Assembly: GCF_003590835.1 (NCBI RefSeq)
Contig: NZ_QYUQ01000002.1
Coordinates: 372,001 to 436,000, forward strand
DNA length: 64,000 bases
Direction: 5' to 3'
From: Noviherbaspirillum sedimenti
GTDB lineage: Bacteria; Pseudomonadota; Gammaproteobacteria; Burkholderiales; Burkholderiaceae_D
Positions 1-64,000 of the stretch are shown here, one piece after another. Position 1 is the stretch's first letter. Every line of letters starts with the position of its first letter. The notes under the pieces were generated by a model, which saw only the letters and a list, made by a program, of their open reading frames with translations, was not told the DNA's origin and ran no database searches. The translations under genes and the position numbers were made by a program.

Positions 1-679
1 TGGTCGGGCCTATCTGGTCAATAATGCCGAACTACGGGTATTGCCGAGCGCGTCGGTTCTTCCCTTCCTTGGCAAGAACGCGAGTCCCAAAAACAGCGAT
101 CTGCTCGTGCTGGGCAATCCCGACCTTGGCGATCGCAGCCTTGATTTGCCCGGCGCCGAAGAAGAGGCAAAACTGCTTTCCAGGTTAAATGCGCGATCCA
201 AACTGCTGTTAAGAAAGCAGGCTTCCGAAACTGCCTTAAGAAAGCTCGGGCCGCAGCATCGGGAAATTCATTTCGCCATGCATGGGAAATTTGCCTCCGA
301 CAATCCTCTATCATCCGGCTTGTACATGTCGGCGGATGCGGAAAACGATGGCTTGCTGACGGTAGGGGAGCTTTACGATTTGCAGCTCAATGTGGATCTG
401 GTGGTCCTGTCCGCATGTGAAACCGCGCTTGGCGACGCCTCTCGCGGGGATGATGTGGTTGGCCTGAACCGCGGTTTTCTATACGCCGGCGCCAGTTCGA
501 TCGTCTCTTCCCTGTGGGAAGTCGATGACCAGGCGACGCGCGATCTGATGCTCGGTTTTTATCAAAACCGGACCGGGTCCGGCAAGGCCGCCGCGCTCAG
601 ACGTGCGCAACTGAAAATCATTGGCAAGTATCCGCATCCTTACTATTGGGCCGCGTTTCAGATCAGCGGCGTGTTCTGA
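1..679 (+). CDS. CHAT domain protein, C-terminal part (5' end outside window)
   Basis: The reading frame is open from base 2 to the TGA at 677-679, so the gene starts before the window. The visible part is the C-terminal half of a CHAT (caspase HetF-associated with TPR) domain: LVLGNPDLG, then the presumed catalytic His in FAMHGKF (codon 281-283) and the presumed catalytic Cys in LSACETALG (codon 416-418), ending in the family-typical HPYYWAAFQISG. It is clearly paralogous to the C-terminus of the TPR-CHAT gene at 713-3052, towards which it is convergent. N-terminal TPRs and a signal peptide would lie outside the window. Protease activity is inferred from the His/Cys pair only. Confidence 0.85.
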   Translation, partial: GRAYLVNNAELRVLPSASVLPFLGKNASPKNSDLLVLGNPDLGDRSLDLPGAEEEAKLLSRLNARSKLLLRKQASETALRKLGPQHREIHFAMHGKFASDNPLSSGLYMSADAENDGLLTVGELYDLQLNVDLVVLSACETALGDASRGDDVVGLNRGFLYAGASSIVSSLWEVDDQATRDLMLGFYQNRTGSGKAAALRRAQLKIIGKYPHPYYWAAFQISGVF

Positions 680-712
680 ACGGCAGGGCATTCCTGCTTC
701 TTGCCGCCGTCG

Positions 713-3052
713 TCAGCGCTTGCCCGCCAGCTGGAAGGCCGCCCAGTAATAGGGGTGGGGGTATTTCGCCTTGACTGCCCGCTGCGCCTTCAGCAGGGCA
801 TCGGACTTGGCGGAGACGCCGACTTCCTTGTAGAAGCGGGTCATCATCTCGTAGGTCGCCTGGTCATCGACTTCCCACAGGCTGGCGATGATGCTGGCGG
901 CGCCGGCATAGAAGAACCCGCGGGTCAGGCCAATGACGTCGTCGCCGTTGTCGATTTTCCCGAGCCCGGTTTCGCAGGCGCTCAGGGTGACCAGGTCCGC
1001 ATTTAATTCGAGCGAATACAGTTCGTCGACGGTGAGCGTGCCGGTTTCCATGGCGCTGCCTTTTTTTTCCGGCGCGAGGAACAGTCCCGACTGCAGCGGC
1101 TGCTCCGGATTGAACTTGCCATGGCTGGCGAAATGAATCCAGGCGTATTGGGCGCCTTCCGACTTCACGACGGATTTGGTAGCGGCGCCGCGCAGCAAGA
1201 CTTTGGCATCCGGATGCAGACGGGCGATTTCGGCAGCCTCCTTTTGTGCGCCCGGCAGGTCCAGTTGCGGATTGCCGAGGTCCGGATTGCCCAGCACCAG
1301 CAAGCCCTTGCCGGAGGTTTTGCGTCCGTTCAGAAACTTGAGCATGCTGGCGCTGGGCAAGAGGCGGATGCTGTAGCGATCGACCAGGAATTCCTTGCTA
1401 GCGGCGAGTGCATTGAAGGGCAGGTAATGCAGCACGCCGTGCGGGACGATCAAAAGCTTGCCCTCCTTCGGCAGGCCGAGCGGCGCCAGCAGGCGCGCGT
1501 ACAGCTGGCTGCCGAGCGCGTGAAAGTCGCGCGACTGCGGGTTTTGCACTGCTGCGCGCATGCGTCGTGCCTGTTCGGCCAGGCCGGTACCGTCGAGGCG
1601 GACCGCGCGCAAGGCGCCTTGCGTCGCAACGAAGGCGTACAGGTCGCGGCCGAAGTAATAGAATTCGACCAGCGTTTCATCGGGCTGCAGCAGGCCGCGC
1701 AGTTCCGCTTCGCCGATGCCACTGACCGTCACCAGCGAAGCCAGTTCCGGATCCGCCTTGCGCAGCCGCTCGGATGCGGCCGCCATGCTGCGGCGGACTT
1801 GCTGCTGCCGTTCAAGCTGCTGTGCGGTCGCGCTCAGGCGATCGGGGACCGACAGCGCCGCGTTCAGCCGCGTCATTTCCGCCAGCGAGGCGCCGGCAGT
1901 CGTGGACTGGCCGAAATTTTCTTTCGAGGCGAGCATGTCCACCAGGGCGCGCGCCTTGGCGCGTTCGGCGAGTTCGAAGGCTTCGCCATCGCGTCTGGCG
2001 CGGATCAGCGCGCCGATCAGATGGCTGTAGATGGCCTGCTTGTCGCCGACGAAGCCGATCTTGCCGGCATCGCTGCGGATGGTCGAGCGCTCCTGTTCGA
2101 TGACTTCGACCGCCTGCCGGTAATAGCGGATGGCGTCGGCCGGCTTGCCGTCCTTTTCGGCGATGCGGCCGCGGTTGAACAGGCCGGTCCAGTAAGTATC
2201 CCCTTGCGTGCTGAAACGCGGGTGGGTGAGGGCGGCATCGTAACTGGCGCGCGCATCATCGATGCGTCCCAGTTCCAGCAGCACGGCGCCGCGGCTTGCG
2301 GCTTCGGCGGCGCGCATGTACGACACGCTATCCTCGCCGAACTTCCCGGGTTGCGCATAGAAATTCTGCACCATCGGGCTGCCTGCAAATTTTTCGGTTT
2401 CCTCCAGCGCTAGCGCGTAGTCTTTCGTCAGCATATAAATTTCGGCAAGCCAGTGATGCTTCATGTCAGCCACGGCGGCATCCTGTGCCGTGGGAACATG
2501 AGCGGCAAGCCGCTTTGCCGTATTGCGGGCATTTGCGATGTCGCCTGAAGCTGCATAGACGATGCCAAGCTTGCCAAGTGAATGCACATCGATGTCCTTC
2601 GGGTCTTTCATTGCCATCAGCAAGGCATCGATCGCCCTGCGGTAGTCGCCGACCTGGCGATAGCCTTCCGCGAAGACCTGATAGATCGTGGCCGAGAAAT
2701 CTTGCCGGATGCCGGAACCGTAATCGAACATGAAGACGCCGTTGACGGCGCGCGTGCGCAGTTTGTCGAAGCAGTCCGTCATCTTGCCGAACTGGCGCGC
2801 ATCGCTATAGGCGGTGCAGAGGTGAAAAAGAATGTCGGTCTTCAGTTCGCCTTTTGCCGCAAACGATTCCAGATGCGCGACGTTTTCGGCGTGGAGGCCC
2901 ATGCCTTTCAGCTCGCCCATCTTCATGAGATCGCTGTGGCTCAATTCGACTGTCTGTGATTTGCCATTCGCTGGATTCTGCGGGCTTTGGGCCGACGCCC
3001 AGCCAGCGAGCAGCGAAAGCATCAGGGTTGCCAGAGCGCTTGTCGGTTTCAT
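713..3052 (-). CDS. exported TPR-CHAT domain protein
   Basis: 779 residues. I start at the ATG at 3052, 13 bases after the preceding gene's stop, because this places a signal peptide (MKPTSALATLMLSLLAG, ending WASAQ) at the N-terminus; an upstream in-frame ATG at 3106 would overlap the OmpA gene. Residues of about 50-400 look like tetratricopeptide repeats (motifs such as YRRAIDALLMAM and YDAALTHP). The C-terminal CHAT domain carries His644 (FASHGKF) and Cys693 (LSACETGLG), the caspase-type dyad. CHAT proteins are caspase-clan peptidases often controlled through their TPR part. The signal peptide implies action outside the cytoplasm, unlike the cytoplasmic TPR-CHAT of Craspase. Last gene of a five-gene minus-strand operon. 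Confidence 0.88.
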   Translation of the reverse strand: MKPTSALATLMLSLLAGWASAQSPQNPANGKSQTVELSHSDLMKMGELKGMGLHAENVAHLESFAAKGELKTDILFHLCTAYSDARQFGKMTDCFDKLRTRAVNGVFMFDYGSGIRQDFSATIYQVFAEGYRQVGDYRRAIDALLMAMKDPKDIDVHSLGKLGIVYAASGDIANARNTAKRLAAHVPTAQDAAVADMKHHWLAEIYMLTKDYALALEETEKFAGSPMVQNFYAQPGKFGEDSVSYMRAAEAASRGAVLLELGRIDDARASYDAALTHPRFSTQGDTYWTGLFNRGRIAEKDGKPADAIRYYRQAVEVIEQERSTIRSDAGKIGFVGDKQAIYSHLIGALIRARRDGEAFELAERAKARALVDMLASKENFGQSTTAGASLAEMTRLNAALSVPDRLSATAQQLERQQQVRRSMAAASERLRKADPELASLVTVSGIGEAELRGLLQPDETLVEFYYFGRDLYAFVATQGALRAVRLDGTGLAEQARRMRAAVQNPQSRDFHALGSQLYARLLAPLGLPKEGKLLIVPHGVLHYLPFNALAASKEFLVDRYSIRLLPSASMLKFLNGRKTSGKGLLVLGNPDLGNPQLDLPGAQKEAAEIARLHPDAKVLLRGAATKSVVKSEGAQYAWIHFASHGKFNPEQPLQSGLFLAPEKKGSAMETGTLTVDELYSLELNADLVTLSACETGLGKIDNGDDVIGLTRGFFYAGAASIIASLWEVDDQATYEMMTRFYKEVGVSAKSDALLKAQRAVKAKYPHPYYWAAFQLAGKR

Positions 3053-3065
3053 GAGTATGGCCCGG

Positions 3066-3731
3066 TCAATTGCGGCGCACTTCGACGCGCCGGTTGATTT
3101 CGTCATCCGCCTGATCCGGATTCAGCAGGCGGTCGAAGCCGAAGCCGAGTATCACCAGGCGCTCGCGCGCGATGCCATGCCGTTTCGCCAGATAGTCGCC
3201 GACCGCGGCCGCGCGTTCGCAGGACAGGCGCTTGTTGTAGTCGCCATTTCCCTGCCTGTCGGTATGGCCGGCGATGACGAAGGTCTCGGTGCGAAGTTCA
3301 GGGCTCTTGAGCGCCTGTCCCAGCGCATCGAGCATCTGCTCGGCATCCGCGGACAGCTTCGATGAATCCAGCGCGAAACGCACGTTCAGGTCGACCTTGG
3401 GCGCATCGGTGACATACAAGGCCCGGGTTTTCCCGGCGCCACGCGTGCCTGCGAGTGCATTGCCCGGTGTGTCGCACAGCGCGGTGGTGGCATCCGGCAG
3501 TTTTGCGTCGGGGCGGATCAGGGCCCTGGTGCGGCGTGCAGGAGCCTGGCCATCCGGCATCGGCTTTGCCAGTGCTTCGATCAGTTCCTGCGCAGACGGC
3601 GCATCCAGGCGGCTTTGCGCATGCGCAGGCAGCGACGGCAATGCCAGCGTCGCCATCATCGCGGCAAGAGTGCCGATACGGCGCGGTAAAAAGCGAAAAC
3701 CCGCACGGGGGGGCATGGAGGGCGAATGCAT
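3066..3731 (-). CDS. OmpA family protein, exported
   Basis: 221 residues. The ATG at 3731 is preferred because GGAGAAG lies just upstream and it falls 16 bases after the caspase gene stop. A hydrophobic N-terminal segment ending PAHAQS looks like a signal peptide. The C-terminal ~110 residues are an OmpA_C domain: LNVRFALDSSKL, then IAGHTDRQGNGDYNKRLSCE with the peptidoglycan-contacting Asp and Arg positions, and NRRVEVRRN at the end. The likely role is anchoring to peptidoglycan in the periplasm. It is sandwiched between the caspase and CHAT genes with very short gaps, so it probably belongs functionally to them, perhaps as their tether; that is inference. Confidence 0.85.
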   Translation of the reverse strand: MHSPSMPPRAGFRFLPRRIGTLAAMMATLALPSLPAHAQSRLDAPSAQELIEALAKPMPDGQAPARRTRALIRPDAKLPDATTALCDTPGNALAGTRGAGKTRALYVTDAPKVDLNVRFALDSSKLSADAEQMLDALGQALKSPELRTETFVIAGHTDRQGNGDYNKRLSCERAAAVGDYLAKRHGIARERLVILGFGFDRLLNPDQADDEINRRVEVRRN

Positions 3732-3747
3732 CAACTTCTCCACGCGT

Positions 3748-5172
3748 CTAGTTGACTTCAATGATCGGCAGCACGGCGCTGGCGCCGATGCGTCCCGGCG
3801 CACTGGCCCCTTGCCCCATTCCGACTACGGCCAGGTTACGTACTGCGCGTGTGCTGGCGGCAGTTGAACGGAAAGGCGTACTGGCGATTTCCGTCATGCC
3901 GGCGCCGAATTCGCGCGGCGTCTCCGACAGGATCGCCATGACATAACTGGTACCGGCCGGGCCTGCAGCCTGGATGCCCCAGGATGGGCGCGGCAGCAGC
4001 GTGGTGCCCGCCTGGACATGATTGTTGGCGTCGCGGCTGTTGGGGAACAGAAGGTCGAAGGATTTGCCGTCCGAGCCTACATGCAGCAGGTAGAGATAGC
4101 CACTCTGGTTCGTGGTCACCGAGAGGTCGAGGTAATCCCGACCGATCTTCATGCTGGGCTTGGCGCTGCGCAATTGCACGCGCATGTTTGGCGAGGCCTG
4201 CTGGCGCAGGTTTTCCAGCGCAGCCAGTGCATTGGCTGCGCCGTCAGCGGACGCCGCGGCGGCGCCGGCAGTGCCGCCCTGCGCCGGCATGGCGGAATGG
4301 GCGAAGGCCAGCGGCAGGTCGGCGTTGCCGACCAGTGTGATGGTTTGGTTGTAGTTATTGTTGCGAATCCATTCCTGTGCGCAACGCTGCAGTTCGCGTC
4401 CGGTCAGCATGCCGCTGCGGTCGGCGTCCGCGCGCGCATCCAGGCAACTGGACCAGGCGACCGTGGCGGAACTGCCACGTGAGGTTGCAAACGCTACCTC
4501 ATTGTCGGCGGCAGCGGCGATGTAGAGGAAATTGGCACCCGCCTTAGCGGCTGTCGGTACCAGGTTGCGCGTCATCTTTGCATTGATCGCATTGCCGCAC
4601 TGGTAATTCGCGGTGTTCGTCACATCCTTCCAGGTTTTTGCCTTGCGATCGGGATCGGCATGGATGTCGCGACTCTTGGTGGCCTGTCCGCCCGAGAAAC
4701 AGGAGTCATTCAGCATCACGACCTGTCCCGCTTTTGCCGCGAGTTGCTTGAGCGTCGTCTCTAGTTCAATGTCATCAAAGGTGCTCATGTCATGCGTCAC
4801 CATGCCTTCGGAACATTTGCCAGCCCCGCGCGAGGACCTTTGCGAGCCGTGTCCGGAGTAGTAGATGAAGACATTGTCACCCTGCGCAATGCGCGTCGTC
4901 AGCGTCGCCAGCGTCGCTTGCAACCCGTGCTGGGACAGCTGGCTATCCTTGTGGTCGAGGATGTTCGGTTCCTGCACGCCCATGGATTGCGCAATCTTGC
5001 GCGCCATGCGGGCATCCAGATCGATTCCCGGCAGCGATGCATTCGGATTACTGTAATTCCCGATTGTCAAGATCAGGGCATAGTTCTCGGCATGCAGCGG
5101 CGCTGCCGCGAGGGCACCGAGTGCAGCCAATCCGAAGGGGGCGATGTGTCGCTTCAGTGAAGTCAATTTCAT
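3748..5172 (-). CDS. exported caspase family protein with C-terminal DUF4384-like domain
   Basis: 474 residues with a signal peptide (MKLTSLKRHIAPFGLAALGA, cleavage near LHAEN). The peptidase C14 domain runs from about residue 30 to 290: IGNYSNPNASLPGIDLDAR, His108 in YYSGHGSQ and Cys158 in LNDSCFSGG, the classic caspase/metacaspase dyad. After a Gly/Ala-rich linker, residues of about 330-445 look like DUF4384 (SGYLYLLHVGSDGKSFDLLF), a module often attached to caspases and Ser/Thr kinases. Middle gene of the operon, 37 bases from the DUF4384-like gene upstream. Substrate unknown. Metacaspase-like activity (Arg/Lys specificity, Ca dependence) is a family expectation, not visible here. Confidence 0.9.
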   Translation of the reverse strand: MKLTSLKRHIAPFGLAALGALAAAPLHAENYALILTIGNYSNPNASLPGIDLDARMARKIAQSMGVQEPNILDHKDSQLSQHGLQATLATLTTRIAQGDNVFIYYSGHGSQRSSRGAGKCSEGMVTHDMSTFDDIELETTLKQLAAKAGQVVMLNDSCFSGGQATKSRDIHADPDRKAKTWKDVTNTANYQCGNAINAKMTRNLVPTAAKAGANFLYIAAAADNEVAFATSRGSSATVAWSSCLDARADADRSGMLTGRELQRCAQEWIRNNNYNQTITLVGNADLPLAFAHSAMPAQGGTAGAAAASADGAANALAALENLRQQASPNMRVQLRSAKPSMKIGRDYLDLSVTTNQSGYLYLLHVGSDGKSFDLLFPNSRDANNHVQAGTTLLPRPSWGIQAAGPAGTSYVMAILSETPREFGAGMTEIASTPFRSTAASTRAVRNLAVVGMGQGASAPGRIGASAVLPIIEVN

Positions 5173-5209
5173 TCCGGTTCCAGTCGTGTCGTCGAGGAAA
5201 AGCGGCGGC

Positions 5210-6256
5210 TCAATTGCCGTGCCGCAGGACCAGGATCTGGCTCAGTCCAAGATAGGCGCCGTTTTGCGCCAGTTGCGAATAGGCGGTCGCTTCCGGCATG
5301 TCCTGGCGATACACGGGCTGGCGGTTCAGTTCCTGGTTGGTAGCCTGCGGATGGCGGACGTTCAGCGATAGCAGTTCGAGGCCGGTCTTGCCTTCGAAAG
5401 TAAAGTATTCGCTGGCGCCCAGGGGCAGCATGGCCACTTCGCCGGCCTTGATCCGTACGACCTGGTCGGCGCGGGCCGGATAAAGCTGGCCGGCCCAGCT
5501 TGGCGGATGGCTGAACACGCCCTCCGGGCTGACCGTGCCCGGCTGGGCGCGCAACGCGTCCAGTGACACGATCGCATCGAAGGTGCTGACCAGCCGTAAT
5601 TTGAAGCGCTCGCCGGTGCGGAACGCTGCCACCAGCGAACGGGTTTCGGTCACGCGGTTCTGGCTATCGAGCATCATGGCCGATACCGTTACGCCCTGAT
5701 AATTTGCCCTGCCGTCCCATGGTTTATTGGGATCGAATGCGGCCTGCTGCGTCGCGAAGGGCACGTCGGGTTGCCCCAGGATCAGCGGCGCCGGGCTGAA
5801 GTGCGGCGCCTGTGTAAACGGAATCTGCTGTCCAGGTTGCAGATTGTAAGAAGCGGGCTGCGGTGACGGAATCCAGGCGCTTTGCGAGCCTTGCGCCATG
5901 GTCGCCAGGCTGCCTTGCAACTGCGGGGCGATCTGGTTGACGAATGCCGCCGCCAGCGAGACTGCGGTGGACGGCTGTGCGGCACCTGCCTGCGCCGGCA
6001 TGGCGGCACCGCCGATGCGGTTGTTCGCCCAATTGTTGATCGCCTGGAAAATGGTCAGTCCAGCATACCCGGCCAGGTTGAGCAAGCCGAATTTCTGCGT
6101 CGCTTCAGTTTGCTTCTCGGCAGGCGGCAGCGTCTGCGTGGACGATTGGGCGTGCGCGGTCAGCGGCGTCATGCAAGCCAGCGTCAGGCAGATACCGGTG
6201 CGGGCAGCCTGTTTTGCGAATGTCCGGCCAGCGCGCGATTCGGAGATGGTTTTCAT
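5210..6256 (-). CDS. exported DUF4384-like protein of the caspase operon
   Basis: 348 residues with an N-terminal signal sequence (hydrophobic stretch TGICLTLACMTPLTAHAQ). Residues 40-150 are Ala/Gln-rich and may contain one further hydrophobic stretch (LLNLAGYAGLTIFQAI). The C-terminal part has the pattern of DUF4384-type beta domains: FRTGERFKLRLVSTFDAIVS, then LYPARADQVVRI and MLPLGASEYFTFEG. Function is not known. The matching module in the caspase gene and in the next gene upstream suggests a shared structural or partner-binding role. Gap to the caspase gene is 37 bases, fitting one transcript. Confidence 0.7.
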   Translation of the reverse strand: MKTISESRAGRTFAKQAARTGICLTLACMTPLTAHAQSSTQTLPPAEKQTEATQKFGLLNLAGYAGLTIFQAINNWANNRIGGAAMPAQAGAAQPSTAVSLAAAFVNQIAPQLQGSLATMAQGSQSAWIPSPQPASYNLQPGQQIPFTQAPHFSPAPLILGQPDVPFATQQAAFDPNKPWDGRANYQGVTVSAMMLDSQNRVTETRSLVAAFRTGERFKLRLVSTFDAIVSLDALRAQPGTVSPEGVFSHPPSWAGQLYPARADQVVRIKAGEVAMLPLGASEYFTFEGKTGLELLSLNVRHPQATNQELNRQPVYRQDMPEATAYSQLAQNGAYLGLSQILVLRHGN

Positions 6257-6291
6257 TGTGTCGTTCCCTGGATGGTCAGAGAGCTGCGGGT

Positions 6292-6909
6292 TTATTGATG
6301 GCGGATATGAATCGTGACAAATCCGCCCTGGCCGTTCGGGTTGTAGAAATAAGTGCCCTGGTTGGTGTTTTCCGTCACCAGCCGAATGTCTTTGGCTGAC
6401 TTGCCGGCGCTGCCATTGGCGGCCATCATGCCCTGGAATGCAGGGAAAGGATCGCCGCTATGGCCCGAGGGCAGCAAAACAACGTGCAACTGATCCACGC
6501 CGCGATTGCCGGTCAATTGCATGAGGTTACTGACGGATTCTACGCCTGCCTTGACGCGCGCTCGCCAGATTGGCGCCTTGCTGGTTTCGCCGACAGGGGG
6601 GGTGTTGAAGATCGCAACCTCGCCGTCACGGGGCGAAAGGAGCTTGATGCGGAATTTGTCGCCGGTCGAGAAGGGGGCCTCGACGGAGCGCGTAACCAGC
6701 ATGTTGAGCGGTCCTTCAGTCAGCACGGAGACGGCCAGGGCATCGGGTCGGGCCGTATTGGCCGCCGCACCCGGCGCCGCGGCAGCTTGTGCCAGGGATG
6801 CCAGCACGACTTCCTTGGCACGCGGGGCGGACTGGGATTGCGCGTAGACGCCGCAGGCGGCAAGGCCTAGTTGGGCGGCGAGCAGGATTTGTGTGACTAA
6901 ACGGTTCAT
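6292..6909 (-). CDS. exported DUF4384-like protein, first gene of the caspase operon
   Basis: 205 residues. The ATG at 6909 has AGGGAAAAAG directly upstream and opens a signal peptide (MNRLVTQILLAAQLGLAACG, then VYAQSQ). A Cys sits in LAACGVYAQ, so lipidation is possible but the signal-peptidase I reading (VYAQ) is equally good. The middle holds FSTGDKFRIKLLSPRDGEVA and VGETSKAPIWRARVKAGVES, the same layout as the DUF4384-like part of the downstream genes. Function unknown. An upstream ATG at 7008 in the same frame lacks a ribosome site and a sensible N-terminus. It leads the operon ending at 713. Confidence 0.68.
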   Translation of the reverse strand: MNRLVTQILLAAQLGLAACGVYAQSQSAPRAKEVVLASLAQAAAAPGAAANTARPDALAVSVLTEGPLNMLVTRSVEAPFSTGDKFRIKLLSPRDGEVAIFNTPPVGETSKAPIWRARVKAGVESVSNLMQLTGNRGVDQLHVVLLPSGHSGDPFPAFQGMMAANGSAGKSAKDIRLVTENTNQGTYFYNPNGQGGFVTIHIRHQ

Positions 6910-7155
6910 TCTTTTTCCCTGAGTTTTATGGCCAATTCGACAGCGTTGTCGTGAGGGTAAACTGGATGGAATGCAAACATCCACAAGCGGTGGGCAGCCG
7001 CATACCATACATATCTTGCGATTGATTTTGAGAAATATATCCGAAAGGCATTACTTTGGGTTGCTTGCCGCCGCTTTATCGATAATTTGTAAATTGAAAC
7101 GCTACGAAATGTTGAATTTATGTAATCCCGACCGTTTGGCCGATATCTGAGGACG
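6910..7155. other. intergenic region upstream of the caspase/CHAT operon
   Basis: About 250 bases, noticeably richer in A/T than the flanking genes, separating the operon start (6909) from the terminator of the Bax-inhibitor gene. The operon promoter must lie here. I could not pick a convincing -35/-10 pair by eye, and no ORF in it looks real. Confidence 0.5.
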
Positions 7156-7183
7156 AAAAAAAACGGCCTTCCGGCCGGTTTTT
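7156..7183. terminator. bidirectional intrinsic terminator after the Bax-inhibitor gene
   Basis: An inverted repeat CGGCC-loop-GGCCG is flanked by A-runs on one side and T-runs on the other, 18 bases past the stop of the gene at 7201-7890 on the minus strand. It should work in both directions. Confidence 0.75.
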
Positions 7184-7200
7184 GTAGAGAGGCTTCAAGC

Positions 7201-7890
7201 TTAATCGTCGCCGCCAAAAATCCCCAGAATCGACAGCAGGTTGGCGAAAATATTGTAGACATCCAGATAGATGCTCAAGGTGGCGGTGATGTAATTGGTT
7301 TCGCCGCCATTGATGACTTGCTGGACGTCATACAGGATGTACGCCGAGAAAATACCGATCAGGATCACCGACAGGGCCAGTTGCAGCGCCGGCAGTTGCA
7401 GGAAGATGTTGGCGACCATGGCCACCAGCGCCACCAGCATGCCGACGAACAGCCATTTGCCCATGCCGGAGAAATCGCGCTTGGATACCGTGGCGATGGT
7501 AGCCATTACGGTAAAGATCGCCGCCGTGCCGCCGAAGGCGGTCATGATTAGCGAAGCGCCGTTGGAATAACCCAGGGTATGGCTGATCAGGCGCGACAGC
7601 ATCAGGCCCATGACAAAGGTAAAACCCAGCAATACGGCTACGCCCATGGCGGAGTGCTTGGTTTTCTCGATCGCCCAGATGAAGCCGAAGGCGATTGCCA
7701 TGAAGGCAATGAAGCCGATGAACGGGCTGCCGGCGAACAGGGAAAATTTGAATTGCACGCCCAGCCAGGCGCCGAGCACGGTCGGCACCATTGATAGCGC
7801 GAGCAGCAGGTAGGTATTGCGCAACACCCGGTTGCGCGCGACGGCCGGTTGCGCGGCGGTGCTGTAAGCGTGTTGCAGGGGTTGGTTCAT
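7201..7890 (-). CDS. Bax inhibitor-1 / YccA family membrane protein
   Basis: 229 residues with about seven hydrophobic segments and the BI-1 family feel: LLALSMVPTVLGAWLGV near the N-terminus, NGASLIMTAFGGTAAIFTVMA in the middle, and YILYDVQQVINGGETNYI followed by SIYLDVYNIFANLLSILG at the end. The last part is the signature region with the acidic residues proposed as a proton/calcium sensor. Family members in bacteria (YccA, YbhL) are inner-membrane proteins, some interacting with FtsH. The HflKC genes, whose products control FtsH, are in the same window but not adjacent. Monocistronic, with its own terminator. Confidence 0.9.
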   Translation of the reverse strand: MNQPLQHAYSTAAQPAVARNRVLRNTYLLLALSMVPTVLGAWLGVQFKFSLFAGSPFIGFIAFMAIAFGFIWAIEKTKHSAMGVAVLLGFTFVMGLMLSRLISHTLGYSNGASLIMTAFGGTAAIFTVMATIATVSKRDFSGMGKWLFVGMLVALVAMVANIFLQLPALQLALSVILIGIFSAYILYDVQQVINGGETNYITATLSIYLDVYNIFANLLSILGIFGGDD

Positions 7891-8101
7891 ATATTGCCTC
7901 CAGTAATGGTATCAGGTTTGCAATCCCAAGAATAGCATGACTGCGGCAGCAATGCTTTATGATAAATTGGGAAATACAGAGGATTTACTCCCGGTTTCCT
8001 ATGGGGTTCAAGTCATGGGGAGGGCGTTTCGTGCTAAAATCGAAGGTTAGTTGAATTTTTAACGTTTACCCTTAACCCTTTCATTTTATTGGAGTTTTTA
8101 G

Positions 8102-8527
8102 ATGGCAATCGAACGCACCCTGTCGATCATTAAACCGGACGCAGTCGCAAAAAACGTGATCGGCCAGATCTACACCCGTTTTGAATCCGCCGGCCTGAAG
8201 GTCATCGCCGCCCGCATGGCGCAACTGTCGCGCGCCGAAGCCGAAGGCTTCTACGCCGTGCACCGCGAGCGTCCTTTCTTCAAGGATCTGGTCGATTTCA
8301 TGGTGTCCGGCCCAGTCATGATCCAGGTGCTGGAAGGTGAAGGCGCGATCGCCAAGAACCGTGACCTGATGGGTGCTACCGATCCGAAGAAAGCTGAAAA
8401 AGGCACCATCCGCGCCGATTTCGCCGATTCGATCGATGCCAACGCCGTGCATGGCTCCGACGCAGCAGAAACCGCCGCCGTCGAAATCGCCTATTATTTC
8501 CCGGCCCTGAACGTCTATTCGCGTTAA
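8102..8527 (+). CDS. ndk: nucleoside diphosphate kinase
   Basis: 141 residues, full family length. It transfers the gamma phosphate between nucleoside tri- and diphosphates via a phosphohistidine. The start [18 protein letters not shown] and the catalytic His117 in NAVHGSDA are typical. TTGGAG lies ahead of the ATG. First gene of a run of same-strand genes (rlmN, pilW, rodZ, ispG) in the order common in betaproteobacteria. Confidence 0.98.
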
Positions 8528-8542
8528 TCCCCCGTTGTCCTC

Positions 8543-8573
8543 CCCGCGCCTGCCAGTCGGCAGTCTGCGCGGG
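8543..8573 (+). other. hairpin between ndk and rlmN
   Basis: CCCGCGC and GCGCGGG enclose a second inner stem CTGCC/GGCAG, so a stable two-part hairpin forms in the ndk-rlmN spacer. There is no T-run after it, so it may tune readthrough or mRNA stability rather than terminate. Confidence 0.45.
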
Positions 8574-8603
8574 CGGACAACAACATGAAGTTGAAGTGGA
8601 CCT

Positions 8604-9773
8604 ATGACGACTCTCACCAACCTGCTGGACCTCGATCCCGCGCAACTCGTGGCCTACTGCGGCGAGTTGGGTGAGAAGCCGTTCCGCGCCAAGCAATTGC
8701 AACGCTGGATACACCAGTTCGGTGTCGCCGATTTCACCGCCATGACCGATCTGGCCAAGTCGCTGCGCGACAAGCTGGCCACGCGCGCCTTTGTTGCTGC
8801 ACCGGCGGTGATCAGCGACCATACCTCGACCGACGGCACCCGCAAATGGCTGCTCGATGTCGGCCAGGGCAATGCCGTTGAAACGGTATTCATCCCCGAA
8901 GAGACGCGCGGCACCCTGTGTATTTCGACGCAGGCCGGCTGTGCGGTCAATTGCCGCTTCTGCTCGACCGGCAAGCAGGGTTTCAGCCGCAACCTGACGG
9001 TGGGCGAGATCATTGGCCAGTTGTGGATGGCCGAATTTGAATTGCGCAAGACCAAGGGCGTCGAGCCCGGCCCCAAGGGCGAGCGTCAGATCACCAATGT
9101 GGTCATGATGGGCATGGGCGAGCCGCTGCTCAACTTCGAGCCGACCGTCACCGCCCTGAAGCTGATGCTGGACGATAATGCCTATGGCTTGTCGCGCCGC
9201 CGCGTGACGCTGTCGACCAGCGGCGTGGTGCCGATGATCGACAAGCTGGCGCAGGAGTGCCCGGTGGCGCTGGCGGTGTCGCTGCATGCCTCCAGCGATG
9301 CCTTGCGCGACAGCCTGATTCCCCTCAATAAGAAATATCCGCTGGTCGAGCTGATGGCGGCCTGCAAGCGCTACCTCGAGTACGCGCCGCGCGATTTCAT
9401 CACGTTTGAATACTGCATGCTGGCTGGCGTCAACGACACTGACGACAACGCCCGCGAGCTGATCGCGCTGGTGCGCAGCAAGGGCCGTGAAGTGCCATGC
9501 AAGTTCAACCTGATCCCATTCAATCCGTTCCCGGAGTCGGGCCTGCTGCGTTCGGATAATGCCCGCATCAAGGCATTTGCCCAGATCCTGATGGATGCTG
9601 GTATCGTGACCACGATCCGCAAGACCCGTGGCGACGATATCGATGCCGCCTGCGGCCAGCTGGCCGGCGAAGTGCAGGACCGTACGCGGGTGCAGGAACG
9701 CATGCAGAAAATGGCGGAATATAAAAATAAATTTGGCCAGGATTTCGGCCGTATCGTGGAGGTGTCGAGATGA
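8604..9773 (+). CDS. rlmN: 23S rRNA A2503 / tRNA A37 C2-methyltransferase RlmN
   Basis: 389 residues. Radical SAM enzyme methylating C2 of A2503 in 23S rRNA and A37 of some tRNAs. The [4Fe-4S] motif is Cys113-x3-Cys117-x2-Cys120 ([12 protein letters not shown]), and the C-terminal methyl-carrying Cys350 sits in [23 protein letters not shown] and [13 protein letters not shown] are the expected SAM-binding segments. Its stop overlaps the start of the following lipoprotein gene by 4 bases (ATGA), indicating translational coupling. Confidence 0.98.
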
Positions 9774-10555
9774 AGAAACTGGGCAGCGTGCTTATCCTGG
9801 CGGCGGCATTCCTGGCGGGTTGCGCGAGCAATTCCCACATTGGCGCCGATCGCGAGTTGCTGACCAGTTCGGACCAGACCGATGATCAGAAGCGCGCGCG
9901 CATCCGCCTGCAGCTGGCGGTGAGCTATTACCAGCAGCAGCAGTTGCCGGTGGCGCTGGACGAGATCAAGCAGTCCCTGCAGGCCGACCCGAATTTCGCC
10001 GATGCCTATAGCGTGCGCGGCCTGATCTACATGGATATGGGCGAGACCCGGCTGGCAGAGGATAATTTCCAGCAAGCCCTGCGGCTGGCGCCGCAAAACC
10101 CCGATTTCAACAATAATTACGGCTGGTTCCTGTGCCAGAACGGCCGGCCGGAACAGTCGATCGCCTATTTCGAATCGGCCCTGAAGAACCGCAGTTACCA
10201 GTCGCCGGCCAAGGCCCTGCAGAATGCCGGCGTGTGCAGCCTGCGCATGAAGAAGAACGCTGAGGCCGAGCGCTATCTCACTGAGGCCTTCCGTCTGGAT
10301 CCCGGCAGTGTGTCGACCAACGTCAACCTGGCGAAAATACATTACGAGCGCGGCGACTATGAGAAGGCGCGCTTTTACATTGCGCGCGTCACGCGTTCCG
10401 ATGCCTTGAGCGCGGATGCCTTGTGGCAGGCCATCAAGGTCGAGCGCAAGCTGGGCGACCGCGCAGCTGAATTGAGCCTGGTGACCCAGTTGAGCCGCCG
10501 CTTCCCCGATTCGGCCGAATTTGCCGCCTACCAGCGTGGGGCTTTCAATGAGTGA
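9770..10555 (+). CDS. pilW: type IV pilus biogenesis lipoprotein PilW/PilF
   Basis: 261 residues with a lipobox (FLAGC, Cys18) and about five to six TPR units ([37 protein letters not shown]). PilF/PilW is the outer-membrane lipoprotein that helps the PilQ secretin assemble. Position between rlmN and the rodZ-like gene is the standard one in beta- and gammaproteobacteria. Overlaps both neighbours, so it is probably co-translated. Confidence 0.92.
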
Positions 10556-11504
10556 TGCGGGTATGGAAGGCCGCGACCAGGAGGCGCCATTGAGCCCGGC
10601 GCCGGAAGCCGCCATGCCGGGTCCGGGCGCCCAGTTGGCTGCACAGCGCCAGGCGCTCGGCTGGACGGTGGAGCAGGTGGCCAACCAGTTGAACCTGGCG
10701 CCGCGCCAGGTGCAGGCAATGGAAGACGATAATTTCGCTGCCTTGCCCGGGATGGTGATCGCGCGCGGTTTTGTGCGTGCCTATGCGAAGCTGCTCAGGC
10801 TCGAGCCGGCGCCGCTGCTGGCCCTGATTGCAGAAAAGCCGGCGCCGGGCACGGAATCGCTTGACGTGCGGCGCACCCGGTCGGCCACGTTTACTGAATC
10901 GAATTTGCCGGCGACCAAGCGTCCCGGTGGCGGGACAAAGTGGCTGGCGGCCATCCTGTTGTTGCTGGTGCTGGCGGCGCTTGGCTGGCTGGCCGTGCGG
11001 GATGGCTGGATCGCCGGATTGCCTGGCGGGCAGATGGCCCCGGCCCGGACAGGCATGCAGCCAGAACCGCTGGCGCCGGATGCTGCCAGCGGCGTGCCGC
11101 TGGGGCAGGCCGCCGAGGATGTGCCAGCGCCGACGACGGAAGCGCCGGCACAGTTGCCAGCCACGCCGGCTGCGCCAACGGCCCCGGTAACGTCGGCGGC
11201 AACGAACGCGCTGCCGCCGACGCCTGCGGCGCCATCAACACCTGCGGCACAATCGACACCTGCGGTGGCCGACAAGCTGGTGCTGACCGTGCGTGCAGCA
11301 TCCTGGATCGAACTCAAGCGCGCTGATGGCGTCAGCCTGGCAGCGCGCCTGCTGCCGGCCGGAACGACCGAATCCTTCGACGTTGCTCAGGGCGCCAGCC
11401 TGGTGGTCGGTAATGCGGCAGGCGTCGATGTTACCTACCGCGGCCAGGCACTGAACCTGAATGCCGATACCAAGAACAACGTCGCGCGTGTGACACTGAA
11501 ATAA
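10548..11504 (+). CDS. rodZ: RodZ-like protein (HTH_25, TM, DUF4115)
   Basis: 318 residues from the ATG at 10548, which overlaps the pilW stop by 8 bases. N-terminal helix-turn-helix ([20 protein letters not shown], residues ~25-95), a single membrane segment at about 132-150 ([19 protein letters not shown]), a Pro/Ala/Thr-rich periplasmic linker with [13 protein letters not shown] repeats (~165-245), and a C-terminal DUF4115 beta domain ([18 protein letters not shown]). RodZ links MreB to the elongasome. Some annotations only say 'helix-turn-helix domain-containing protein'; the architecture supports the RodZ call. Confidence 0.85.
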
Positions 11505-11506
11505 CG

Positions 11507-12796
11507 ATGAATATGGAAAGCAATAATCTTCCGATCGGCTCCGGCCCGAGCCCAAGACGCCAAAGCAGGCGCGTGGTCATCCGTTATGGCGCGCGTGAAG
11601 TCGGCGTCGGTGGCGGCGCACCCGTGCTGGTGCAGTCGATGACCAATACCGATACGGCCGATGTCATTGCCACGGCAATCCAGGTCAAGGAACTGGCGCG
11701 CGCCGGTTCGGAAGTGGTACGCATCACCGTCAATAATCCGCAAGCGGCGGCGGCCGTGCCGGCGATTCGCGAGCAGCTCGACAAGATGGGCATCGACGTG
11801 CCGCTGGTAGGCGATTTTCATTACAACGGCCATACGCTGTTGAACGATTATCCCGACTGCGCACGCGTCTTGTCGAAGTACCGCATCAATCCCGGCAACG
11901 TCGGCCAGGGCGCCAAGCGCGACACGCAATTTGCGCAAATGATCGAGGCCGCCTGCAAGTACGACAAGCCGGTGCGCATCGGCGTCAACTGGGGCAGCCT
12001 GGATCAGAATCTGCTGGCGCGTATCATGGACGAGAATGCGCAACGCACCCAGCCCTGGGATGCGCAGGCGGTGATGTACGAGGCGCTGGTGACGTCGGCC
12101 ATCGAAAACGCCCAGCGCGCCGAAGAGCTTGGCCTGGCGGGCGATCGCATCATCCTGTCGTGCAAGGTCTCCGGTGTGCAGGACCTGATCGCGGTCTACC
12201 GCGAACTGGCCAGGCGCTGCGACTATCCGCTGCACCTCGGCCTGACCGAGGCCGGCATGGGCAGCAAGGGCATCGTTGCCTCGACCGCGGCCTTGTCGGT
12301 GCTGCTGCAGGAAGGCATTGGCGACACCATCCGTATTTCGCTTACGCCCGAGCCTGGCGGTGACCGCACCAAAGAGGTGGTGGTGGCGCAGGAAATCCTG
12401 CAGACCATGGGTTTGCGCAAGTTCGCGCCGATGGTGATCGCCTGCCCGGGTTGCGGACGCACGACTTCGACGGTGTTCCAGGAACTCGCCGACCGTATCC
12501 AGAGCTATCTGCGCGAGCAGATGCCGGTCTGGAAAAAACAGTATCCGGGCGTGGAAGGCATGAATGTCGCGGTGATGGGCTGCATCGTCAACGGCCCCGG
12601 CGAATCCAAGCACGCCAACATCGGCATCAGCCTGCCCGGCACCGGTGAATCGCCTGCGGCGCCGGTGTTCGTCGATGGCCAGAAAAAAATCACTCTGCGC
12701 GGCGAGCGCATCGCCGAGGAATTCCAGGCGATCGTGCTGGACTACGTGCAAAGCCGCTATGGTGCCAATGAGGGCGCCAAAGAGGCCGCGCTGTAA
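11507..12796 (+). CDS. ispG: 4-hydroxy-3-methylbut-2-en-1-yl diphosphate synthase (flavodoxin)
   Basis: 429 residues, the longer proteobacterial form. Penultimate step of the MEP isoprenoid pathway: reductive ring opening of MEcPP to HMBPP. Iron-sulfur ligands Cys313 and Cys316 (CPGCGRTTS) and Cys359 ([17 protein letters not shown]) are present, as is the N-terminal [12 protein letters not shown] segment. Starts 2 bases after the rodZ stop. Confidence 0.98.
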
Positions 12797-12855
12797 GCTG
12801 CGCTGCGGCCCTCACATTTACCCAATCCGGCTGGTCCGGTCATGATGATTAGAAG

Positions 12856-14217
12856 ATGTCTGAAAACAAGAAAGCAGAGAAAATTGTCGGCGTGAAGGGG
12901 ATGAATGACATCCTGCCGGCAGATGCGCCCCTGTGGGAGTTGTTCGAGAATACCGTGCAATCGGTATTGAAGAGCTACGGCTTCCAGCAGATCCGCACGC
13001 CCATCGTCGAGCCGACCGCGCTGTTTGCGCGCGGCCTGGGCGCGGTCACCGATATCGTCGAGAAGGAAATGTATTCCTTCACCGATTCGATGAATGGCGA
13101 CAACCTGACGCTGCGCCCGGAAAGCACTGCCGGCGTGGTGCGCGCGGCGCTCGAGCATAATCTGACCTACGATGGCCCCAAGCGCCTGTGGTACGCCGGC
13201 CCGATGTTCCGCCACGAGCGTCCGCAGCGCGGCCGCTATCGCCAGTTTCACCAGGTCGGCGCCGAAGCGATCGGTTTTTCCGGGCCGGACATCGATGCCG
13301 AACTGATCATGCTGTGCCAGCGCCTGTGGGATGACCTTGGCCTGTCGGACATCCGTCTCGAACTCAATTCGATCGGCGATGCCGAAGAGCGCCATCGTCA
13401 CCGTGCCGACCTGATCGCGTATTTCGAGCAGCATGCCGACTTGCTGGACGAGGATGCCAGGCGGCGCCTGCATTCGAACCCGCTGCGCATCCTGGATACC
13501 AAGAATCCGGCGATGCAGGCGATGGTCAATGAAGCACCGAAGCTGATCGATTACCTCGGCGAGGAATCGCGCGCCCACTTCGAGGGTGTGCAGAAGATCC
13601 TGCGCCACAACAGCATTCCGTTTACCATCAACCCGCGCCTGGTGCGCGGCATGGATTACTACAACCGCACCGTGTTCGAATGGGTGACCGACCAGCTTGG
13701 TTCGCAAGGCACGGTCTGCGGCGGCGGCCGCTACGATCCGCTGGTCGAGATGTTCGGCGGTAAAGCAACCCCGGCCTGCGGCTTCGCCATGGGCGTCGAG
13801 CGCCTGCTGGAACTGATGAAGGCCAGCGGTGAGCAATTCGCCCGCAATCATTGCGACGTCTACCTGGTGCACCAGGGCGAGGGGGCGCAGATGCAGGCTT
13901 TCGTGCTGTCTGAGCGCTTGCGCGATGCCGGCCTGGATGTGGTGCTGCATTGCGCGACGACCGCCGGCACCGGCAGCTTCAAGTCGCAGATGAAGCGCGC
14001 CGACGCCAGCGGTGCAGCCTTCGCCCTGATCATCGGCGAAGACGAAGTGGCGGCCGGCAATGTTACGGTCAAGGCCATGCGTGCCGAGGAAGAGCAGAAC
14101 AAGCAGGTCACGGTCGCCTTCGACAAAGCGGTTGAGCACGTTGTCGACCAGATCGTCGGGGCAGGCGACGAACATGACCACGATCACAATCACGAGCATA
14201 TCCATTACCACCATTAA
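12856..14217 (+). CDS. hisS: histidyl-tRNA synthetase with His-rich C-terminal tail
   Basis: 453 residues. Class II aminoacyl-tRNA synthetase charging tRNA-His. Motif 1 region ([17 protein letters not shown]), motif 2 ([19 protein letters not shown]), the histidine-A loop ([15 protein letters not shown]) and motif 3 ([11 protein letters not shown]) are all visible, followed by the anticodon-binding domain. Unusual: after the normal end, residues 437-453 read [17 protein letters not shown], eight His in 17 residues, which is not part of the family fold. The downstream gene starts 12 bases later. Confidence 0.98.
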
Positions 14218-14229
14218 CATTAAAATATC

Positions 14230-14880
14230 ATGGCATACGATCTCGAAGAACAAGAACAAATGGCTTCCATCAAGGCTTGGTGGAAGCAATATGGCAACCT
14301 GATTACCTGGGTGTTGATCATCGCGCTGGGCGGCTATGCCGCCTGGACCGGCTGGAAGACTTATCAGGGCAACCAGGCGACGCAGGCGGGCATGCTGTAT
14401 GAGGAATTGCAGAAAGCCGCTGGCGGCAAGGACGCCGCCAAGGTGGCGCGCGCTGCCGCTGATTTGCAGGACAAGTTCGGCCGCACGGCGTATGCCGAGA
14501 TGGGCGCGCTGGCTGCCGCCAAAACGGCCTTCGATGCCGGCGACCTCAAGGCTGCCAAGGCGCAGCTCGAATGGGTGGCGAAAAGCGGCCAGCACGACGA
14601 ATACAAGGCGGTAGCGAAGGTACGCCTGGCCGGCATCCTGCTGGATGAAAAGGCTTACGACGAAGGCCTGAAGCTCCTGGCTGGCGATTTCCCGGCGTCG
14701 TTTGCGGCTGCCGTGGCCGACCGCAAGGGCGATATCCTGGTAGCGCAGAACAAGCTGGAAGAAGCACGCACGGCATATCGCAGCGCGCTGGAAAAAATGG
14801 ATGAAAATAATCCGGGGCGCCAGCTGGTGCAGCTGAAACTGGATGCGATCGGCGGCGCAGCGGCCAAGACCGCGGCTTGA
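14230..14880 (+). CDS. yfgM: YfgM family protein (SecYEG/periplasmic chaperone accessory)
   Basis: 216 residues. Short cytoplasmic N-terminus (MAYDLEEQEQMASIKAWWK), one membrane segment (LITWVLIIALGGYAAWTGW, ~24-42), then a periplasmic TPR-like alpha-helical domain. YfgM associates with SecYEG and PpiD and supports outer-membrane protein transit. Located between hisS and bamB exactly as in E. coli (yfgM-bamB-der). Confidence 0.93.
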   Translation: MAYDLEEQEQMASIKAWWKQYGNLITWVLIIALGGYAAWTGWKTYQGNQATQAGMLYEELQKAAGGKDAAKVARAAADLQDKFGRTAYAEMGALAAAKTAFDAGDLKAAKAQLEWVAKSGQHDEYKAVAKVRLAGILLDEKAYDEGLKLLAGDFPASFAAAVADRKGDILVAQNKLEEARTAYRSALEKMDENNPGRQLVQLKLDAIGGAAAKTAA

Positions 14881-14896
14881 TGACAGGGGAGATGAG

Positions 14897-16054
14897 ATGC
14901 GTATTGTTTTGAAACTGGCTGTCGCGGGAACCGTTGTCGCGCTCGCGGGATGTTCCACCCTGTCTTCGCTGAATCCCTTTTCCAGCAAGAAGGCGCCGAG
15001 CAATCCGCCGGCAGCGCTGGTCGAGTTCAAGCCGACCCTGGCGGCGACCGCCGCCTGGACGGTTGGCGTCGGCAGCGCCGGCGCGCACGTGTTTTCGCCG
15101 GCCGCGGCCCGCAACAGCCTGTTCGCCGCCGCCGCCGACGGCACGCTGACCCGTATCGAGGCCGCCAGCGGCCGCGCCCTGTGGCGCATCAATGCCGGCA
15201 TGCCGCTGACCGCAGGGGTTGGCAGCGACGGCAACCTGGTCGTGGTGGCTGGCGAGAAGGGCCGCATCCTGGCATTCGATGAAAATGGCAAGGAAGTCTG
15301 GAAGGCGCAGGCCTCGAGCGAAGTGCTGTCGGCGCCGGCGGTCGGCCTGGGCCTGGTGGTGGTGCGCAGTGTCGACAACAGCATCGCCGGCTTTGATGCG
15401 GCAACCGGCAAGCGCCGCTGGGTCCTGCAGCGCAGCTTGCCTACCCTGACCTTGCGCAGCGCGCCTGGCATTGTCATCGCCGATGGCAATGCCTACGCGG
15501 CCCTGCCAGGCGGGCGCCTGTTGGCGGTGACGCTGAATAACGGCGGTCCGCGCTGGGAGGTGGCGGTCGGCGAGGCGCGTGGCGCCACCGAACTTGAACG
15601 CATGGCCGATACATCCGGCGCGCCGCTGCTGCTGGGGCGCGATGTTTGCGCGGTGGCCTATCAAGGGCGCGCGGCCTGTTTTGACGGTATCGGCGGCACA
15701 GCGCGCTGGGCGCGCAACCTGTCGAGCGAAGTTGGCCTGGGCGGCGACGAGCGTTTCGTGTTCGCCGCCGATGAGGCCGGCTCGCTGCACGCATTGACCC
15801 GCGAGAGCGGCGCCAGCGTCTGGCGCAACAAGCAATTGGCCAACCGCCGCCTGTCGGCACCGCTGTCCTTCGGCCGTGCCGTGGTGGTGGCGGATTACCA
15901 GGGCTATGTCCATTTCCTTTCACGTGAAGACGGCACCATGCTGGCGCGCGTAGCGACCGATGGCAGCCCGGTGATGGGCACGCCGGTGGTGGCGGGTTCG
16001 CATGCCGTTTTCCAGACCAGGGACGGTACCCTGGTCGCCTTTGGAGTTAACTGA
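14897..16054 (+). CDS. bamB: outer membrane protein assembly factor BamB
   Basis: 385 residues. The ATG at 14897 follows AGGGGAG and gives a lipoprotein signal with lipobox ALAGC (Cys19). The rest is an eight-bladed PQQ-type beta propeller with repeated GxxxW segments ([48 protein letters not shown]). BamB is a lipoprotein of the BAM complex that inserts beta-barrel proteins. An upstream start (14843) would overlap yfgM and lose the signal peptide. Confidence 0.95.
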
Positions 16055-16059
16055 ATTTA

Positions 16060-17397
16060 ATGAAACCGGTAATTGCATTAGTCGGAAGGCCGAATGTCGG
16101 CAAGTCCACGCTGTTCAACCGCCTGACGCGGTCGCGTGATGCCCTGGTGGCTGATCTTCCAGGCCTCACGCGCGACCGCCATTACGGCGAGGGCCGCGTC
16201 GGCGAACGTCCCTTCCTGGTGATCGATACCGGTGGCTTCGAGCCGGTCGCCAAGGAAGGCATCATGCATGAGATGGCTAAGCAGACCAAACAGGCCGTGG
16301 CCGAAGCCGATGCCGTCATCTTCCTGGTCGATGGCCGCCAGGGCCTCACGCCCCATGACAAGACCATCACGGATTTCCTGCGCAAGTCGGGCCGTCAGGT
16401 GCTGTTGGTCGTCAACAAGTCCGAGGGCATGAAGTACACCACGGTCACCGCCGATTTCTACGAACTTGGCCTGGGCGATCCTTATGTCATTTCCGCTGCC
16501 CATGGCGATGGCGTGCATGACCTCGTCAACGAGACGCTCGACCTGGTGTTCGGCGCCAGGCAGGCGGAGCAAGAAGAGCCTGAAGAGAAGCAGGAATCCG
16601 GCATCAAGCTGGCCATCGTGGGCCGCCCCAACGTCGGCAAATCGACCCTGGTCAATGCCTTGCTCGGCGAAGAGCGCGTGATCGCCTTCGATATGCCCGG
16701 CACCACGCGCGACTCGATCGAAATCCCGTTCGAGCGCGAGGGCAAGCATTACACCCTGATCGACACCGCCGGTATCCGCCGGCGCGGCAAGGTTTTCGAG
16801 GCGATCGAGAAATTCTCGGTGGTCAAGACCCTGCAATCGATTTCGGAAGCCAATGTGGTCCTGCTCCTGCTCGATGCACAGCAAGACATCTCGGAACAGG
16901 ATGCCCATATTGCCGGCTTCATCCTGGAGTCGGGCCGGGCGCTGGTGGTCGGCATCAACAAGTGGGATGGCCTGACCAGCGACCGCCGCGATGAAATCAA
17001 GATTGACCTGGATCGCAAGCTCAGTTTCCTGTCCTTTGCCAAGTTCCATTTCATTTCGGCGCTCAAGTCCACCGGCATCGGTCCCCTGATGAAGTCGGTC
17101 AATTCGGCCTATGCCGCAGCCATGATCAATCTTTCTACGCCGAAGCTGACGCGCGCCCTGGAAGAGGCGGTGGAGCACCAGCAGCCGCGCCGCAAGGGGT
17201 CGATCCGGCCGAAGATGCGTTATGCGCACCAGGGCGGGCAGAATCCGCCGATCGTGGTTATCCACGGCAATGCACTGGATGCCATCGACGACAACTACAA
17301 GCGTTACCTGGAAAAGCATTTCCGGGAAACTTTTTCGCTGATTGGTACGCCATTGCGGATCGAATTCAGGTCAGGAAAAAACCCCTTCACCAAGTAG
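16060..17397 (+). CDS. der: ribosome biogenesis GTPase Der (EngA)
   Basis: 445 residues with two GTPase domains in tandem: P-loops GRPNVGKS at residues 9-16 and 188-195, switch motifs DLPGLTRDR and DMPGTTRDS, and NKSE/NKWD base-specificity motifs, followed by the KH-like C-terminal domain. Acts in 50S subunit assembly. Starts 5 bases after bamB. Confidence 0.98.
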
Positions 17398-17408
17398 GAA
17401 AAATAGGC

Positions 17409-17438
17409 CGATGTAACGACTTTTTTCGTTACATTGGT
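17409..17438 (+). other. stem-loop between der and hfq
   Basis: A 12-bp stem (CCGATGTAACGA with TCGTTACATTGG, one G-U pair) closes a T-rich loop. It sits 11 bases after the der stop. No T-run follows, so it could be a weak terminator, a 3'-end stabiliser or part of the hfq leader. Confidence 0.5.
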
Positions 17439-17550
17439 CATGGCAACAAATTGAAAAATCGGCTACAGTCGAATTTCTTCACCCTGGAGGCACTTGAAAA
17501 CCAATCAAGTTGCCTCCACCTCCAGAACACAACTACACAATGGAGCTGTT

Positions 17551-17787
17551 ATGAGCAATAAAGGGCAACTGTTACAAGACCCCTTCCTGAACGCCTTACG
17601 CAAAGAGCACGTCCCGGTTTCAATCTACCTGGTCAATGGCATCAAGCTGCAAGGACATGTCGAATCCTTCGATCAATACGTGGTCCTGCTGCGCAATACC
17701 GTCACGCAAATGGTTTACAAGCATGCGATCTCCACGGTGGTCCCGGCGCGTGCGGTCAACCTGAACGTCGATACCGAAGCGGAATAA
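17551..17787 (+). CDS. hfq: RNA chaperone Hfq
   Basis: 78 residues from the ATG at 17551 (GGAGCTGTT upstream). Sm-fold: Sm1 around [21 protein letters not shown] and [17 protein letters not shown], Sm2 with [12 protein letters not shown], the KH motif that contacts the uridine end of small RNAs. It lacks the long C-terminal tail of enterobacterial Hfq, as usual in betaproteobacteria. Followed by hflX as in many proteobacteria. Confidence 0.98.
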
Positions 17788-17822
17788 GATTTGCCAATCA
17801 GTAATTTCATGTTGACACCGAT

Positions 17823-18944
17823 ATGCGCACGGCTCTAGTCGGCGTCGATTTCGGCAAGGGCGACTTTGCCGCCAGCCTGGAAGAGTTGTCGCTGCTGGCC
17901 AAGTCCGCCGGCGCGCAGCCGGTAGTCACCATCATTGGCCGGCGCGCCAGTCCGGATGCCGCATTGTTTGTCGGCAGCGGCAAGGCCGACGAAATCGCCA
18001 ACGCGGTACGCGACGAGACCCTGGAGCTGGTGATTTTCAATCATGCCCTGTCGCCGGCCCAGCAGCGCAACCTCGAACGCCACCTGAAGGTGCGGGTGGT
18101 CGACCGTACCAGCCTGATCCTCGACATTTTCGCGCAACGCGCGCAAAGCCACGAGGGCAAGGTGCAGGTCGAGCTGGCCCAGTTACAGCATCTGGCAACT
18201 CGCCTGGTGCGCGGCTGGACCCATCTGGAACGGCAAAAGGGTGGTATCGGCTTGCGCGGTCCCGGTGAAACGCAGCTGGAAACCGATCGCCGCCTGTTGG
18301 GCGAGCGGGTCAAGGCCTTGCGCGCCAAACTGGACAAGCTGCGCCGCCAGCACGCCACGCAGCGCCGTGCGCGCTCCCGCAGCAATACTTTTTCAGTGTC
18401 GCTGGTCGGCTATACCAATGCCGGCAAGTCGACCCTGTTCAACTCGCTGACGAAGGCGCGGGCTTATGCCGCCGACCAGCTGTTCGCCACCCTGGATACG
18501 ACTTCGCGGCGGCTGCACCTGGACGAAGTGGGCAGCATCGTGATTTCGGATACGGTCGGTTTCATCCGCGAGTTGCCGCATCAACTGGTGGCGGCTTTCC
18601 GCGCCACCCTGGAGGAAACCATCCAGGCCGACCTGTTGCTGCATGTGGTCGATGCGGCCAGCCCGGCGCGCATGGAGCAGATCGAGCAGGTCAACCTGGT
18701 ACTCAAGGAAATTGGCGCCGACGATATTCCGCAGATTCTGGTCTGGAACAAGATCGATGCGGCGGGCCTGGAGCCGGCGGTGGAGCGTAATGAGTATGAT
18801 AAAATCCGGCGTGTTTTCATCAGCGCCCAAACCGGCGCCGGCCTGGATCTTTTGCGCCAGGCCATGGCGGAGTTTGCCAGGGAGAGTGGCGCGGCCCCGC
18901 TCGCGGGCGCATCCGTGCAGGTGATCAATGACGCGCATATTTAG
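17823..18944 (+). CDS. hflX: ribosome-associated GTPase HflX
   Basis: 373 residues. N-terminal HflX domain (ALVGVDFGKGDFAASLEELS), the Gly-rich GGIGLRGPGETQLETDRR helical linker, then a G domain with P-loop GYTNAGKS (196-203), DTVGFIRELPHQL and NKID. It splits or rescues ribosomes under stress. Ends before a small tandem repeat at 18949-18992 and then hflK. Confidence 0.97.
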   Translation: MRTALVGVDFGKGDFAASLEELSLLAKSAGAQPVVTIIGRRASPDAALFVGSGKADEIANAVRDETLELVIFNHALSPAQQRNLERHLKVRVVDRTSLILDIFAQRAQSHEGKVQVELAQLQHLATRLVRGWTHLERQKGGIGLRGPGETQLETDRRLLGERVKALRAKLDKLRRQHATQRRARSRSNTFSVSLVGYTNAGKSTLFNSLTKARAYAADQLFATLDTTSRRLHLDEVGSIVISDTVGFIRELPHQLVAAFRATLEETIQADLLLHVVDAASPARMEQIEQVNLVLKEIGADDIPQILVWNKIDAAGLEPAVERNEYDKIRRVFISAQTGAGLDLLRQAMAEFARESGAAPLAGASVQVINDAHI

Positions 18945-18948
18945 TAAT

Positions 18949-18992
18949 TCAATGGGCATTCCGCCACACAATCAATGGGCATTTTCCCACAC
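18949..18992. repeat. 23-base tandem repeat, two imperfect copies
   Basis: TCAATGGGCATT followed by C-rich sequence and CACAC occurs twice with a 23-base period in the hflX-hflK spacer. The two copies differ at a few positions. Function not apparent; it sits about 25 bases before the hflK start. Confidence 0.6.
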
Positions 18993-19016
18993 TATTTCAG
19001 CTGATCGCGACCTAGA

Positions 19017-20315
19017 ATGCTTGCCCCAATACTAAAAAAAATCGGTCTCAAGTTTTCGATCAACGATCCCCGCTGGGGTCGTGGTTCGCAAGACGACAAC
19101 CAGAACCAGAACCAGAATCCGCAGGATGGCAAGCGGCCGGAAGGCCCGCCCGACCTCGATGAATTGTGGCGCGATTTCAACCAGCGCCTGAACCGCCTGT
19201 TTGGCGGCAAGAAGGGCGGCGGCAATGGCCCTGGCGGCTTCAAGCCGGAAATGCGCGGCGCCGGCTTCGGCATCTTCGGCATCGCCGCGGTCGTGCTGGC
19301 TTTCCTGTGGCTGATCAGCGGATTTTTCATTGTCCAGGAAGGCCAGACCGGTGTGGTTTTGACTTTTGGCAAGTACACGCATAAAACGCCGGCCGGTTTC
19401 AACTGGCGCTGGCCGGCGCCGATCCAGACCCATGAAATCGTCAACGTGTCGCAGGTGCGCACTGCCGAAGTCGGCTATCGCGGCAGTGTCCGCAACAAGC
19501 AGACCAGTGAATCGCTGATGCTGACCGACGACGAGAACATCATCGACATCCAGTTCGCGGTGCAATACACCCTGAGCGATGCCGAAAAATGGATTTTCAG
19601 TAATCGCGAACAGGAAGAAATGGTCAAGCAGGTGGCTGAATCGGCAATTCGTGAAGTGGTCGGCAGGAACAAGATGGATTTCGTGCTGTACGAAGATCGC
19701 GCCAAGGTGGCCTTCGACGCCAAGAAACTGATGCAGGACATCCTCGACCGCTACAATGCCGGCGTACTGGTGACCAACGTCGCCACACAGGGCGTGCAAC
19801 CGCCCGAGCAGGTGCAGGCGGCCTTCGACGACGCCGTCAAGGCCGGGCAGGACCGCGAGCGCCAGAAAAATGAAGGCCAGGCCTACGCCAATGACGTGAT
19901 TCCAAGGGCGCGCGGCGCCGCCGAGCGCCTGTTGCAGGAAGCCGAAGCCTACCGTGCGCGCGTCGGCGAAACCGCGCAGGGCGATGCCTCGCGCTTCAAG
20001 CAAGTGGTGGCGGAATACCAGAAGGCGCCGGCCGTCACGCGCGACCGTATGTATCTCGATACCATGCAGCAGATTTTCTCCAACACCGGCAAGGTCATGA
20101 TCGACGCGAAAAGCGGCAATAATCTCCTGTATCTACCACTCGACAAGCTGATTGCGCACACCGCCGGCCAGGATGCGGCCAACGCGGCGCGCGCCCCGGC
20201 GGCGTCCGCAGCAGCCGCTGCCGGCAGCCCGGAAGCCGCCGCCCAGACGCTCGAAGCCGAGCGCGCGTTGCGCTCGCAGGATGCGCGCAGCTCACGTGAG
20301 CGGGAGGGCAGATAA
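19017..20315 (+). CDS. hflK: FtsH protease modulator HflK
   Basis: 432 residues. Cytoplasmic Asn/Gln-rich N-terminus (SQDDNQNQNQNPQDGK), Gly-rich stretch, one membrane segment near residues 84-106 (GIAAVVLAFLWLISGFFIV), then the SPFH/band-7 domain and a long helical region, ending in an Ala-rich tail. With HflC it forms the large periplasmic cage around FtsH and restrains its proteolysis. Its stop codon overlaps the hflC start by one base. Confidence 0.97.
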   Translation: MLAPILKKIGLKFSINDPRWGRGSQDDNQNQNQNPQDGKRPEGPPDLDELWRDFNQRLNRLFGGKKGGGNGPGGFKPEMRGAGFGIFGIAAVVLAFLWLISGFFIVQEGQTGVVLTFGKYTHKTPAGFNWRWPAPIQTHEIVNVSQVRTAEVGYRGSVRNKQTSESLMLTDDENIIDIQFAVQYTLSDAEKWIFSNREQEEMVKQVAESAIREVVGRNKMDFVLYEDRAKVAFDAKKLMQDILDRYNAGVLVTNVATQGVQPPEQVQAAFDDAVKAGQDRERQKNEGQAYANDVIPRARGAAERLLQEAEAYRARVGETAQGDASRFKQVVAEYQKAPAVTRDRMYLDTMQQIFSNTGKVMIDAKSGNNLLYLPLDKLIAHTAGQDAANAARAPAASAAAAAGSPEAAAQTLEAERALRSQDARSSREREGR

Positions 20316-21202
20316 TGAACCGTCTTGTTACCATTGCCGTCGCCGCCGTCCTGGCGATCTGGTTGCTGTCGTCCACCGTGTTCATCGTCGACCAGCGCAA
20401 ATATGCGATCGTCTTCGCCCTCGGTGAAGTCAAGCAGGTGATCGACAAGCCTGGCCTGCATTTCAAGATGCCGCCGCCGTTCCAGAATGTGATTTTCCTC
20501 GATAAGCGCATCCTGACGCTGGATTCGCCGGATGCCGACCGTTTCATCACGGCCGAAAAGAAGAACATCCTGATCGATTCCTTCGTCAAGTGGCGTATCG
20601 TCGATCCGCGCCTGTATTTCGTCAGCTTCAGCGGCGACGAGCGGCGCGCGCTGGACCGCATGTCGCAGATCATCAAGGATGCGCTGAACCTGGAAATCAC
20701 CAAGCGCACGGTGCGCGAAGTGATCTCCGGCGAGCGCGCCAAGGTGATGAATGCGATCCAGAAGAATGTCGAGGACGAGGCCAAGAAGATCGGTATCCAG
20801 GTCATCGACGTGCGCCTGAAACGCGTGGATTATGTCGAGCAGATCAGCAATTCGGTATTCGACCGCATGCGCTCGGAACGTCTGCGCGTGGCCAACGAAT
20901 TGCGCTCGACCGGCGCGGCGGAATCCGAGAAGATTCGCGCCGACGCCGACAAGCAGCGTACCGTGATCCTCGCCGAAGCCTATCGCGAAGCCGAGAAGAT
21001 GCGCGGCGAGGGCGATGCCAAGGCGTCGCAGATCTATGCCCAGGCGTTTGGCCAGAATCCCGAGTTTTACAAGTTCTATCGCAGCCTGCAGGCGTACCGG
21101 ACCAGCTTCAAGGGCCAGAACGATGTGATGGTGCTGGATCCGAATTCCGAGTTTTTCCGCTATTTCAGGAGCTCGGGCGCGGCGGGCGCCGGCGCCAAGT
21201 AA
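20315..21202 (+). CDS. hflC: FtsH protease modulator HflC
   Basis: 295 residues. N-terminal membrane segment (LVTIAVAAVLAIWLLSSTVF), SPFH domain, and the helical end with ADADKQRTVILAEAYREAEK and the QAFGQNPEFYKFYRSL segment. Partner of HflK; translational coupling through the TAATG overlap ensures equal synthesis. Confidence 0.97.
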   Translation: MNRLVTIAVAAVLAIWLLSSTVFIVDQRKYAIVFALGEVKQVIDKPGLHFKMPPPFQNVIFLDKRILTLDSPDADRFITAEKKNILIDSFVKWRIVDPRLYFVSFSGDERRALDRMSQIIKDALNLEITKRTVREVISGERAKVMNAIQKNVEDEAKKIGIQVIDVRLKRVDYVEQISNSVFDRMRSERLRVANELRSTGAAESEKIRADADKQRTVILAEAYREAEKMRGEGDAKASQIYAQAFGQNPEFYKFYRSLQAYRTSFKGQNDVMVLDPNSEFFRYFRSSGAAGAGAK

Positions 21203-21278
21203 GCGGAATCCGCTTGCAGCGGATTCCATGGTTTTTCGATGGGCGGCACCGATGTGTGGATGGATCGCCCGGTTTGCT

Positions 21279-21314
21279 GGACTGGCCATGGCCAGTCCGG
21301 TTTATTTTTTTCTG
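21279..21314 (+). terminator. intrinsic terminator after hflC
   Basis: A perfect 20-base palindrome (GGACTGGCCATGGCCAGTCC) is followed by GGTTTATTTTTTT. It lies 77 bases after the hflC stop and ends just before hisZ, separating the two transcripts. Confidence 0.8.
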
Positions 21315-21330
21315 AAGCAATTTCACTGTA

Positions 21331-22482
21331 ATGCGCACCTGGCTCCTACCTGAAAACATTGCCGATGTCCTGCCCGCCGAGGCGCGCAAGATTGAAGACT
21401 TGCGCCGCAACATGCTCGACACTTTCCGGCGCTATGGCTATGAGCTGGTCATGCCGCCGATGCTCGAGTATCTCGAGTCGCTGCTGACCGGTGCCGGCCA
21501 GGACATGGGTTTGCGCACCTTCAAGCTGGTGGACCAGTTGTCCGGACGCACCCTGGGTCTGCGCGCCGACATGACCACGCAGGTGGCGCGCATCGATGCC
21601 CACCTGTTGAATCGCAGTTCGGTCACGCGCCTGTGCTATGCCGGCAGTGTGCTGCACACGCGGCCATCGGGCCTGCACGCCACGCGCGAACCGCTGCAGA
21701 TCGGCGCGGAAATCTATGGCCACGCCGGCCTGGAAGCCGATGCCGAAATCCAGGAACTGGTGCTGGCTTGCCTGGCGCTGGCCGGCATTGCCGAGGTCAG
21801 GCTGGATTTGTGCCATGTGGGCGTGGTGCGGGCGATCCTGCAAAGCGATGTCCGCGCGCAATCCGATGAAGAAGCTTTGATCAGCTTGTTGAAAACCAAG
21901 GATGGCGCCGGCCTGCGCGAACTGACGGGCGATTATGCCCCCGCCACGCGCGCCGCCTTGCTGGCGCTGCCCGCCCTGTATGGCGATGGCAGTGTGCTGG
22001 CCGCGGCGCGTGCCGCCTTGCCGGCCTTGCCTGGCGTGGTGCAGGCACTGGATGAATTACAGGCCTTGCTGGATGTGGCAGGCAGCGCCACCGTGACGAT
22101 CGACCTGGCTGACTTGCGTGGCTACCAGTACGAAAGCGGCGCGATGTTTGCCGCCTACGTGCCGGGTTTGCCGAACGCAGTGGCGCGTGGCGGCCGCTAC
22201 GATCATGTCGGCGAGGCCTTTGGCCGGGCGCGCCCGGCGACCGGATTTTCGATGGATTTGCGCGAACTGGCGCGGCTTTTGCCGGCCGTCGAGCGCAGCA
22301 GTGCGATTCTGGCGCCGTGGGGGCGCGACAATGCATTGCGCGAACAGATCACGGCGCTGCGTCGGGCCGGCGAAGTCGTGATCCAGTGCTTTCCAGGCCA
22401 TGGCAGGGAACAAGGTGAATTCGATTGCGACCGCGAGCTGGTGTGCGAGGGCGGCAATTGGGTATTGAAGAATTTGAGCTAA
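21331..22482 (+). CDS. hisZ: ATP phosphoribosyltransferase regulatory subunit HisZ
   Basis: 383 residues. A HisRS-like protein without tRNA-charging function that is needed by the short form of HisG for the first step of histidine synthesis. The class II fold segments are visible ([52 protein letters not shown]) while the anticodon-binding domain is absent. It lies directly ahead of purA, the usual arrangement in betaproteobacteria. Confidence 0.95.
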
Positions 22483-23799
<1,317 letters not shown>

Positions 23800-23826
23800 A
23801 TCGCATCCGCATCGAGGAGCTGATTC

Positions 23827-24366
23827 ATGGCCGATGCAGGGCATGGCGAACTCAGGGTTTCCTGGAGTCAGTACCGCCGTCATATCGAAGAGCTGGCGGT
23901 GCTGGTGCATCGTTCAGGCTGGAAGTTCGATCACATCCTGTGCCTGGCGCGCGGCGGCTTGCGGCCGGGGGATGTGCTGTCGCGGCTGTTCAACGTGCCG
24001 GTGGCGATCCTGGCCACCAGCTCCTATCGCGAAGATGCCGGCAGCACGCAAGGTGAGCTGGCCATCGCCAGGCATGTCACCATGTCCAGCGGTACGCTGA
24101 AAGGGCGGGTATTGCTGGTGGATGACCTGGTTGATTCCGGCGTCACGCTGGACAAGGTGCAGAAGCATTTGCGGGAAGCTTTTCCGGAGGTTTCCGAGGT
24201 GCGCTCGGCAGTGATCTGGTACAAGGCCTGCTCTTGCATGCGCCCGGATTATTTTGTGCAATATCTGGAAACGAATCCCTGGATCAAACAGCCGTTTGAA
24301 GAGTACGAGCACTTGGGGATTGAGGGTTTGCTGAAGCGGGGGTTGACGGACGCCTGTTCCGACTGA
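23827..24366 (+). CDS. phosphoribosyltransferase family protein
   Basis: 179 residues of the type I PRTase fold. The PRPP-binding loop is VLLVDDLVDSGVTLDKV and an N-terminal LARGGLRPGDVLSRL region precedes it. Resembles the xanthine/guanine/hypoxanthine PRTases that follow purA in many betaproteobacteria, so purine salvage is the likely role; exact base preference cannot be read. AGGAGC is placed 8-13 bases ahead of the ATG. Confidence 0.88.
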   Translation: MADAGHGELRVSWSQYRRHIEELAVLVHRSGWKFDHILCLARGGLRPGDVLSRLFNVPVAILATSSYREDAGSTQGELAIARHVTMSSGTLKGRVLLVDDLVDSGVTLDKVQKHLREAFPEVSEVRSAVIWYKACSCMRPDYFVQYLETNPWIKQPFEEYEHLGIEGLLKRGLTDACSD

Positions 24367-24386
24367 AAGTCTGACGGCCTATCATG

Positions 24387-24417
24387 AAAAAAGCTTCGCT
24401 GCGGCGAAGCTTTTTTG
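24387..24417. terminator. bidirectional terminator after the phosphoribosyltransferase gene
   Basis: AAAAAAGCTTCG and CGAAGCTTTTTT form a long perfect stem with A- and T-runs as its base, 20 bases after the gene's stop. It also can stop any transcript arriving from tRNA-Leu on the other strand. Confidence 0.88.
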
Positions 24418-24426
24418 TTTTCAAAG

Positions 24427-24529
24427 GCCCACGTCGGGAGCTCGGCCACGTTCCGCGGCCCCGGCCGGGCCGATAGGCCCAGCCTTTCGAGTCCCTCCCG
24501 CAAAGCGCGCAGGCGCTTTGCTCGTGGGC
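24427..24529 (+). repeat. tRNA-like palindromic repeat, copy A
   Basis: A 103-base segment bounded by GCCCACG and CGTGGGC, identical to the acceptor strands of the neighbouring tRNA-Leu. Inside are an outer stem (GGGAGCTCG at 24436 with CGAGTCCC at 24488), the core CCACGTTCCGCGG (24446-24458), an inner hairpin, a tRNA T-arm-like TTCGAGTCCC, and a CAAAGCGC/GCGCTTTG-type hairpin. It shares core and layout with the copy at 48383-48470. It is not itself a functional tRNA: no anticodon arm can be drawn. Confidence 0.7.
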
Positions 24530-24537
24530 GCACAAAA

Positions 24538-24567
24538 TAAAAAGGGATCGCCGAAGCGATCCCTTTG
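24538..24567 (-). terminator. terminator of tRNA-Leu
   Basis: A perfect 11-bp stem (AAAGGGATCGC with GCGATCCCTTT) and a 4-base loop, directly downstream of the tRNA on the minus strand and followed there by a T-rich stretch. Confidence 0.85.
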
Positions 24568-24572
24568 TATTT

Positions 24573-24657
24573 TGGTGCCCACGGAGGGACTCGAACCCCC
24601 ACACCTTGCGGCACATGGACCTGAACCATGCGCGTCTACCAATTCCGCCACGTGGGC
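24573..24657 (-). tRNA. tRNA-Leu (CAG)
   Basis: 85 nucleotides including encoded CCA. Acceptor GCCCACG/CGTGGGC, D-arm GCGGAATTGGTAGACGC, anticodon loop TTCAGGT giving CAG, a long variable arm typical of Leu, and the T-arm with GGTTCGAGTCCC. Confidence 0.95.
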
Positions 24658-24813
24658 TAACGAAGACAAAATTATAGCTGAAAGTTGGAATTTGTCAAAG
24701 CCCTGCAGCACATTAATATTTTTAGCCTGATTAAACTTCTGATTGTTCAGGCAAATTTATTGCTACTCCAGTACACTAAGATATTCAACAAAAACCTATA
24801 GCCGATACCTCTT
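24658..24813. other. spacer between tRNA-Leu and rnr
   Basis: 156 bases, A/T-rich. It must hold divergent promoters for tRNA-Leu (minus) and rnr (plus). I see no repeat or ORF here and do not assign promoter boxes. Confidence 0.4.
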
Positions 24814-27363
24814 TTGAGCCAATATCTTTATCCCATTCCTAGCCGAGAGGAAATCCTCGGTATCCTGCGCACTTCCACGGGCGCCCATGATGCAGCGGAG
24901 CTCGCCGCCGCGCTCGGTGTCAAACCCGAAGAAATGGAAGGCTTGACGCGCCGCCTGAACGCCATGGAGCGCGATGGCCAGCTCAAGCCTGACCGGCACG
25001 GCAAGTATCAGCTCGCCAACCAGGCCAGCTTCATCGAAGGGCGTGTCAGCGGACACCGCGAAGGCTTTGGTTTCCTGATCCCGGACGATGGCGGGGATGA
25101 TCTCTTCCTTTCCGAGCGGGAGATGCAAAAGGTTATGAACGGCGATCGCGTGAAAGCGCGCATCGTTGGCGTCGATCGCCGCGGCCGCCCCGAGGGCAGC
25201 ATTGTCGAAGTCGTCTCGCGCGCCAATACCCATGTGATCGGCCGCCTGCTGAATGAAAATGGCACCTGGGTCGTCGCCCCCGAGGACAAGCGCATCGGCC
25301 AGGATATTCTGCTGGTTGGCAAGCCTGGCAAGGCCAAGGCCGGCCAGGTGGTGAGTGTCGAGCTGGTCGAGCAACCGGCGCGCTTTACCAAGCCGTCTGG
25401 CAAGATCGCTGAAGTGCTGGGCGACATCGACGACCCCGGCATGGAAATTGAAATCGCCGTGCGCAAGTTCGGCGTGCCGCACGAATTTTCTGATGCAGCC
25501 TTGAAACAGGCGACCAAGCTGCCGAATGAAGTGGTGGCGGCCGACCTGGATGAGCGCGTCGATTTGCGCGACGTGCCGCTGGTAACCATCGATGGCGAGG
25601 ATGCGCGCGACTTCGATGACGCGGTGTATTGCGAGCCGGTGAAGATCGGCCGCACTCCCGGCTACCGCCTGATCGTGGCGATTGCCGACGTCAGTCATTA
25701 CGTCAAACCCGGTGAGGGCCTGGACAATGATGCGATCGAGCGCAGCACCTCGGTCTATTTCCCGCGCCGTGTCATCCCGATGTTGCCGGAAAAGCTATCC
25801 AATGGCCTGTGCTCGCTGAACCCGGCCGTCGATCGCCTGACGCTGGTGTGCGACGCCGTCATCACCAACAAGGGCGAGATCAAGGCTTACCAGTTCTACC
25901 CGGCGGTGATCCATTCGGCCGCGCGCCTGACTTATACCGAGGTGGCTGCGGTTCTTGGCAACACCAAGGGGCCGGAAGCGGCCCGGCACGCCGCCCTGGT
26001 GCCGCACCTGACGCATCTCTACGAAGTCTTCCAGTGCCTGCTGACCGCGCGCCATGCGCGCGGCGCGATCGACTTTGAAACCACCGAGACCTATATCGTC
26101 TGCAATGCCAACGGCAAGATCGAGAAGATCCTGCCGCGCACGCGCAATGATGCGCATCGCCTGATCGAGGAATGCATGCTGGCGGCCAACGTCTGTGCCG
26201 CCGATCTGCTGGAGCGGCATGAGCATCCGGGTGTCTATCGCGTGCATGCCCGGCCGACCAAGGAAAAGCTCACGCAGGTGCGCAACTTCCTCAAGCAGGT
26301 CGGCCTGCATTTGGGCGGCGGCGAGGAGCCCGTGGCCTCCGACTATGCCGAATTGCTGCCCAAGATTAAATTGCGCCCGGATGCCGTGCTGCTGCAGACC
26401 ATGTTGCTGCGCTCGATGCAGCAGGCGGTCTACAGCCCGGACAATATCGGCCATTTCGGCTTGTCCTACGAAGCCTATGCGCACTTCACCAGCCCGATCC
26501 GGCGTTACCCGGACCTGCTGACGCATCGCGCCATCAAGGCCATCCTGCACGGTAAACGCTATTCGCCCAAGGGGATCGATACCACGGTGCTGAACACCAT
26601 GCTGTCGCCGGCGGCGCGCAAGATGCAGGCGCAGAGCAAGGCGGCCGGCAAGAAGAAAAGCGAGGGCGACCTGGCGATATGGGAAGCGCTGGGCATCCAT
26701 TGCTCGGCCAACGAGCGCCGCGCCGACGAGGCGTCGCGTGATGTTGAAGCCTGGCTCAAGTGCTACTTCATCCGCGACAAGCTGGGTGAGGAATTCACCG
26801 GCACCATTTCCGGCGTGGCGGGCTTTGGCATTTTCGTGCAACTCGACCAGCTCTACATCGAGGGCATGGTGCATGTCACCGATCTCGGCGCCGATTATTT
26901 CCAGTACGATGAGACCCGCCATGAATTGCGCGGCGAGCGTACCGGCATTCGCTACCAGCTGACCGACCGCGTGACGGTGCAGGTCAGCCGGGTTGACCTC
27001 GATGCGCGCAAGATCGACTTGCGCCTGGTGCATGAACCGGGCATCCATACCCAGCTGAAAAACGAGGCGCGTCGCGCCGATGCCACGCAGGGCAGGTCCG
27101 GCAAGGCCGGAAGCAAGCCTGGGGCGGGCAGCGCCAAGTTGGCCAACTCAGCCAGCAATGCGCAAGGCGCCAAAGGCGCTAAAGGTGGCAAAGGTGCCAA
27201 GGGCGCCAAAGGTGCCAAAGGTGCCAAGGGTGCAGAGGCCGAAAATGGCGCCGGTGCCGCGCGCGCGCGGCCAGCCAAGGGTGGCGCTGCCACCAAATCG
27301 TCGAGATCGTCCGCACCAGATGGGACGCGCTCGGCCGGTAAACCTGCCAGGAAAAAGCGTTAA
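24814..27363 (+). CDS. rnr: ribonuclease R with long basic low-complexity tail
   Basis: 849 residues, starting at a TTG codon; the resulting N-terminus (MSQYLYPIPSREEILGILR) is the family start and no ATG fits. Order: winged helix and cold-shock domains, RNB nuclease domain with the metal-binding acidic cluster from about residue 260 (DGEDARDFDDAV), S1 domain at about 658-740 (FTGTISGVAGFGIFVQL), then a basic tail from ~750 with tandem AKG units and a final AGKPARKKR. Degrades structured RNA 3' to 5' and matures rRNA. The tail is more repetitive than usual. rlmB follows after 3 bases, as in E. coli. Confidence 0.96.
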   Translation: MSQYLYPIPSREEILGILRTSTGAHDAAELAAALGVKPEEMEGLTRRLNAMERDGQLKPDRHGKYQLANQASFIEGRVSGHREGFGFLIPDDGGDDLFLSEREMQKVMNGDRVKARIVGVDRRGRPEGSIVEVVSRANTHVIGRLLNENGTWVVAPEDKRIGQDILLVGKPGKAKAGQVVSVELVEQPARFTKPSGKIAEVLGDIDDPGMEIEIAVRKFGVPHEFSDAALKQATKLPNEVVAADLDERVDLRDVPLVTIDGEDARDFDDAVYCEPVKIGRTPGYRLIVAIADVSHYVKPGEGLDNDAIERSTSVYFPRRVIPMLPEKLSNGLCSLNPAVDRLTLVCDAVITNKGEIKAYQFYPAVIHSAARLTYTEVAAVLGNTKGPEAARHAALVPHLTHLYEVFQCLLTARHARGAIDFETTETYIVCNANGKIEKILPRTRNDAHRLIEECMLAANVCAADLLERHEHPGVYRVHARPTKEKLTQVRNFLKQVGLHLGGGEEPVASDYAELLPKIKLRPDAVLLQTMLLRSMQQAVYSPDNIGHFGLSYEAYAHFTSPIRRYPDLLTHRAIKAILHGKRYSPKGIDTTVLNTMLSPAARKMQAQSKAAGKKKSEGDLAIWEALGIHCSANERRADEASRDVEAWLKCYFIRDKLGEEFTGTISGVAGFGIFVQLDQLYIEGMVHVTDLGADYFQYDETRHELRGERTGIRYQLTDRVTVQVSRVDLDARKIDLRLVHEPGIHTQLKNEARRADATQGRSGKAGSKPGAGSAKLANSASNAQGAKGAKGGKGAKGAKGAKGAKGAEAENGAGAARARPAKGGAATKSSRSSAPDGTRSAGKPARKKR
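27165..27233 (+). repeat. 9-base tandem array inside rnr
   Basis: Seven to eight near-identical copies of GGYGCCAAA encode repeated Gly-Ala-Lys. Third positions vary between copies. A simple coding repeat that can change length by slippage without shifting frame. Confidence 0.8.
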
Positions 27364-27366
27364 ACA

Positions 27367-28107
27367 ATGAAAAGCAAGATGATTTTCGGCTTCCATGCCG
27401 TCACCGCCCGGCTGCGCCACGATGCTTCATCGGTCGAAGAGATTTATATCGATGCGTCGCGCCACGACCGGCGCATGCAGGACCTGATCCAGGCCATCAA
27501 GGCAGCCAATGTCCGCATCATTCATGCCGACGACCAGCGTCTTGACAGCATGGTCGGCACGCGCCGTCACCAGGGCGTGGTGGCGAAAGCCGGCGAACTT
27601 TCGCTGGCGCGCAACCTCGATGAATTGCTCGATGCGATCGAAGGCCCGCCGCTGCTGCTGATCCTCGACGGCATCACCGATCCGCATAACCTCGGCGCCT
27701 GCCTGCGCGTGGCCGACGGCGCCGGCGCGCATGCGGTGATCGCTCCCAAGGACCGCGCAGTCGGCCTGAATGCGACGGCGGCCAAGGTGGCCAGCGGCGC
27801 TGCCGAGACCGTGCCCTACATTACCGTCACCAACCTCGCGCGCACCATGCGCGAACTGAAGGAGCGCGAGGTCTGGCTGTATGGCTTTTCCGACGATGCC
27901 GAAAAAACCCTGTACGAAGCCGAACTGGCTGGCCCGGCGGCGTTGGTGATGGGCTCGGAAGGCGAGGGCATGCGCCGGCTGACGCGCGAGAATTGCGACG
28001 TGCTGGTCAGCATCCCGATGTTCGGCTCGGTCGAAAGCCTGAACGTCTCGGTGGCCTCGGGTGTCTGCCTGTACGAGGCGCGCCGCCAGCGCCTCGCCGC
28101 CGCCTGA
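27367..28107 (+). CDS. rlmB: 23S rRNA Gm2251 2'-O-methyltransferase RlmB
   Basis: 246 residues. SPOUT methyltransferase: N-terminal substrate-binding domain ([20 protein letters not shown]), then motif 1 ([20 protein letters not shown]), motif 2 ([13 protein letters not shown]) and motif 3 ([20 protein letters not shown]). Follows rnr closely, so one transcript is likely. Confidence 0.97.
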
Positions 28108-28140
28108 GCCAGGCCGGTATCCGTCCTGTATCCAGGCGCA

Positions 28141-28176
28141 AGCGTTTTCGGGCAGCAGATGTTGCCCGAAAACGCT
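28141..28176. other. perfect 14-bp inverted repeat upstream of cysE
   Basis: AGCGTTTTCGGGCA and TGCCCGAAAACGCT flank an 8-base loop, 33 bases after the rlmB stop and 35 before the cysE start. There is no T-run on either side, so this is not a textbook terminator. It may be a terminator variant for rlmB, an operator, or an mRNA leader structure for cysE. Confidence 0.75.
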
Positions 28177-28211
28177 ACCATTACGTTTCCGCATAACCAT
28201 TCCCGATTTTT

Positions 28212-28961
28212 ATGTTCAGCCGCCTGCGTGAAGACATCGCCAGCATTATCGAACGTGACCCTGCCGCGCGCACGGCATGGGAGGTGCTGACCTGTTATCC
28301 GGGGCTGCACGCGCTGATCATGCATCGCCGGGCCAACTGGTGCTGGCGTCATGGCCTGAAGTGGCTCGGGCGCTTCATTTCGCACCTGGCGCGCATTTTT
28401 ACCGGCATTGAAATTCATCCCGGCGCGACCATCGGCCGGCGCGTCTTCATCGATCATGGCTTTGGCGTGGTGATCGGCGAGACCGCCGATATCGGTGACG
28501 ATTGCACCATCTACCAGGGCGTGACCCTGGGCGGCACCTCGCTCAGCAAGGGCGCCAAGCGCCACCCGACCCTGGAGCGCGGCGTCATCGTCAGCGCCGG
28601 CGCCAAGGTACTGGGCGGCTTCACGGTCGGCGAGGGCGCCAAGATCGGCTCGAACGCGGTGGTGGTCAAGGAAGTGCCGGCAGGGGCGACTGCGGTCGGC
28701 ATCCCGGCGCGCATCATCCAGAAAGACACGCAGACGATCCGCGAAGAGACGGCGGCACGCATGTTCGCCGCCTATGGCTTGACCAGCGCCGCAGACGATC
28801 CGCTGTCCAAGGCCTTGCACGGCCTGATCGACAATGCCGCGACCCAGGAGTTGCAGGTGTTGAAGATTGTCGAAGCCCTGATGCGCTCGGGCATTCCCTG
28901 CGAACTCTTGCCGGAACTGGAAAAGTTTGATCCGGAACGCCTGAACAAGCTGGTGGAGTAA
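28212..28961 (+). CDS. cysE: serine O-acetyltransferase
   Basis: 249 residues. Acetylates serine with acetyl-CoA, first step of cysteine synthesis. N-terminal helical part ([20 protein letters not shown]), then left-handed beta-helix hexapeptide repeats with the active-site segment [17 protein letters not shown] and [20 protein letters not shown]. The C-terminal extension (~60 residues past the helix) ends NKLVE. Feedback inhibition by cysteine is a family property. The cysS gene lies 2 kb away but is not co-transcribed. Confidence 0.95.
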
Positions 28962-28967
28962 GATGTT

Positions 28968-29762
28968 CTAGGCCAGTTCCTGGCCGTCAAGTCCGAGGCG
29001 CCGCACCGCGCCATCGGCGTTCAGCGCAATCCAGCCGCCGCGTGGCGTATCCGTATCGCAATCCCAGTCCGGCAATACATAACGCAGGCGTTCGCCGCCC
29101 TGCGCGGGGTGGCTGTGGCGTGCCGGCCGATGGGTGTGACCGTGGATCAGCAACTCGGCCCCGGTGGCGTCGAACAGGGCGCTTACTGCCGCCGGATTGA
29201 CATCCATGATTTCATAGGACTTTTCGCGCTGGGCGGCGCGGCTCTGGTCGCGCATGCCGGCGATGATGGCCTTGCGCTTTTCCAGTGGCATGGCGAGGAA
29301 TTCGCGCTGCCATTGCGGCTGGCGCACCTGCGCGCGGAATGCCATGTAGCCGGTATCGTCCGTGCACAGCGCATCGCCATGCGCAAGCGCGAGCTGGCGG
29401 CCGGCGATGCTGGTCACGTAGGGATCCGGCAGCAGGGTGATGCCGGTGGCTGCGGCAAAGGCTTCGCTGACCAGGAAATCACGGTTGCCGGCGATCCAGA
29501 ATACCTGCACGCCGGCCGCGCTCAGTGCGCGCAAGGCCGCAATGATTGCGCCGATGTAGGGGCTGTCGAGATCGTCGTCGCCGGCCCAGTATTCGAACAG
29601 GTCGCCCAGCAGGTAGAGCTGGCCGGCATGGCGTGCGTGGTGTTGCAGGAAGTCGAGGAAGGCCTGGGTGGTCTTCGGCAGCGATTCATGCAAATGGACG
29701 TCGGAAACAAAAAGCGCAACCGTTTCCGGTTGCGCTTTGCTTGCCTGGTGCGAAGCAGTCAT
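28968..29762 (-). CDS. lpxH: UDP-2,3-diacylglucosamine diphosphatase LpxH
   Basis: 264 residues. Calcineurin-like metallophosphoesterase hydrolysing UDP-diacylglucosamine to lipid X in lipid A synthesis. Metal motifs FVSDVHLHE, LGDLFEYWAGDDD, GNRDFL, ALAHGDALC and the late HGHTHRPARH are visible in order. Tail-to-tail with cysE and 10 bases after ppiB on the same strand. Confidence 0.95.
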   Translation of the reverse strand: MTASHQASKAQPETVALFVSDVHLHESLPKTTQAFLDFLQHHARHAGQLYLLGDLFEYWAGDDDLDSPYIGAIIAALRALSAAGVQVFWIAGNRDFLVSEAFAAATGITLLPDPYVTSIAGRQLALAHGDALCTDDTGYMAFRAQVRQPQWQREFLAMPLEKRKAIIAGMRDQSRAAQREKSYEIMDVNPAAVSALFDATGAELLIHGHTHRPARHSHPAQGGERLRYVLPDWDCDTDTPRGGWIALNADGAVRRLGLDGQELA

Positions 29763-29772
29763 GGACGCTTGA

Positions 29773-30261
29773 TCAGACGATCTCGGCTTTTTCGATCACG
29801 ACATTCTCGACCGGCACGTCGGCATGCATGCCGCCGCGGCTGGTCTTGACGGCCTTGATCTTGTCGACCACGTCGGTGCCTTCGGTGACCTTGCCGAACA
29901 CGCAGTAGCCCCAGCCATCCTGGCCCGGGTAATCGAGGAAGCTGTTGTTCTTGACGTTGATGAAGAATTGCGCCGAAGCCGAGTGCGGCGCCGAGGTGCG
30001 TGCCATGGCGACGGTGTAGGTGTCGTTCTTCAAGCCGTTCTTGGCTTCGTTTTCAATCGGCTCTTTGGTCGGCTTTTGTTTCATGCCCGGCTCGAAGCCG
30101 CCGCCCTGGATCATGAAGCCGTCGATGACGCGATGGAAAATGGTGCCGTCATAGTGGCCGTCGCGCACATAGGACAGGAAGTTTTCGACAGTCTTCGGCG
30201 CTTTTTCGGCGTCGAGTTCGAGCGTGATCTTGCCGTGGTTGGTGGTGAGGATGACAGCCAT
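29773..30261 (-). CDS. ppiB: cytoplasmic peptidyl-prolyl isomerase (cyclophilin)
   Basis: 162 residues, no signal peptide. Cyclophilin core: [34 protein letters not shown] with the catalytic Arg, [18 protein letters not shown] and [11 protein letters not shown]. Second of two adjacent cyclophilin genes; the upstream one is exported. Short gaps to lpxH suggest one operon ppiA-ppiB-lpxH. Confidence 0.94.
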
Positions 30262-30307
30262 GATGGTCCTTGTTGAGTGGTTATCTGAAAAATTTGCAGC
30301 AGGTGGA

Positions 30308-30904
30308 TTACTTGACGATGCTGGCCGATTCGATCACCACCGGCGTGACTGGCACGTTCTGGTGGAAACCCTTGTTGCCGGTCGGGACGGCGCGGATCTT
30401 GTCGACCACTTCCTTGCCCTTGACGACCTTGCCGAACACGGCATAACCCCAGCCATCCTGGCCCGGATAGTTGAGGAAATCGTTATCCTTGGTATTGATG
30501 AAAAATTGCGCCGAAGCAGAATGCGGCGCCGAGGTGCGCGCCATGGCGACAGTGTAGATGTCGTTTTTCAAGCCGTTCTTGGCTTCATTCTCGACCGGGG
30601 CACGGGTCGGTTTTTGCGCCATGTCCTTGTCGAAGCCGCCGCCCTGGATCATGAAATTCTCCATGACCCGATGAAAAATGGTGCCGGAGTAATGGCCGCT
30701 CTTGACGTATTGCAGGAAGTTTTCCACCGATTTCGGCGCCTTGTCGGCATCGAGTTCCAGCACGATTTCACCCTGGCTGGTTTTCAGGGCCACGCGCGGA
30801 TGGCTGGCCGGGTCGGCCTTGTCGGCCGCTTGCGCCAGCACCGCGGAAGAGGCCAGCAGGATGCCGGAGATAAATTTCAGCAGACGGCGACGGGATGCAT
30901 GCAT
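30308..30904 (-). CDS. ppiA: periplasmic peptidyl-prolyl isomerase (cyclophilin)
   Basis: 198 residues from the ATG at 30904, which has AAAAAGGA 7 bases upstream; the in-frame ATG at 30925 has no ribosome site. Signal peptide with an Arg-rich start ([20 protein letters not shown], cleavage after LAQA). The cyclophilin core matches ppiB closely ([31 protein letters not shown]), indicating duplication and sorting to two compartments. Confidence 0.93.
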
Positions 30905-31011
30905 GGGTCTATCCTTTTTCATCAATGTTATACTGCCGCGAAACCGAACATTTTAACAAAATAAGCTTTATTCTAGTGGTGGCTTGATTTTCCGGCTCCC
31001 TGATTACCCCC

Positions 31012-32424
31012 ATGACAGCACTGAAGATTTACAACACGCTGGCGCGTGACAAGCAGGCCTTTTCCCCGATCGAGCCTGGCAAGGTGCGCATGTACGTCTG
31101 CGGCATGACTGTCTACGATTATTGCCATCTCGGGCATGCCCGCGTGATGGTAGTGTTCGACATGGTGCAGCGCTGGCTGCGCGCCTCGGGCTACGAGGTC
31201 ACCTACGTGCGCAACATCACCGATATCGATGACAAGATCATCAAGCGCGCCGTCGAGAATGGCGAGACGATTTCGCAGCTGACGACACGCTTCATCGCCG
31301 CCATGGATCAGGATGCGGCGGCGCTGGGGGTGCAAAAGCCCGACCATGAGCCGCGCGCGACCGCCTACGTGCCGCAGATGCTGGGACTGATCGGCCAGCT
31401 GGAACAAAACGGTCTGGCCTACAAGGCGGCCGACGGCGATGTCAATTACTCGGTGCGCGACTTCCCCGGCTATGGTAAGTTGTCCGGCAAGTCGCTCGAC
31501 GACTTGCGCGCCGGCGAGCGCGTGGATGTCAATACCGGCAAGCGCGATCCGCTCGATTTCGTGCTGTGGAAAGCCGCCAAGGATACCGAACCTGAAGAAG
31601 TGAAGTGGTCGTCGCCCTGGGGCAGCGGCCGTCCCGGCTGGCATATCGAATGCTCGGCCATGTCATGCGAATTGCTCGGCGAACAGTTCGATATTCACGG
31701 CGGCGGCGCCGATCTGCAATTCCCGCATCATGAGAATGAAATTGCCCAGTCCGAAGGCGCGCACGGCGGCCATTTCGTCAATTACTGGATGCACAATGGC
31801 TTCATTCGTGTGGATAATGAAAAAATGTCCAAGTCGCTGGGCAATTTCTTCACGATTCGCGAAGTCCTGCAAACATACGATGCCGAAGTGGTGCGCTTTT
31901 TCATCCTGCGCGCCCACTATCGCAGCCCGCTGAATTATTCGGATGCCCACCTCGACGATGCCAGGGGTGCGCTGACGCGCCTGTACACGGCGCTGAAGGA
32001 AGTCGCGCCCGACGGCGCCGCGCTGGACCGCGAGGAAGCGCATGCGCGTCGTTTTGCCGATGCGCTGAACGATGATTTCAATACGCCGCTGGCAATTTCC
32101 GTGCTGTTCGAACTGGCCAATGAAGCCAACAAGACGAAATCGGCCATGCTGGCGCGGCAACTGAAGGCGCTGGCCGGAGTGATCGGCTTGCTGGAACGCG
32201 AACCGCAGCAATTCCTGCACGGCGCGCCGGGCAGCGGCGATGCTGCTACTGGCGCTGCTCAGGAGGCGATCCTGGCGCAGATAGAGGAACGGATAGCAGC
32301 ACGTGCGGCCGCCAAGAAAGCCAGGAATTTTGCCGAAGCCGACCGCTTGCGCGCCGAACTGCTGGCCGAGGGCATCGTCCTGGAAGACAAGCCGGGCGGC
32401 ACCACTGAATGGCGGAGGGCGTGA
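31012..32424 (+). CDS. cysS: cysteinyl-tRNA synthetase
   Basis: 470 residues. Class I synthetase. Zinc ligand Cys30 in [15 protein letters not shown]-type motif HLGH at 39-42, KMSKS at 271-275, and the C-terminal DALR-type helical region. GWHIECSAM holds further zinc ligands. It is divergent from ppiA with an 86-107 base promoter region between. Confidence 0.98.
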
Positions 32425-32429
32425 GCGGC

Positions 32430-33077
32430 ATGGCCAAACCGACCCCGGGCGATGCCCGCGTATTCATCCCGGAATATTGGGAAGATGCCAAGGCCGAGCT
32501 GATGAAGCGCGACCGCATCATGCGCCGGCTGATCCCGCAATTCGACGGCCTACACCTGATCGGGCGCGGCGAGCCGTTCACGACCCTGGCGCGTTCGGTG
32601 GTCGGCCAGCAAATCTCGGTCAAGGCGGCGGATACCATCTGGCAGCGTTTTACCGATCTGTGCCCGAAATGCACTCCGGCCCAGGTCCTGAAAGCCGGGG
32701 AAGGCCTGGCCGGCTGCGGCTTGTCCAAGCGGAAAACCGAATACATCCTCGATCTGGCGCGCCATTTCAAGGAAAAAAAGGTCCATGCCGACCAGTGGAC
32801 GGAAATGGAAGACGAGGCGGTAATTGCTGAGTTGATACAAATTCGTGGCATTGGACGCTGGACAGCAGAGATGTTTTTGATATTTAATCTGCTGCGACCG
32901 AATATTCTGCCTTTGGATGACCTTGGGTTGCTCAAAGGCATTAGTGTTAATTATTTTTCTGGAGAACCAGTTTCGCGCAGCGATGCGCGCGAAGTGGCTG
33001 CCAATTGGGCACCCTGGTGTACGGTGGCAACCTGGTATCTCTGGCGCAGCCTGGCGCCAGTACCGGTGGAATACTGA
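32430..33077 (+). CDS. DNA-3-methyladenine glycosylase II family protein (HhH-GPD)
   Basis: 215 residues. HhH-GPD fold: RSVVGQQISVKAAD, the hairpin IRGIGRWTAEMFLIF and the catalytic Asp in LPLDDLGLL (Asp163/Asp164). Removes alkylated bases in base-excision repair. Start chosen at 32430; an ATG at 32409 overlapping cysS is possible. Oddity: bases of about 32819-32970 are much richer in A/T than the rest of the gene and the neighbours, while the protein stays intact. Confidence 0.9.
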   Translation: MAKPTPGDARVFIPEYWEDAKAELMKRDRIMRRLIPQFDGLHLIGRGEPFTTLARSVVGQQISVKAADTIWQRFTDLCPKCTPAQVLKAGEGLAGCGLSKRKTEYILDLARHFKEKKVHADQWTEMEDEAVIAELIQIRGIGRWTAEMFLIFNLLRPNILPLDDLGLLKGISVNYFSGEPVSRSDAREVAANWAPWCTVATWYLWRSLAPVPVEY

Positions 33078-33116
33078 TCCGGAATCATCCACCCGTGTGG
33101 AACAGAAGGGAACAAA

Positions 33117-34091
33117 ATGAGTAAAACGACATTCCTCAATTTCGAGCAGCCGATCGCGGAACTGGATTCCAAGATCGAGGAGCTGCGCTTCGTGCAGGAC
33201 GATTCCGCCGTCGACATCTCGGAAGAGATCGAACGCCTGGCGAAGAAAAGCGACCAGCTGACCAAGGATATCTACGCCAAGCTCACGCCCTGGCAAGTCT
33301 CGCAGATCGCGCGTCATCCGCAGCGCCCCTACACCATGGATTACGTGAATGAAATCTTCACGGACTTTCATGAACTGCATGGCGACCGCACCTTCGCCGA
33401 CGACCTCTCCATCGTCGGCGGCCTGGCGCGCTTCAATGGCCAGGCCTGCATGGTGATCGGCCACCAGAAGGGGCGCGACACCAAGGAACGCGCCATGCGC
33501 AACTTCGGCATGCCCAAGCCGGAAGGCTACCGCAAGGCCATGCGCCTGATGAAGCTGGCGGAAAAATTCAACCTGCCGATCTTCACTTTTGTCGATACGC
33601 CGGGCGCGTTTCCCGGCATCGATGCCGAGGAGCGCGGCCAATCCGAAGCGCTCGGCCACAACATCTATGTGATGGCTGAACTGAAGGTGCCGCTGATCGC
33701 CACTATCATCGGCGAGGGCGGCTCCGGCGGCGCGCTGGCGATCGCCGTGGGCGATTGCGTGCTGATGCTGCAATACGCGACTTACTCGGTGATCTCGCCG
33801 GAAGGCTGCGCCTCGATCCTGTGGAAGACTTCGGAGCGCGCCAGCGAGGCGGCCGATGCGCTGGGCCTGACTGCGCACCGCCTGAAGGCGATCAACCTGA
33901 TCGACAAGATCGTCACCGAACCCCTGGGCGGCGCCCACCGCGATCCCAAGCAGATGGCGGCGATGCTGAAGCGCGCCCTGGCCGATTCGCTGCGCCAGTT
34001 CCAGGGCATGAAACCGAAGGATTTGCTGGCAGCCCGCCATGAAAAGCTGCTGAGCTACGGCAAATTCAAGGAAATCGCGCCGCAGGATTAA
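33117..34091 (+). CDS. accA: acetyl-CoA carboxylase carboxyltransferase subunit alpha
   Basis: 324 residues. Alpha half of the carboxyltransferase that makes malonyl-CoA. The N-terminal helical part ([19 protein letters not shown]) and the crotonase-like core ([57 protein letters not shown]) are typical. tilS follows 3 bases later. Confidence 0.98.
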
Positions 34092-34094
34092 GAC

Positions 34095-35498
34095 GTGGGC
34101 CGTCTGTCCACATTAAGCGACCGATTCGAACGCGCGCTGGAAGCGATTCTGGCGCGCGTTTCCGTTTGCGCTGGATTGCCCGTGGCGCCTGCTGCAGTCG
34201 CCGTGGCTTATAGCGGCGGCCTGGATTCGTCGGTCTTGCTGCGCCTGGCGCAGCAGCAGGCGGCCGTGCGCGGAGTCAAGCTGTTCGCCTTCCATGTCCA
34301 TCATGGCCTCAGCCCCAATGCGGATGCCTGGCTGGCGCATTGCGAGCGCGAGGCGGGGCAGCTGGGCGTGGCCTTCGCGGCGCAGCGCGTGCAAATTGGC
34401 GACACCGACCGCAGCGGCGTGGAAGAAGCCGCGCGCGTGCTGCGTTACGCCGCGCTGGGGGCGCTGTGTCGCAAGCATGGCGTGGCGTTGCTGTTGACCG
34501 CGCACCACCTGGATGACCAGGCCGAGACGGTGCTGCTGCAACTCTTGCGCGGCTCCGGCGTGGCCGGCCTGTCCGGTATGGATGACATCAACGCCGCGCC
34601 GGACCTGCTGGGCGATGCGCGCCTGTTGATGGCACGGCCGCTGCTGGACATCAGCCGCGCCGAACTGGAAGCCTGGGCTGCGCGCGCAGGTATCGCGCAC
34701 GTGGAAGATGAGTCCAATGCCGATGTCCGCTATGCGCGTAACGCCCTGCGACAGGGTGTCATGCCGCAGCTGAGCCAGAGCTTTCCGGGCTTCCAGGAGC
34801 GTCTGGCGCGCAGCGCCAGCCACATGCAGGCGGCGCAGCGCTTGCTGCTGCAGCTGGCGCAGGATGATCTCGCCGCCTGCGCCGACGGCGCTTGCCTCGA
34901 TCTCGAACGCTTGCGCGGTCTGAGCAGCGAGCGTCTCGACAATCTCCTGCGCCACTGGCTCGGCGTGCATGGCGTACGCATGCCGTCCACTGCGTGGCTG
35001 ACTGAAATGCGCGCGCAAATGCTGGATGCAAAAGCCGATGCGCAGTTGTGCGTGTCGCACCCCGACTGCGCCATTCGGCGCTACCGCAATCGCGTGTACC
35101 TGACGCCGAAATGGGATGAGGACGCGGCCAGCGTGGCGCCGCAGCCGTTTCGCTGGCAGGGCGAAGCCAGCCTGGATTTTTCCGCCTATCAGGGCAGGCT
35201 GCATTTCGAGTCGGCGGCAGAAGGGCTTGATGCTGCCTGGCTGCGCGCGCAACCCTTGCTGATCCGCTACCGTCAGGGAGGCGAGAACGTCAAGCTGGCT
35301 GCCAACCGGCCCACGCGCAGCCTGAAGCAGCATTTCCAGGCCTTGCACGTGCCGGCCTGGGAGCGGCCTTTCCTGCCGCTGGTGACGGCCGGCCAGGAGG
35401 TGTTGTATGCGGCCGGCATCGGCATGGATTGCCATCGCAGCGGATCAGGGCAGGGCGAATATGTCCGCCTGCGCTGGGAGCATGTTCTGCAGTCCTAG
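34095..35498 (+). CDS. tilS: tRNA(Ile)-lysidine synthase
   Basis: 467 residues from a GTG start 3 bases after accA. Adds lysine to C34 of tRNA-Ile(CAU), switching AUG to AUA reading. PP-loop SGGLDSS at residues 40-46, the TAHHLDDQAETVLLQLLRG segment, then the TilS substrate-binding and C-terminal domains (VKLAANRPTRSLKQHFQ). accA-tilS adjacency is conserved in proteobacteria. Confidence 0.96.
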   Translation: MGRLSTLSDRFERALEAILARVSVCAGLPVAPAAVAVAYSGGLDSSVLLRLAQQQAAVRGVKLFAFHVHHGLSPNADAWLAHCEREAGQLGVAFAAQRVQIGDTDRSGVEEAARVLRYAALGALCRKHGVALLLTAHHLDDQAETVLLQLLRGSGVAGLSGMDDINAAPDLLGDARLLMARPLLDISRAELEAWAARAGIAHVEDESNADVRYARNALRQGVMPQLSQSFPGFQERLARSASHMQAAQRLLLQLAQDDLAACADGACLDLERLRGLSSERLDNLLRHWLGVHGVRMPSTAWLTEMRAQMLDAKADAQLCVSHPDCAIRRYRNRVYLTPKWDEDAASVAPQPFRWQGEASLDFSAYQGRLHFESAAEGLDAAWLRAQPLLIRYRQGGENVKLAANRPTRSLKQHFQALHVPAWERPFLPLVTAGQEVLYAAGIGMDCHRSGSGQGEYVRLRWEHVLQS

Positions 35499-35617
35499 CG
35501 ATTGTGCCCGGCGGCGCCTCTATTTGCGCGGTTGTCCTGACTTTTTCACTTGTCTTCCCGGGGCGCAACAGGTAGACTAAAAGGTTGATTTTTATTCGTT
35601 TTTTACTATTTTCCGTT

Positions 35618-36871
35618 ATGGCATTAATTGTTCACAAATACGGCGGTACTTCGATGGGCTCGACCGAGCGCATCCGCAATGTCGCCAGGCGCGTGGCCAA
35701 ATGGCACGACGCCGGCAACCAGATCGTGGTCGTGCCTTCGGCGATGTCGGGCGAGACCAACCGCCTGATCGGCCTGGCCAGGGAAATCATGCCGCAGCCC
35801 GACCCGCGCGAGCTCGACATGCTGGCCTCGACCGGCGAGCAAGTCTCGGTGGCGCTGCTGTCGATGGCCTTGCAGTCGCTCGGCAAGCAGGCCGTGTCCT
35901 ACGCCGGCTGGCAAGTGCCGATCAAGACCAATTCCGCCTTCACCAAGGCGCGCATCCAGTCGATCGACGATGCCAAAATCCGCAAAGACCTCGACGCTGG
36001 CAAGATCGTCATCGTCACCGGTTTCCAGGGTGTGGACGAAGGCGGCAATATCACGACGCTGGGTCGCGGCGGTTCCGATACCTCGGCGGTGGCGGTGGCG
36101 GCGGCGCTGAAGGCGCAGGAATGCCTGATCTTTACCGACGTCGATGGCGTCTACACGACCGACCCGCGCGTGGTGACCGAAGCGCGCCGCCTGAACACGG
36201 TCACCTTCGAAGAAATGCTGGAAATGGCTTCGCTCGGCTCCAAGGTCTTGCAGATCCGTTCGGTGGAATTTGCCGGCAACTATCGCATGCCGACGCGCGT
36301 GCTGTCGTCGCTGACTGATCCGATGATTTCGCTGGAAGAAGAAGCCAGATCCGGCACCCTGATTTCGTTTGAGGAAGATACAAAAATGGAACAAGCAACA
36401 ATTACCGGCATCGCCTTCAGCCGCGACGAAGCCAAGATCACTGTGCAGGGCGTGCCGGACAAGCCGGGCATCGCTTACCAGATTCTCGGCCCGGTCGCGG
36501 ACGCCAATATCGAAGTCGACATGATCATCCAGAACCAGGCGGTGGATGGCAGGACCGATTTTTCCTTCACCGTGCCGCGCGGCGAGTACGCCAAAACCAT
36601 CGACGTGCTGGAAAAGAGCGTCAAGGGCCACATCAACCCGACCAGCATCACCGGCGACACCAAGGTATCGAAAGTCTCCGTGGTGGGCGTGGGCATGCGC
36701 AGCCACGTCGGTATCGCTTCGCAAATGTTCCGTACGCTGGCCGAAGAGGGCATCAACATCCAGCTGATCTCGACTTCCGAAATCAAGATTTCGGTGCTGA
36801 TCGATGAAAAGTATATGGAACTGGCAGTGCGTGCCTTGCACAAGGCATTCGACCTGGAAAAAGCAGTCTGA
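35618..36871 (+). CDS. lysC: aspartate kinase
   Basis: 417 residues from the ATG at 35618, giving the family N-terminus MALIVHKYGGTSMGS. Phosphorylates aspartate at the head of lysine, threonine and methionine synthesis. The kinase domain contains GFQGVDEGGNITTLGRGGSD and FTDVDGVYTTDPR; two ACT domains follow (from ~266 and ~345), implying feedback control by lysine and/or threonine. Monofunctional, not fused to homoserine dehydrogenase. Confidence 0.97.
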   Translation: MALIVHKYGGTSMGSTERIRNVARRVAKWHDAGNQIVVVPSAMSGETNRLIGLAREIMPQPDPRELDMLASTGEQVSVALLSMALQSLGKQAVSYAGWQVPIKTNSAFTKARIQSIDDAKIRKDLDAGKIVIVTGFQGVDEGGNITTLGRGGSDTSAVAVAAALKAQECLIFTDVDGVYTTDPRVVTEARRLNTVTFEEMLEMASLGSKVLQIRSVEFAGNYRMPTRVLSSLTDPMISLEEEARSGTLISFEEDTKMEQATITGIAFSRDEAKITVQGVPDKPGIAYQILGPVADANIEVDMIIQNQAVDGRTDFSFTVPRGEYAKTIDVLEKSVKGHINPTSITGDTKVSKVSVVGVGMRSHVGIASQMFRTLAEEGINIQLISTSEIKISVLIDEKYMELAVRALHKAFDLEKAV

Positions 36872-36960
36872 TCTGCTGCAGAGTTGTATTGACCAGACGC
36901 GCTTGAGAAGTTATTATGCGTGGCTTAACAGAAACGGATTTTGTTGACCGTTTCTTGTTT

Positions 36961-37054
36961 GGAGGCGTGGCCGAGTGGTCGAAGGCACTTCCCTGCTAAG
37001 GAAGCATATGGGCTTAAACCCGTATCGAGGGTTCGAATCCCTCCGCCTCCTCCA
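36961..37054 (+). tRNA. tRNA-Ser (GCT)
   Basis: 94 nucleotides with encoded CCA. Acceptor GGAGGCG/CGCCTCC, anticodon loop CTGCTAA giving GCT, a long variable arm (ATATGGGCTTAAACCCGTAT), and T-arm GGGTTCGAATCCC. The discriminator base reads T rather than the G usual for serine tRNAs. Confidence 0.95.
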
Positions 37055-37063
37055 GTAACACTG

Positions 37064-37089
37064 AAAAAAGTCCCGCAAGGGACTTTTTT
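37064..37089 (+). terminator. terminator of tRNA-Ser
   Basis: AAAAAAGTCCC and GGGACTTTTTT form a perfect stem around a short loop, 10 bases after the tRNA. Confidence 0.85.
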
Positions 37090-37094
37090 CATTT

Positions 37095-37290
37095 CAGGGG
37101 AGGCGAGCGCGCAAAGCGCGCGCGGGGGAGAGAAGCAGGGGGTTCGCGGAGCACTGCTCCGCGCCTGCTGAGCGGCACCGGCATGCAGGCAGGTGCCTCG
37201 AAGCTTTGCGCCTGCAGGCGCAAAGCCGGGAGAATCTGCGGGGCGGGGTGGCGCGCAGCGACGCGCCGGGCCGCAGTGGGAACTGAAACG
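37095..37290. repeat. palindrome-rich tRNA-adjacent segment, copy B (diverged)
   Basis: The ~270-base gap between the tRNA-Ser terminator and the DoxX gene holds no credible ORF but a chain of hairpins: GCGCGCAAAGCGCGC, CGCGGAGCACTGCTCCGCG, GCTTTGCGCCTGCAGGCGCAAAGC and GCGCGCAGCGACGCGC. The first resembles the end hairpins of the repeats at 24.4, 43.4 and 48.4 kb, and a GAGGGATTCG appears near the right end. Membership in the same family is weaker than for copies A and D. Confidence 0.45.
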
Positions 37291-37361
37291 CGAGGGATTC
37301 GTATTGTACTGATCGGGAGCGGCTCTGCCGACGCCGGCTGCTGCCGTTTCAGCCGGCGTCC

Positions 37362-37835
37362 TTAACGCGGACCACCCAACCGTTTCCAGATCAAAGCGTC
37401 GATAGACCAGTTCCCCGGCCCTCGGCACAGCAGCACAAGGAGCATCGCAGCCCACTGGATGTGCGTTGGCCATGCTTGCGGGTAGACGAAGATCTGGATG
37501 ACCGCCGTCATCGCGAGCAGCACAAATGCCACTGGACGCGTCGCCAATCCGAGGACGAGCAGGACCGGCGCGCTCGATTCGATTGCAATCGAAATGTAAG
37601 CCATCAGCTCCGGCGGCAGGAGCGGCAGCTTGTACTCTTCGCGAAAGAGTTCGACTGCCGTATTCAGGTTCGCGAGCTTGGCCATTGCCGAGTTCCAGAA
37701 AACGGTAGCGATGGCGAAGCGCAATGGAATCGCGAGCAGCGAGTAGGGCACATGTTCAAGCCACAGAACGAGTTGCGCCAGACGGGAGGTTTGCGGCGAG
37801 TTGAAGGCGGCGGATTGAGTCGAGGGCGTCATCAT
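37362..37835 (-). CDS. DoxX family membrane protein of the bufferin operon
   Basis: 157 residues from the ATG at 37835 (TTGGAGCTTTC upstream). About four membrane segments, with the DoxX-type pattern LLAIPLRFAIATVFWNSAMAKL and YISIAIESSAPVLLVLGLATR. DoxX proteins commonly close bufferin (BufABC) operons. Biochemical role uncertain, perhaps redox-related. Last gene of the four-gene minus-strand operon, 31 bases after bufC. Confidence 0.85.
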   Translation of the reverse strand: MMTPSTQSAAFNSPQTSRLAQLVLWLEHVPYSLLAIPLRFAIATVFWNSAMAKLANLNTAVELFREEYKLPLLPPELMAYISIAIESSAPVLLVLGLATRPVAFVLLAMTAVIQIFVYPQAWPTHIQWAAMLLVLLCRGPGNWSIDALIWKRLGGPR

Positions 37836-37866
37836 GAAAGCTCCAAGCGGAAATTGGAAAGCCTGG

Positions 37867-38643
37867 TCAGAGGCCTGCATCGGCAAAGCAGCCGCGTGCC
37901 AGGTGCGCGGCGAGCAGGTCGTAGGCGTCATTGCACGGCGTTTCATCGAGCGCCTGCTGCAAGGGCATCCCGGAAAATATCGAGGACGTAAGGCGCCATT
38001 GCCCTTCGCTCAAACGGTCCACATCGACGCTGTTTTCAGATCGGCAAATGAGCAGCCAGACCGGGCCGTCCGCGAGATCGATTGCCGCCATGGCGCTTTC
38101 ATCGCGTTCCAGCACCGCGCGCCAGATCGAATCCACGGGATACTCGGAGCGGCACAGCCGTATTGCCGGATGTGCCGCCAAACGCAGGCGTCCGAGCTCC
38201 GCTTCATTTAATTGCGCAAGACGCGCCGGCTGCAACGGCTTCGCATCCGGCGCATGCAGCACGCCGTTGATCAGCCGCTCGAGGCGGGCGACGTCGGCAA
38301 GGTAGCCGATCGATGCCGCTTGCGGGAACCGCGCCAGAAATTCCGGGAAGTCCGCTCCGTATTCGTCCAGCCACGCGCTGCGCGGCGGAGACCGATCGAT
38401 GAACATGCGGGCGGCTCCTTCGAAGAAGTCGGCGCCGACCAGGCAATGAATGGCAGGATAGGAAAGGCGCAGCGCCCTGACCAGCGCCATCGTCATGGTG
38501 TTTCGGTAAATGTCAAGCCGCTGGCTTCCATCCAGTCCATCTGCGACGACAAGCTCGCCCGCGGCGGCTTCCGTGCGGCGCAGCAGGCTCCGGCAGACGG
38601 CGCTCTGCAGTTCAGACAGCGTGGGGGCAGGCAGGTTCGTCAT
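37867..38643 (-). CDS. bufC: DUF2063 protein, BufC/HvfC partner of the MNIO enzyme
   Basis: 258 residues. N-terminal DUF2063 (LSELQSAVCRSLLRRTEAAA, then GSQRLDIYRNTMTMALVRAL) followed by a second domain (FLARFPQAASIGYLADVARLE). In bufferin and related systems this protein supports the DUF692 modifying enzyme, probably by presenting the precursor. Overlaps bufB by 32 bases, implying coupled translation. Confidence 0.88.
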   Translation of the reverse strand: MTNLPAPTLSELQSAVCRSLLRRTEAAAGELVVADGLDGSQRLDIYRNTMTMALVRALRLSYPAIHCLVGADFFEGAARMFIDRSPPRSAWLDEYGADFPEFLARFPQAASIGYLADVARLERLINGVLHAPDAKPLQPARLAQLNEAELGRLRLAAHPAIRLCRSEYPVDSIWRAVLERDESAMAAIDLADGPVWLLICRSENSVDVDRLSEGQWRLTSSIFSGMPLQQALDETPCNDAYDLLAAHLARGCFADAGL

Positions 38644-39505
38644 TGCGGTATCTTTCGAGAGCGGCCTCGGCCAAAGCCGCTTCTTCCATCAATATTTCAA
38701 ACGGCGGCACGTCGGTATCCCATTCAATGAGCGTGGGCACTGGTCCGAAGCGTTCGAGCGCCTTGCCGTAGAGAGCCCAGACTTTCGTTGCGACGCGCGA
38801 GCCATGATCGTCGATGCGAAGCGTTCGTCCCTGCTCCAGCTGTCTCACGCTATGGCCGGAAAGATGAATCTCGCCGACAGACGCCGGCGGCAATGCGGCC
38901 AGATAGGCGACGGCGTCCCAGCCGTGATTGCTGGCGCTGACGTAGATATTGTTGACGTCGCATAAAATGCCGCAGCCGGTGCGGCGCGCGACGGCTGAGA
39001 GGAATTCCCACTCCGGAATCGTCGAGTGCCGGAAACGCAGATAGGTCGACGGGTTTTCGATCAGGATGCGCCGCTTCAGGCAAGTCTGCACTTGCTCAAC
39101 ATGCCGGCAAACGATGGCCAGTGCTTCTTCCGTCATCGGCAGCGGCAGGAGATCGGCGAGATACGTCCCGCCGCTGATGCTCCAGCTCATGTGCTCGGAA
39201 ACAAGAGCCGGTTCGATGCGCTCAACCACATCCCGCACCCGTGCCAGATGCGTCGAATCCAGCCCGTCGGCGCTGCCGAGGGACAATCCGGTGCCATGCA
39301 GAGAGAGCGGATAATCGCGGCGAATCGCGTCGAGGTGGCGCGGCGCGAATCCTCCACCGATGTAGTTTTCGGTATGCACTTCAAACCAGGCGACATCCGG
39401 CCGCACTTCCATGACGAAGCGGTGGTGCGCAAAGCGCAGTCCGATTCCCGCTTTCGCGAGGATCGGACCGGATGCGCATGGCAAAGGCGCTGCAGACACA
39501 TCCAT
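38612..39505 (-). CDS. bufB: DUF692 multinuclear non-heme iron oxidase (MNIO), BufB/HvfB
   Basis: 297 residues of TIM-barrel type. Conserved metal-ligand segments: FEVHTENYIGGG, PLSLHGTGLSLG, PALVSEHMSWS, RRILIENPSTYL, CGILCDVNNIYVSASNHG and GEIHLSGHS. MNIO enzymes modify cysteines of RiPP precursors; here the neighbouring bufA1 product is the likely substrate. 13 bases separate the two genes. Confidence 0.92.
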   Translation of the reverse strand: MDVSAAPLPCASGPILAKAGIGLRFAHHRFVMEVRPDVAWFEVHTENYIGGGFAPRHLDAIRRDYPLSLHGTGLSLGSADGLDSTHLARVRDVVERIEPALVSEHMSWSISGGTYLADLLPLPMTEEALAIVCRHVEQVQTCLKRRILIENPSTYLRFRHSTIPEWEFLSAVARRTGCGILCDVNNIYVSASNHGWDAVAYLAALPPASVGEIHLSGHSVRQLEQGRTLRIDDHGSRVATKVWALYGKALERFGPVPTLIEWDTDVPPFEILMEEAALAEAALERYRNDEPACPHAV

Positions 39506-39518
39506 GGAAACGCTCTTC

Positions 39519-39839
39519 TCAGCTGGCTTTCAGCTTGCCGCCTTGAATCTTGCTGCAATCGCCGGCTGGCAGCAATACAAAGGATTTCGAATCCCGTGCC
39601 TGGGTTGCCTGTCCGGAGCAGGAGTGCACCCCTTCCGCGCAATCGTTCTTCGCGACGGCATTGATTCCGTAACATTTCTCCAGCTTGCTCTTTTGCATTC
39701 TCGCCATGTTGTCCTTAACCACTTGTGGCGCACTGCTCATGTCCTTTTTCTCTTGCGCCTGTCCCGGCAATGCCTGGAGCGCGAGGGCAAGTCCGACTGC
39801 GGTCGAAAGCGTGGAAACTGCCAATACATGCTTGCTCAT
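39519..39839 (-). CDS. bufA1: BufA1 family bufferin precursor (DUF2282)
   Basis: 106 residues from the ATG at 39839 (GAGGAGATGGACT upstream). Signal peptide MSKHVLAVSTLSTAVGLALA with cleavage near GQAQE. The mature part has four Cys: EKCYG, KNDCAEG, HSCSGQA and AGDCSKI, the layout of DUF2282 proteins. Family knowledge: bufferins are exported RiPP-type copper-binding peptides whose cysteines are modified by BufB. First gene of the operon, behind a SigF-type promoter. Confidence 0.9.
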   Translation of the reverse strand: MSKHVLAVSTLSTAVGLALALQALPGQAQEKKDMSSAPQVVKDNMARMQKSKLEKCYGINAVAKNDCAEGVHSCSGQATQARDSKSFVLLPAGDCSKIQGGKLKAS

Positions 39840-39900
39840 AGTCCATCTCCTCAATCATGTCACCTGATAACGGCCGCGGAATCGCAACCATGTCAGAAGA

Positions 39901-39926
39901 TTCGGCCGGAGCCGACTAAAGGTTAC
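39901..39926 (-). promoter_or_regulatory. SigF-type ECF promoter of the bufferin operon
   Basis: On the minus strand, GTAACC (39926-39921), exactly 16 bases, then CGAA (39904-39901). This matches the GTAACC-N16-CGAA consensus I recall for Caulobacter SigF, which controls a bufferin locus there. The predicted transcript start would be about 50-60 bases ahead of bufA1. The gene for a SigF-like factor starts 57 bases to the right, on the other strand. Confidence 0.75.
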
Positions 39927-39982
39927 ATGGCGCGAAAAATATATTTTTCCACGGATTCCTTGGAAAGGCGCAGAATTCCATC

Positions 39983-40642
39983 ATGTCCACCGACACGCAT
40001 CAACATGGCACTGCCCTGAGCCTGATGAAGGAGACCCAAGATCGGCGCGCCGCGGCGCAGCAGTCCGCGACATCTTTTGTCCGGCCGGACGGCACGCTGG
40101 ACTGGTCGGTTTATATGGTCCATGCACAAGCAGGCGATCGCCAGGCCTACCGGCGTTTGCTTGAAGAAATCACGCCTTATCTGCGTGGACTCGCAGCCCG
40201 CCACATCCGAAACGGCAGTGATATCGAGGATACGGTCCAGGATATCCTCCTCACCGTGCACTCGGTACGCAATACATACGACCCGGCGCGGCCGTTCGGT
40301 CCGTGGCTGGTCGCCATCGCGAACCGGCGCATCATCGACGAGTTGCGCCGGCGGGGACGCGTAGACGCGCATGAAACGCCGCTCGATCCGGAACATGAGA
40401 ATTTTTCTTCCTCTGAAGCGAATCTCCAGGAACAGGCGGTTGAAGCACGGATACTGCGCGACGCCCTTGATTTCCTGCCGGCGGGACAACGGGACGCGCT
40501 TCGGATGTTAAAGCTTGAGGAGATGTCGTTGAAGGAAGCTGCAGCCGCGAGCGGGATGTCGATTACCGCATTGAAAGTCGCTGCCCATCGCGCCCTGAAA
40601 AACCTGCGCAAACGGATGGAGAGGCGAGGTGCGAGCAAATGA
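39983..40642 (+). CDS. sigF: ECF sigma factor, SigF type
   Basis: 219 residues. Sigma region 2 (YRRLLEEITPYLRGLAARHI, EDTVQDILLTVHSVRNTYDP, PFGPWLVAIANRRIIDELRR) and region 4 (LDFLPAGQRDALRMLKLEEM, then SLKEAAAASGMSITALKVAA). A ~45-residue N-terminal extension precedes region 2. Gene order sigma then NrsF, beside bufABC, is that of the Caulobacter SigF locus. The sigma gene overlaps the anti-sigma gene by 4 bases. Confidence 0.88.
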   Translation: MSTDTHQHGTALSLMKETQDRRAAAQQSATSFVRPDGTLDWSVYMVHAQAGDRQAYRRLLEEITPYLRGLAARHIRNGSDIEDTVQDILLTVHSVRNTYDPARPFGPWLVAIANRRIIDELRRRGRVDAHETPLDPEHENFSSSEANLQEQAVEARILRDALDFLPAGQRDALRMLKLEEMSLKEAAAASGMSITALKVAAHRALKNLRKRMERRGASK

Positions 40643-41292
40643 CGTCAACCCCCGACCTTATTGACTTGCTGGTTGCCGATGCAAAGCCGGTGCGGCGCTT
40701 GCTGCCGCCCCTGATGCGAGCCTCGTGCTGGCTGCTGTTTGCAGTGTTGATGCTGGTGCTGGTCGGCGTCGAACATGGCGTTCGCCCGGACCTCGGCGTC
40801 AAGCTGCAGCAACCTGTCTTTGTCACCGGGGTTGCAGCCGCTGCCATCACGGGTGTGCTCGCCGCAATGGCATCGTTCATTGCAAGTATTCCCGGCCGGT
40901 CGCGGAATTGGTTGCTGCTGCCGGCGCCGTCGCTCGTCTTGTGGATATCCACTATCGGTTACGGCTGTCTCACCAATTGGGTTGCTGTCGGCCCGGACGG
41001 CGTGTCTCTCGGCGAGACCGCGCGCTGTTTTGCGACGCTGGCGTTGATTGGCGCACCACTGTCGCTCTTGATGCTGATCATGCTTCGATATGCCGCGCGC
41101 CTGTCGCCCAGGCCAGTTGCAATGAGCGCTAGTCTCGCAGTCGCTGCGATAACTGCGACCGCTCTTTCGCTGCTGCATCCGATAGATGCGACGGTAATGG
41201 TCCTGATGTGGAATATTGGCCTGGCAGTGCTGCTGATGACCGTCGGTGGCCTGTATGGCCGCAGGCTGTTCGAGTGGGTCGCATCGCAATGA
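40639..41292 (+). CDS. nrsF: NrsF family anti-sigma membrane protein (DUF1109)
   Basis: 217 residues with about six membrane segments (CWLLFAVLMLVLVGV, VFVTGVAAAAITGVLAAMAS, LLLPAPSLVLWISTIGYG, ALIGAPLSLLMLIML, ASLAVAAITATALSLL, MVLMWNIGLAVLLMTVGG). Cys residues after the third segment (IGYGCLTNW) and in GETARCFATL fit those of NrsF that sense stress and release the sigma factor. Likely holds the sigma factor at the inner membrane until metal or oxidant exposure. Confidence 0.88.
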   Translation: MTSTPDLIDLLVADAKPVRRLLPPLMRASCWLLFAVLMLVLVGVEHGVRPDLGVKLQQPVFVTGVAAAAITGVLAAMASFIASIPGRSRNWLLLPAPSLVLWISTIGYGCLTNWVAVGPDGVSLGETARCFATLALIGAPLSLLMLIMLRYAARLSPRPVAMSASLAVAAITATALSLLHPIDATVMVLMWNIGLAVLLMTVGGLYGRRLFEWVASQ

Positions 41293-41417
41293 TTTGCTAA
41301 AGAGTAAGCATGTCTAAGGCTGCGCTAAATAAGCGCGTCCATTCTTTGCAATAGTCACATCGGCTTTTGGGGGCGGCGGTGGCAGACTCAGCGGTAGCCG
41401 CCGCTGGCGTGTTAAAT
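41293..41417. other. uncharacterised spacer between nrsF and intron sequences
   Basis: 125 bases without an ORF. It contains a GCGGCGGT...GCCGCCGC inverted repeat (about 41369-41405). Possibly the debris of an earlier insertion; nothing recognisable beyond that. Confidence 0.35.
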
Positions 41418-41451
41418 GAACCACCGTATGCGGAACCGCACGTACGGTGGT
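41418..41451 (+). mobile_element. group II intron domain V remnant
   Basis: 34 bases, GAACCACCGTATGCGGAACC followed by GCACGTACGGTGGT, fold as a domain V hairpin: a lower stem ACCACCGT/ACGGTGGT and an upper stem TGCGG/CCGCA. It differs from the domain V of the neighbouring intact intron (43320-43353) and lies on its 5' side, so it should be the 3' tail of another intron or a fragment. No second reverse transcriptase is present. Confidence 0.6.
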
Positions 41452-43425
41452 GTGGGAGTTGCGCCTTGCAAGCGCATGAAATTCAGCGGCCTGAAATGGC
41501 TGCCGCGGCAAAGCCTAGCCAGCAGTCGCGTACCGAGTCTTGCGTGGTGTCCGGTAACGGCCACTGCGAAGCGTAGACAGGGAGGTTGCAGGCCGGAACA
41601 TCAGTGAACGGAAAAATAGCCCCGAAATCACACTGGTCGAAGTAGCCGACCCTATCTCTCAAAGGGGAAGGCGGAATTCCAGCATGCGCCACGGCGAGTG
41701 TGCTGGAGTGCTTCCGGGGTTCGTACCGCCAGCATGTAACCAAAGAATTTCATGTGAACAAGGGAGATCCGTCAGGTTCAAGCGCAGCTTGTAAGGCCAG
41801 ACGAGCCGAGAAGGCAGAATGGCTTGATGACCTGACGGAAGTCAGACTGGCTGATAGTACTCCGAGATCGGGAGAGCCGATCACATGGGGAAGCGGCCAG
41901 CAGCAGTTGAATCGTTCTTGGGCAACATGGACTCCATACAAAGGGAGGCAAGGTCTTTTATGCAAAGAGAAGAATCACCCGCCATGGAAACGGGACTCGA
42001 ACGAATAGCAGTGAAAGCTCGGTGCGAACCGGCACTTCGGTTTACTTCGCTGGCACACTACATTACGCAGGACCGGGTGTGGACGAATCTGTGGAAGATT
42101 CCAAGTCGCTCGGCGGCTGGTGTGGATGGCCAGAAGGTGCCAGAGGCGAAGGAGAGCTTTGAGGAATGGATTGGGCCGATGCTTCAATCCGTCCACCGCC
42201 GAGGGTATCAAGCGCCAGACATCCGGCGCGTGTATATCCCGAAGCCCGGCAAACAGGAGATGCGCCCGCTGGGCGTACCGACTGTGGCTGATCGGGCCTT
42301 GCAGCGCAGTGCCGCCCAAGTCCTATCCGCCATTTACGAACAGGACTTTATGCCATGTTCGTTTGGTGGTAGACCTGAGCGCAATGCCCACCAAGCACTG
42401 GCGACACTCAATGAGGTAGTCGCTGGTCGCAAAGTCAGTTGGGTGCTGGAAGCGGACTTGAAGAACTTCTTCGGGAGCCTGAACCACGATTGGCTGCTTC
42501 GATTTGTGGAGCACCGGGTAGGAGACCCACGCATGATCAGTTTGATCCGGCGGTGGCTCAAGGCAGGCGTACTGGAAGACGGCAAGGTGCATCAAAGTGA
42601 GGAGGGAACGCCGCAAGGCGGTTCGATCAGCGTGCTATTGAGTAACGTGTATTTGCATTACGTGCTGGACCTGTGGTTTGAACGCGTGGTCAAACGGCAC
42701 CTGCAAGGCAAGGCTTACTTGGTGCGCTACATCGACGACTTTGTGATGTGTTTCCAATACGAGTCAGATGCACGACGGGTTCAGGACGCTCTGCGCAAAC
42801 GGTTGGAGAAGTTTGGTTTGACCCTTGAATCAAGCAAGACCAAGCTCGTTGCATTTGGTCGATTTGCGCAACGGGATGCGGGCAATCATGGGCGGAAGAG
42901 GCCGGAGACGATCTACTTCCTGGGCTTTACCCTGTATTGCACGCAAAACCTGAAGGGCAGATTTAAGGTAGGGATGCAAACAGAGAAATCGCGATTGCGA
43001 CGTAGTCTGGCAAACCTGCAAGACTTGATGCGGCAGGTAAGGCACTTGTCGATTCGGGAGCAGGCTGAAAAGCTCAACCGGGTATTGCGCGGCCACTATG
43101 CGTACTACGGCATTGCCGGAAATTTCCGGGCACTGCTGCAAGTGCACAGGGGTGTCGAGCGTTACTGGCGCAAAATGCTGAGTAGCCGTAGCCGCTCAGG
43201 CGGTGTTACGTGGGAAGCGTTTCATCAAATTAAGACGCGGTTTCCGTTGATGCGACCAAAGCTGCATTTGCCCTACCGGGCCTTGCAAGCTATCGCTGTA
43301 CTGTAAATCAACTGCTGAAGAGCGTAGTGCGGGAAATCCGCACGCTACGTTCTGTGGGAACCGGAGGCGGGTGACTGCCTCCGGTGACCCGGTGGCGGCG
43401 GGAGTAATTCCGTCCCCTACTCAAT
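41452..43425 (+). mobile_element. group II intron with maturase ORF
   Basis: About 2 kb. The 3' side is clear: after the reverse-transcriptase stop comes a 34-base domain V (43320-43353, GAGCGTAGTGCGGGAAATCC then GCACGCTACGTTCT, GAAA tetraloop), then domain VI and the end CTACTCAAT at 43425. The 5' boundary is less sure: either GTGTG at 41450 or a degenerate GTTGCGCC at 41458. Domain I-IV sequence with many short stems fills 41460-41884. Its downstream flank begins 5 bases before the hairpin of repeat copy C. Confidence 0.8.
41885..43306 (+). CDS. ltrA: group II intron reverse transcriptase/maturase
   Basis: 473 residues. Reverse-transcriptase blocks: IPKPGKQEMRPLGVPTVADR, WVLEADLKNFFGSLNHDWLL, GTPQGGSISVLLSNVYLHYV and the catalytic YIDDFVM (YIDD in place of YADD). 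A maturase X domain follows (LRRSLANLQDLMRQVRHLSI, GHYAYYGIAGNFRAL). No HNH endonuclease follows, so retrohoming would depend on nascent strands or on hairpin targets, as known for endonuclease-less classes. The gene appears intact. An alternative start is the ATG at 41927. Confidence 0.92.
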   Translation: MGKRPAAVESFLGNMDSIQREARSFMQREESPAMETGLERIAVKARCEPALRFTSLAHYITQDRVWTNLWKIPSRSAAGVDGQKVPEAKESFEEWIGPMLQSVHRRGYQAPDIRRVYIPKPGKQEMRPLGVPTVADRALQRSAAQVLSAIYEQDFMPCSFGGRPERNAHQALATLNEVVAGRKVSWVLEADLKNFFGSLNHDWLLRFVEHRVGDPRMISLIRRWLKAGVLEDGKVHQSEEGTPQGGSISVLLSNVYLHYVLDLWFERVVKRHLQGKAYLVRYIDDFVMCFQYESDARRVQDALRKRLEKFGLTLESSKTKLVAFGRFAQRDAGNHGRKRPETIYFLGFTLYCTQNLKGRFKVGMQTEKSRLRRSLANLQDLMRQVRHLSIREQAEKLNRVLRGHYAYYGIAGNFRALLQVHRGVERYWRKMLSSRSRSGGVTWEAFHQIKTRFPLMRPKLHLPYRALQAIAVL

Positions 43426-43429
43426 CGGA

Positions 43430-43475
43430 GAGAGCGCGCACTGCGCGCGGGAGGGATTCGAAGCTTTTGCCGGCT
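43430..43475 (-). repeat. tRNA-linked palindromic repeat, copy C (partial)
   Basis: AGCGCGCACTGCGCGCG followed by GGAGGGATTCGAAGC matches one end of the repeats at 24.4 and 48.4 kb (hairpin plus T-arm-like GGGATTCGAA). The core CCACGTTCCGCGG is missing. No tRNA lies beside it; instead the group II intron ends 5 bases away. Confidence 0.55.
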
Positions 43476-43532
43476 TGTGGCAATGTACAATGCTGAGCGG
43501 TCAACACAAACTCCTTCCTGAGGAGACCGGCA

Positions 43533-44108
43533 ATGGCGACATTGATTCTTGGGCTGGTGACTTTTTTGGGCATGCATTCCGTCCGTATATTCGCCGATGA
43601 CTGGCGCACCGCCCAGCGTGCGAGGTATGGCGAGAAAGCGTGGAAATTGGGATACACCCTGATTTCGCTGGTCGGCTTCGGGCTGATCATTTGGGGATTC
43701 GGCATGGCCCGGAACGACCCCCTCGTGCTGTGGAGTCCCCCGGTGGCCATGCGGCATATCGCGTCCCTCCTCACGTTAATCTCTTTCGTCCTGCTGGCAG
43801 CGACTTACGTTCCCCGCAACGGCATCAAGGCCCGCTTGCATCATCCGATGGTGCTGGGCGTCACGGTTTGGGCCTTCGCCCATTTGCTGGCGAATGGAAC
43901 CCTTGCTGATGTGATCCTCTTCGGCAGTTTTCTGGTGTGGGCAAAATTGTCTTACCTGGCCGCACGCAAAAGGGACCGCATGGCAGGCACCCGATATCCT
44001 GCAGGAACAATGGGCGGAACGATCGCTGCAGTGGCGGCCGGTGGTGTCGCCTGGATGCTGTTTGCATTCTGGCTGCATGGGTTGCTGATTGGCGTTAATC
44101 CACTATGA
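43533..44108 (+). CDS. NnrU family membrane protein
   Basis: 191 residues with about five to six membrane segments. NnrU signature regions: LGLVTFLGMHSVRIFADDWR, LGYTLISLVGFGLIIWGFG, and VWAFAHLLANGTLADVILFG. Family members occur near denitrification genes and in carotenoid isomerisation (related to Z-ISO); no denitrification gene is near here, so the role is open. AGGAGACC precedes the ATG. Confidence 0.88.
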   Translation: MATLILGLVTFLGMHSVRIFADDWRTAQRARYGEKAWKLGYTLISLVGFGLIIWGFGMARNDPLVLWSPPVAMRHIASLLTLISFVLLAATYVPRNGIKARLHHPMVLGVTVWAFAHLLANGTLADVILFGSFLVWAKLSYLAARKRDRMAGTRYPAGTMGGTIAAVAAGGVAWMLFAFWLHGLLIGVNPL

Positions 44109-44125
44109 TCTGACCCGGGAATGCC

Positions 44126-44533
44126 ATGGCGAACCTGTTCAATCAACTACCTGACTACAGCAAGTCTCCGGCAGGAAGGGAACGCACGATCCTGCGCCTG
44201 TTGCCCAGAGCCTCCCTTGCCGGCAGCATCCTGATCGCGCTGCCGGCGCTGCTGATACGCCTCCTGCCGCTGTTCGGCCTCGCACCGGCGGACCCCAAGC
44301 TGGCCTCCACCGTCGATATCATGAGCATCGCCGTGATGATCGTGTTCTGGATCGCCCTCGTCATCGTCGGCACCGGCGCTTTCCTCGTCATGCTGATGAA
44401 AGGCCCGGCCTATGTCGCCGATCCCTATGCCATGGTCGATTCCGACAAGCCCGGCAAGCGCATGGCGGAAATGCAGCCGGGCAAGGCGATCTATCAAGGG
44501 GAAGGCAAATCTCCCCCTGAGCAGGATTCCTGA
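44126..44533 (+). CDS. hypothetical inner-membrane protein
   Basis: 135 residues, not recognised. Two hydrophobic segments (ASLAGSILIALPALLIRLL and MSIAVMIVFWIALVIVGTG), then a polar C-terminus (DPYAMVDSDKPGKRMAEMQ). It lies 17 bases after the NnrU gene and 24 before a DUF1653 gene, so the three may form one transcript. Confidence 0.7.
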   Translation: MANLFNQLPDYSKSPAGRERTILRLLPRASLAGSILIALPALLIRLLPLFGLAPADPKLASTVDIMSIAVMIVFWIALVIVGTGAFLVMLMKGPAYVADPYAMVDSDKPGKRMAEMQPGKAIYQGEGKSPPEQDS

Positions 44534-44557
44534 TTCCCGATACCTTCCGGATTCATC

Positions 44558-44773
44558 ATGGCAAACACAAACCATCAAGCAAAACGCTACCGGCACTACA
44601 AGGGCGGCATTTATGAATTGGTTTGCGAGGCGACCCAGGAAGCCGATCTGACACCGGTGATCGTGTATCGGGCGCACGACGGCTCGGTATGGGTGCGTCC
44701 GCGAGACGTGTTTTTTCAGATGATCGAAGTCGATGGCAAGCAGATGCCGCGCTTTGCGCCCATTGACGACTGA
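44558..44773 (+). CDS. DUF1653 domain protein
   Basis: 71 residues. Matches the small DUF1653 family: YRHYKGGIYELVCEATQEAD, VIVYRAHDGSVWVRPRDVFF. No membrane segment or signal peptide. Function unknown; often near metabolic or regulatory genes without a fixed context. Confidence 0.85.
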   Translation: MANTNHQAKRYRHYKGGIYELVCEATQEADLTPVIVYRAHDGSVWVRPRDVFFQMIEVDGKQMPRFAPIDD

Positions 44774-44897
44774 GCTGTAAATATTTCCTCAAGGAAATGC
44801 AGCAGGCGGCACCTTGTTAATTTAATGACATTTTTCTGCCTTCATTTATCATTCCGTCGTGTTTTCAATTTGCTAACATTGAATAACAGGACAAACG

Positions 44898-46493
44898 ATG
44901 AATGGAGGCCTCTCCGGCGCCATGGCCGCGCTGCGCGCGCTGCTGGCCGGCCATACGCAAGACACCCGCCTGTTGCGCCTGACGACCTCGCCCGGGGCCG
45001 ATGCGCTGCTGGTGGAGCGCATCGCCGGCCGGGAAGGCTTGAGCCAGGGATTTCGTTTCGACATTACGACGCTGTCCACGGATGCTGCGCTGGATGGCAA
45101 GCGCCTGCTGGGGCAACCGGCCTTGCTGGAAATTCTCACGCAGCATAGCCGTAGCGAGCTGCGCCCCATCCACGGTCACATCACTGCTTTTGAACCGCTG
45201 TCGTCCGAAGCAGGATTGACGCGTTACCGGCTGAATATCGAACCCTGGACCGCCTTCCTGCGCCACCGCTTCGATTCCTTCGTCTGGCAGGACAAGAGCA
45301 CGCTCGACATCGTCGCGGAAATCTTTGCCGACTACCAGGGCCAGGGCAGGCTGGCGCCGGAATGGCGCCTGGCCTTGAGCGATGCATCGCGCTACGCGCC
45401 GCGCGAAGTCTGCACCCAGTTCGAGGAAAGCGACTGGGCCTTCGTCGAACGCCTGCTGGCCGAGGAAGGCCTGTTCTACTGGTTCGAACATGTGGGCGAC
45501 GCGGGCAGCGCGGCGCTGGGCAATCACCGGCTGGTGATCGCCGACAGCAATGCCGCCTTCGGGCCCAACGTGCAGCCGCCCATCCGCTTCCACCGCGCCG
45601 CCGCGGTCGAGCAATCCGACACCATCACCGGCTGGCAGACGGCGCGGCGCGTCGTCACCAATACGGTGCGCGTGGCAAGCTGGAACGAGCGGCAGGTGAG
45701 CGTCATCGGCCATCAGCAGGGAGGCAGCCATGCCGGTGGCGACGTGCCCGAACTGCTGGCCAGCGACCATGCCGGCCTGCGGCATTTCGATAGCGGCGAC
45801 GCCGCCGAGCGCAGCGCGCGCCTGCATCTTGAGGCGCTGGAGGCGCGCAACCATACCTGCCACGGCGAAGGCACGGTGAGAACGCTGGCGCCCGGCAGCA
45901 CCTTCGTGCTGACGGAACATCCGGTGCATGATCGCGAGCGCCTGCAAGAGGGGGATGCCGAGGTTTGCTTTGCCGTCATCGCCGTGCAGCACTTCGGCCG
46001 CAATAACCTGGGGTCGGATGCGAATACGCTGATCGACAGCGTATTCGGCAACAGCGCGCAAGCGTCCTCGCTGGGAGGGCTGAATGGGCAAGCCAGCCGG
46101 GGCGCCGAGGATGCCGAACCGCTCTATCGCAACCGTTTTACAGCGCTGCGCGCCGATATTCCCTGGCGCCCGCTAACGGTCGATGCGCGCGGCGCCTTGC
46201 TGCATCCGAAACCGACGGTCACCGGCATTCATACCGCCATCGTCGTCGGCACCCCGGGGCAGGACCTGACCACCGAGCGCAACCACCGCATCAAGGTGCA
46301 GCTGCACTGGCAGCGCGGTGCGCAATCGCACAGCCGCAGAAGCCATCCGCAGGGCGACAACAATACGCCGGCGCAGGAATCAGCCTATGTCTGGGTGCGC
46401 GTGATGGAACCCGCCGCTGGTCCCAACTGGGGCAGCAGCTTTACTCCGCGCATCGGCCAGGAAGTCATTTTTGAGGACGAGGTGAGTCTGTGA
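44898..46493 (+). CDS. truncated orphan VgrG-like type VI secretion spike protein
   Basis: 531 residues. The gp27-like N-terminal domains are intact (LVERIAGREGLSQGFRFDIT, FLRHRFDSFVWQDKSTLDIV, EESDWAFVERLLAEEGLFYW) and the gp5-like OB fold begins (TAIVVGTPGQDLTTERNHRI, YVWVRVMEPAAGPNWGSSFT). The frame ends shortly after PRIGQEVIF, where family members continue into the rest of the OB fold and the beta-helical needle. No T6SS gene is nearby. Probably the remnant of a vgrG island or a pseudogene. Confidence 0.85.
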   Translation: MNGGLSGAMAALRALLAGHTQDTRLLRLTTSPGADALLVERIAGREGLSQGFRFDITTLSTDAALDGKRLLGQPALLEILTQHSRSELRPIHGHITAFEPLSSEAGLTRYRLNIEPWTAFLRHRFDSFVWQDKSTLDIVAEIFADYQGQGRLAPEWRLALSDASRYAPREVCTQFEESDWAFVERLLAEEGLFYWFEHVGDAGSAALGNHRLVIADSNAAFGPNVQPPIRFHRAAAVEQSDTITGWQTARRVVTNTVRVASWNERQVSVIGHQQGGSHAGGDVPELLASDHAGLRHFDSGDAAERSARLHLEALEARNHTCHGEGTVRTLAPGSTFVLTEHPVHDRERLQEGDAEVCFAVIAVQHFGRNNLGSDANTLIDSVFGNSAQASSLGGLNGQASRGAEDAEPLYRNRFTALRADIPWRPLTVDARGALLHPKPTVTGIHTAIVVGTPGQDLTTERNHRIKVQLHWQRGAQSHSRRSHPQGDNNTPAQESAYVWVRVMEPAAGPNWGSSFTPRIGQEVIFEDEVSL

Positions 46494-46578
46494 GTCTTGA
46501 CGTGTTTGAAATGCCCCATCGCCCCTAATTTCCACTCCCCCAGCCAACACGGTAAAATACCCCTTTAACCACGAATTC

Positions 46579-46607
46579 AACGGCTTTGGCGTCCCAAGGC
46601 CGTTTTT
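46579..46607. terminator. hairpin terminator between vgrG and gltX
   Basis: AACGGCTTTGG and CCAAGGCCGTT pair with small mismatches around a short loop, then TTTTT. It sits about 85 bases past the vgrG stop and 80 ahead of gltX. Confidence 0.65.
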
Positions 46608-46687
46608 GCTTCGGCCGCAGCATAGCTGCTTAACTTGCTGCGCAAGTTAGCCTTCACAGAAACCGAGTTTCCTTTGCCACTTACGCC

Positions 46688-48082
46688 ATGACCGTCCGCA
46701 CTCGTTTCGCTCCCAGCCCGACCGGCTACCTCCATCTCGGCGGCGCCCGCACCGCGCTGTTTTCGTGGGCCTATGCCCGCCATTTCGGCGGCACTTTCAT
46801 TTTGCGCATCGAGGATACCGACCTCGAGCGCTCGACCCCGGAAGCGGTGCAGGCGATCCTGGACGGCATGCAGTGGCTTGGCCTGCAGCATGACGAAGGC
46901 CCGTTCTACCAGATGCAGCGGATGGACCGCTACCGCGAAGTGATCGGGCAAATGCTGCAAGCCGGTAGTGCCTATTATTGCTATTCCTCGCCCGAAGAGG
47001 TCGAGGCGATGCGCGAACGCATGCGCGCCGCCGGCGAGAAGCCACGCTACGATGGCACCTGGCGCCCGGAACCCGGCAAGAGCTTGCCGCCTGTGCCGGA
47101 CGGCCGCAAGCCGGTGGTGCGCTTCCGTAATCCGCTGGATGGCGAAGTCACCTGGAACGACGTGGTGAAAGGGCAGATCACGATTGCCAACCGCGAACTG
47201 GACGACCTGGTGATCGCCCGCCCGGACGGCACGCCGACCTATAACTTCTGCGTGGCCATCGACGACTGGGATATGAACATCACCCACGTAATCCGCGGCG
47301 ACGACCACGTCAACAATACCCCGCGCCAGATCAATATCCTGCAGGCGCTGGGAGCGCCGCTGCCGCAGTACGGCCACGTGCCGATGATCCTTGGCGCCGA
47401 CGGCGAGAAGCTGTCCAAGCGCCATGGCGCCGTCAGCGTGATGGAATACCCGGCGCAAGGCTACCTGCCGGAAGCGATGCTGAACTACCTGGCACGGCTG
47501 GGCTGGAGCCACGGCGACGACGAGATTTTCTCGATGGAGCAATTGTGCAGCTGGTTCGACCTCGATCACCTGTCCAAGTCGCCGGCGCAGTTCAATCCGG
47601 AAAAGCTGGCATGGCTGAACAACCATTACATCAAGCTGGCCGACAACGAGCGTCTGGCCGACCTGGTGCGCCCGGTGATGGAACGCGAAGGCGCGCAGTT
47701 CGACGGCGCGCCGCCGCTGGCATCTGCGATCGGCCTGATGAAGGACCGTACCAATACCCTGAACGAGCTGGCCGATGCGGCCATGCTGTTCTTCCGCCAG
47801 CCGCATCCGGACGCGGCCCTGCTGGCGCAGCACCTGACGGACGCCGTGCGGCCGGCGCTGGCGCAGTATGCCGAGCAGTGCAAGACGGTGGCCTGGAGCA
47901 GGGAAGCCCTGTCGGCCATGCTGAAGGAAGTGCTGGCTGCGCACAAGCTGAAGATGCCGCAATTGGCCATGCCGCTGCGTCTGTTGATTACAGGGCAGTT
48001 GCAGACGCCGTCGATCGATGCCGTGGTTGAATTGTTCGGTCGCGAAACGGTGTTGGCGCGCTTGGCGAAACATCTTTCATAA
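46688..48082 (+). CDS. gltX: glutamyl-tRNA synthetase
   Basis: 464 residues. Class I synthetase: HIGH-type [14 protein letters not shown] (residues 9-22) and KLSKRHG starting at residue 241, plus [14 protein letters not shown]. The two helical anticodon-binding domains complete the chain. Upstream of tRNA-Ala and tRNA-Glu, whose latter is its own substrate. Confidence 0.98.
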
Positions 48083-48144
48083 ATATTCGAAAAGCGCATT
48101 TACAGAAGTGAAGTAGCTTTGCTATAATTTCGCTTCTACGCAAG

Positions 48145-48220
<76 letters not shown>

Positions 48221-48257
48221 TTAAAATAGTGTAGAATAGCAACAAGGACAGGTTACT

Positions 48258-48333
48258 GTCCCCATCGTCTAGAGGCCTAGGACATCACCCTTTCACGGTG
48301 AGTACGGGGGTTCGAATCCCCCTGGGGACGCCA
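48258..48333 (+). tRNA. tRNA-Glu (TTC)
   Basis: 76 nucleotides with encoded CCA. Acceptor GTCCCCA/TGGGGAC, anticodon loop CTTTCAC giving TTC, T-arm GGGGGTTCGAATCCCCC. Lies 37 bases after tRNA-Ala and shares its transcript. Confidence 0.96.
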
Positions 48334-48338
48334 GCTTA

Positions 48339-48368
48339 AAAACGCCACGCATTGCGTGGCGTTTTTTT
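48339..48368 (+). terminator. terminator of the tRNA-Ala/tRNA-Glu unit
   Basis: AAAACGCCACGC and GCGTGGCGTTTT form a perfect stem around ATT, followed by more T residues. Confidence 0.9.
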
Positions 48369-48382
48369 TATCTCTGTAAAAA

Positions 48383-48470
48383 GCGCGCATTGCGCGCGAG
48401 CGGGGATTCGAAGGGTTCGGCTTGCAAGCCGAACCGCGGCCCGCGGAACGTGGGCGAATCCCCCTGGGTC
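48383..48470 (-). repeat. tRNA-linked palindromic repeat, copy D
   Basis: End hairpin GCGCGCATTGCGCGC, then a perfect 9-bp outer stem (GGGGATTCG at 48402-48410, CGAATCCCC at 48455-48463) enclosing an inner hairpin GGTTCGGCTTG/CAAGCCGAACC and the core that reads CCACGTTCCGCGG on the minus strand (48453-48441). Beyond the stem, CCCCCTGGG copies the 3' side of tRNA-Glu. A second CGCCACGC-type terminator follows, so the tRNA-Glu 3' end plus terminator seem duplicated around the element. Confidence 0.75.
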
Positions 48471-48478
48471 GTCAAAAT

Positions 48479-48509
48479 AAAAACGCCACGCAACAGCGCG
48501 GCGTTTTTC
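48479..48509 (+). terminator. second terminator-like stem, similar to that of tRNA-Glu
   Basis: AAAAACGCCACGC...GCGCGGCGTTTTT repeats the 48339-48368 terminator with a few changes. Found just ahead of earP. Confidence 0.7.
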
Positions 48510-48524
48510 ATTTATGCTTTCGGC

Positions 48525-49724
48525 ATGCGAAACCAAGCAAGCACCCTCACCATTTTCTGCAAAGTCGTCGACAACTATGGCGACGCCGGCATCTGCTGGC
48601 GCCTGGCAAGACAACTGCATCAAGAGCATGGCATCGCCGTCACTCTTTGGATAGACGATCTGCAGACCTTGCAGCGGATCTGCCCGGACCTTGCGACCAA
48701 CGCCGACGTACAACAGCTTGCCGGTGTGACGGTGCGCCACTGGCGCGATCAGGCGGGCGACTTTTCGGCCGGCGATGTCGCCGACATCGTCATTGAATTT
48801 TTTGCCTGTGATATCCCGCCAGGCTACATTGCCGCAATGGCGGAGCGCAATCCGCGTCCGGTGTGGCTCAACCTGGAAGGCTTGAGCGCGGAGGAATGGG
48901 TGGAGGGGTGTCATGCCTTGCCGTCAATGCACCCACGTTTGCCGTTGACGAAATATTTTTTCTTCCCTGGCTTTACCAGTAAAACGGGCGGCTTGCTGCG
49001 CGAATCTGCATTGGAAGAGCAGCGTCGGCAATTTCAAGCGGACCAGCCGGCCAAGGCGGCGTTCCTGGCCCAGTTTGGCGTGACGCCGGCAGAAATGGCT
49101 TCGCTGAAGGTGTCCTTGTTCTGTTATCCGCACGCACCTGTGGCGGCATTGTTCGAAGCATGGCAGGGCGGCGGTACCGCAATCACTTGCCTGGTGCCCG
49201 AAGGCGTCGCGGTCGCGGCGATTCAGGCGTTTATCGGCGGGGATGCAGGGGGCGAAGCCAAGCCGGGCGCGGCACGCACCCGCGGCGCGCTGACCGTACG
49301 CGTCCTGCCTTTTGTCGCGCAACCGGACTACGACAAGCTGTTATGGGCATGCGACCTCAATTTCGTGCGTGGCGAGGATTCCTTTGTACGGGCGCAGTGG
49401 GCGGGCATGCCATTCATCTGGCATATCTATCCGCAGGACGAAAACCTGCATCACAAGAAACTCCGTGCGTTCTTGCAGCGATACTCCGCTGACATCGGAA
49501 GTTTGAATGCCTTCTCCTTGCGCTGGAATGGCGCTGGAGCGGAGAACGTGAATGCGCCGGACGACTGGTCCGCGCTATGGCCGTCATTGCAGGCCGACAT
49601 GCCAAAAATCGCCTGCAGGGCGACAGAATGGCATCAGGAAATGTTGACAAATGGAGATCTGGCTAGCAATTTGCTGAAGTTTGCAGACTCGCTGCGGTCA
49701 GTGACTACAGAAAACTCGGTATAA
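48525..49724 (+). CDS. earP: EF-P arginine rhamnosyltransferase EarP
   Basis: 399 residues from the ATG at 48525. Transfers rhamnose from dTDP-rhamnose to Arg32 of EF-P. GT-B fold protein; IFCKVVDNYGDAGICWRLAR at the N-terminus and FVRGEDSFVRAQWAGMPFIW with HIYPQDENLHHKKL near the end are family-defining, the latter binding the nucleotide sugar. Next to efp, its substrate gene, as in other betaproteobacteria and pseudomonads. Confidence 0.96.
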   Translation: MRNQASTLTIFCKVVDNYGDAGICWRLARQLHQEHGIAVTLWIDDLQTLQRICPDLATNADVQQLAGVTVRHWRDQAGDFSAGDVADIVIEFFACDIPPGYIAAMAERNPRPVWLNLEGLSAEEWVEGCHALPSMHPRLPLTKYFFFPGFTSKTGGLLRESALEEQRRQFQADQPAKAAFLAQFGVTPAEMASLKVSLFCYPHAPVAALFEAWQGGGTAITCLVPEGVAVAAIQAFIGGDAGGEAKPGAARTRGALTVRVLPFVAQPDYDKLLWACDLNFVRGEDSFVRAQWAGMPFIWHIYPQDENLHHKKLRAFLQRYSADIGSLNAFSLRWNGAGAENVNAPDDWSALWPSLQADMPKIACRATEWHQEMLTNGDLASNLLKFADSLRSVTTENSV

Positions 49725-49833
49725 TATGCGGTTGATCTAGTGCGTTTTCTTTGTTGAAACGTGAGCTTACGGCGCAGTTGGCCATAGAGCGACAGATAAT
49801 ATTCATGCAACCTATTTTTTACGTACATTCTCT

Positions 49834-50409
49834 ATGAAACCTGCAAAAGAAGTTCGCGTTGGCAACATCATCATGGTTGACGGCAAGCCTTTTATCGTGC
49901 TGCGTTCGGACGTTAACGGTTCGAGCCGCACGGGCTTCACCTACAAATGGAAGATGAAAAATCTTCTGACGAACAGCCCGCTGGAAAACGTTTTCCGCGG
50001 CGACGACAAGTTCGACGTCGTTGTTCTCGATAAAAAGCCGGTGACCTATTCGTATTTCGCCGATCCGCTGTATGTATTCATGGATGAAGAATACAATCAG
50101 TTTGAAATCGAAGAAGAAAACCTCGGCGATGCGCTGCATTACCTGAAAGACGGCATGGAATGCGAAGCCGTGTTTTATGATGGCAAAGCGATTTCCGTTG
50201 AATTGCCCATCACGATCGCGCGCCAGGTGGTTTACTCCGAGCCTGCAGTCAAGGGCAATACTTCGGGCAACGTCCTGAAAGAAGCGCAGATTGAAAACGC
50301 CATCGAGGCGCATCGCCACACCGTTCAGGTGCCGCTGTTCGTGGCAACGGATGACGTGATTGAAATTGATACCCGCACCAACGAGTACAAGCGTGTGGTC
50401 CGTAACTAA
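49834..50409 (+). CDS. efp: elongation factor P, arginine type
   Basis: 191 residues, slightly longer at the C-terminus than E. coli EF-P. Relieves ribosome stalling at polyproline. The loop tip has Arg32 ([12 protein letters not shown]), the rhamnosylation site, in place of the lysine used by the EpmABC system; this agrees with earP next door. No strong ribosome site is visible before the ATG. Confidence 0.97.
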
Positions 50410-50423
50410 GACCCCCCGAAATC

Positions 50424-50456
50424 AAAAAAACGCTGCCTTCGAGCAGCGTTTTTTTT
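50424..50456 (+). terminator. terminator of efp
   Basis: AAAAACGCTGC and GCAGCGTTTTT form a perfect stem around a CTTCGA loop, with a T-run after it, 15 bases past the efp stop. Confidence 0.93.
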
Positions 50457-50663
50457 CGCCAGTCGTTAGGCATTTCCCGATGGTATTTTCGATTGTAAGA
50501 AAAATTTTTTCTAATTTGTAACAAAATCGGAACTTTCTGAAGTTGCTAATGACCAACGCAAGTGCCCGGTAGTATTTCCATGCGGAATCAGGTTTCGGCC
50601 TGGGGTTGGCGCGAACGAATTTTTTAATCCAGACATTGATTTGTCCCATTTTCAGGAGATAGC

Positions 50664-51236
50664 ATGCTTCGCTCAGAAACGCTTTTCGGCAAACGTGATT
50701 CCACAAACAATACATCCAATATGACGAGCAACACCGCGCAACCGATTGGCAGCAGCCTGACTTCTTCCAGCCCGCTCAGGACCAGCGCGCCCGCCGCCAG
50801 CGTGCCCGCTTCGCTCGATAACAGCGTCGCCAAGGCCGCAGCCGCATCCGCCTCCGCCGCTACCGCCAGCACCAATGAAGTCGGCAGCAAACTGATCGTC
50901 GGACCGAACATCAAGCTCAAAGGCGTTGAAATCACCGATTGCGACACGCTGGTGGTCGAAGGTCGGGTCGAAGCGACCATGGATTCGCGCGTGATCCAGA
51001 TCGCCGAATGCGGCGCTTTCAAGGGTTCGGCCGAAATCGATATCGCCGAAATCCACGGCGAATTCGACGGCGACCTGACCGTGCGCCAGAAGCTGGTGAT
51101 TTACGCGACCGGCAAGGTCACGGGCAAGATCCGTTATGGCAAGGTCGTGATCGAAGAGGGCGGCCAGCTGGCTGGCGACGTCCAGGTTGGTACTTCCGGC
51201 ACCGCCCGCAACCTGTCGGTTGCCAAGGCCAGCTGA
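50664..51236 (+). CDS. bactofilin
   Basis: 190 residues. Unstructured Ser/Thr/Ala-rich N-terminus (~75 residues), then the beta-helical polymer domain (LIVGPNIKLKGVEITDCDTL, VVEGRVEATMDSRVIQIAEC, GEFDGDLTVRQKLVIYATGK) ending GEVQ-like DVQVGTSG. Bactofilins form nucleotide-free cytoskeletal filaments that position envelope machinery. Single gene with its own terminator. Confidence 0.92.
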   Translation: MLRSETLFGKRDSTNNTSNMTSNTAQPIGSSLTSSSPLRTSAPAASVPASLDNSVAKAAAASASAATASTNEVGSKLIVGPNIKLKGVEITDCDTLVVEGRVEATMDSRVIQIAECGAFKGSAEIDIAEIHGEFDGDLTVRQKLVIYATGKVTGKIRYGKVVIEEGGQLAGDVQVGTSGTARNLSVAKAS

Positions 51237-51323
51237 TCGCGCCAGGCGGATAAACAGGAGGCGCCGACAGCCGGACCCGCATACGCGCGGACCGGTGCTT
51301 GTGCGTTTCCTCCTGGAGTTCGA

Positions 51324-51359
51324 AATGGCCAGTGCCCCGCAAGGGCGCTGGCCATTTTT
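51324..51359 (+). terminator. terminator after the bactofilin gene
   Basis: AATGGCCAGTGCCC and GGGCGCTGGCCATT pair with one G-U, then TTTA. It lies about 90 bases after the stop codon. Confidence 0.8.
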
Positions 51360-51439
51360 ATTGGCGCTTGCAGAAATGCTTGCCAGCCGTGCGACAATAA
51401 CAAGGTTTGGAAACAACGGCACAAAGCTTCGACCTTCCC

Positions 51440-52315
51440 ATGACCACCACGCATCCGCAATATATCCTTACCCTGTCCTGCCTCGACCAGCGCGGCATCG
51501 TGCATCGGGTGTCCGGCTTCCTGGCTGAACATGGCTGCAACATCATCGACTCGGCCCAGTTCGGCGATGCGCAATCGCAGCTGTTTTTCATGCGCGTGCA
51601 TTTTTCCGCAGAAGACCCGGCCTTGCCGGATGCAGCCCTGCGCGCGCGCTTCGCCGAAATGGCGGAGGGCATGCGGATGAACTGGCAATTGAACGACGCG
51701 CGAGAAAAACCGCGCGTGATGCTGATGGTTTCCAAAATCGGCCATTGCCTGAACGATTTGCTGTTTCGTTACAAGAGCGGCCTGCTGCCGGTGGAAATTC
51801 CGGCGATTGTCTCCAACCATACCGACTTCTATCAACTGGCGGCGAGCTACAACATTCCCTTCCACCACCTGCCGCTGGCGGCTGGCGCTTCGGCCGATGC
51901 CAAGCGCGCGCAGGAAGCGCGGATGCTGGAAATCATCAAGACCAATGACATCGATCTGGTGGTGCTGGCGCGCTATATGCAGATTCTCTCGCCTGAACTG
52001 TGCGAGGCCTTGAAGGGGCGGGCGATCAATATCCACCATTCCTTCCTGCCCAGCTTCAAGGGCGCCAAGCCCTATTACCAGGCGCATGACCGCGGCGTCA
52101 AGCTGATCGGCGCCACCGCCCATTTCGTCACCGGCGACCTCGACGAGGGGCCGATCATCGAGCAGGGGGTCGAGCGGGTCGATCATGCAATGGATCCGGA
52201 GACGCTGACGGCCATCGGCCGCGATATCGAATGCGTGGTGCTGGCGCGCGCGGTGAAGTGGTTCGTCGAACACCGCATCCTGCTGAACGGTCACAAGACC
52301 GTGGTGTTCAAGTAG
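51440..52315 (+). CDS. purU: formyltetrahydrofolate deformylase
   Basis: 291 residues from the ATG at 51440; an upstream ATG at 51407 would add 11 residues. N-terminal ACT domain (YILTLSCLDQRGIVHRVSGF), then the formyltransferase fold with ARYMQILSPELCEAL, INIHHSFLPSFKGAKPYYQA and GATAHFVTGDLDEGPIIEQ. Releases formate from 10-formyl-THF, feeding PurT or balancing one-carbon pools. Convergent with gor, overlapping by 8 bases at the 3' ends. Confidence 0.96.
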   Translation: MTTTHPQYILTLSCLDQRGIVHRVSGFLAEHGCNIIDSAQFGDAQSQLFFMRVHFSAEDPALPDAALRARFAEMAEGMRMNWQLNDAREKPRVMLMVSKIGHCLNDLLFRYKSGLLPVEIPAIVSNHTDFYQLAASYNIPFHHLPLAAGASADAKRAQEARMLEIIKTNDIDLVVLARYMQILSPELCEALKGRAINIHHSFLPSFKGAKPYYQAHDRGVKLIGATAHFVTGDLDEGPIIEQGVERVDHAMDPETLTAIGRDIECVVLARAVKWFVEHRILLNGHKTVVFK

Positions 52316-53687
52316 GCGGGGCGTCCGTTGTTGCGCCGCCTGCGTTGCGCGCAGGCGTGCGCATCAGCACGAATTCTTCGGCGGCGGTCGGGTGGATGGC
52401 GATGGTGCGGTCGAATTGCGCCTTGGTGACGCCGGCCGTGACTGCCACCGCCAGGCTTTGCACGATTTCGGGCGCATCGGCGCCAATCATGTGGATGCCA
52501 CGCACGCGGTCGCTGGCGGTATCGACCAGCAGTTTCATGTAGGTGCGCCCCTTGCCGCCGCTGAAAGCTTCGCGCATCGGCCTGAAGTCGGCTTCGTAGA
52601 CTGTGGTGGGCGCGCTGCATTGCGCTTCGGTCGGGCCGAGCGAGGCCATGGGCGGCAATGTGAATACAGCGGTGGCAATCGATTCCAGCGCCACCGGCGC
52701 GTCGTGGCCCGCAGCAAATAGCCGGTCGGCCAGCCAGCGCCCTTCGGCAATGGCCACCGGCGTCAGGTTCTTGCGGTCGGTGACGTCACCCACCGCATGC
52801 AGGCCGGGCAGCGCGGTCGCCAGTTCGGCATTCACCGGCACCGCGCCATTCTTGCCAAGTTCGAGGCCGATCGCTTCCAGCCCAAGCTTGGCGGTATTGG
52901 GGCGGCGCCCCAGGGCATTGAGCGTCCAGGGCGTATCCAGCGTTTCACCGGCAGGCAGGTGCAGGCGCCAGCCGGCGGGCAGGCGCTCGATCCGGCTCGC
53001 CATGCAGCCCGGCCGCAAATCGATGCCGGCCTGGGCCAGCGCGGTGGCCAGGCGGGTACGCAGGTCGTCGTCGAAGCCGCGCAGCGGCAGGCGGTCGCGG
53101 TACAGCATGGTCACCGCCACCCCCAGCCGCGCCAGCATGCTGGCGAACTCGGCCGCGATGTAGCCGCCGCCGAGCACCACGGCGCTGGCGGGCAACTCCC
53201 GCAGGTCGAGCAAGTCGTCCGAGGTCGGACAGTCTTCCAGGCTGGGGATGACGTCGCGCGCGGGGCGGGCGCCGGTGGCGATGACGATGTGTTTTGCGGT
53301 GAATTCCTGTGCGCCGACCGCCAGCCGGTGCGGCGCCAGCAGGCGCGCCGTGCCTTCAATGAGGGTGACGTCGCCGTCGGCCAGCAGCTTGCGGTACACG
53401 TCTTCCAGGCGCGCGGTCTCGGCCGCCTTGGCATCGGCCCAGCGCGTCATGGAAAACGCGGTCTCTGGAACCGTCCAGCCGAAGCCGGCGGCTTCCCGCA
53501 GCAGCTCGCCGTACTGGGCGGCGTACATCAGGAGTTTTTTGGGGACGCAGCCGCGGATCACGCAGGTGCCGCCGACCCGGCTGTTTTCGATGACGGCGAC
53601 ACGGGCGCCATGGCGCGCGGCGCGGCGGGACAGGGCGACGCCGCCGGAGCCGGCGCCGATGACGATCAGATCGAATTCCTGCGACAT
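52308..53687 (-). CDS. gor: glutathione-disulfide reductase
   Basis: 459 residues from the ATG at 53687 (AGGAGCGCAC upstream). FAD-binding GAGSGGVA, redox pair Cys42/Cys47 in GGTCVIRGCVPKKL, NAD(P)-binding VVLGGGYIAAEFASML, central FAD motif GLHAVGDVTD, and the C-terminal interface with the catalytic His (IAIHPTAAEE). The redox segment CVIRGC fits the glutathione reductases of betaproteobacteria rather than lipoamide dehydrogenase. Confidence 0.93.
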   Translation of the reverse strand: MSQEFDLIVIGAGSGGVALSRRAARHGARVAVIENSRVGGTCVIRGCVPKKLLMYAAQYGELLREAAGFGWTVPETAFSMTRWADAKAAETARLEDVYRKLLADGDVTLIEGTARLLAPHRLAVGAQEFTAKHIVIATGARPARDVIPSLEDCPTSDDLLDLRELPASAVVLGGGYIAAEFASMLARLGVAVTMLYRDRLPLRGFDDDLRTRLATALAQAGIDLRPGCMASRIERLPAGWRLHLPAGETLDTPWTLNALGRRPNTAKLGLEAIGLELGKNGAVPVNAELATALPGLHAVGDVTDRKNLTPVAIAEGRWLADRLFAAGHDAPVALESIATAVFTLPPMASLGPTEAQCSAPTTVYEADFRPMREAFSGGKGRTYMKLLVDTASDRVRGIHMIGADAPEIVQSLAVAVTAGVTKAQFDRTIAIHPTAAEEFVLMRTPARNAGGATTDAPPT

Positions 53688-53736
53688 GTGCGCTCCTCGT
53701 CTGCCTGGTGCCGGCGAACGCGCCGGCTGCAATGGC

Positions 53737-54411
53737 CTAGCCCAGCACGCGCTTGAGCCAGGCACCGATGTCCTCGATTTCTTCCATGCAGACCGAATGC
53801 TGCATCGGATATTCATGCCATTCGACCTGGCAGCCAAACGAACGCAGCAGGTCGCGCGACGCTTCGGCGCGCTCCAGCGGAACCACCGGGTCGCCGCGGC
53901 CGTGCGCCATGAAGACCGGCGTGGCCTGGTTGGCGGGATGCGCTTCGGCGGCGACGACGCCAGCCAGCGGCAGGTAACCCGACAGGCACAAGAGACCGGC
54001 CAGCGGCTCGGGGTGGCGCAGGCCGGACTGCAGGGTCATGGCGCAGCCTTGCGAAAAGCCGGCCAGGACGATGCGGCTGGCGGGAATGCCGCGCGCCTTT
54101 TCACGCGCAATCAATTGTTCCACCGCTTGCTGCGAGTGGCGCAAGCCGCCTTCGTCTTCACGCTTGGTCAGGTCCTCGCCCAGCGCGATGTCGTACCAGG
54201 AGCGCATCACGTAGCCGCCGTTCATGGTTACCGGCATCAGCGGCGCATGCGGGAAGACGAAGCGGATGGCCGGGCAGCCCGTCAGGTCCAGTTCGCGCAC
54301 GATCGGCACGAAGTCGGAGCCGTCGGCGCCCAGGCCATGCATCCAGATGACGGCAACGGTCGGGTTGGGGGCGGTGTCGATCTGGATCGATTCGAGAAGG
54401 GCGTCGTTCAT
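53737..54411 (-). CDS. carboxylesterase / phospholipase family alpha/beta hydrolase
   Basis: 224 residues. Esterase of the acyl-protein thioesterase-like family: IWMHGLGADGSDF oxyanion region, nucleophile elbow GFSQGCA, catalytic Asp in AHGRGDPVVPL and His in YPMQHSVCMEE. Substrate unknown. Lies between gor and the Mog-like gene, all on the minus strand with short gaps. Confidence 0.93.
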   Translation of the reverse strand: MNDALLESIQIDTAPNPTVAVIWMHGLGADGSDFVPIVRELDLTGCPAIRFVFPHAPLMPVTMNGGYVMRSWYDIALGEDLTKREDEGGLRHSQQAVEQLIAREKARGIPASRIVLAGFSQGCAMTLQSGLRHPEPLAGLLCLSGYLPLAGVVAAEAHPANQATPVFMAHGRGDPVVPLERAEASRDLLRSFGCQVEWHEYPMQHSVCMEEIEDIGAWLKRVLG

Positions 54412-54433
54412 GTCGGGATGAAGATTGGGTGGT

Positions 54434-55054
54434 TCAGGATTTGGTGCGGATCGCCGATTTCGGCCGGAAGGCCTTGCAGACGGCGTCGTGCGTTTCGATG
54501 TAGGGGCCGCCGATCAGGTCGATGCAATAGGGGACGGCGGCGAAGATGCCGTGCACCAGCTGCTTGCCGTCGGCATCCTTCAGGCCTTCGAGGGTTTCCT
54601 TGATCGACTTCGGCTGGCCCGGCAGGTTCATGATCAGCGCCGCATGGTCCGTGGTTTCGCGGATCACCGCGACCTGGCGCGAGAGGATCGCGGTGGGGAC
54701 GAATTGCAGGCTGATCTGCCGCATCTGTTCGCCGAAGCCGGGCATCTCTTTTGTGGCAACCGCCAGGGTCGCTTCGGGGGTGACGTCGCGCCGGGCGGGG
54801 CCGGTGCCGCCGGTGGTCAGCACCAGGTCGCAGCCGGCCACGTCCACCAGTTCGATCAGGGTTTGTTCGATGGCGGCGCGCTCGTCCGGAATCAGCCGGG
54901 ACTCCATGCGCCAGGGGCTGGCGATGGCGGTGGCGAACCAGTCCTGCAGGGCTGGCAAGCCCTGGTCCTGGTAGACGCCGGCGGCAGCGCGGTCGGAAAT
55001 CGAGACCAGGCCGATCAGCAGCTCGTCGGGATCATTCCTCGGCGGCTTCGTCAT
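54434..55054 (-). CDS. mog: molybdopterin adenylyltransferase (Mog/MoaB family)
   Basis: 206 residues from the ATG at 55054 (an ATG at 55063 is also possible); either overlaps the end of yjgA. MoCF_biosynth fold: LLIGLVSISDRAAAGVYQDQ, then LVLTTGGTGPARRDVTPEAT and NLPGQPKSIKETLEGL. Mog adenylylates molybdopterin before metal insertion. Linked to yjgA by overlap. Confidence 0.9.
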   Translation of the reverse strand: MTKPPRNDPDELLIGLVSISDRAAAGVYQDQGLPALQDWFATAIASPWRMESRLIPDERAAIEQTLIELVDVAGCDLVLTTGGTGPARRDVTPEATLAVATKEMPGFGEQMRQISLQFVPTAILSRQVAVIRETTDHAALIMNLPGQPKSIKETLEGLKDADGKQLVHGIFAAVPYCIDLIGGPYIETHDAVCKAFRPKSAIRTKS

Positions 55055-55637
55055 CTGCTTCATCGTCGGCTGCGATATCGCTGGCGCTGCGTGACGCGGC
55101 TTTCTCCAGGTCCTTGAGGATCTGGAAGATTTCACGGTAGGCCCTGGGCGGCTTGTTTTCGGCCTGCTCCTTGCGGGCATTGCGGATCAGGGTGCGCAAC
55201 TGCTGCGCATCCAGTTCCGGGTGCTTGGCCAGCAGCTCGGTGAGGGCGGCGTCGTTGGCCAGCAGCTTGTCGCGGCGGCGCTCGATCAGGTGCAAGGCGG
55301 CGGCGTCGGCTTTGGAAGTGCCGCGCCAGCTGTCGATGACCTTCTGGATGGCGGCGATTTCATGTTCTTCCAGGGTGCGCATCTTCTTGCCGACAAACTG
55401 CAACTGGCGGCGGCGCCCTTCATGGTCCGTGATTTTCTGGCATTCAAGGATGGCGTCGCGCACATCTTCCGGCATGGGCACGCGTTTGACGCGGTCGCGC
55501 GAATTTGCAATCAATTCCGCCCCCAGCTTTTGCAGGGCGGTCATTTCGCGCTTTAATTGCGACTTGGAGGGGCGGTCGTATTCCTGCTCGAATTCGTTGG
55601 ACTGAAAGCCGCAGGATCCCCGGTTAGGATTTGGCAT
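55032..55637 (-). CDS. yjgA: ribosome-associated protein YjgA (DUF615)
   Basis: 201 residues. Family regions: RPSKSQLKREMTALQKLGAE and LQFVGKKMRTLEEHEIAAIQ. Binds late 50S assembly intermediates. Highly charged, with an acidic end (ADDEADDEAAEE). Divergent from pmbA with a 106-base gap, the usual neighbour pair in proteobacteria. Confidence 0.95.
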   Translation of the reverse strand: MPNPNRGSCGFQSNEFEQEYDRPSKSQLKREMTALQKLGAELIANSRDRVKRVPMPEDVRDAILECQKITDHEGRRRQLQFVGKKMRTLEEHEIAAIQKVIDSWRGTSKADAAALHLIERRRDKLLANDAALTELLAKHPELDAQQLRTLIRNARKEQAENKPPRAYREIFQILKDLEKAASRSASDIAADDEADDEAAEE

Positions 55638-55743
55638 GGATTTGCGTGATGCTGAAAGCAATTTGGTAAACGGCTGCTATCATAACCCCTTTCCCGCCGA
55701 TTGCGGTTAAAGCCATTATTCCCACAAAAAAGACATCGAGCCC

Positions 55744-57108
55744 ATGAGCGATACCGTATTTACCTACAGCCAGGAACAATTGCAACAACTCGCGCAGGAC
55801 GTATTGCGTTATGCAAAGGAAAAAGGCGCATCCGGTGCGGCGGTCGATATCAGCGAAGGCAGTGGCCTGGGGGTCACTGTGCGCAAAGGTAATATCGAAA
55901 CCATCGAGCAAAACAAGGACAAGGGTATCGGCGTCACGGTGTACATGGGGGCGGAAGGCCATATCCGCCGCGGCAATGCCAGCACCTCGGATTTTTCCCG
56001 GCTGTCCCTGCGGGCGACAGTGGAGGCCGCCTATAACATCGCCCGCTTCACCGCGGAAGACGATTGCGCCGGCTTGCCGGACGCCGATACGCTGGAAATG
56101 GCGCCGCTTGACCTGCAATTGTGCCATCCCTGGCTGATCGCGGCCGAGGAAGCCGCCGAACTGGCGCGGCGCACCGAGGCGGCGGCGTTTGCAGTCGACA
56201 AGCGCATCACCAATAGCGAAGGCGCCAGCGTGTATGCGCAACAATCGCAATTCATCTCCGCCAATTCACGCGGTTTCATGGGCGGCTACCCCTTTTCCCG
56301 GCACACGCTGTCGGTGGCGCCGATTGCCGGCAAGGGCGCGCACATGCAGCGCGATGACTGGTATTCCTCGATGCGCGACCCGGCCAGGCTGGCCGGGCCC
56401 GAAGCCATCGGCCGCTATGCCGCCGAGCGCGCGCTGGCGCGCCTGAACGGTCGCAAGCTCGATACCCGCAAATGCCCGGTATTGTTCGAGGCGCCGCTGG
56501 CGGCCGGCTTGCTGGGAGCCTTCGTGCAGGCGGTGTCGGGCGGCGCCCTGTACCGCAAATCGACTTTCCTGCTCGACACCCTCGGCCAGCCCGTGTTCGC
56601 ACCGCACATCCAGATCGTCGAAGACCCGCATGTGATTGGCGCGGTTGGCTCATCTCCTTTTGACGATGAAGGCGTCAAGACGCATCGCCGCGATGTAGTG
56701 CGCGATGGCGTGGTGCAGGGCTATTTCCTCTCCACCTATTCGGCGCGCAAGCTGGGCATGAAAACCACCGGCAACTCGGGCGGTTCGCACAACCTCAAGC
56801 TGTTTTCCACGCAGACTGCGGCGAACGACAACTTCAAAGGCATGCTGAAAAAAATGGATACCGGCTTGCTGGTGACCGAGTTGATGGGGCAGGGTGTCAA
56901 TTACGTTACAGGCGATTATTCGCGCGGCGCTTCCGGCTACTGGGTCGAAAATGGCGTGATCCAGTATCCCGTGGAGGAAATCACGATCGCTGGCAGCATG
57001 CGCGAGATGTTTGCGCAAATCGTCGCCATCGGCGCCGATACGCTGGTGCGTGGCACCAAGGAAACCGGCTCGATTTTGATAGAAAGCATGACTGTCGCGG
57101 GTAGTTGA
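55744..57108 (+). CDS. pmbA: metalloprotease subunit PmbA/TldE
   Basis: 454 residues. TldD/PmbA family; TldE/PmbA is the non-catalytic partner of TldD and in some bacteria processes microcins or degrades peptides. GVTVRKGNIETIEQNKDKGI, ISANSRGFMGGYPFSRHTLS and VNYVTGDYSRGASGYWVENG are typical. tldD itself is not in the window. Confidence 0.95.
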   Translation: MSDTVFTYSQEQLQQLAQDVLRYAKEKGASGAAVDISEGSGLGVTVRKGNIETIEQNKDKGIGVTVYMGAEGHIRRGNASTSDFSRLSLRATVEAAYNIARFTAEDDCAGLPDADTLEMAPLDLQLCHPWLIAAEEAAELARRTEAAAFAVDKRITNSEGASVYAQQSQFISANSRGFMGGYPFSRHTLSVAPIAGKGAHMQRDDWYSSMRDPARLAGPEAIGRYAAERALARLNGRKLDTRKCPVLFEAPLAAGLLGAFVQAVSGGALYRKSTFLLDTLGQPVFAPHIQIVEDPHVIGAVGSSPFDDEGVKTHRRDVVRDGVVQGYFLSTYSARKLGMKTTGNSGGSHNLKLFSTQTAANDNFKGMLKKMDTGLLVTELMGQGVNYVTGDYSRGASGYWVENGVIQYPVEEITIAGSMREMFAQIVAIGADTLVRGTKETGSILIESMTVAGS

Positions 57109-57281
57109 CACTTCGGCCTAGCTGCCATGTAACGATAATCGCTCTGCCAATGTTGCGTTGCGGTAGATGCCGGCGTTGCGATATTTTGAATTTCACAATA
57201 AACTTCCCTTGCATTTATTGCCAGTAAGAAACTCACAAGGTCGATGGCAAGCGATCTGTGAATCAAATTAAAGGAGACAAT

Positions 57282-58361
57282 ATGGAACGGCGGTCATTTC
57301 TGAAAAAAGCAGCGGTCGGTGCATCTGCTGGGGCGCTTGCCGCACCGGCGCTGGCGCAATCGCAACCGACAATCAACTGGCGCCTGGCGTCGAGCTTTCC
57401 CAAATCGCTGGATACCATTTATGGTGCGGCAGAAACGTTTTCCAAGCGTGTCTCGCAACTCACCGGCGGCAAGTTCAATATCCGCGTATTCGCCGGCGGC
57501 GAAGTGGTGCCGGCGCTCCAGGTGCTGGATGCGGTACAAGCCGGAACTGTGGAAATGGGCCACAGCGCGTCTTACTACTACTTTGGCAAGGACCCGACCT
57601 TTGCCTTTGATGCGGCAGTGCCGTTCGGCCTGAATTCGCGCCAGCAGACTGCCTGGTTCGATCAGGGGGGCGGGCGTGAATTGACGCGCGAATTCTTCCG
57701 TGAATACGGCGTGATGAATTTCCAGGGCGGGAACACCGGCGCGCAGATGGGCGGCTGGTTCCGTAGGGAAATCAAGACGGTCAAGGATCTGAATGGACTG
57801 AAGATGCGCATCAGCGCGTTTGCCGGACGCGTGATGCAGCCATTGGGTCTGGTGCCGCAGCAGATCGCCGGTGGCGATATCTATCCGGCGCTGGAAAAAG
57901 GCACGATCGACGCCGCTGAATGGATCGGTCCCTACGATGATGAAAAGCTCGGCTTCAACAAGGTCGCGCCGTTTTACTACACGCCGGGCTGGTGGGAACC
58001 AAGCCTGCAGGTGTCCTTTTACGTCGGCATCAAGGAATGGGAAAAGCTGCCGAAGGAGTATCAGGCCGCCCTCGAAACCGCCACTTATGAATCTCATGTG
58101 GTGATGCAGGCAGAATATGATGCCCGCAATCCGGTCGCACTGGCGCGCATGTTGAAACAGGGCGTGAAGCTGCGCGCCTTTTCCAAGGAAATCATGGAGG
58201 CGTGCTCGAAGTCCGCTACAAGCTTCATGGAAGAAGAAGCATCCAAGAACGCGAAGTTCAGGAAAATTTACGAGCCATGGAAACGGTTCCGCCAGGACCA
58301 GAATCAGTGGTTCTCGGTGGCTGAATCGACCATGCAGAACTTCATGATCAGCCGCAAATAA
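57282..58361 (+). CDS. dctP: TRAP transporter solute-binding protein DctP, copy 1
   Basis: 359 residues from the ATG at 57282 (AAAGGAGACAAT upstream). Twin-arginine-like signal (ERRSFLKKAAVGASAG, cleavage after LAQ). DctP fold with the ligand-contacting Arg in LKMRISAFAGR and QMGGWFRREI. Belongs to the subgroup with MERRSFLKK starts often called TRAP 'mannitol/chloroaromatic-type' receptors; the ligand cannot be read but a carboxylate is expected. A close paralog follows. Confidence 0.93.
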   Translation: MERRSFLKKAAVGASAGALAAPALAQSQPTINWRLASSFPKSLDTIYGAAETFSKRVSQLTGGKFNIRVFAGGEVVPALQVLDAVQAGTVEMGHSASYYYFGKDPTFAFDAAVPFGLNSRQQTAWFDQGGGRELTREFFREYGVMNFQGGNTGAQMGGWFRREIKTVKDLNGLKMRISAFAGRVMQPLGLVPQQIAGGDIYPALEKGTIDAAEWIGPYDDEKLGFNKVAPFYYTPGWWEPSLQVSFYVGIKEWEKLPKEYQAALETATYESHVVMQAEYDARNPVALARMLKQGVKLRAFSKEIMEACSKSATSFMEEEASKNAKFRKIYEPWKRFRQDQNQWFSVAESTMQNFMISRK

Positions 58362-58385
58362 ACAGGAATTTTTACTTCAATATGG

Positions 58386-58420
58386 AAAAGCCCGTATGGC
58401 CGCAAGCCTAGCGGGCTTTT
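58386..58420 (+). terminator. terminator between the two dctP genes
   Basis: AAAAGCCCG and CGGGCTTTT close a loop of about 17 bases, 24 bases after the first gene's stop. T-rich sequence follows. Confidence 0.8.
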
Positions 58421-58541
58421 GTTTGATATTGATGCGGCGCGATATGGGTTTCGGTTGCGGGGTACATGACACTGCCTCTACAATTCGCGTTGTGATAAAG
58501 CAATTTCACCGTCTTTAAAATTTAATCCTTGAGGAGATCAT

Positions 58542-59621
58542 ATGGAACGTCGTTCCTTTCTAAAAAAAGCGGCGGTTGGTGCATCGGTTGCGGGCGTGGC
58601 AGCGCCTGCACTGGCGCAAGCGCAACCGACGATCAATTGGCGCCTGGCTTCGAGCTTTCCAAAATCCCTGGATACGCTATATGGAACTGCCGAGGTGTTT
58701 TCCAAGCGTGTTTCGCAATTGACAGGCGGTAAATTCAATATCCGCGTGTTTGCGGGCGGTGAAATCATTCCTGCACTGCAGGTCGTTGATGCAGTCCAGG
58801 CCGGCACCATCGAGATGGGGCATACCGCTCCGTACTATTATTTCGGCAAGGATTCGACATTTGCATTCGACTGCGCCGTTCCCTTCGGCATGAATTCCCG
58901 TCAGCAGACCGCCTGGATGAACCAGGGCGGCGGTATGGAACTGATGCGCGACTTTTACAAGGACTACGGCATCGTCAATTTCCTGGGCGGGAATACCGGC
59001 GCGCAAATGGGCGGCTGGTTCCGCAAGGAGATCAAGACGCTGAATGACATCAAAGGCTTGAAGATGCGCATCAGCGCATTTGCCGGCAAGGTCATGGCGC
59101 CGTTGGGTCTGGTGCCGCAGCAATTGGCGGGCGCAGATATTTATCCTGCTCTGGAAAAAGGCACGCTTGACGCGGTCGAATGGACCACGCCGTACGACGA
59201 TGAAAAGCTCGGCTTCCACAAGGTCGCGCCTTACTACTATGCACCCGGCTGGTGGGAAGCGGGCGCGCAGCTCTCATTCTATGTCGGCATTAAAGAGTGG
59301 GAAAAGCTGCCGAAGGAATACCAGCATGCGATTGAAGCCGCGTCATTTGAAGCGCATGTCACGATGCAGGCCGAATACGATGCGAAGAATCCGGCTGCGC
59401 TGGCACGACTGATCAAGAGCGGCGCCAAGCTGCGTTTCTTCTCCAAAGAGATCATGGAAGCCGCTTACAAGGCTGCAATGCAGACAATGGAAGAGGAAGC
59501 CGCCAAGAATGCGAAATTCAAGAAGATTTATGAACCGTACAAGCGTTTCCAGCGTAACCAGAACCAATGGTTCTCGGTGGCTGAAGCGCCGATGCAAAAC
59601 TTCATGGTCAGTCGCAAGTAA
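58542..59621 (+). CDS. dctP: TRAP transporter solute-binding protein DctP, copy 2
   Basis: 359 residues, same length and colinear with copy 1, with most residues identical (for example NWRLASSFPKSLDT, GGKFNIRVFAGGE, KMRISAFAG, PGWWE). Twin-arginine-like signal again. GAGGAG upstream of the ATG. Differences cluster around the middle (MNQGGGMELMRDFYKDYG versus the other copy's equivalents), which may alter ligand preference. Its own terminator follows. Confidence 0.93.
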   Translation: MERRSFLKKAAVGASVAGVAAPALAQAQPTINWRLASSFPKSLDTLYGTAEVFSKRVSQLTGGKFNIRVFAGGEIIPALQVVDAVQAGTIEMGHTAPYYYFGKDSTFAFDCAVPFGMNSRQQTAWMNQGGGMELMRDFYKDYGIVNFLGGNTGAQMGGWFRKEIKTLNDIKGLKMRISAFAGKVMAPLGLVPQQLAGADIYPALEKGTLDAVEWTTPYDDEKLGFHKVAPYYYAPGWWEAGAQLSFYVGIKEWEKLPKEYQHAIEAASFEAHVTMQAEYDAKNPAALARLIKSGAKLRFFSKEIMEAAYKAAMQTMEEEAAKNAKFKKIYEPYKRFQRNQNQWFSVAEAPMQNFMVSRK

Positions 59622-59649
59622 TTAATTAAAGCAATTCGAAGACTTCGGT

Positions 59650-59686
59650 AACCCGCAGCGCGAAAGCCCTGCGGGTTATTTTTTGT
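59650..59686 (+). terminator. terminator of the second dctP
   Basis: AACCCGCAG and CTGCGGGTT form a stem, followed by ATTTTTT, about 30 bases after the stop. Confidence 0.85.
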
Positions 59687-59709
59687 GCCCCTGATTAGTT
59701 GATCGGCAT

Positions 59710-59739
59710 AAAAAAACCCGCATGCAATGCATGCGGGTT
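59710..59739 (-). terminator. terminator of dctM
   Basis: AAACCCGCATGC and GCATGCGGGTTT form a perfect stem; on the minus strand a T-run (complement of the A-run at 59710) follows. It terminates the dctQM transcript. Confidence 0.85.
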
Positions 59740-59763
59740 TCAAGGGTTGACGACAATGCGGGA

Positions 59764-61467
59764 TTATTTTTTATCGTCTTCAGTGGAGAAGTGCAGTTGC
59801 GGCGCTTCTTCATCTCCCTGCCGGTTTTCTTCGCTCATCGGACTCTCGATCACTAAGCCTTCGGACGGTGTCGAGGCAACGCCTTTGTCAAGCAGGCCGG
59901 TAACCATTTGCGGGAATGCGATGACGAGCACGACCATGATGATTTGCAGTCCGACCCAGGGCAAGGCTCCCCAATAAATATCCGAGCTTTTTACTTCTTT
60001 CGGTGCTACGCCGCGCAAATAGAACAAGGCAAAACCGAAGGGCGGATGCATGAAGGAGGTTTGCATATTTACGCAAAGCATGACGCCAAACCAGACCAAG
60101 GCAGCCGGTGCCGCTGCTTCCACACTTCCCATGCTTTCGACCAGTACAGGTGTCAGGACTTTTTGCGCAACCGGAGCAATCATTGGCACGACAATGAAGG
60201 CAATTTCAAAGAAATCGAGGAAAAACGCCAGGAAAAATATGAAAAGGTTCACAACAATTAAGAACCCAATCCAACCGCCGGGAAGCGAGGCGAATAAATG
60301 TTCGACCCAGAGGCCGCCGTCGACTCCCAGAAACACGACTGAAAAACATGTGGAGCCGATCAGAATGAAGACAACCATCGACGTCAGACGCATGGTTGAT
60401 TGATAGCCCTGCACAATCAGATCATGCAATTCGCGCATGCGGCTTGCGCGAATCAGCAGCCAGACAATGACCAGGTAGACGACCACCAATGCGGCTCGCA
60501 AGAATGGCATGGCGGCTGCGCTGACACCAATTTCCGTCGTATAAAAAAGCGCCCCGATGAGGGCTGCTGCAGCCAGGCAGAGCATGCCGGCACGAAACAC
60601 AATCTTGTCCCTGCGCGTGAATTCCTTGCTACGCAAGACGGCAAGGATCACTGCGCCAAGTGCTCCCATTGCGCCCGATTCCGTCGGCGTGGCAATGCCA
60701 AGCATCATTGTTCCCAGCACCATAAAAATCAGTACTGCGGAAGGAATGATGCCTCGCAAGCATTTTTTCCAGAGCGTCCAGCCGTGCAATGTCCGTGCTT
60801 CTTTCGGCAGCGCAGGCACCCAGGCGGGTTTGATTCGCGACAAAATAAATGTGTAGAGCGCGAACAGGCTGATCTGCACCAGGGAGGGACCCCATGCGCC
60901 CAGGTACATGCTGCCGACGTCGGCACTTGCCGTGGGAGTTCTCAGCTGGTCTGCCAGAACCACCAGGACCAGCGAGGGTGGTACAAGTTGTGTGATGGTG
61001 CCGGATGCCGCAAGGACGCCCGTGGTGTAGCGCATGTTGTAACCGTAGCGCATCATCACCGGCAAGGAGATCATTGTCATCGTGATCACCTGGGCAGCGA
61101 CCGTTCCCGTAATCGCTCCCAAAATGAAGCCGACGATGATGACCGAATAGCCGAGTCCGCCCCGTATCGGACCGAACAACTGCCCCATCGAATCCAGCAT
61201 CTCTTCCGCCAGGCCGCACTTCTCAAGAATTGCGCCCATGAATGTGAAGAACGGGATCGCCAGCAGCAAGTCGTTTGCCAGGACGTTGCCGAATATCCGT
61301 TGCGGGACTGCCTGCAAATAATTAACGCCGAAAAAACCCAATTCAATTGACACGATCCCGAAGGCCAATCCAAGCGCGAGCAAGGAAAAGGCGACCGGGA
61401 ATCCGATCAGCATGAACAGCACCAGGCCGCCAAACATCAGTGGCGGCATATACTCGAGTGGAATCAT
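59764..61467 (-). CDS. dctM: TRAP transporter large permease DctM
   Basis: 567 residues with about 13 membrane segments, longer than the classic DctM (~430) as in the subgroup with an extra central hydrophobic region (~residues 270-370). Key stretches: GFPVAFSLLALGLAFGIVSI, AIPFFTFMGAILEKCGLAEE, AASGTITQLVPPSLVLVV and NLFIFFLAFFLDFFEIAFIV. It forms the ion-coupled permease with DctQ, fed by a DctP. Overlaps dctQ by 4 bases. Confidence 0.94.
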   Translation of the reverse strand: MIPLEYMPPLMFGGLVLFMLIGFPVAFSLLALGLAFGIVSIELGFFGVNYLQAVPQRIFGNVLANDLLLAIPFFTFMGAILEKCGLAEEMLDSMGQLFGPIRGGLGYSVIIVGFILGAITGTVAAQVITMTMISLPVMMRYGYNMRYTTGVLAASGTITQLVPPSLVLVVLADQLRTPTASADVGSMYLGAWGPSLVQISLFALYTFILSRIKPAWVPALPKEARTLHGWTLWKKCLRGIIPSAVLIFMVLGTMMLGIATPTESGAMGALGAVILAVLRSKEFTRRDKIVFRAGMLCLAAAALIGALFYTTEIGVSAAAMPFLRAALVVVYLVIVWLLIRASRMRELHDLIVQGYQSTMRLTSMVVFILIGSTCFSVVFLGVDGGLWVEHLFASLPGGWIGFLIVVNLFIFFLAFFLDFFEIAFIVVPMIAPVAQKVLTPVLVESMGSVEAAAPAALVWFGVMLCVNMQTSFMHPPFGFALFYLRGVAPKEVKSSDIYWGALPWVGLQIIMVVLVIAFPQMVTGLLDKGVASTPSEGLVIESPMSEENRQGDEEAPQLHFSTEDDKK

Positions 61468-62006
61468 TGAACGGGTCTTTCGTATTTGGCGTCAAGATGT
61501 GCTTTGCCGGCAAGTGCGGCGATGCGTTTGATCAGTTCTGAGATGCCTTGCAGTGCAAGCAGGGCAAATCCCAATGGGACGATCAACTTGATCGGGTAGA
61601 GCGGCAGTCCGCCGGCATTGGAGGATTGCTCGAGAATTCCCCAGGAAGGAAGAAACAGGGTTTTCCAGGAAAGCCAGGTAAACAGCAAACATGCCGGCAG
61701 CAGAAAGAAGATGACGCCGAGCGCATCGATGTAATGCTGAATGCGCTCGGATACATGGCCGTAGATTAAGTCGACGCGAACGTGTTCATTGCGCTGAAAG
61801 GTGTATGGAGCACCCAGCATGACGGCACCGGCAAACAGATACCACTGTAATTCCAGCGGCCAGTTGTTGCTCCAGTTGAAACCGTACCGGAGCAGGGCAT
61901 TGGCCGCGCTGACGATACAAGAAAGCAGAATCATGAGATTTGCCACTCGACCTATGGATTGGCCTAATGTATCGATCCAGCGAGATAGCCTTAAAAATGC
62001 TTGCAT
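61464..62006 (-). CDS. dctQ: TRAP transporter small permease DctQ
   Basis: 180 residues from the ATG at 62006 (AGGGGATATTC upstream); an in-frame start at 62096 would add a polar stretch unlike the family. Four membrane segments, including IVSAANALLRYGFNWSNNWP and FFLLPACLLFTWLSW. Coupled to dctM by an ATGA overlap. Confidence 0.9.
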   Translation of the reverse strand: MQAFLRLSRWIDTLGQSIGRVANLMILLSCIVSAANALLRYGFNWSNNWPLELQWYLFAGAVMLGAPYTFQRNEHVRVDLIYGHVSERIQHYIDALGVIFFLLPACLLFTWLSWKTLFLPSWGILEQSSNAGGLPLYPIKLIVPLGFALLALQGISELIKRIAALAGKAHLDAKYERPVQ

Positions 62007-62323
62007 GAATATCCCCTGTTGTTTATTGGCAACCAAGTCGTGCAAGGTGCCTGATTTATTTGCATGATTGGCAAGAAGATCGCGCAATGAAAGCACTTTA
62101 CTTGGCTGGCGTTCTCTACCTGCACTTTCAGCGGTCGGGCGAATGAGCTCGACATTCAGAACGGCGATGCCAAATAATATGCCTCCAATAGAAAAATTAT
62201 TGCAGCGAAACCGTTTATTTTTCTCGCAGCTAATCTTCCATCAATCTCATAAAGTATATGTCTTTTCAACGCTGGAAACAGTAGTTAAATGGCAGCGCGC
62301 AGCGGTTAACTTTAAGGATTGAA
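62007..62323. other. non-coding region between argH and dctQ
   Basis: 317 bases, clearly richer in A/T than its neighbours. It should hold the dctQM promoter (minus strand). The plus-strand ORF of 84 codons at 62068-62322 has no ribosome site or recognisable domain. I see no terminator for argH here. Confidence 0.45.
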
Positions 62324-63718
62324 TCAGCTGAGCTGAGCGCGCAGGCGGGCAATGGCCGCGCGGACCTGCTCAGGTGCGGTACCGCCGACATGATTGCGCG
62401 CTGCAACAGAGCCTTCCAGCGTCAGCACGGCATAGACATCGGCTTCGACCAGGTCCGAGAACGTGCGCAAGTCTTCCAGCGGCAGGTCGGCGAGATCGCA
62501 GCCGCGGTCGTCGCAACTGCGCACGGCGCGCGCCACGGCTTCATGGGCATCGCGGAACGGCAGGCCTTTCTTGACCAGGTAGTCGGCCAGGTCGGTGGCC
62601 GTGGCATAGCCCTGCAGCGCGGCGGCGCGCATGGCGTCCGGCTTGACGGTAATGCCGCGCGCCATGTCGGCGAAGATGCGCAAGGTGTCGGTCACGGTGT
62701 CGACGGTGTCGAACAAGGGTTCCTTGTCTTCCTGGTTATCCTTGTTGTAGGCCAGCGGCTGGCCTTTCATGAGGGTGAGCAGGGCGATCAGGTGACCGTT
62801 GACGCGGCCGGTTTTGCCGCGCGCCAGTTCCGGCACGTCCGGATTCTTCTTTTGCGGCATGATCGAGGAGCCCGTGCAGAAGCGGTCGGCGATGTCGATG
62901 AAGCCGACGCGCGGGCTCATCCAGATCACCAGTTCTTCGGACATGCGCGAGATATGGGTCATGACGAGGGCCGCGGCGGCGCAGAATTCAATGGCGAAGT
63001 CGCGGTCGGAGACGGCGTCCAGGGAATTGTGGCAGACGTCCTCGAAACCCAGGGTCTGCGCCACGCGGGCGCGGTCGATCGGGAAGGTGGTGCCGGCCAG
63101 AGCGGCGGCGCCCAGCGGCAGGCGGTTGACGCGGCGGCGGCAGTCGGCCATGCGCTCGGCGTCACGGCCGAACATTTCGACATAGGCCAGCATGTGGTGG
63201 CCGAAGGTCACGGGCTGCGCCACCTGCATGTGGGTGAAACCCGGCAGGATGGTGTCGGCATGTTGCTCGGCGAGATCGACCAGGGCCGTCTGCAGACCGC
63301 GCAGCAGGGCGACGATGTCATCGATGGCGGCGCGTATGTACAGTCGGATGTCCGTGGCTACCTGGTCGTTGCGCGAGCGCCCGGTGTGCAGGCGCTTGCC
63401 GGCGTCGCCGACCAGTTCGGTCAGGCGTTTTTCGATATTCAGGTGGACGTCTTCCAGGTCGAGCAGCCATTCGAAACTGCCGGCGGCGATTTCCGACGCG
63501 ATCTGCGTCATGCCGCGGCGGATGTCTTCCAGATCCTGGGCCGTGATGATGCCCTGGTGCGCCAGCATCTCGGCATGCGCCAGCGAACCCTGAATGTCGA
63601 ATGGCGCCAGGCGCTTGTCGAAAAATACCGAAGCAGTGTAACGTTTGACCAGGTCGGAGACGGGTTCGGAAAAGCGGGCCGACCAGGCTTCGCCTTTTTT
63701 CGAGAGTTGAGCTGTCAT
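62324..63718 (-). CDS. argH: argininosuccinate lyase
   Basis: 464 residues from the ATG at 63718 ([20 protein letters not shown]). Splits argininosuccinate into arginine and fumarate, last step of arginine synthesis. Fumarase-family signature [16 protein letters not shown], catalytic regions [15 protein letters not shown] and [15 protein letters not shown]. The frame stays open upstream to the window edge but that part is not coding. Confidence 0.97.
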
Positions 63719-63845
63719 GATTGCGGTGGTGTTTTTACCCGGATGCGCAGCATAATGGCGCAGCTGCCGGATTTTTGAGGAATCCATCATTATAAAACAA
63801 GCGCGCCGATTCCCGCGTTGCGCGACACGACGACCCACCAAATTC

Positions 63846-64000
63846 ATGCCAGCCACCAGCGCCGCCTCTCCGCCGATCGAAATCGTGATCCCCGATTGCT
63901 GCAATATCGGTGTGGTTTTTCGCGCGCTGGTGGCGGTCAATGCCGCCTTTTTGGCCGGCATCCTGCTGCAGACCAGCGGTTGGCAGGCGGGTCTGTCCAA
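63846..64000 (+). CDS. sensor histidine kinase, AlgZ/LytS type (5' part)
   Basis: 51 residues to the window edge from the ATG at 63846. [20 protein letters not shown] followed by [20 protein letters not shown] matches the N-terminus of the FimS/AlgZ kinases found beside argH in betaproteobacteria, paired there with an AlgR-type LytTR regulator. Kinase domains lie outside the window, so the call is by context and N-terminal pattern. It is divergent from argH (127-base gap). Confidence 0.65.

Follow-up and report, generated by a model that had tools for sequence, protein, structure and literature searches.

A compact operon in the betaproteobacterium Noviherbaspirillum sedimenti encodes five proteins with export-type N-termini, including a caspase, an OmpA-type protein and a TPR-CHAT protein, and as anatomy a periplasmic protease module anchored at the cell wall is well supported. 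We propose that these proteins form a peptidoglycan-anchored proteolytic module of the periplasm that answers envelope disturbance, and give this whole model a probability of about 0.45, slightly short of even. The window, as we term the whole stretch of 64,000 nucleotides analyzed, holds the five genes in the order G1, G2, caspase, OmpA and TPR-CHAT (Table 1), all on the minus strand; the gaps measure 35, 37, 16 and 13 bases, as in the initial annotation, which had described a five-gene operon with gaps of 13-37 bases. A second TPR-CHAT gene is convergent with the operon and has its stop at window base 679. Between positions 600 and 7300, no sigma-70 promoter was found for the operon (0 versus 1.7 expected), and terminator-like sites, scored by consensus match only, numbered 9 versus 6.9 expected.

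Table 1. Features of the operon and its flanks (window coordinates)
Feature	Position	Strand	Description
G1	6292..6909	-	205 aa, export signal; no Pfam match; distant G2 relative
G2	5210..6256	-	348 aa, export signal; C-terminal beta domain ~180-345, probably divergent DUF4384
Caspase C14	3748..5172	-	474 aa, export signal; His108/Cys158; EF-hand-like loop 249-260 between Cys243/Cys264; DUF4384 343-419 (C-terminal)
OmpA-type protein	3066..3731	-	221 aa, export signal; peptidoglycan-binding Asp and Arg retained
TPR-CHAT	713..3052	-	779 aa, export signal; His644/Cys693; extra Cys79/Cys94
Second TPR-CHAT, 3' end	1..679	+	Lipoprotein-type signal; whole ORF G000:C2:370271-372679; 43% identical over 530 aa
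Terminator-like hairpin, T-runs both sides	7164..7177	.	Between Bax1-I and operon; consensus match only

The caspase matched the Pfam family C14 (E 2.3e-14, 54.1 bits versus a cut-off of 21.4) and carries a DUF4384 domain of its own (E 9.9e-18, 64.5 bits versus 27). The OmpA-type protein matched OmpA (E 7.7e-19, 68.3 bits versus 27.2) and the TPR-CHAT protein matched CHAT (E 1.7e-70, 238.2 bits versus 24), with TPRs also recognized. The caspase dyad given in the initial annotation, His108/Cys158, is present as numbered and is kept across two family sets, His108 in 120/120 and 72/73 members and Cys158 in 120/120 and 71/73. The TPR-CHAT dyad that it named, His644/Cys693, is likewise confirmed, being conserved in all 37 aligned rows that reach the site; the alignment has 40 rows, and three fragments without the active site were left out of this count (His644 is H667 in stop-to-stop numbering, minus 23). 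The description of the OmpA-type protein as a peptidoglycan binder also holds: among OmpA proteins adjoining caspases, the Asp and Arg that we take to be the peptidoglycan ligands are found in 29/30 and 30/30, respectively.

G1 and G2 had been described as two exported DUF4384-like proteins. Both have an export signal by the motif test described below; the DUF4384 assignment is weak for G2 and extends to G1 only via its similarity to G2. In the window, neither protein matched Pfam above cut-off, DUF4384 included. Five of 17 members of the G2 family touch the DUF4384 model (best E 0.006) and one wider relative reaches E 6.7e-5, below cut-off. For G1, 31 relatives were found and 23 aligned, none of which matched any Pfam family at E 0.1, and hhalign relates G1 to G2 with a probability of 93%. 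That G1 and G2 are plain DUF4384 proteins like the caspase's own domain was rejected (hhalign probabilities 1.9 and 0.4). The structure model of G2 has a mean pLDDT of 60.7, higher over residues 180-345, the C-terminal domain that is probably a divergent DUF4384.

Further residues of the caspase are conserved beyond the dyad. The S1-pocket aspartates D53 and D156, which we take to be the equivalents of TbMC2 Asp95 and Asp211, are invariant (120/120 and 73/73 members). From this acidic pocket a basic P1 residue is expected, and the caspase would be expected to cleave after Arg/Lys. The mapping to TbMC2 was made through an alignment with metacaspase-4 and PMC6426788. K179, located 21 residues past the active-site Cys, is found in 120/120 and 70/73 members. 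Pseudo-orthocaspases exist (PMC6426788). The exported members are not known to be active; both points would fit a non-proteolytic scaffold in which the caspase and CHAT folds bind at the wall while the enzymes stay idle. With the dyads, the S1-pocket aspartates and the linker lysine all invariant or nearly so, however, we regard such a scaffold as quite unlikely.

All 120 caspase members carry four non-catalytic cysteines, and 115 of the 120 listed members have exactly five in the mature protein. An EF-hand-like loop sits between two invariant cysteines of the family. A strict form of the canonical Ca-binding loop pattern, which we take to be the PROSITE EF-hand pattern, occurs in 105/120 and 41/73 members, the window's caspase included; a relaxed form occurs in 112/120 and 64/73, and outside the loop roughly 100,000 residues contain 4 further matches. 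Pfam EF-hand_5 matched 13 of 25 caspase relatives (best E 0.0015); at E 1, the window's own caspase matched none of the Pfam EF-hand models. Cys79/Cys94 of the CHAT protein are present in 12/12 close relatives, while OmpA partners have no cysteine in 24/30 cases, two in 5/30 and three in 1/30. Taken together, these cysteine patterns fit an oxidizing compartment.

The initial annotation held that every operon protein has an export signal, and all five are positive in our own motif-based signal-peptide test. The test is crude, being blind to the difference between a signal peptide and a membrane helix: the multispanning Bax1-I protein is also positive, and the test therefore cannot tell the two apart. 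Among the controls, ndk, rlmN, ispG and hisS were negative and PilF was called a lipoprotein. For G1 the test picked the lipobox LAAC, but its Cys varies among relatives, and the signal is therefore read as an ordinary one ending in VYA. Positives are frequent in relatives (57/71 caspases, 21/25 CHATs and 39/53 OmpA proteins), the background being 83/371 other ORFs and 0/16 MlaF-type ATPases; 14/71 caspases are negative, and 6/25 CHATs have a lipoprotein-type signal. These lipoprotein-type CHATs and the wall-binding OmpA partner suggest a set that stays inside the envelope. Together with the lack of a secretion gene in the operon, they make it very improbable that the proteins are secreted past the outer membrane as a competitor-directed or matrix-processing protease set, although signal peptides are equally suited to that route and a genus relative carries an RTX secretion system at the same genomic site.

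A check on conservation of gene order, suggested in the initial annotation, gave a divided result. None of the other genomes fetched has the exact five-gene order. Massilia, however, shows the run G1-G2-caspase-OmpA, and an alphaproteobacterial MAG shows caspase-OmpA-CHAT. Of five further genomes from the genus, only one carries a relative of the caspase, and no CHAT adjoins it; within the family, caspase matches occur in 15/392 genomes including our own, 6 of the 15 over DUF4384 only. At the 71 caspase loci besides the window, nearby genes include OmpA (38), CHAT (19), G2-type (20), CHASE2 (22) and MlaE with MlaD (10), and none of OmpA, CHAT, G1 and G2 is nearby at 15/71, some of these on short contigs. 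OmpA directly adjoins the caspase on the same strand at 30/72 loci, the window included. In an order-wide sample (16 matches including our own, 12 loci fetched), CHAT lies within about 10 kb of the caspase at 7/12 loci and OmpA, a common type of gene, at 9/12. Against a CHAT background of 94 matches in 294 family genomes, and if genomes average 5 Mb, the expectation is about 0.015 loci and the probability of 7/12 by chance about 4e-18. The caspase, CHAT and OmpA genes cluster far above background. This clustering, the frequent export signals and the cysteine patterns uphold the earlier view of the exported caspase, TPR-CHAT and OmpA proteins as one set. That unrelated exported proteins are only loosely co-transcribed, with no joint function, would suit the strong differences in gene order and partners from locus to locus; given the frequency of CHAT near the caspase and of same-strand OmpA genes directly adjoining it, we consider this highly improbable. 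Partners in relatives further include CHASE2 sensors, cyclases, FecR-like proteins and the MlaD/MlaE lipid transport proteins. Such company suggests a part in envelope signalling or in lipid homeostasis.

The site between rlmD and Bax1-I is empty (gap <300 bases) in 29/47 genomes, our own included in the set; 60 genomes were surveyed, of which 13 had no usable flanking gene pair on one contig. Ten cargo proteins at this site in six relatives comprise RTX/type I secretion, NorQ-type AAA, MFS, histidine kinase, transposase and unknown proteins. PADLOC matches among them fall on a transporter, AAA and kinase, the best being that of an ABC transporter to mad3 (E 6.2e-27), and a defence island was rejected, the cargo being mixed. 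A mobile carrier was also rejected: two plasmid records matched the caspase, both confined to its DUF4384 part, and among phage records there was no match to the caspase and one weak match to CHAT (25.6%). The operon itself matched the PADLOC caspase model (E 1.1e-11) and TPR model (E 2.4e-4), both at domain level and to models without listed cut-offs. Matches to ZorB models (E 4.4e-8) stem from the OmpA/MotB domain common to both.

These data bear on a periplasmic anti-phage or abortive infection system, in which phage entry through the envelope would activate the caspase or CHAT protein and the cell would be killed or halted. We judge it unlikely. The PADLOC matches rest on shared domains, phage records offer only the weak CHAT match, the same-site cargo is mixed with its PADLOC matches on transporter, AAA or kinase, and the recurring partners are envelope and lipid genes. 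Such a system would nevertheless accord with the patchy distribution in the family, with the PADLOC matches as such, with the operon being a cassette at a site often empty, and with PMC10907252, in which caspase and CHAT domains are known effectors of defence systems. Sensing of phage or competitor attack, raised in the initial annotation, is not supported, and the recurrent CHASE2, cyclase, FecR-like and MlaD/MlaE partners point elsewhere.

In the wall-anchored module that we prefer, all five proteins, judging from their signals, would exit the cytoplasm, and the OmpA-type protein would tether the set to the wall. The caspase would be a disulfide-stabilized orthocaspase that cuts after Arg/Lys; its EF-hand-like loop would bind Ca and its DUF4384 beta domain would serve in docking. 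As exported beta proteins, G1 and G2 would act as adaptor or sensor, and TPR-CHAT would be a second caspase-clan protease with the TPR part as its gate. Envelope disturbance (of wall, outer-membrane lipids or calcium) would trigger cleavage of envelope proteins, and in relatives the output would probably also run through CHASE2 proteins and cyclases. Families, catalytic and wall-binding residues, export-type N-termini, cysteine/EF-loop conservation and clustering are read from sequence; protease activity, calcium control, complex formation, cleavage order, trigger and substrates are what we infer. Against the model stand the full five-gene set found here only, the 15/71 loci without partners, the 14/71 caspases that fail the export test, the missing Pfam EF-hand match of the window's own caspase and the commonness of OmpA genes. 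A caspase-to-CHAT cleavage relay, as initially annotated, is not supported as stated. A bolder, rather unlikely version is a self-contained extracytoplasmic cascade, in which envelope breach would let a wall-anchored, calcium-loaded, disulfide-locked caspase release itself at Lys179 and then activate TPR-CHAT proteases; in relatives the cascade would be linked to CHASE2/cyclase signalling and to lipid transport of the MCE type. If true, this would amount to a periplasmic analogue, in bacteria, of inflammasome-type proteolysis.

Most discussion of caspase-clan proteases in bacteria treats them as cytoplasmic effectors of conflict or death. A widespread exported branch, if real, would present them as envelope enzymes, offer a testable setting for prokaryotic caspase function and give DUF4384 a place, though no role yet. 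The related gene sets in distant bacteria point to a protease system of the cell envelope, so far unstudied; a literature search on exported caspases, with subscription journals and preprints outside its scope, returned no description of this gene set. Csx29 of Craspase (type III-E CRISPR) combines TPR and CHAT with a His/Cys dyad. The TPR-CHAT protein shares this architecture, but scores 55.1 bits versus a cut-off of 300 with the NCBIfam Csx29 model, is exported and has a caspase adjacent. The EACC1-associated caspases of conflict systems (NF047832) share the caspase fold, but the caspase here scores 24.7 bits versus a cut-off of 140, and EACC1-type partner genes were not recognized. Also comparable are the metacaspase/orthocaspase operons of PMC3501461, the available portion of which reports OmpA domains in 14/217 metacaspase operons and N-terminal helices, possible signal peptides, in 46 single-domain sequences. 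An OmpA partner and possible signal peptides are common to both; CHAT or DUF4384 partners, EF loops and cysteine patterns are not described in that portion, nor is a system proposed. Finally, PMC6426788 lists seven archaeal proteins as orthocaspases with an EF-hand motif. They share with our operon the combination of caspase and EF-hand, whereas the loop described here lies past the caspase core, between two invariant cysteines, in an exported DUF4384 protein.

The five minus-strand genes of the initial annotation proved to be real ORFs, separated by gaps of 35, 37, 16 and 13 bases. Pfam identified C14 and DUF4384 domains in the caspase gene product, an OmpA domain in one further protein and CHAT and TPR domains in another; G1 and G2, the first two gene products, have no Pfam match. 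Export-type N-termini are predicted by a motif test for all five proteins, as had been claimed; the test rejected ndk, rlmN, ispG and hisS and wrongly accepted the membrane protein Bax1-I. A terminator-like hairpin separates Bax1-I from the operon. The genome encodes one C14 gene above cut-off and two CHAT genes, the operon copy and a second, convergent TPR-CHAT gene (Table). Candidatus Ferrigenium (locus L060) likewise carries two CHAT genes, one directly after the other. The sole other DUF4384 domain of the genome is C-terminal in a protein that, judged by eye, is a Ser/Thr kinase containing a membrane helix; an exported formylglycine-enzyme-like gene adjoins it.

Table. Features and gene orders discussed in the text (G000:C2, whole-contig coordinates of the same genome; L, fetched loci)
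Feature	Location	Description or gene order
Second TPR-CHAT gene	window 1-679; G000:C2:370271-372679	lipoprotein-type; convergent with operon; 43% identical over 530 residues
Kinase-DUF4384 gene	L127 1-1884; G000:C2:284836-286719	
rlmD/Bax1-I junction	G000:C2:368841-379890; relatives L131-L141	insertion site
Caspase fused to FGE-sulfatase domain	L060 1919-4000	
Massilia	L111	G1, G2, caspase, OmpA
Uncultured Rhodospirillaceae MAG	L033	caspase, OmpA, small protein, CHAT
Neisseriaceae JH1-16 and Crenobacter		OmpA, caspase, small protein, CHAT
Pseudomonas thermotolerans		OmpA, CHAT, caspase
Gallionella and Ferrigenium		G2, CHAT (one or two), caspase
CHAT without this caspase, with OmpA	L142, L143, L148	
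CHAT without this caspase, with CHASE2-cyclase	L146, L150, L151	

Caspase matches at E 1e-30 occur in 15 of 392 family genomes, this one included, 6 of them over DUF4384 only; within the genus, one of five further genomes encodes a relative, with 35% identity. In the 47 genomes carrying rlmD and Bax1-I on one contig, this one included, the two genes lie <300 bases apart in 29, 300-2000 in 7 and more in 11; the module thus sits at a usually empty site. As an insertion site, the junction holds nothing in most relatives; ten cargo proteins scanned in six others comprise RTX and type I secretion, NorQ-type AAA, MFS, histidine kinase, transposase and unknown proteins, and efflux genes are among the cargo.

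The protein search yielded at least 279 caspase relatives, among the 8,000 candidates scored. Conservation was assessed in the 120 listed, the window's protein included, and in 73 proteins from the loci. The proposed catalytic pair, His108 and Cys158, is intact and, with four further cysteines, invariant among the 120, and 115 mature proteins have exactly five cysteines. Asp53 and Asp156, which we take to be the counterparts of the S1-pocket aspartates of trypanosome metacaspase, are invariant in both sets; Lys179, 21 residues past the active-site Cys, is found in 120/120 and 70/73. Cys243 and Cys264 enclose an EF-hand-like loop of 12 residues; the strict pattern fits 105/120 and 41/73 and the relaxed pattern 112/120 and 64/73, with 4 relaxed matches elsewhere in ~100,000 residues. 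Of 25 aligned members, 13 show some match to Pfam EF-hand_5, at best with E 0.0015; the window's own caspase shows none. Solved structures matched by the sequence are metacaspases and GSU0716. We infer that the enzyme is an orthocaspase in oxidised form that binds calcium and prefers a basic P1 residue.

The CHAT His/Cys pair, also predicted earlier, is present in all 37 rows reaching the site in an alignment of 40 proteins, and two extra cysteines are kept in 12/12 close relatives. OmpA proteins beside caspases retain the ligand Asp in 29/30 and Arg in 30/30; 24 have no Cys, 5 have two and 1 has three.

A species-genome scan found at least 306 loci encoding caspase relatives, of which 80 were kept; 71 loci, 64 named and 7 from the window's family, have a full caspase ORF. 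Parts of the five-gene set recur in these 71 loci (OmpA in 38, CHAT in 19, G2-type in 20, G1 in 6; at least one of the four in 56). Massilia L111, which the window joins with support of 99 in a quick tree of 73 caspases, lacks CHAT. With the window included, OmpA is the immediate same-strand neighbour of the caspase in 30/72 loci, and CHAT is so in 4/72. CHAT partners fall in several separate branches of the tree. At E 1e-60 the caspase occurs in 16 of 399 sampled genomes of the order, this one included; 12 fetched loci contain CHAT in 7 and OmpA in 9. Since 294 family genomes, this one included, hold 94 CHAT occurrences, caspase and CHAT cluster far more often than chance would give, assuming a mean genome size of 5 Mb and with the family background standing in for the order. 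OmpA or CHASE2-cyclase genes also lie near family CHAT genes that lack this caspase, in 6 of 14 fetched loci.

A small exported protein of ~170 residues (family f12) and with no Pfam match recurs between caspase and CHAT (L045, L049, L052, L033); 10/10 pass the motif test for export. Other genes that repeatedly occur nearby encode another caspase, CHASE2 either alone or together with an adenylate cyclase domain (CHASE2 in 22 of the 71 loci), MlaD, MlaE (with MlaD nearby in 10), a partial ABC ATPase and a protein judged FecR-like by eye, which has no Pfam match; some loci add an ECF sigma factor. Caspase, CHAT, MlaD/MlaE, CHASE2-cyclase and FecR-like genes share one cluster in L059, L060, L061 and L063 (Gallionellaceae and kin); that of L060 includes a further, FGE-sulfatase-fused caspase. 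Such clusters suggest that exported caspases are linked to lipid transport and to signalling by cyclic nucleotides.

There is good support for an exported caspase/CHAT/OmpA module, both for its anatomy and for its recurrence; its mechanism is a proposal. Our literature search found no paper joining caspase, CHAT domain and DUF4384 or CHASE2, nor phrases such as periplasmic caspase. Published work reports OmpA in 14 metacaspase operons (PMC3501461), 7 archaeal orthocaspases that have EF-hands, and an alphaproteobacterial clade with DUF4384 (both PMC6426788).
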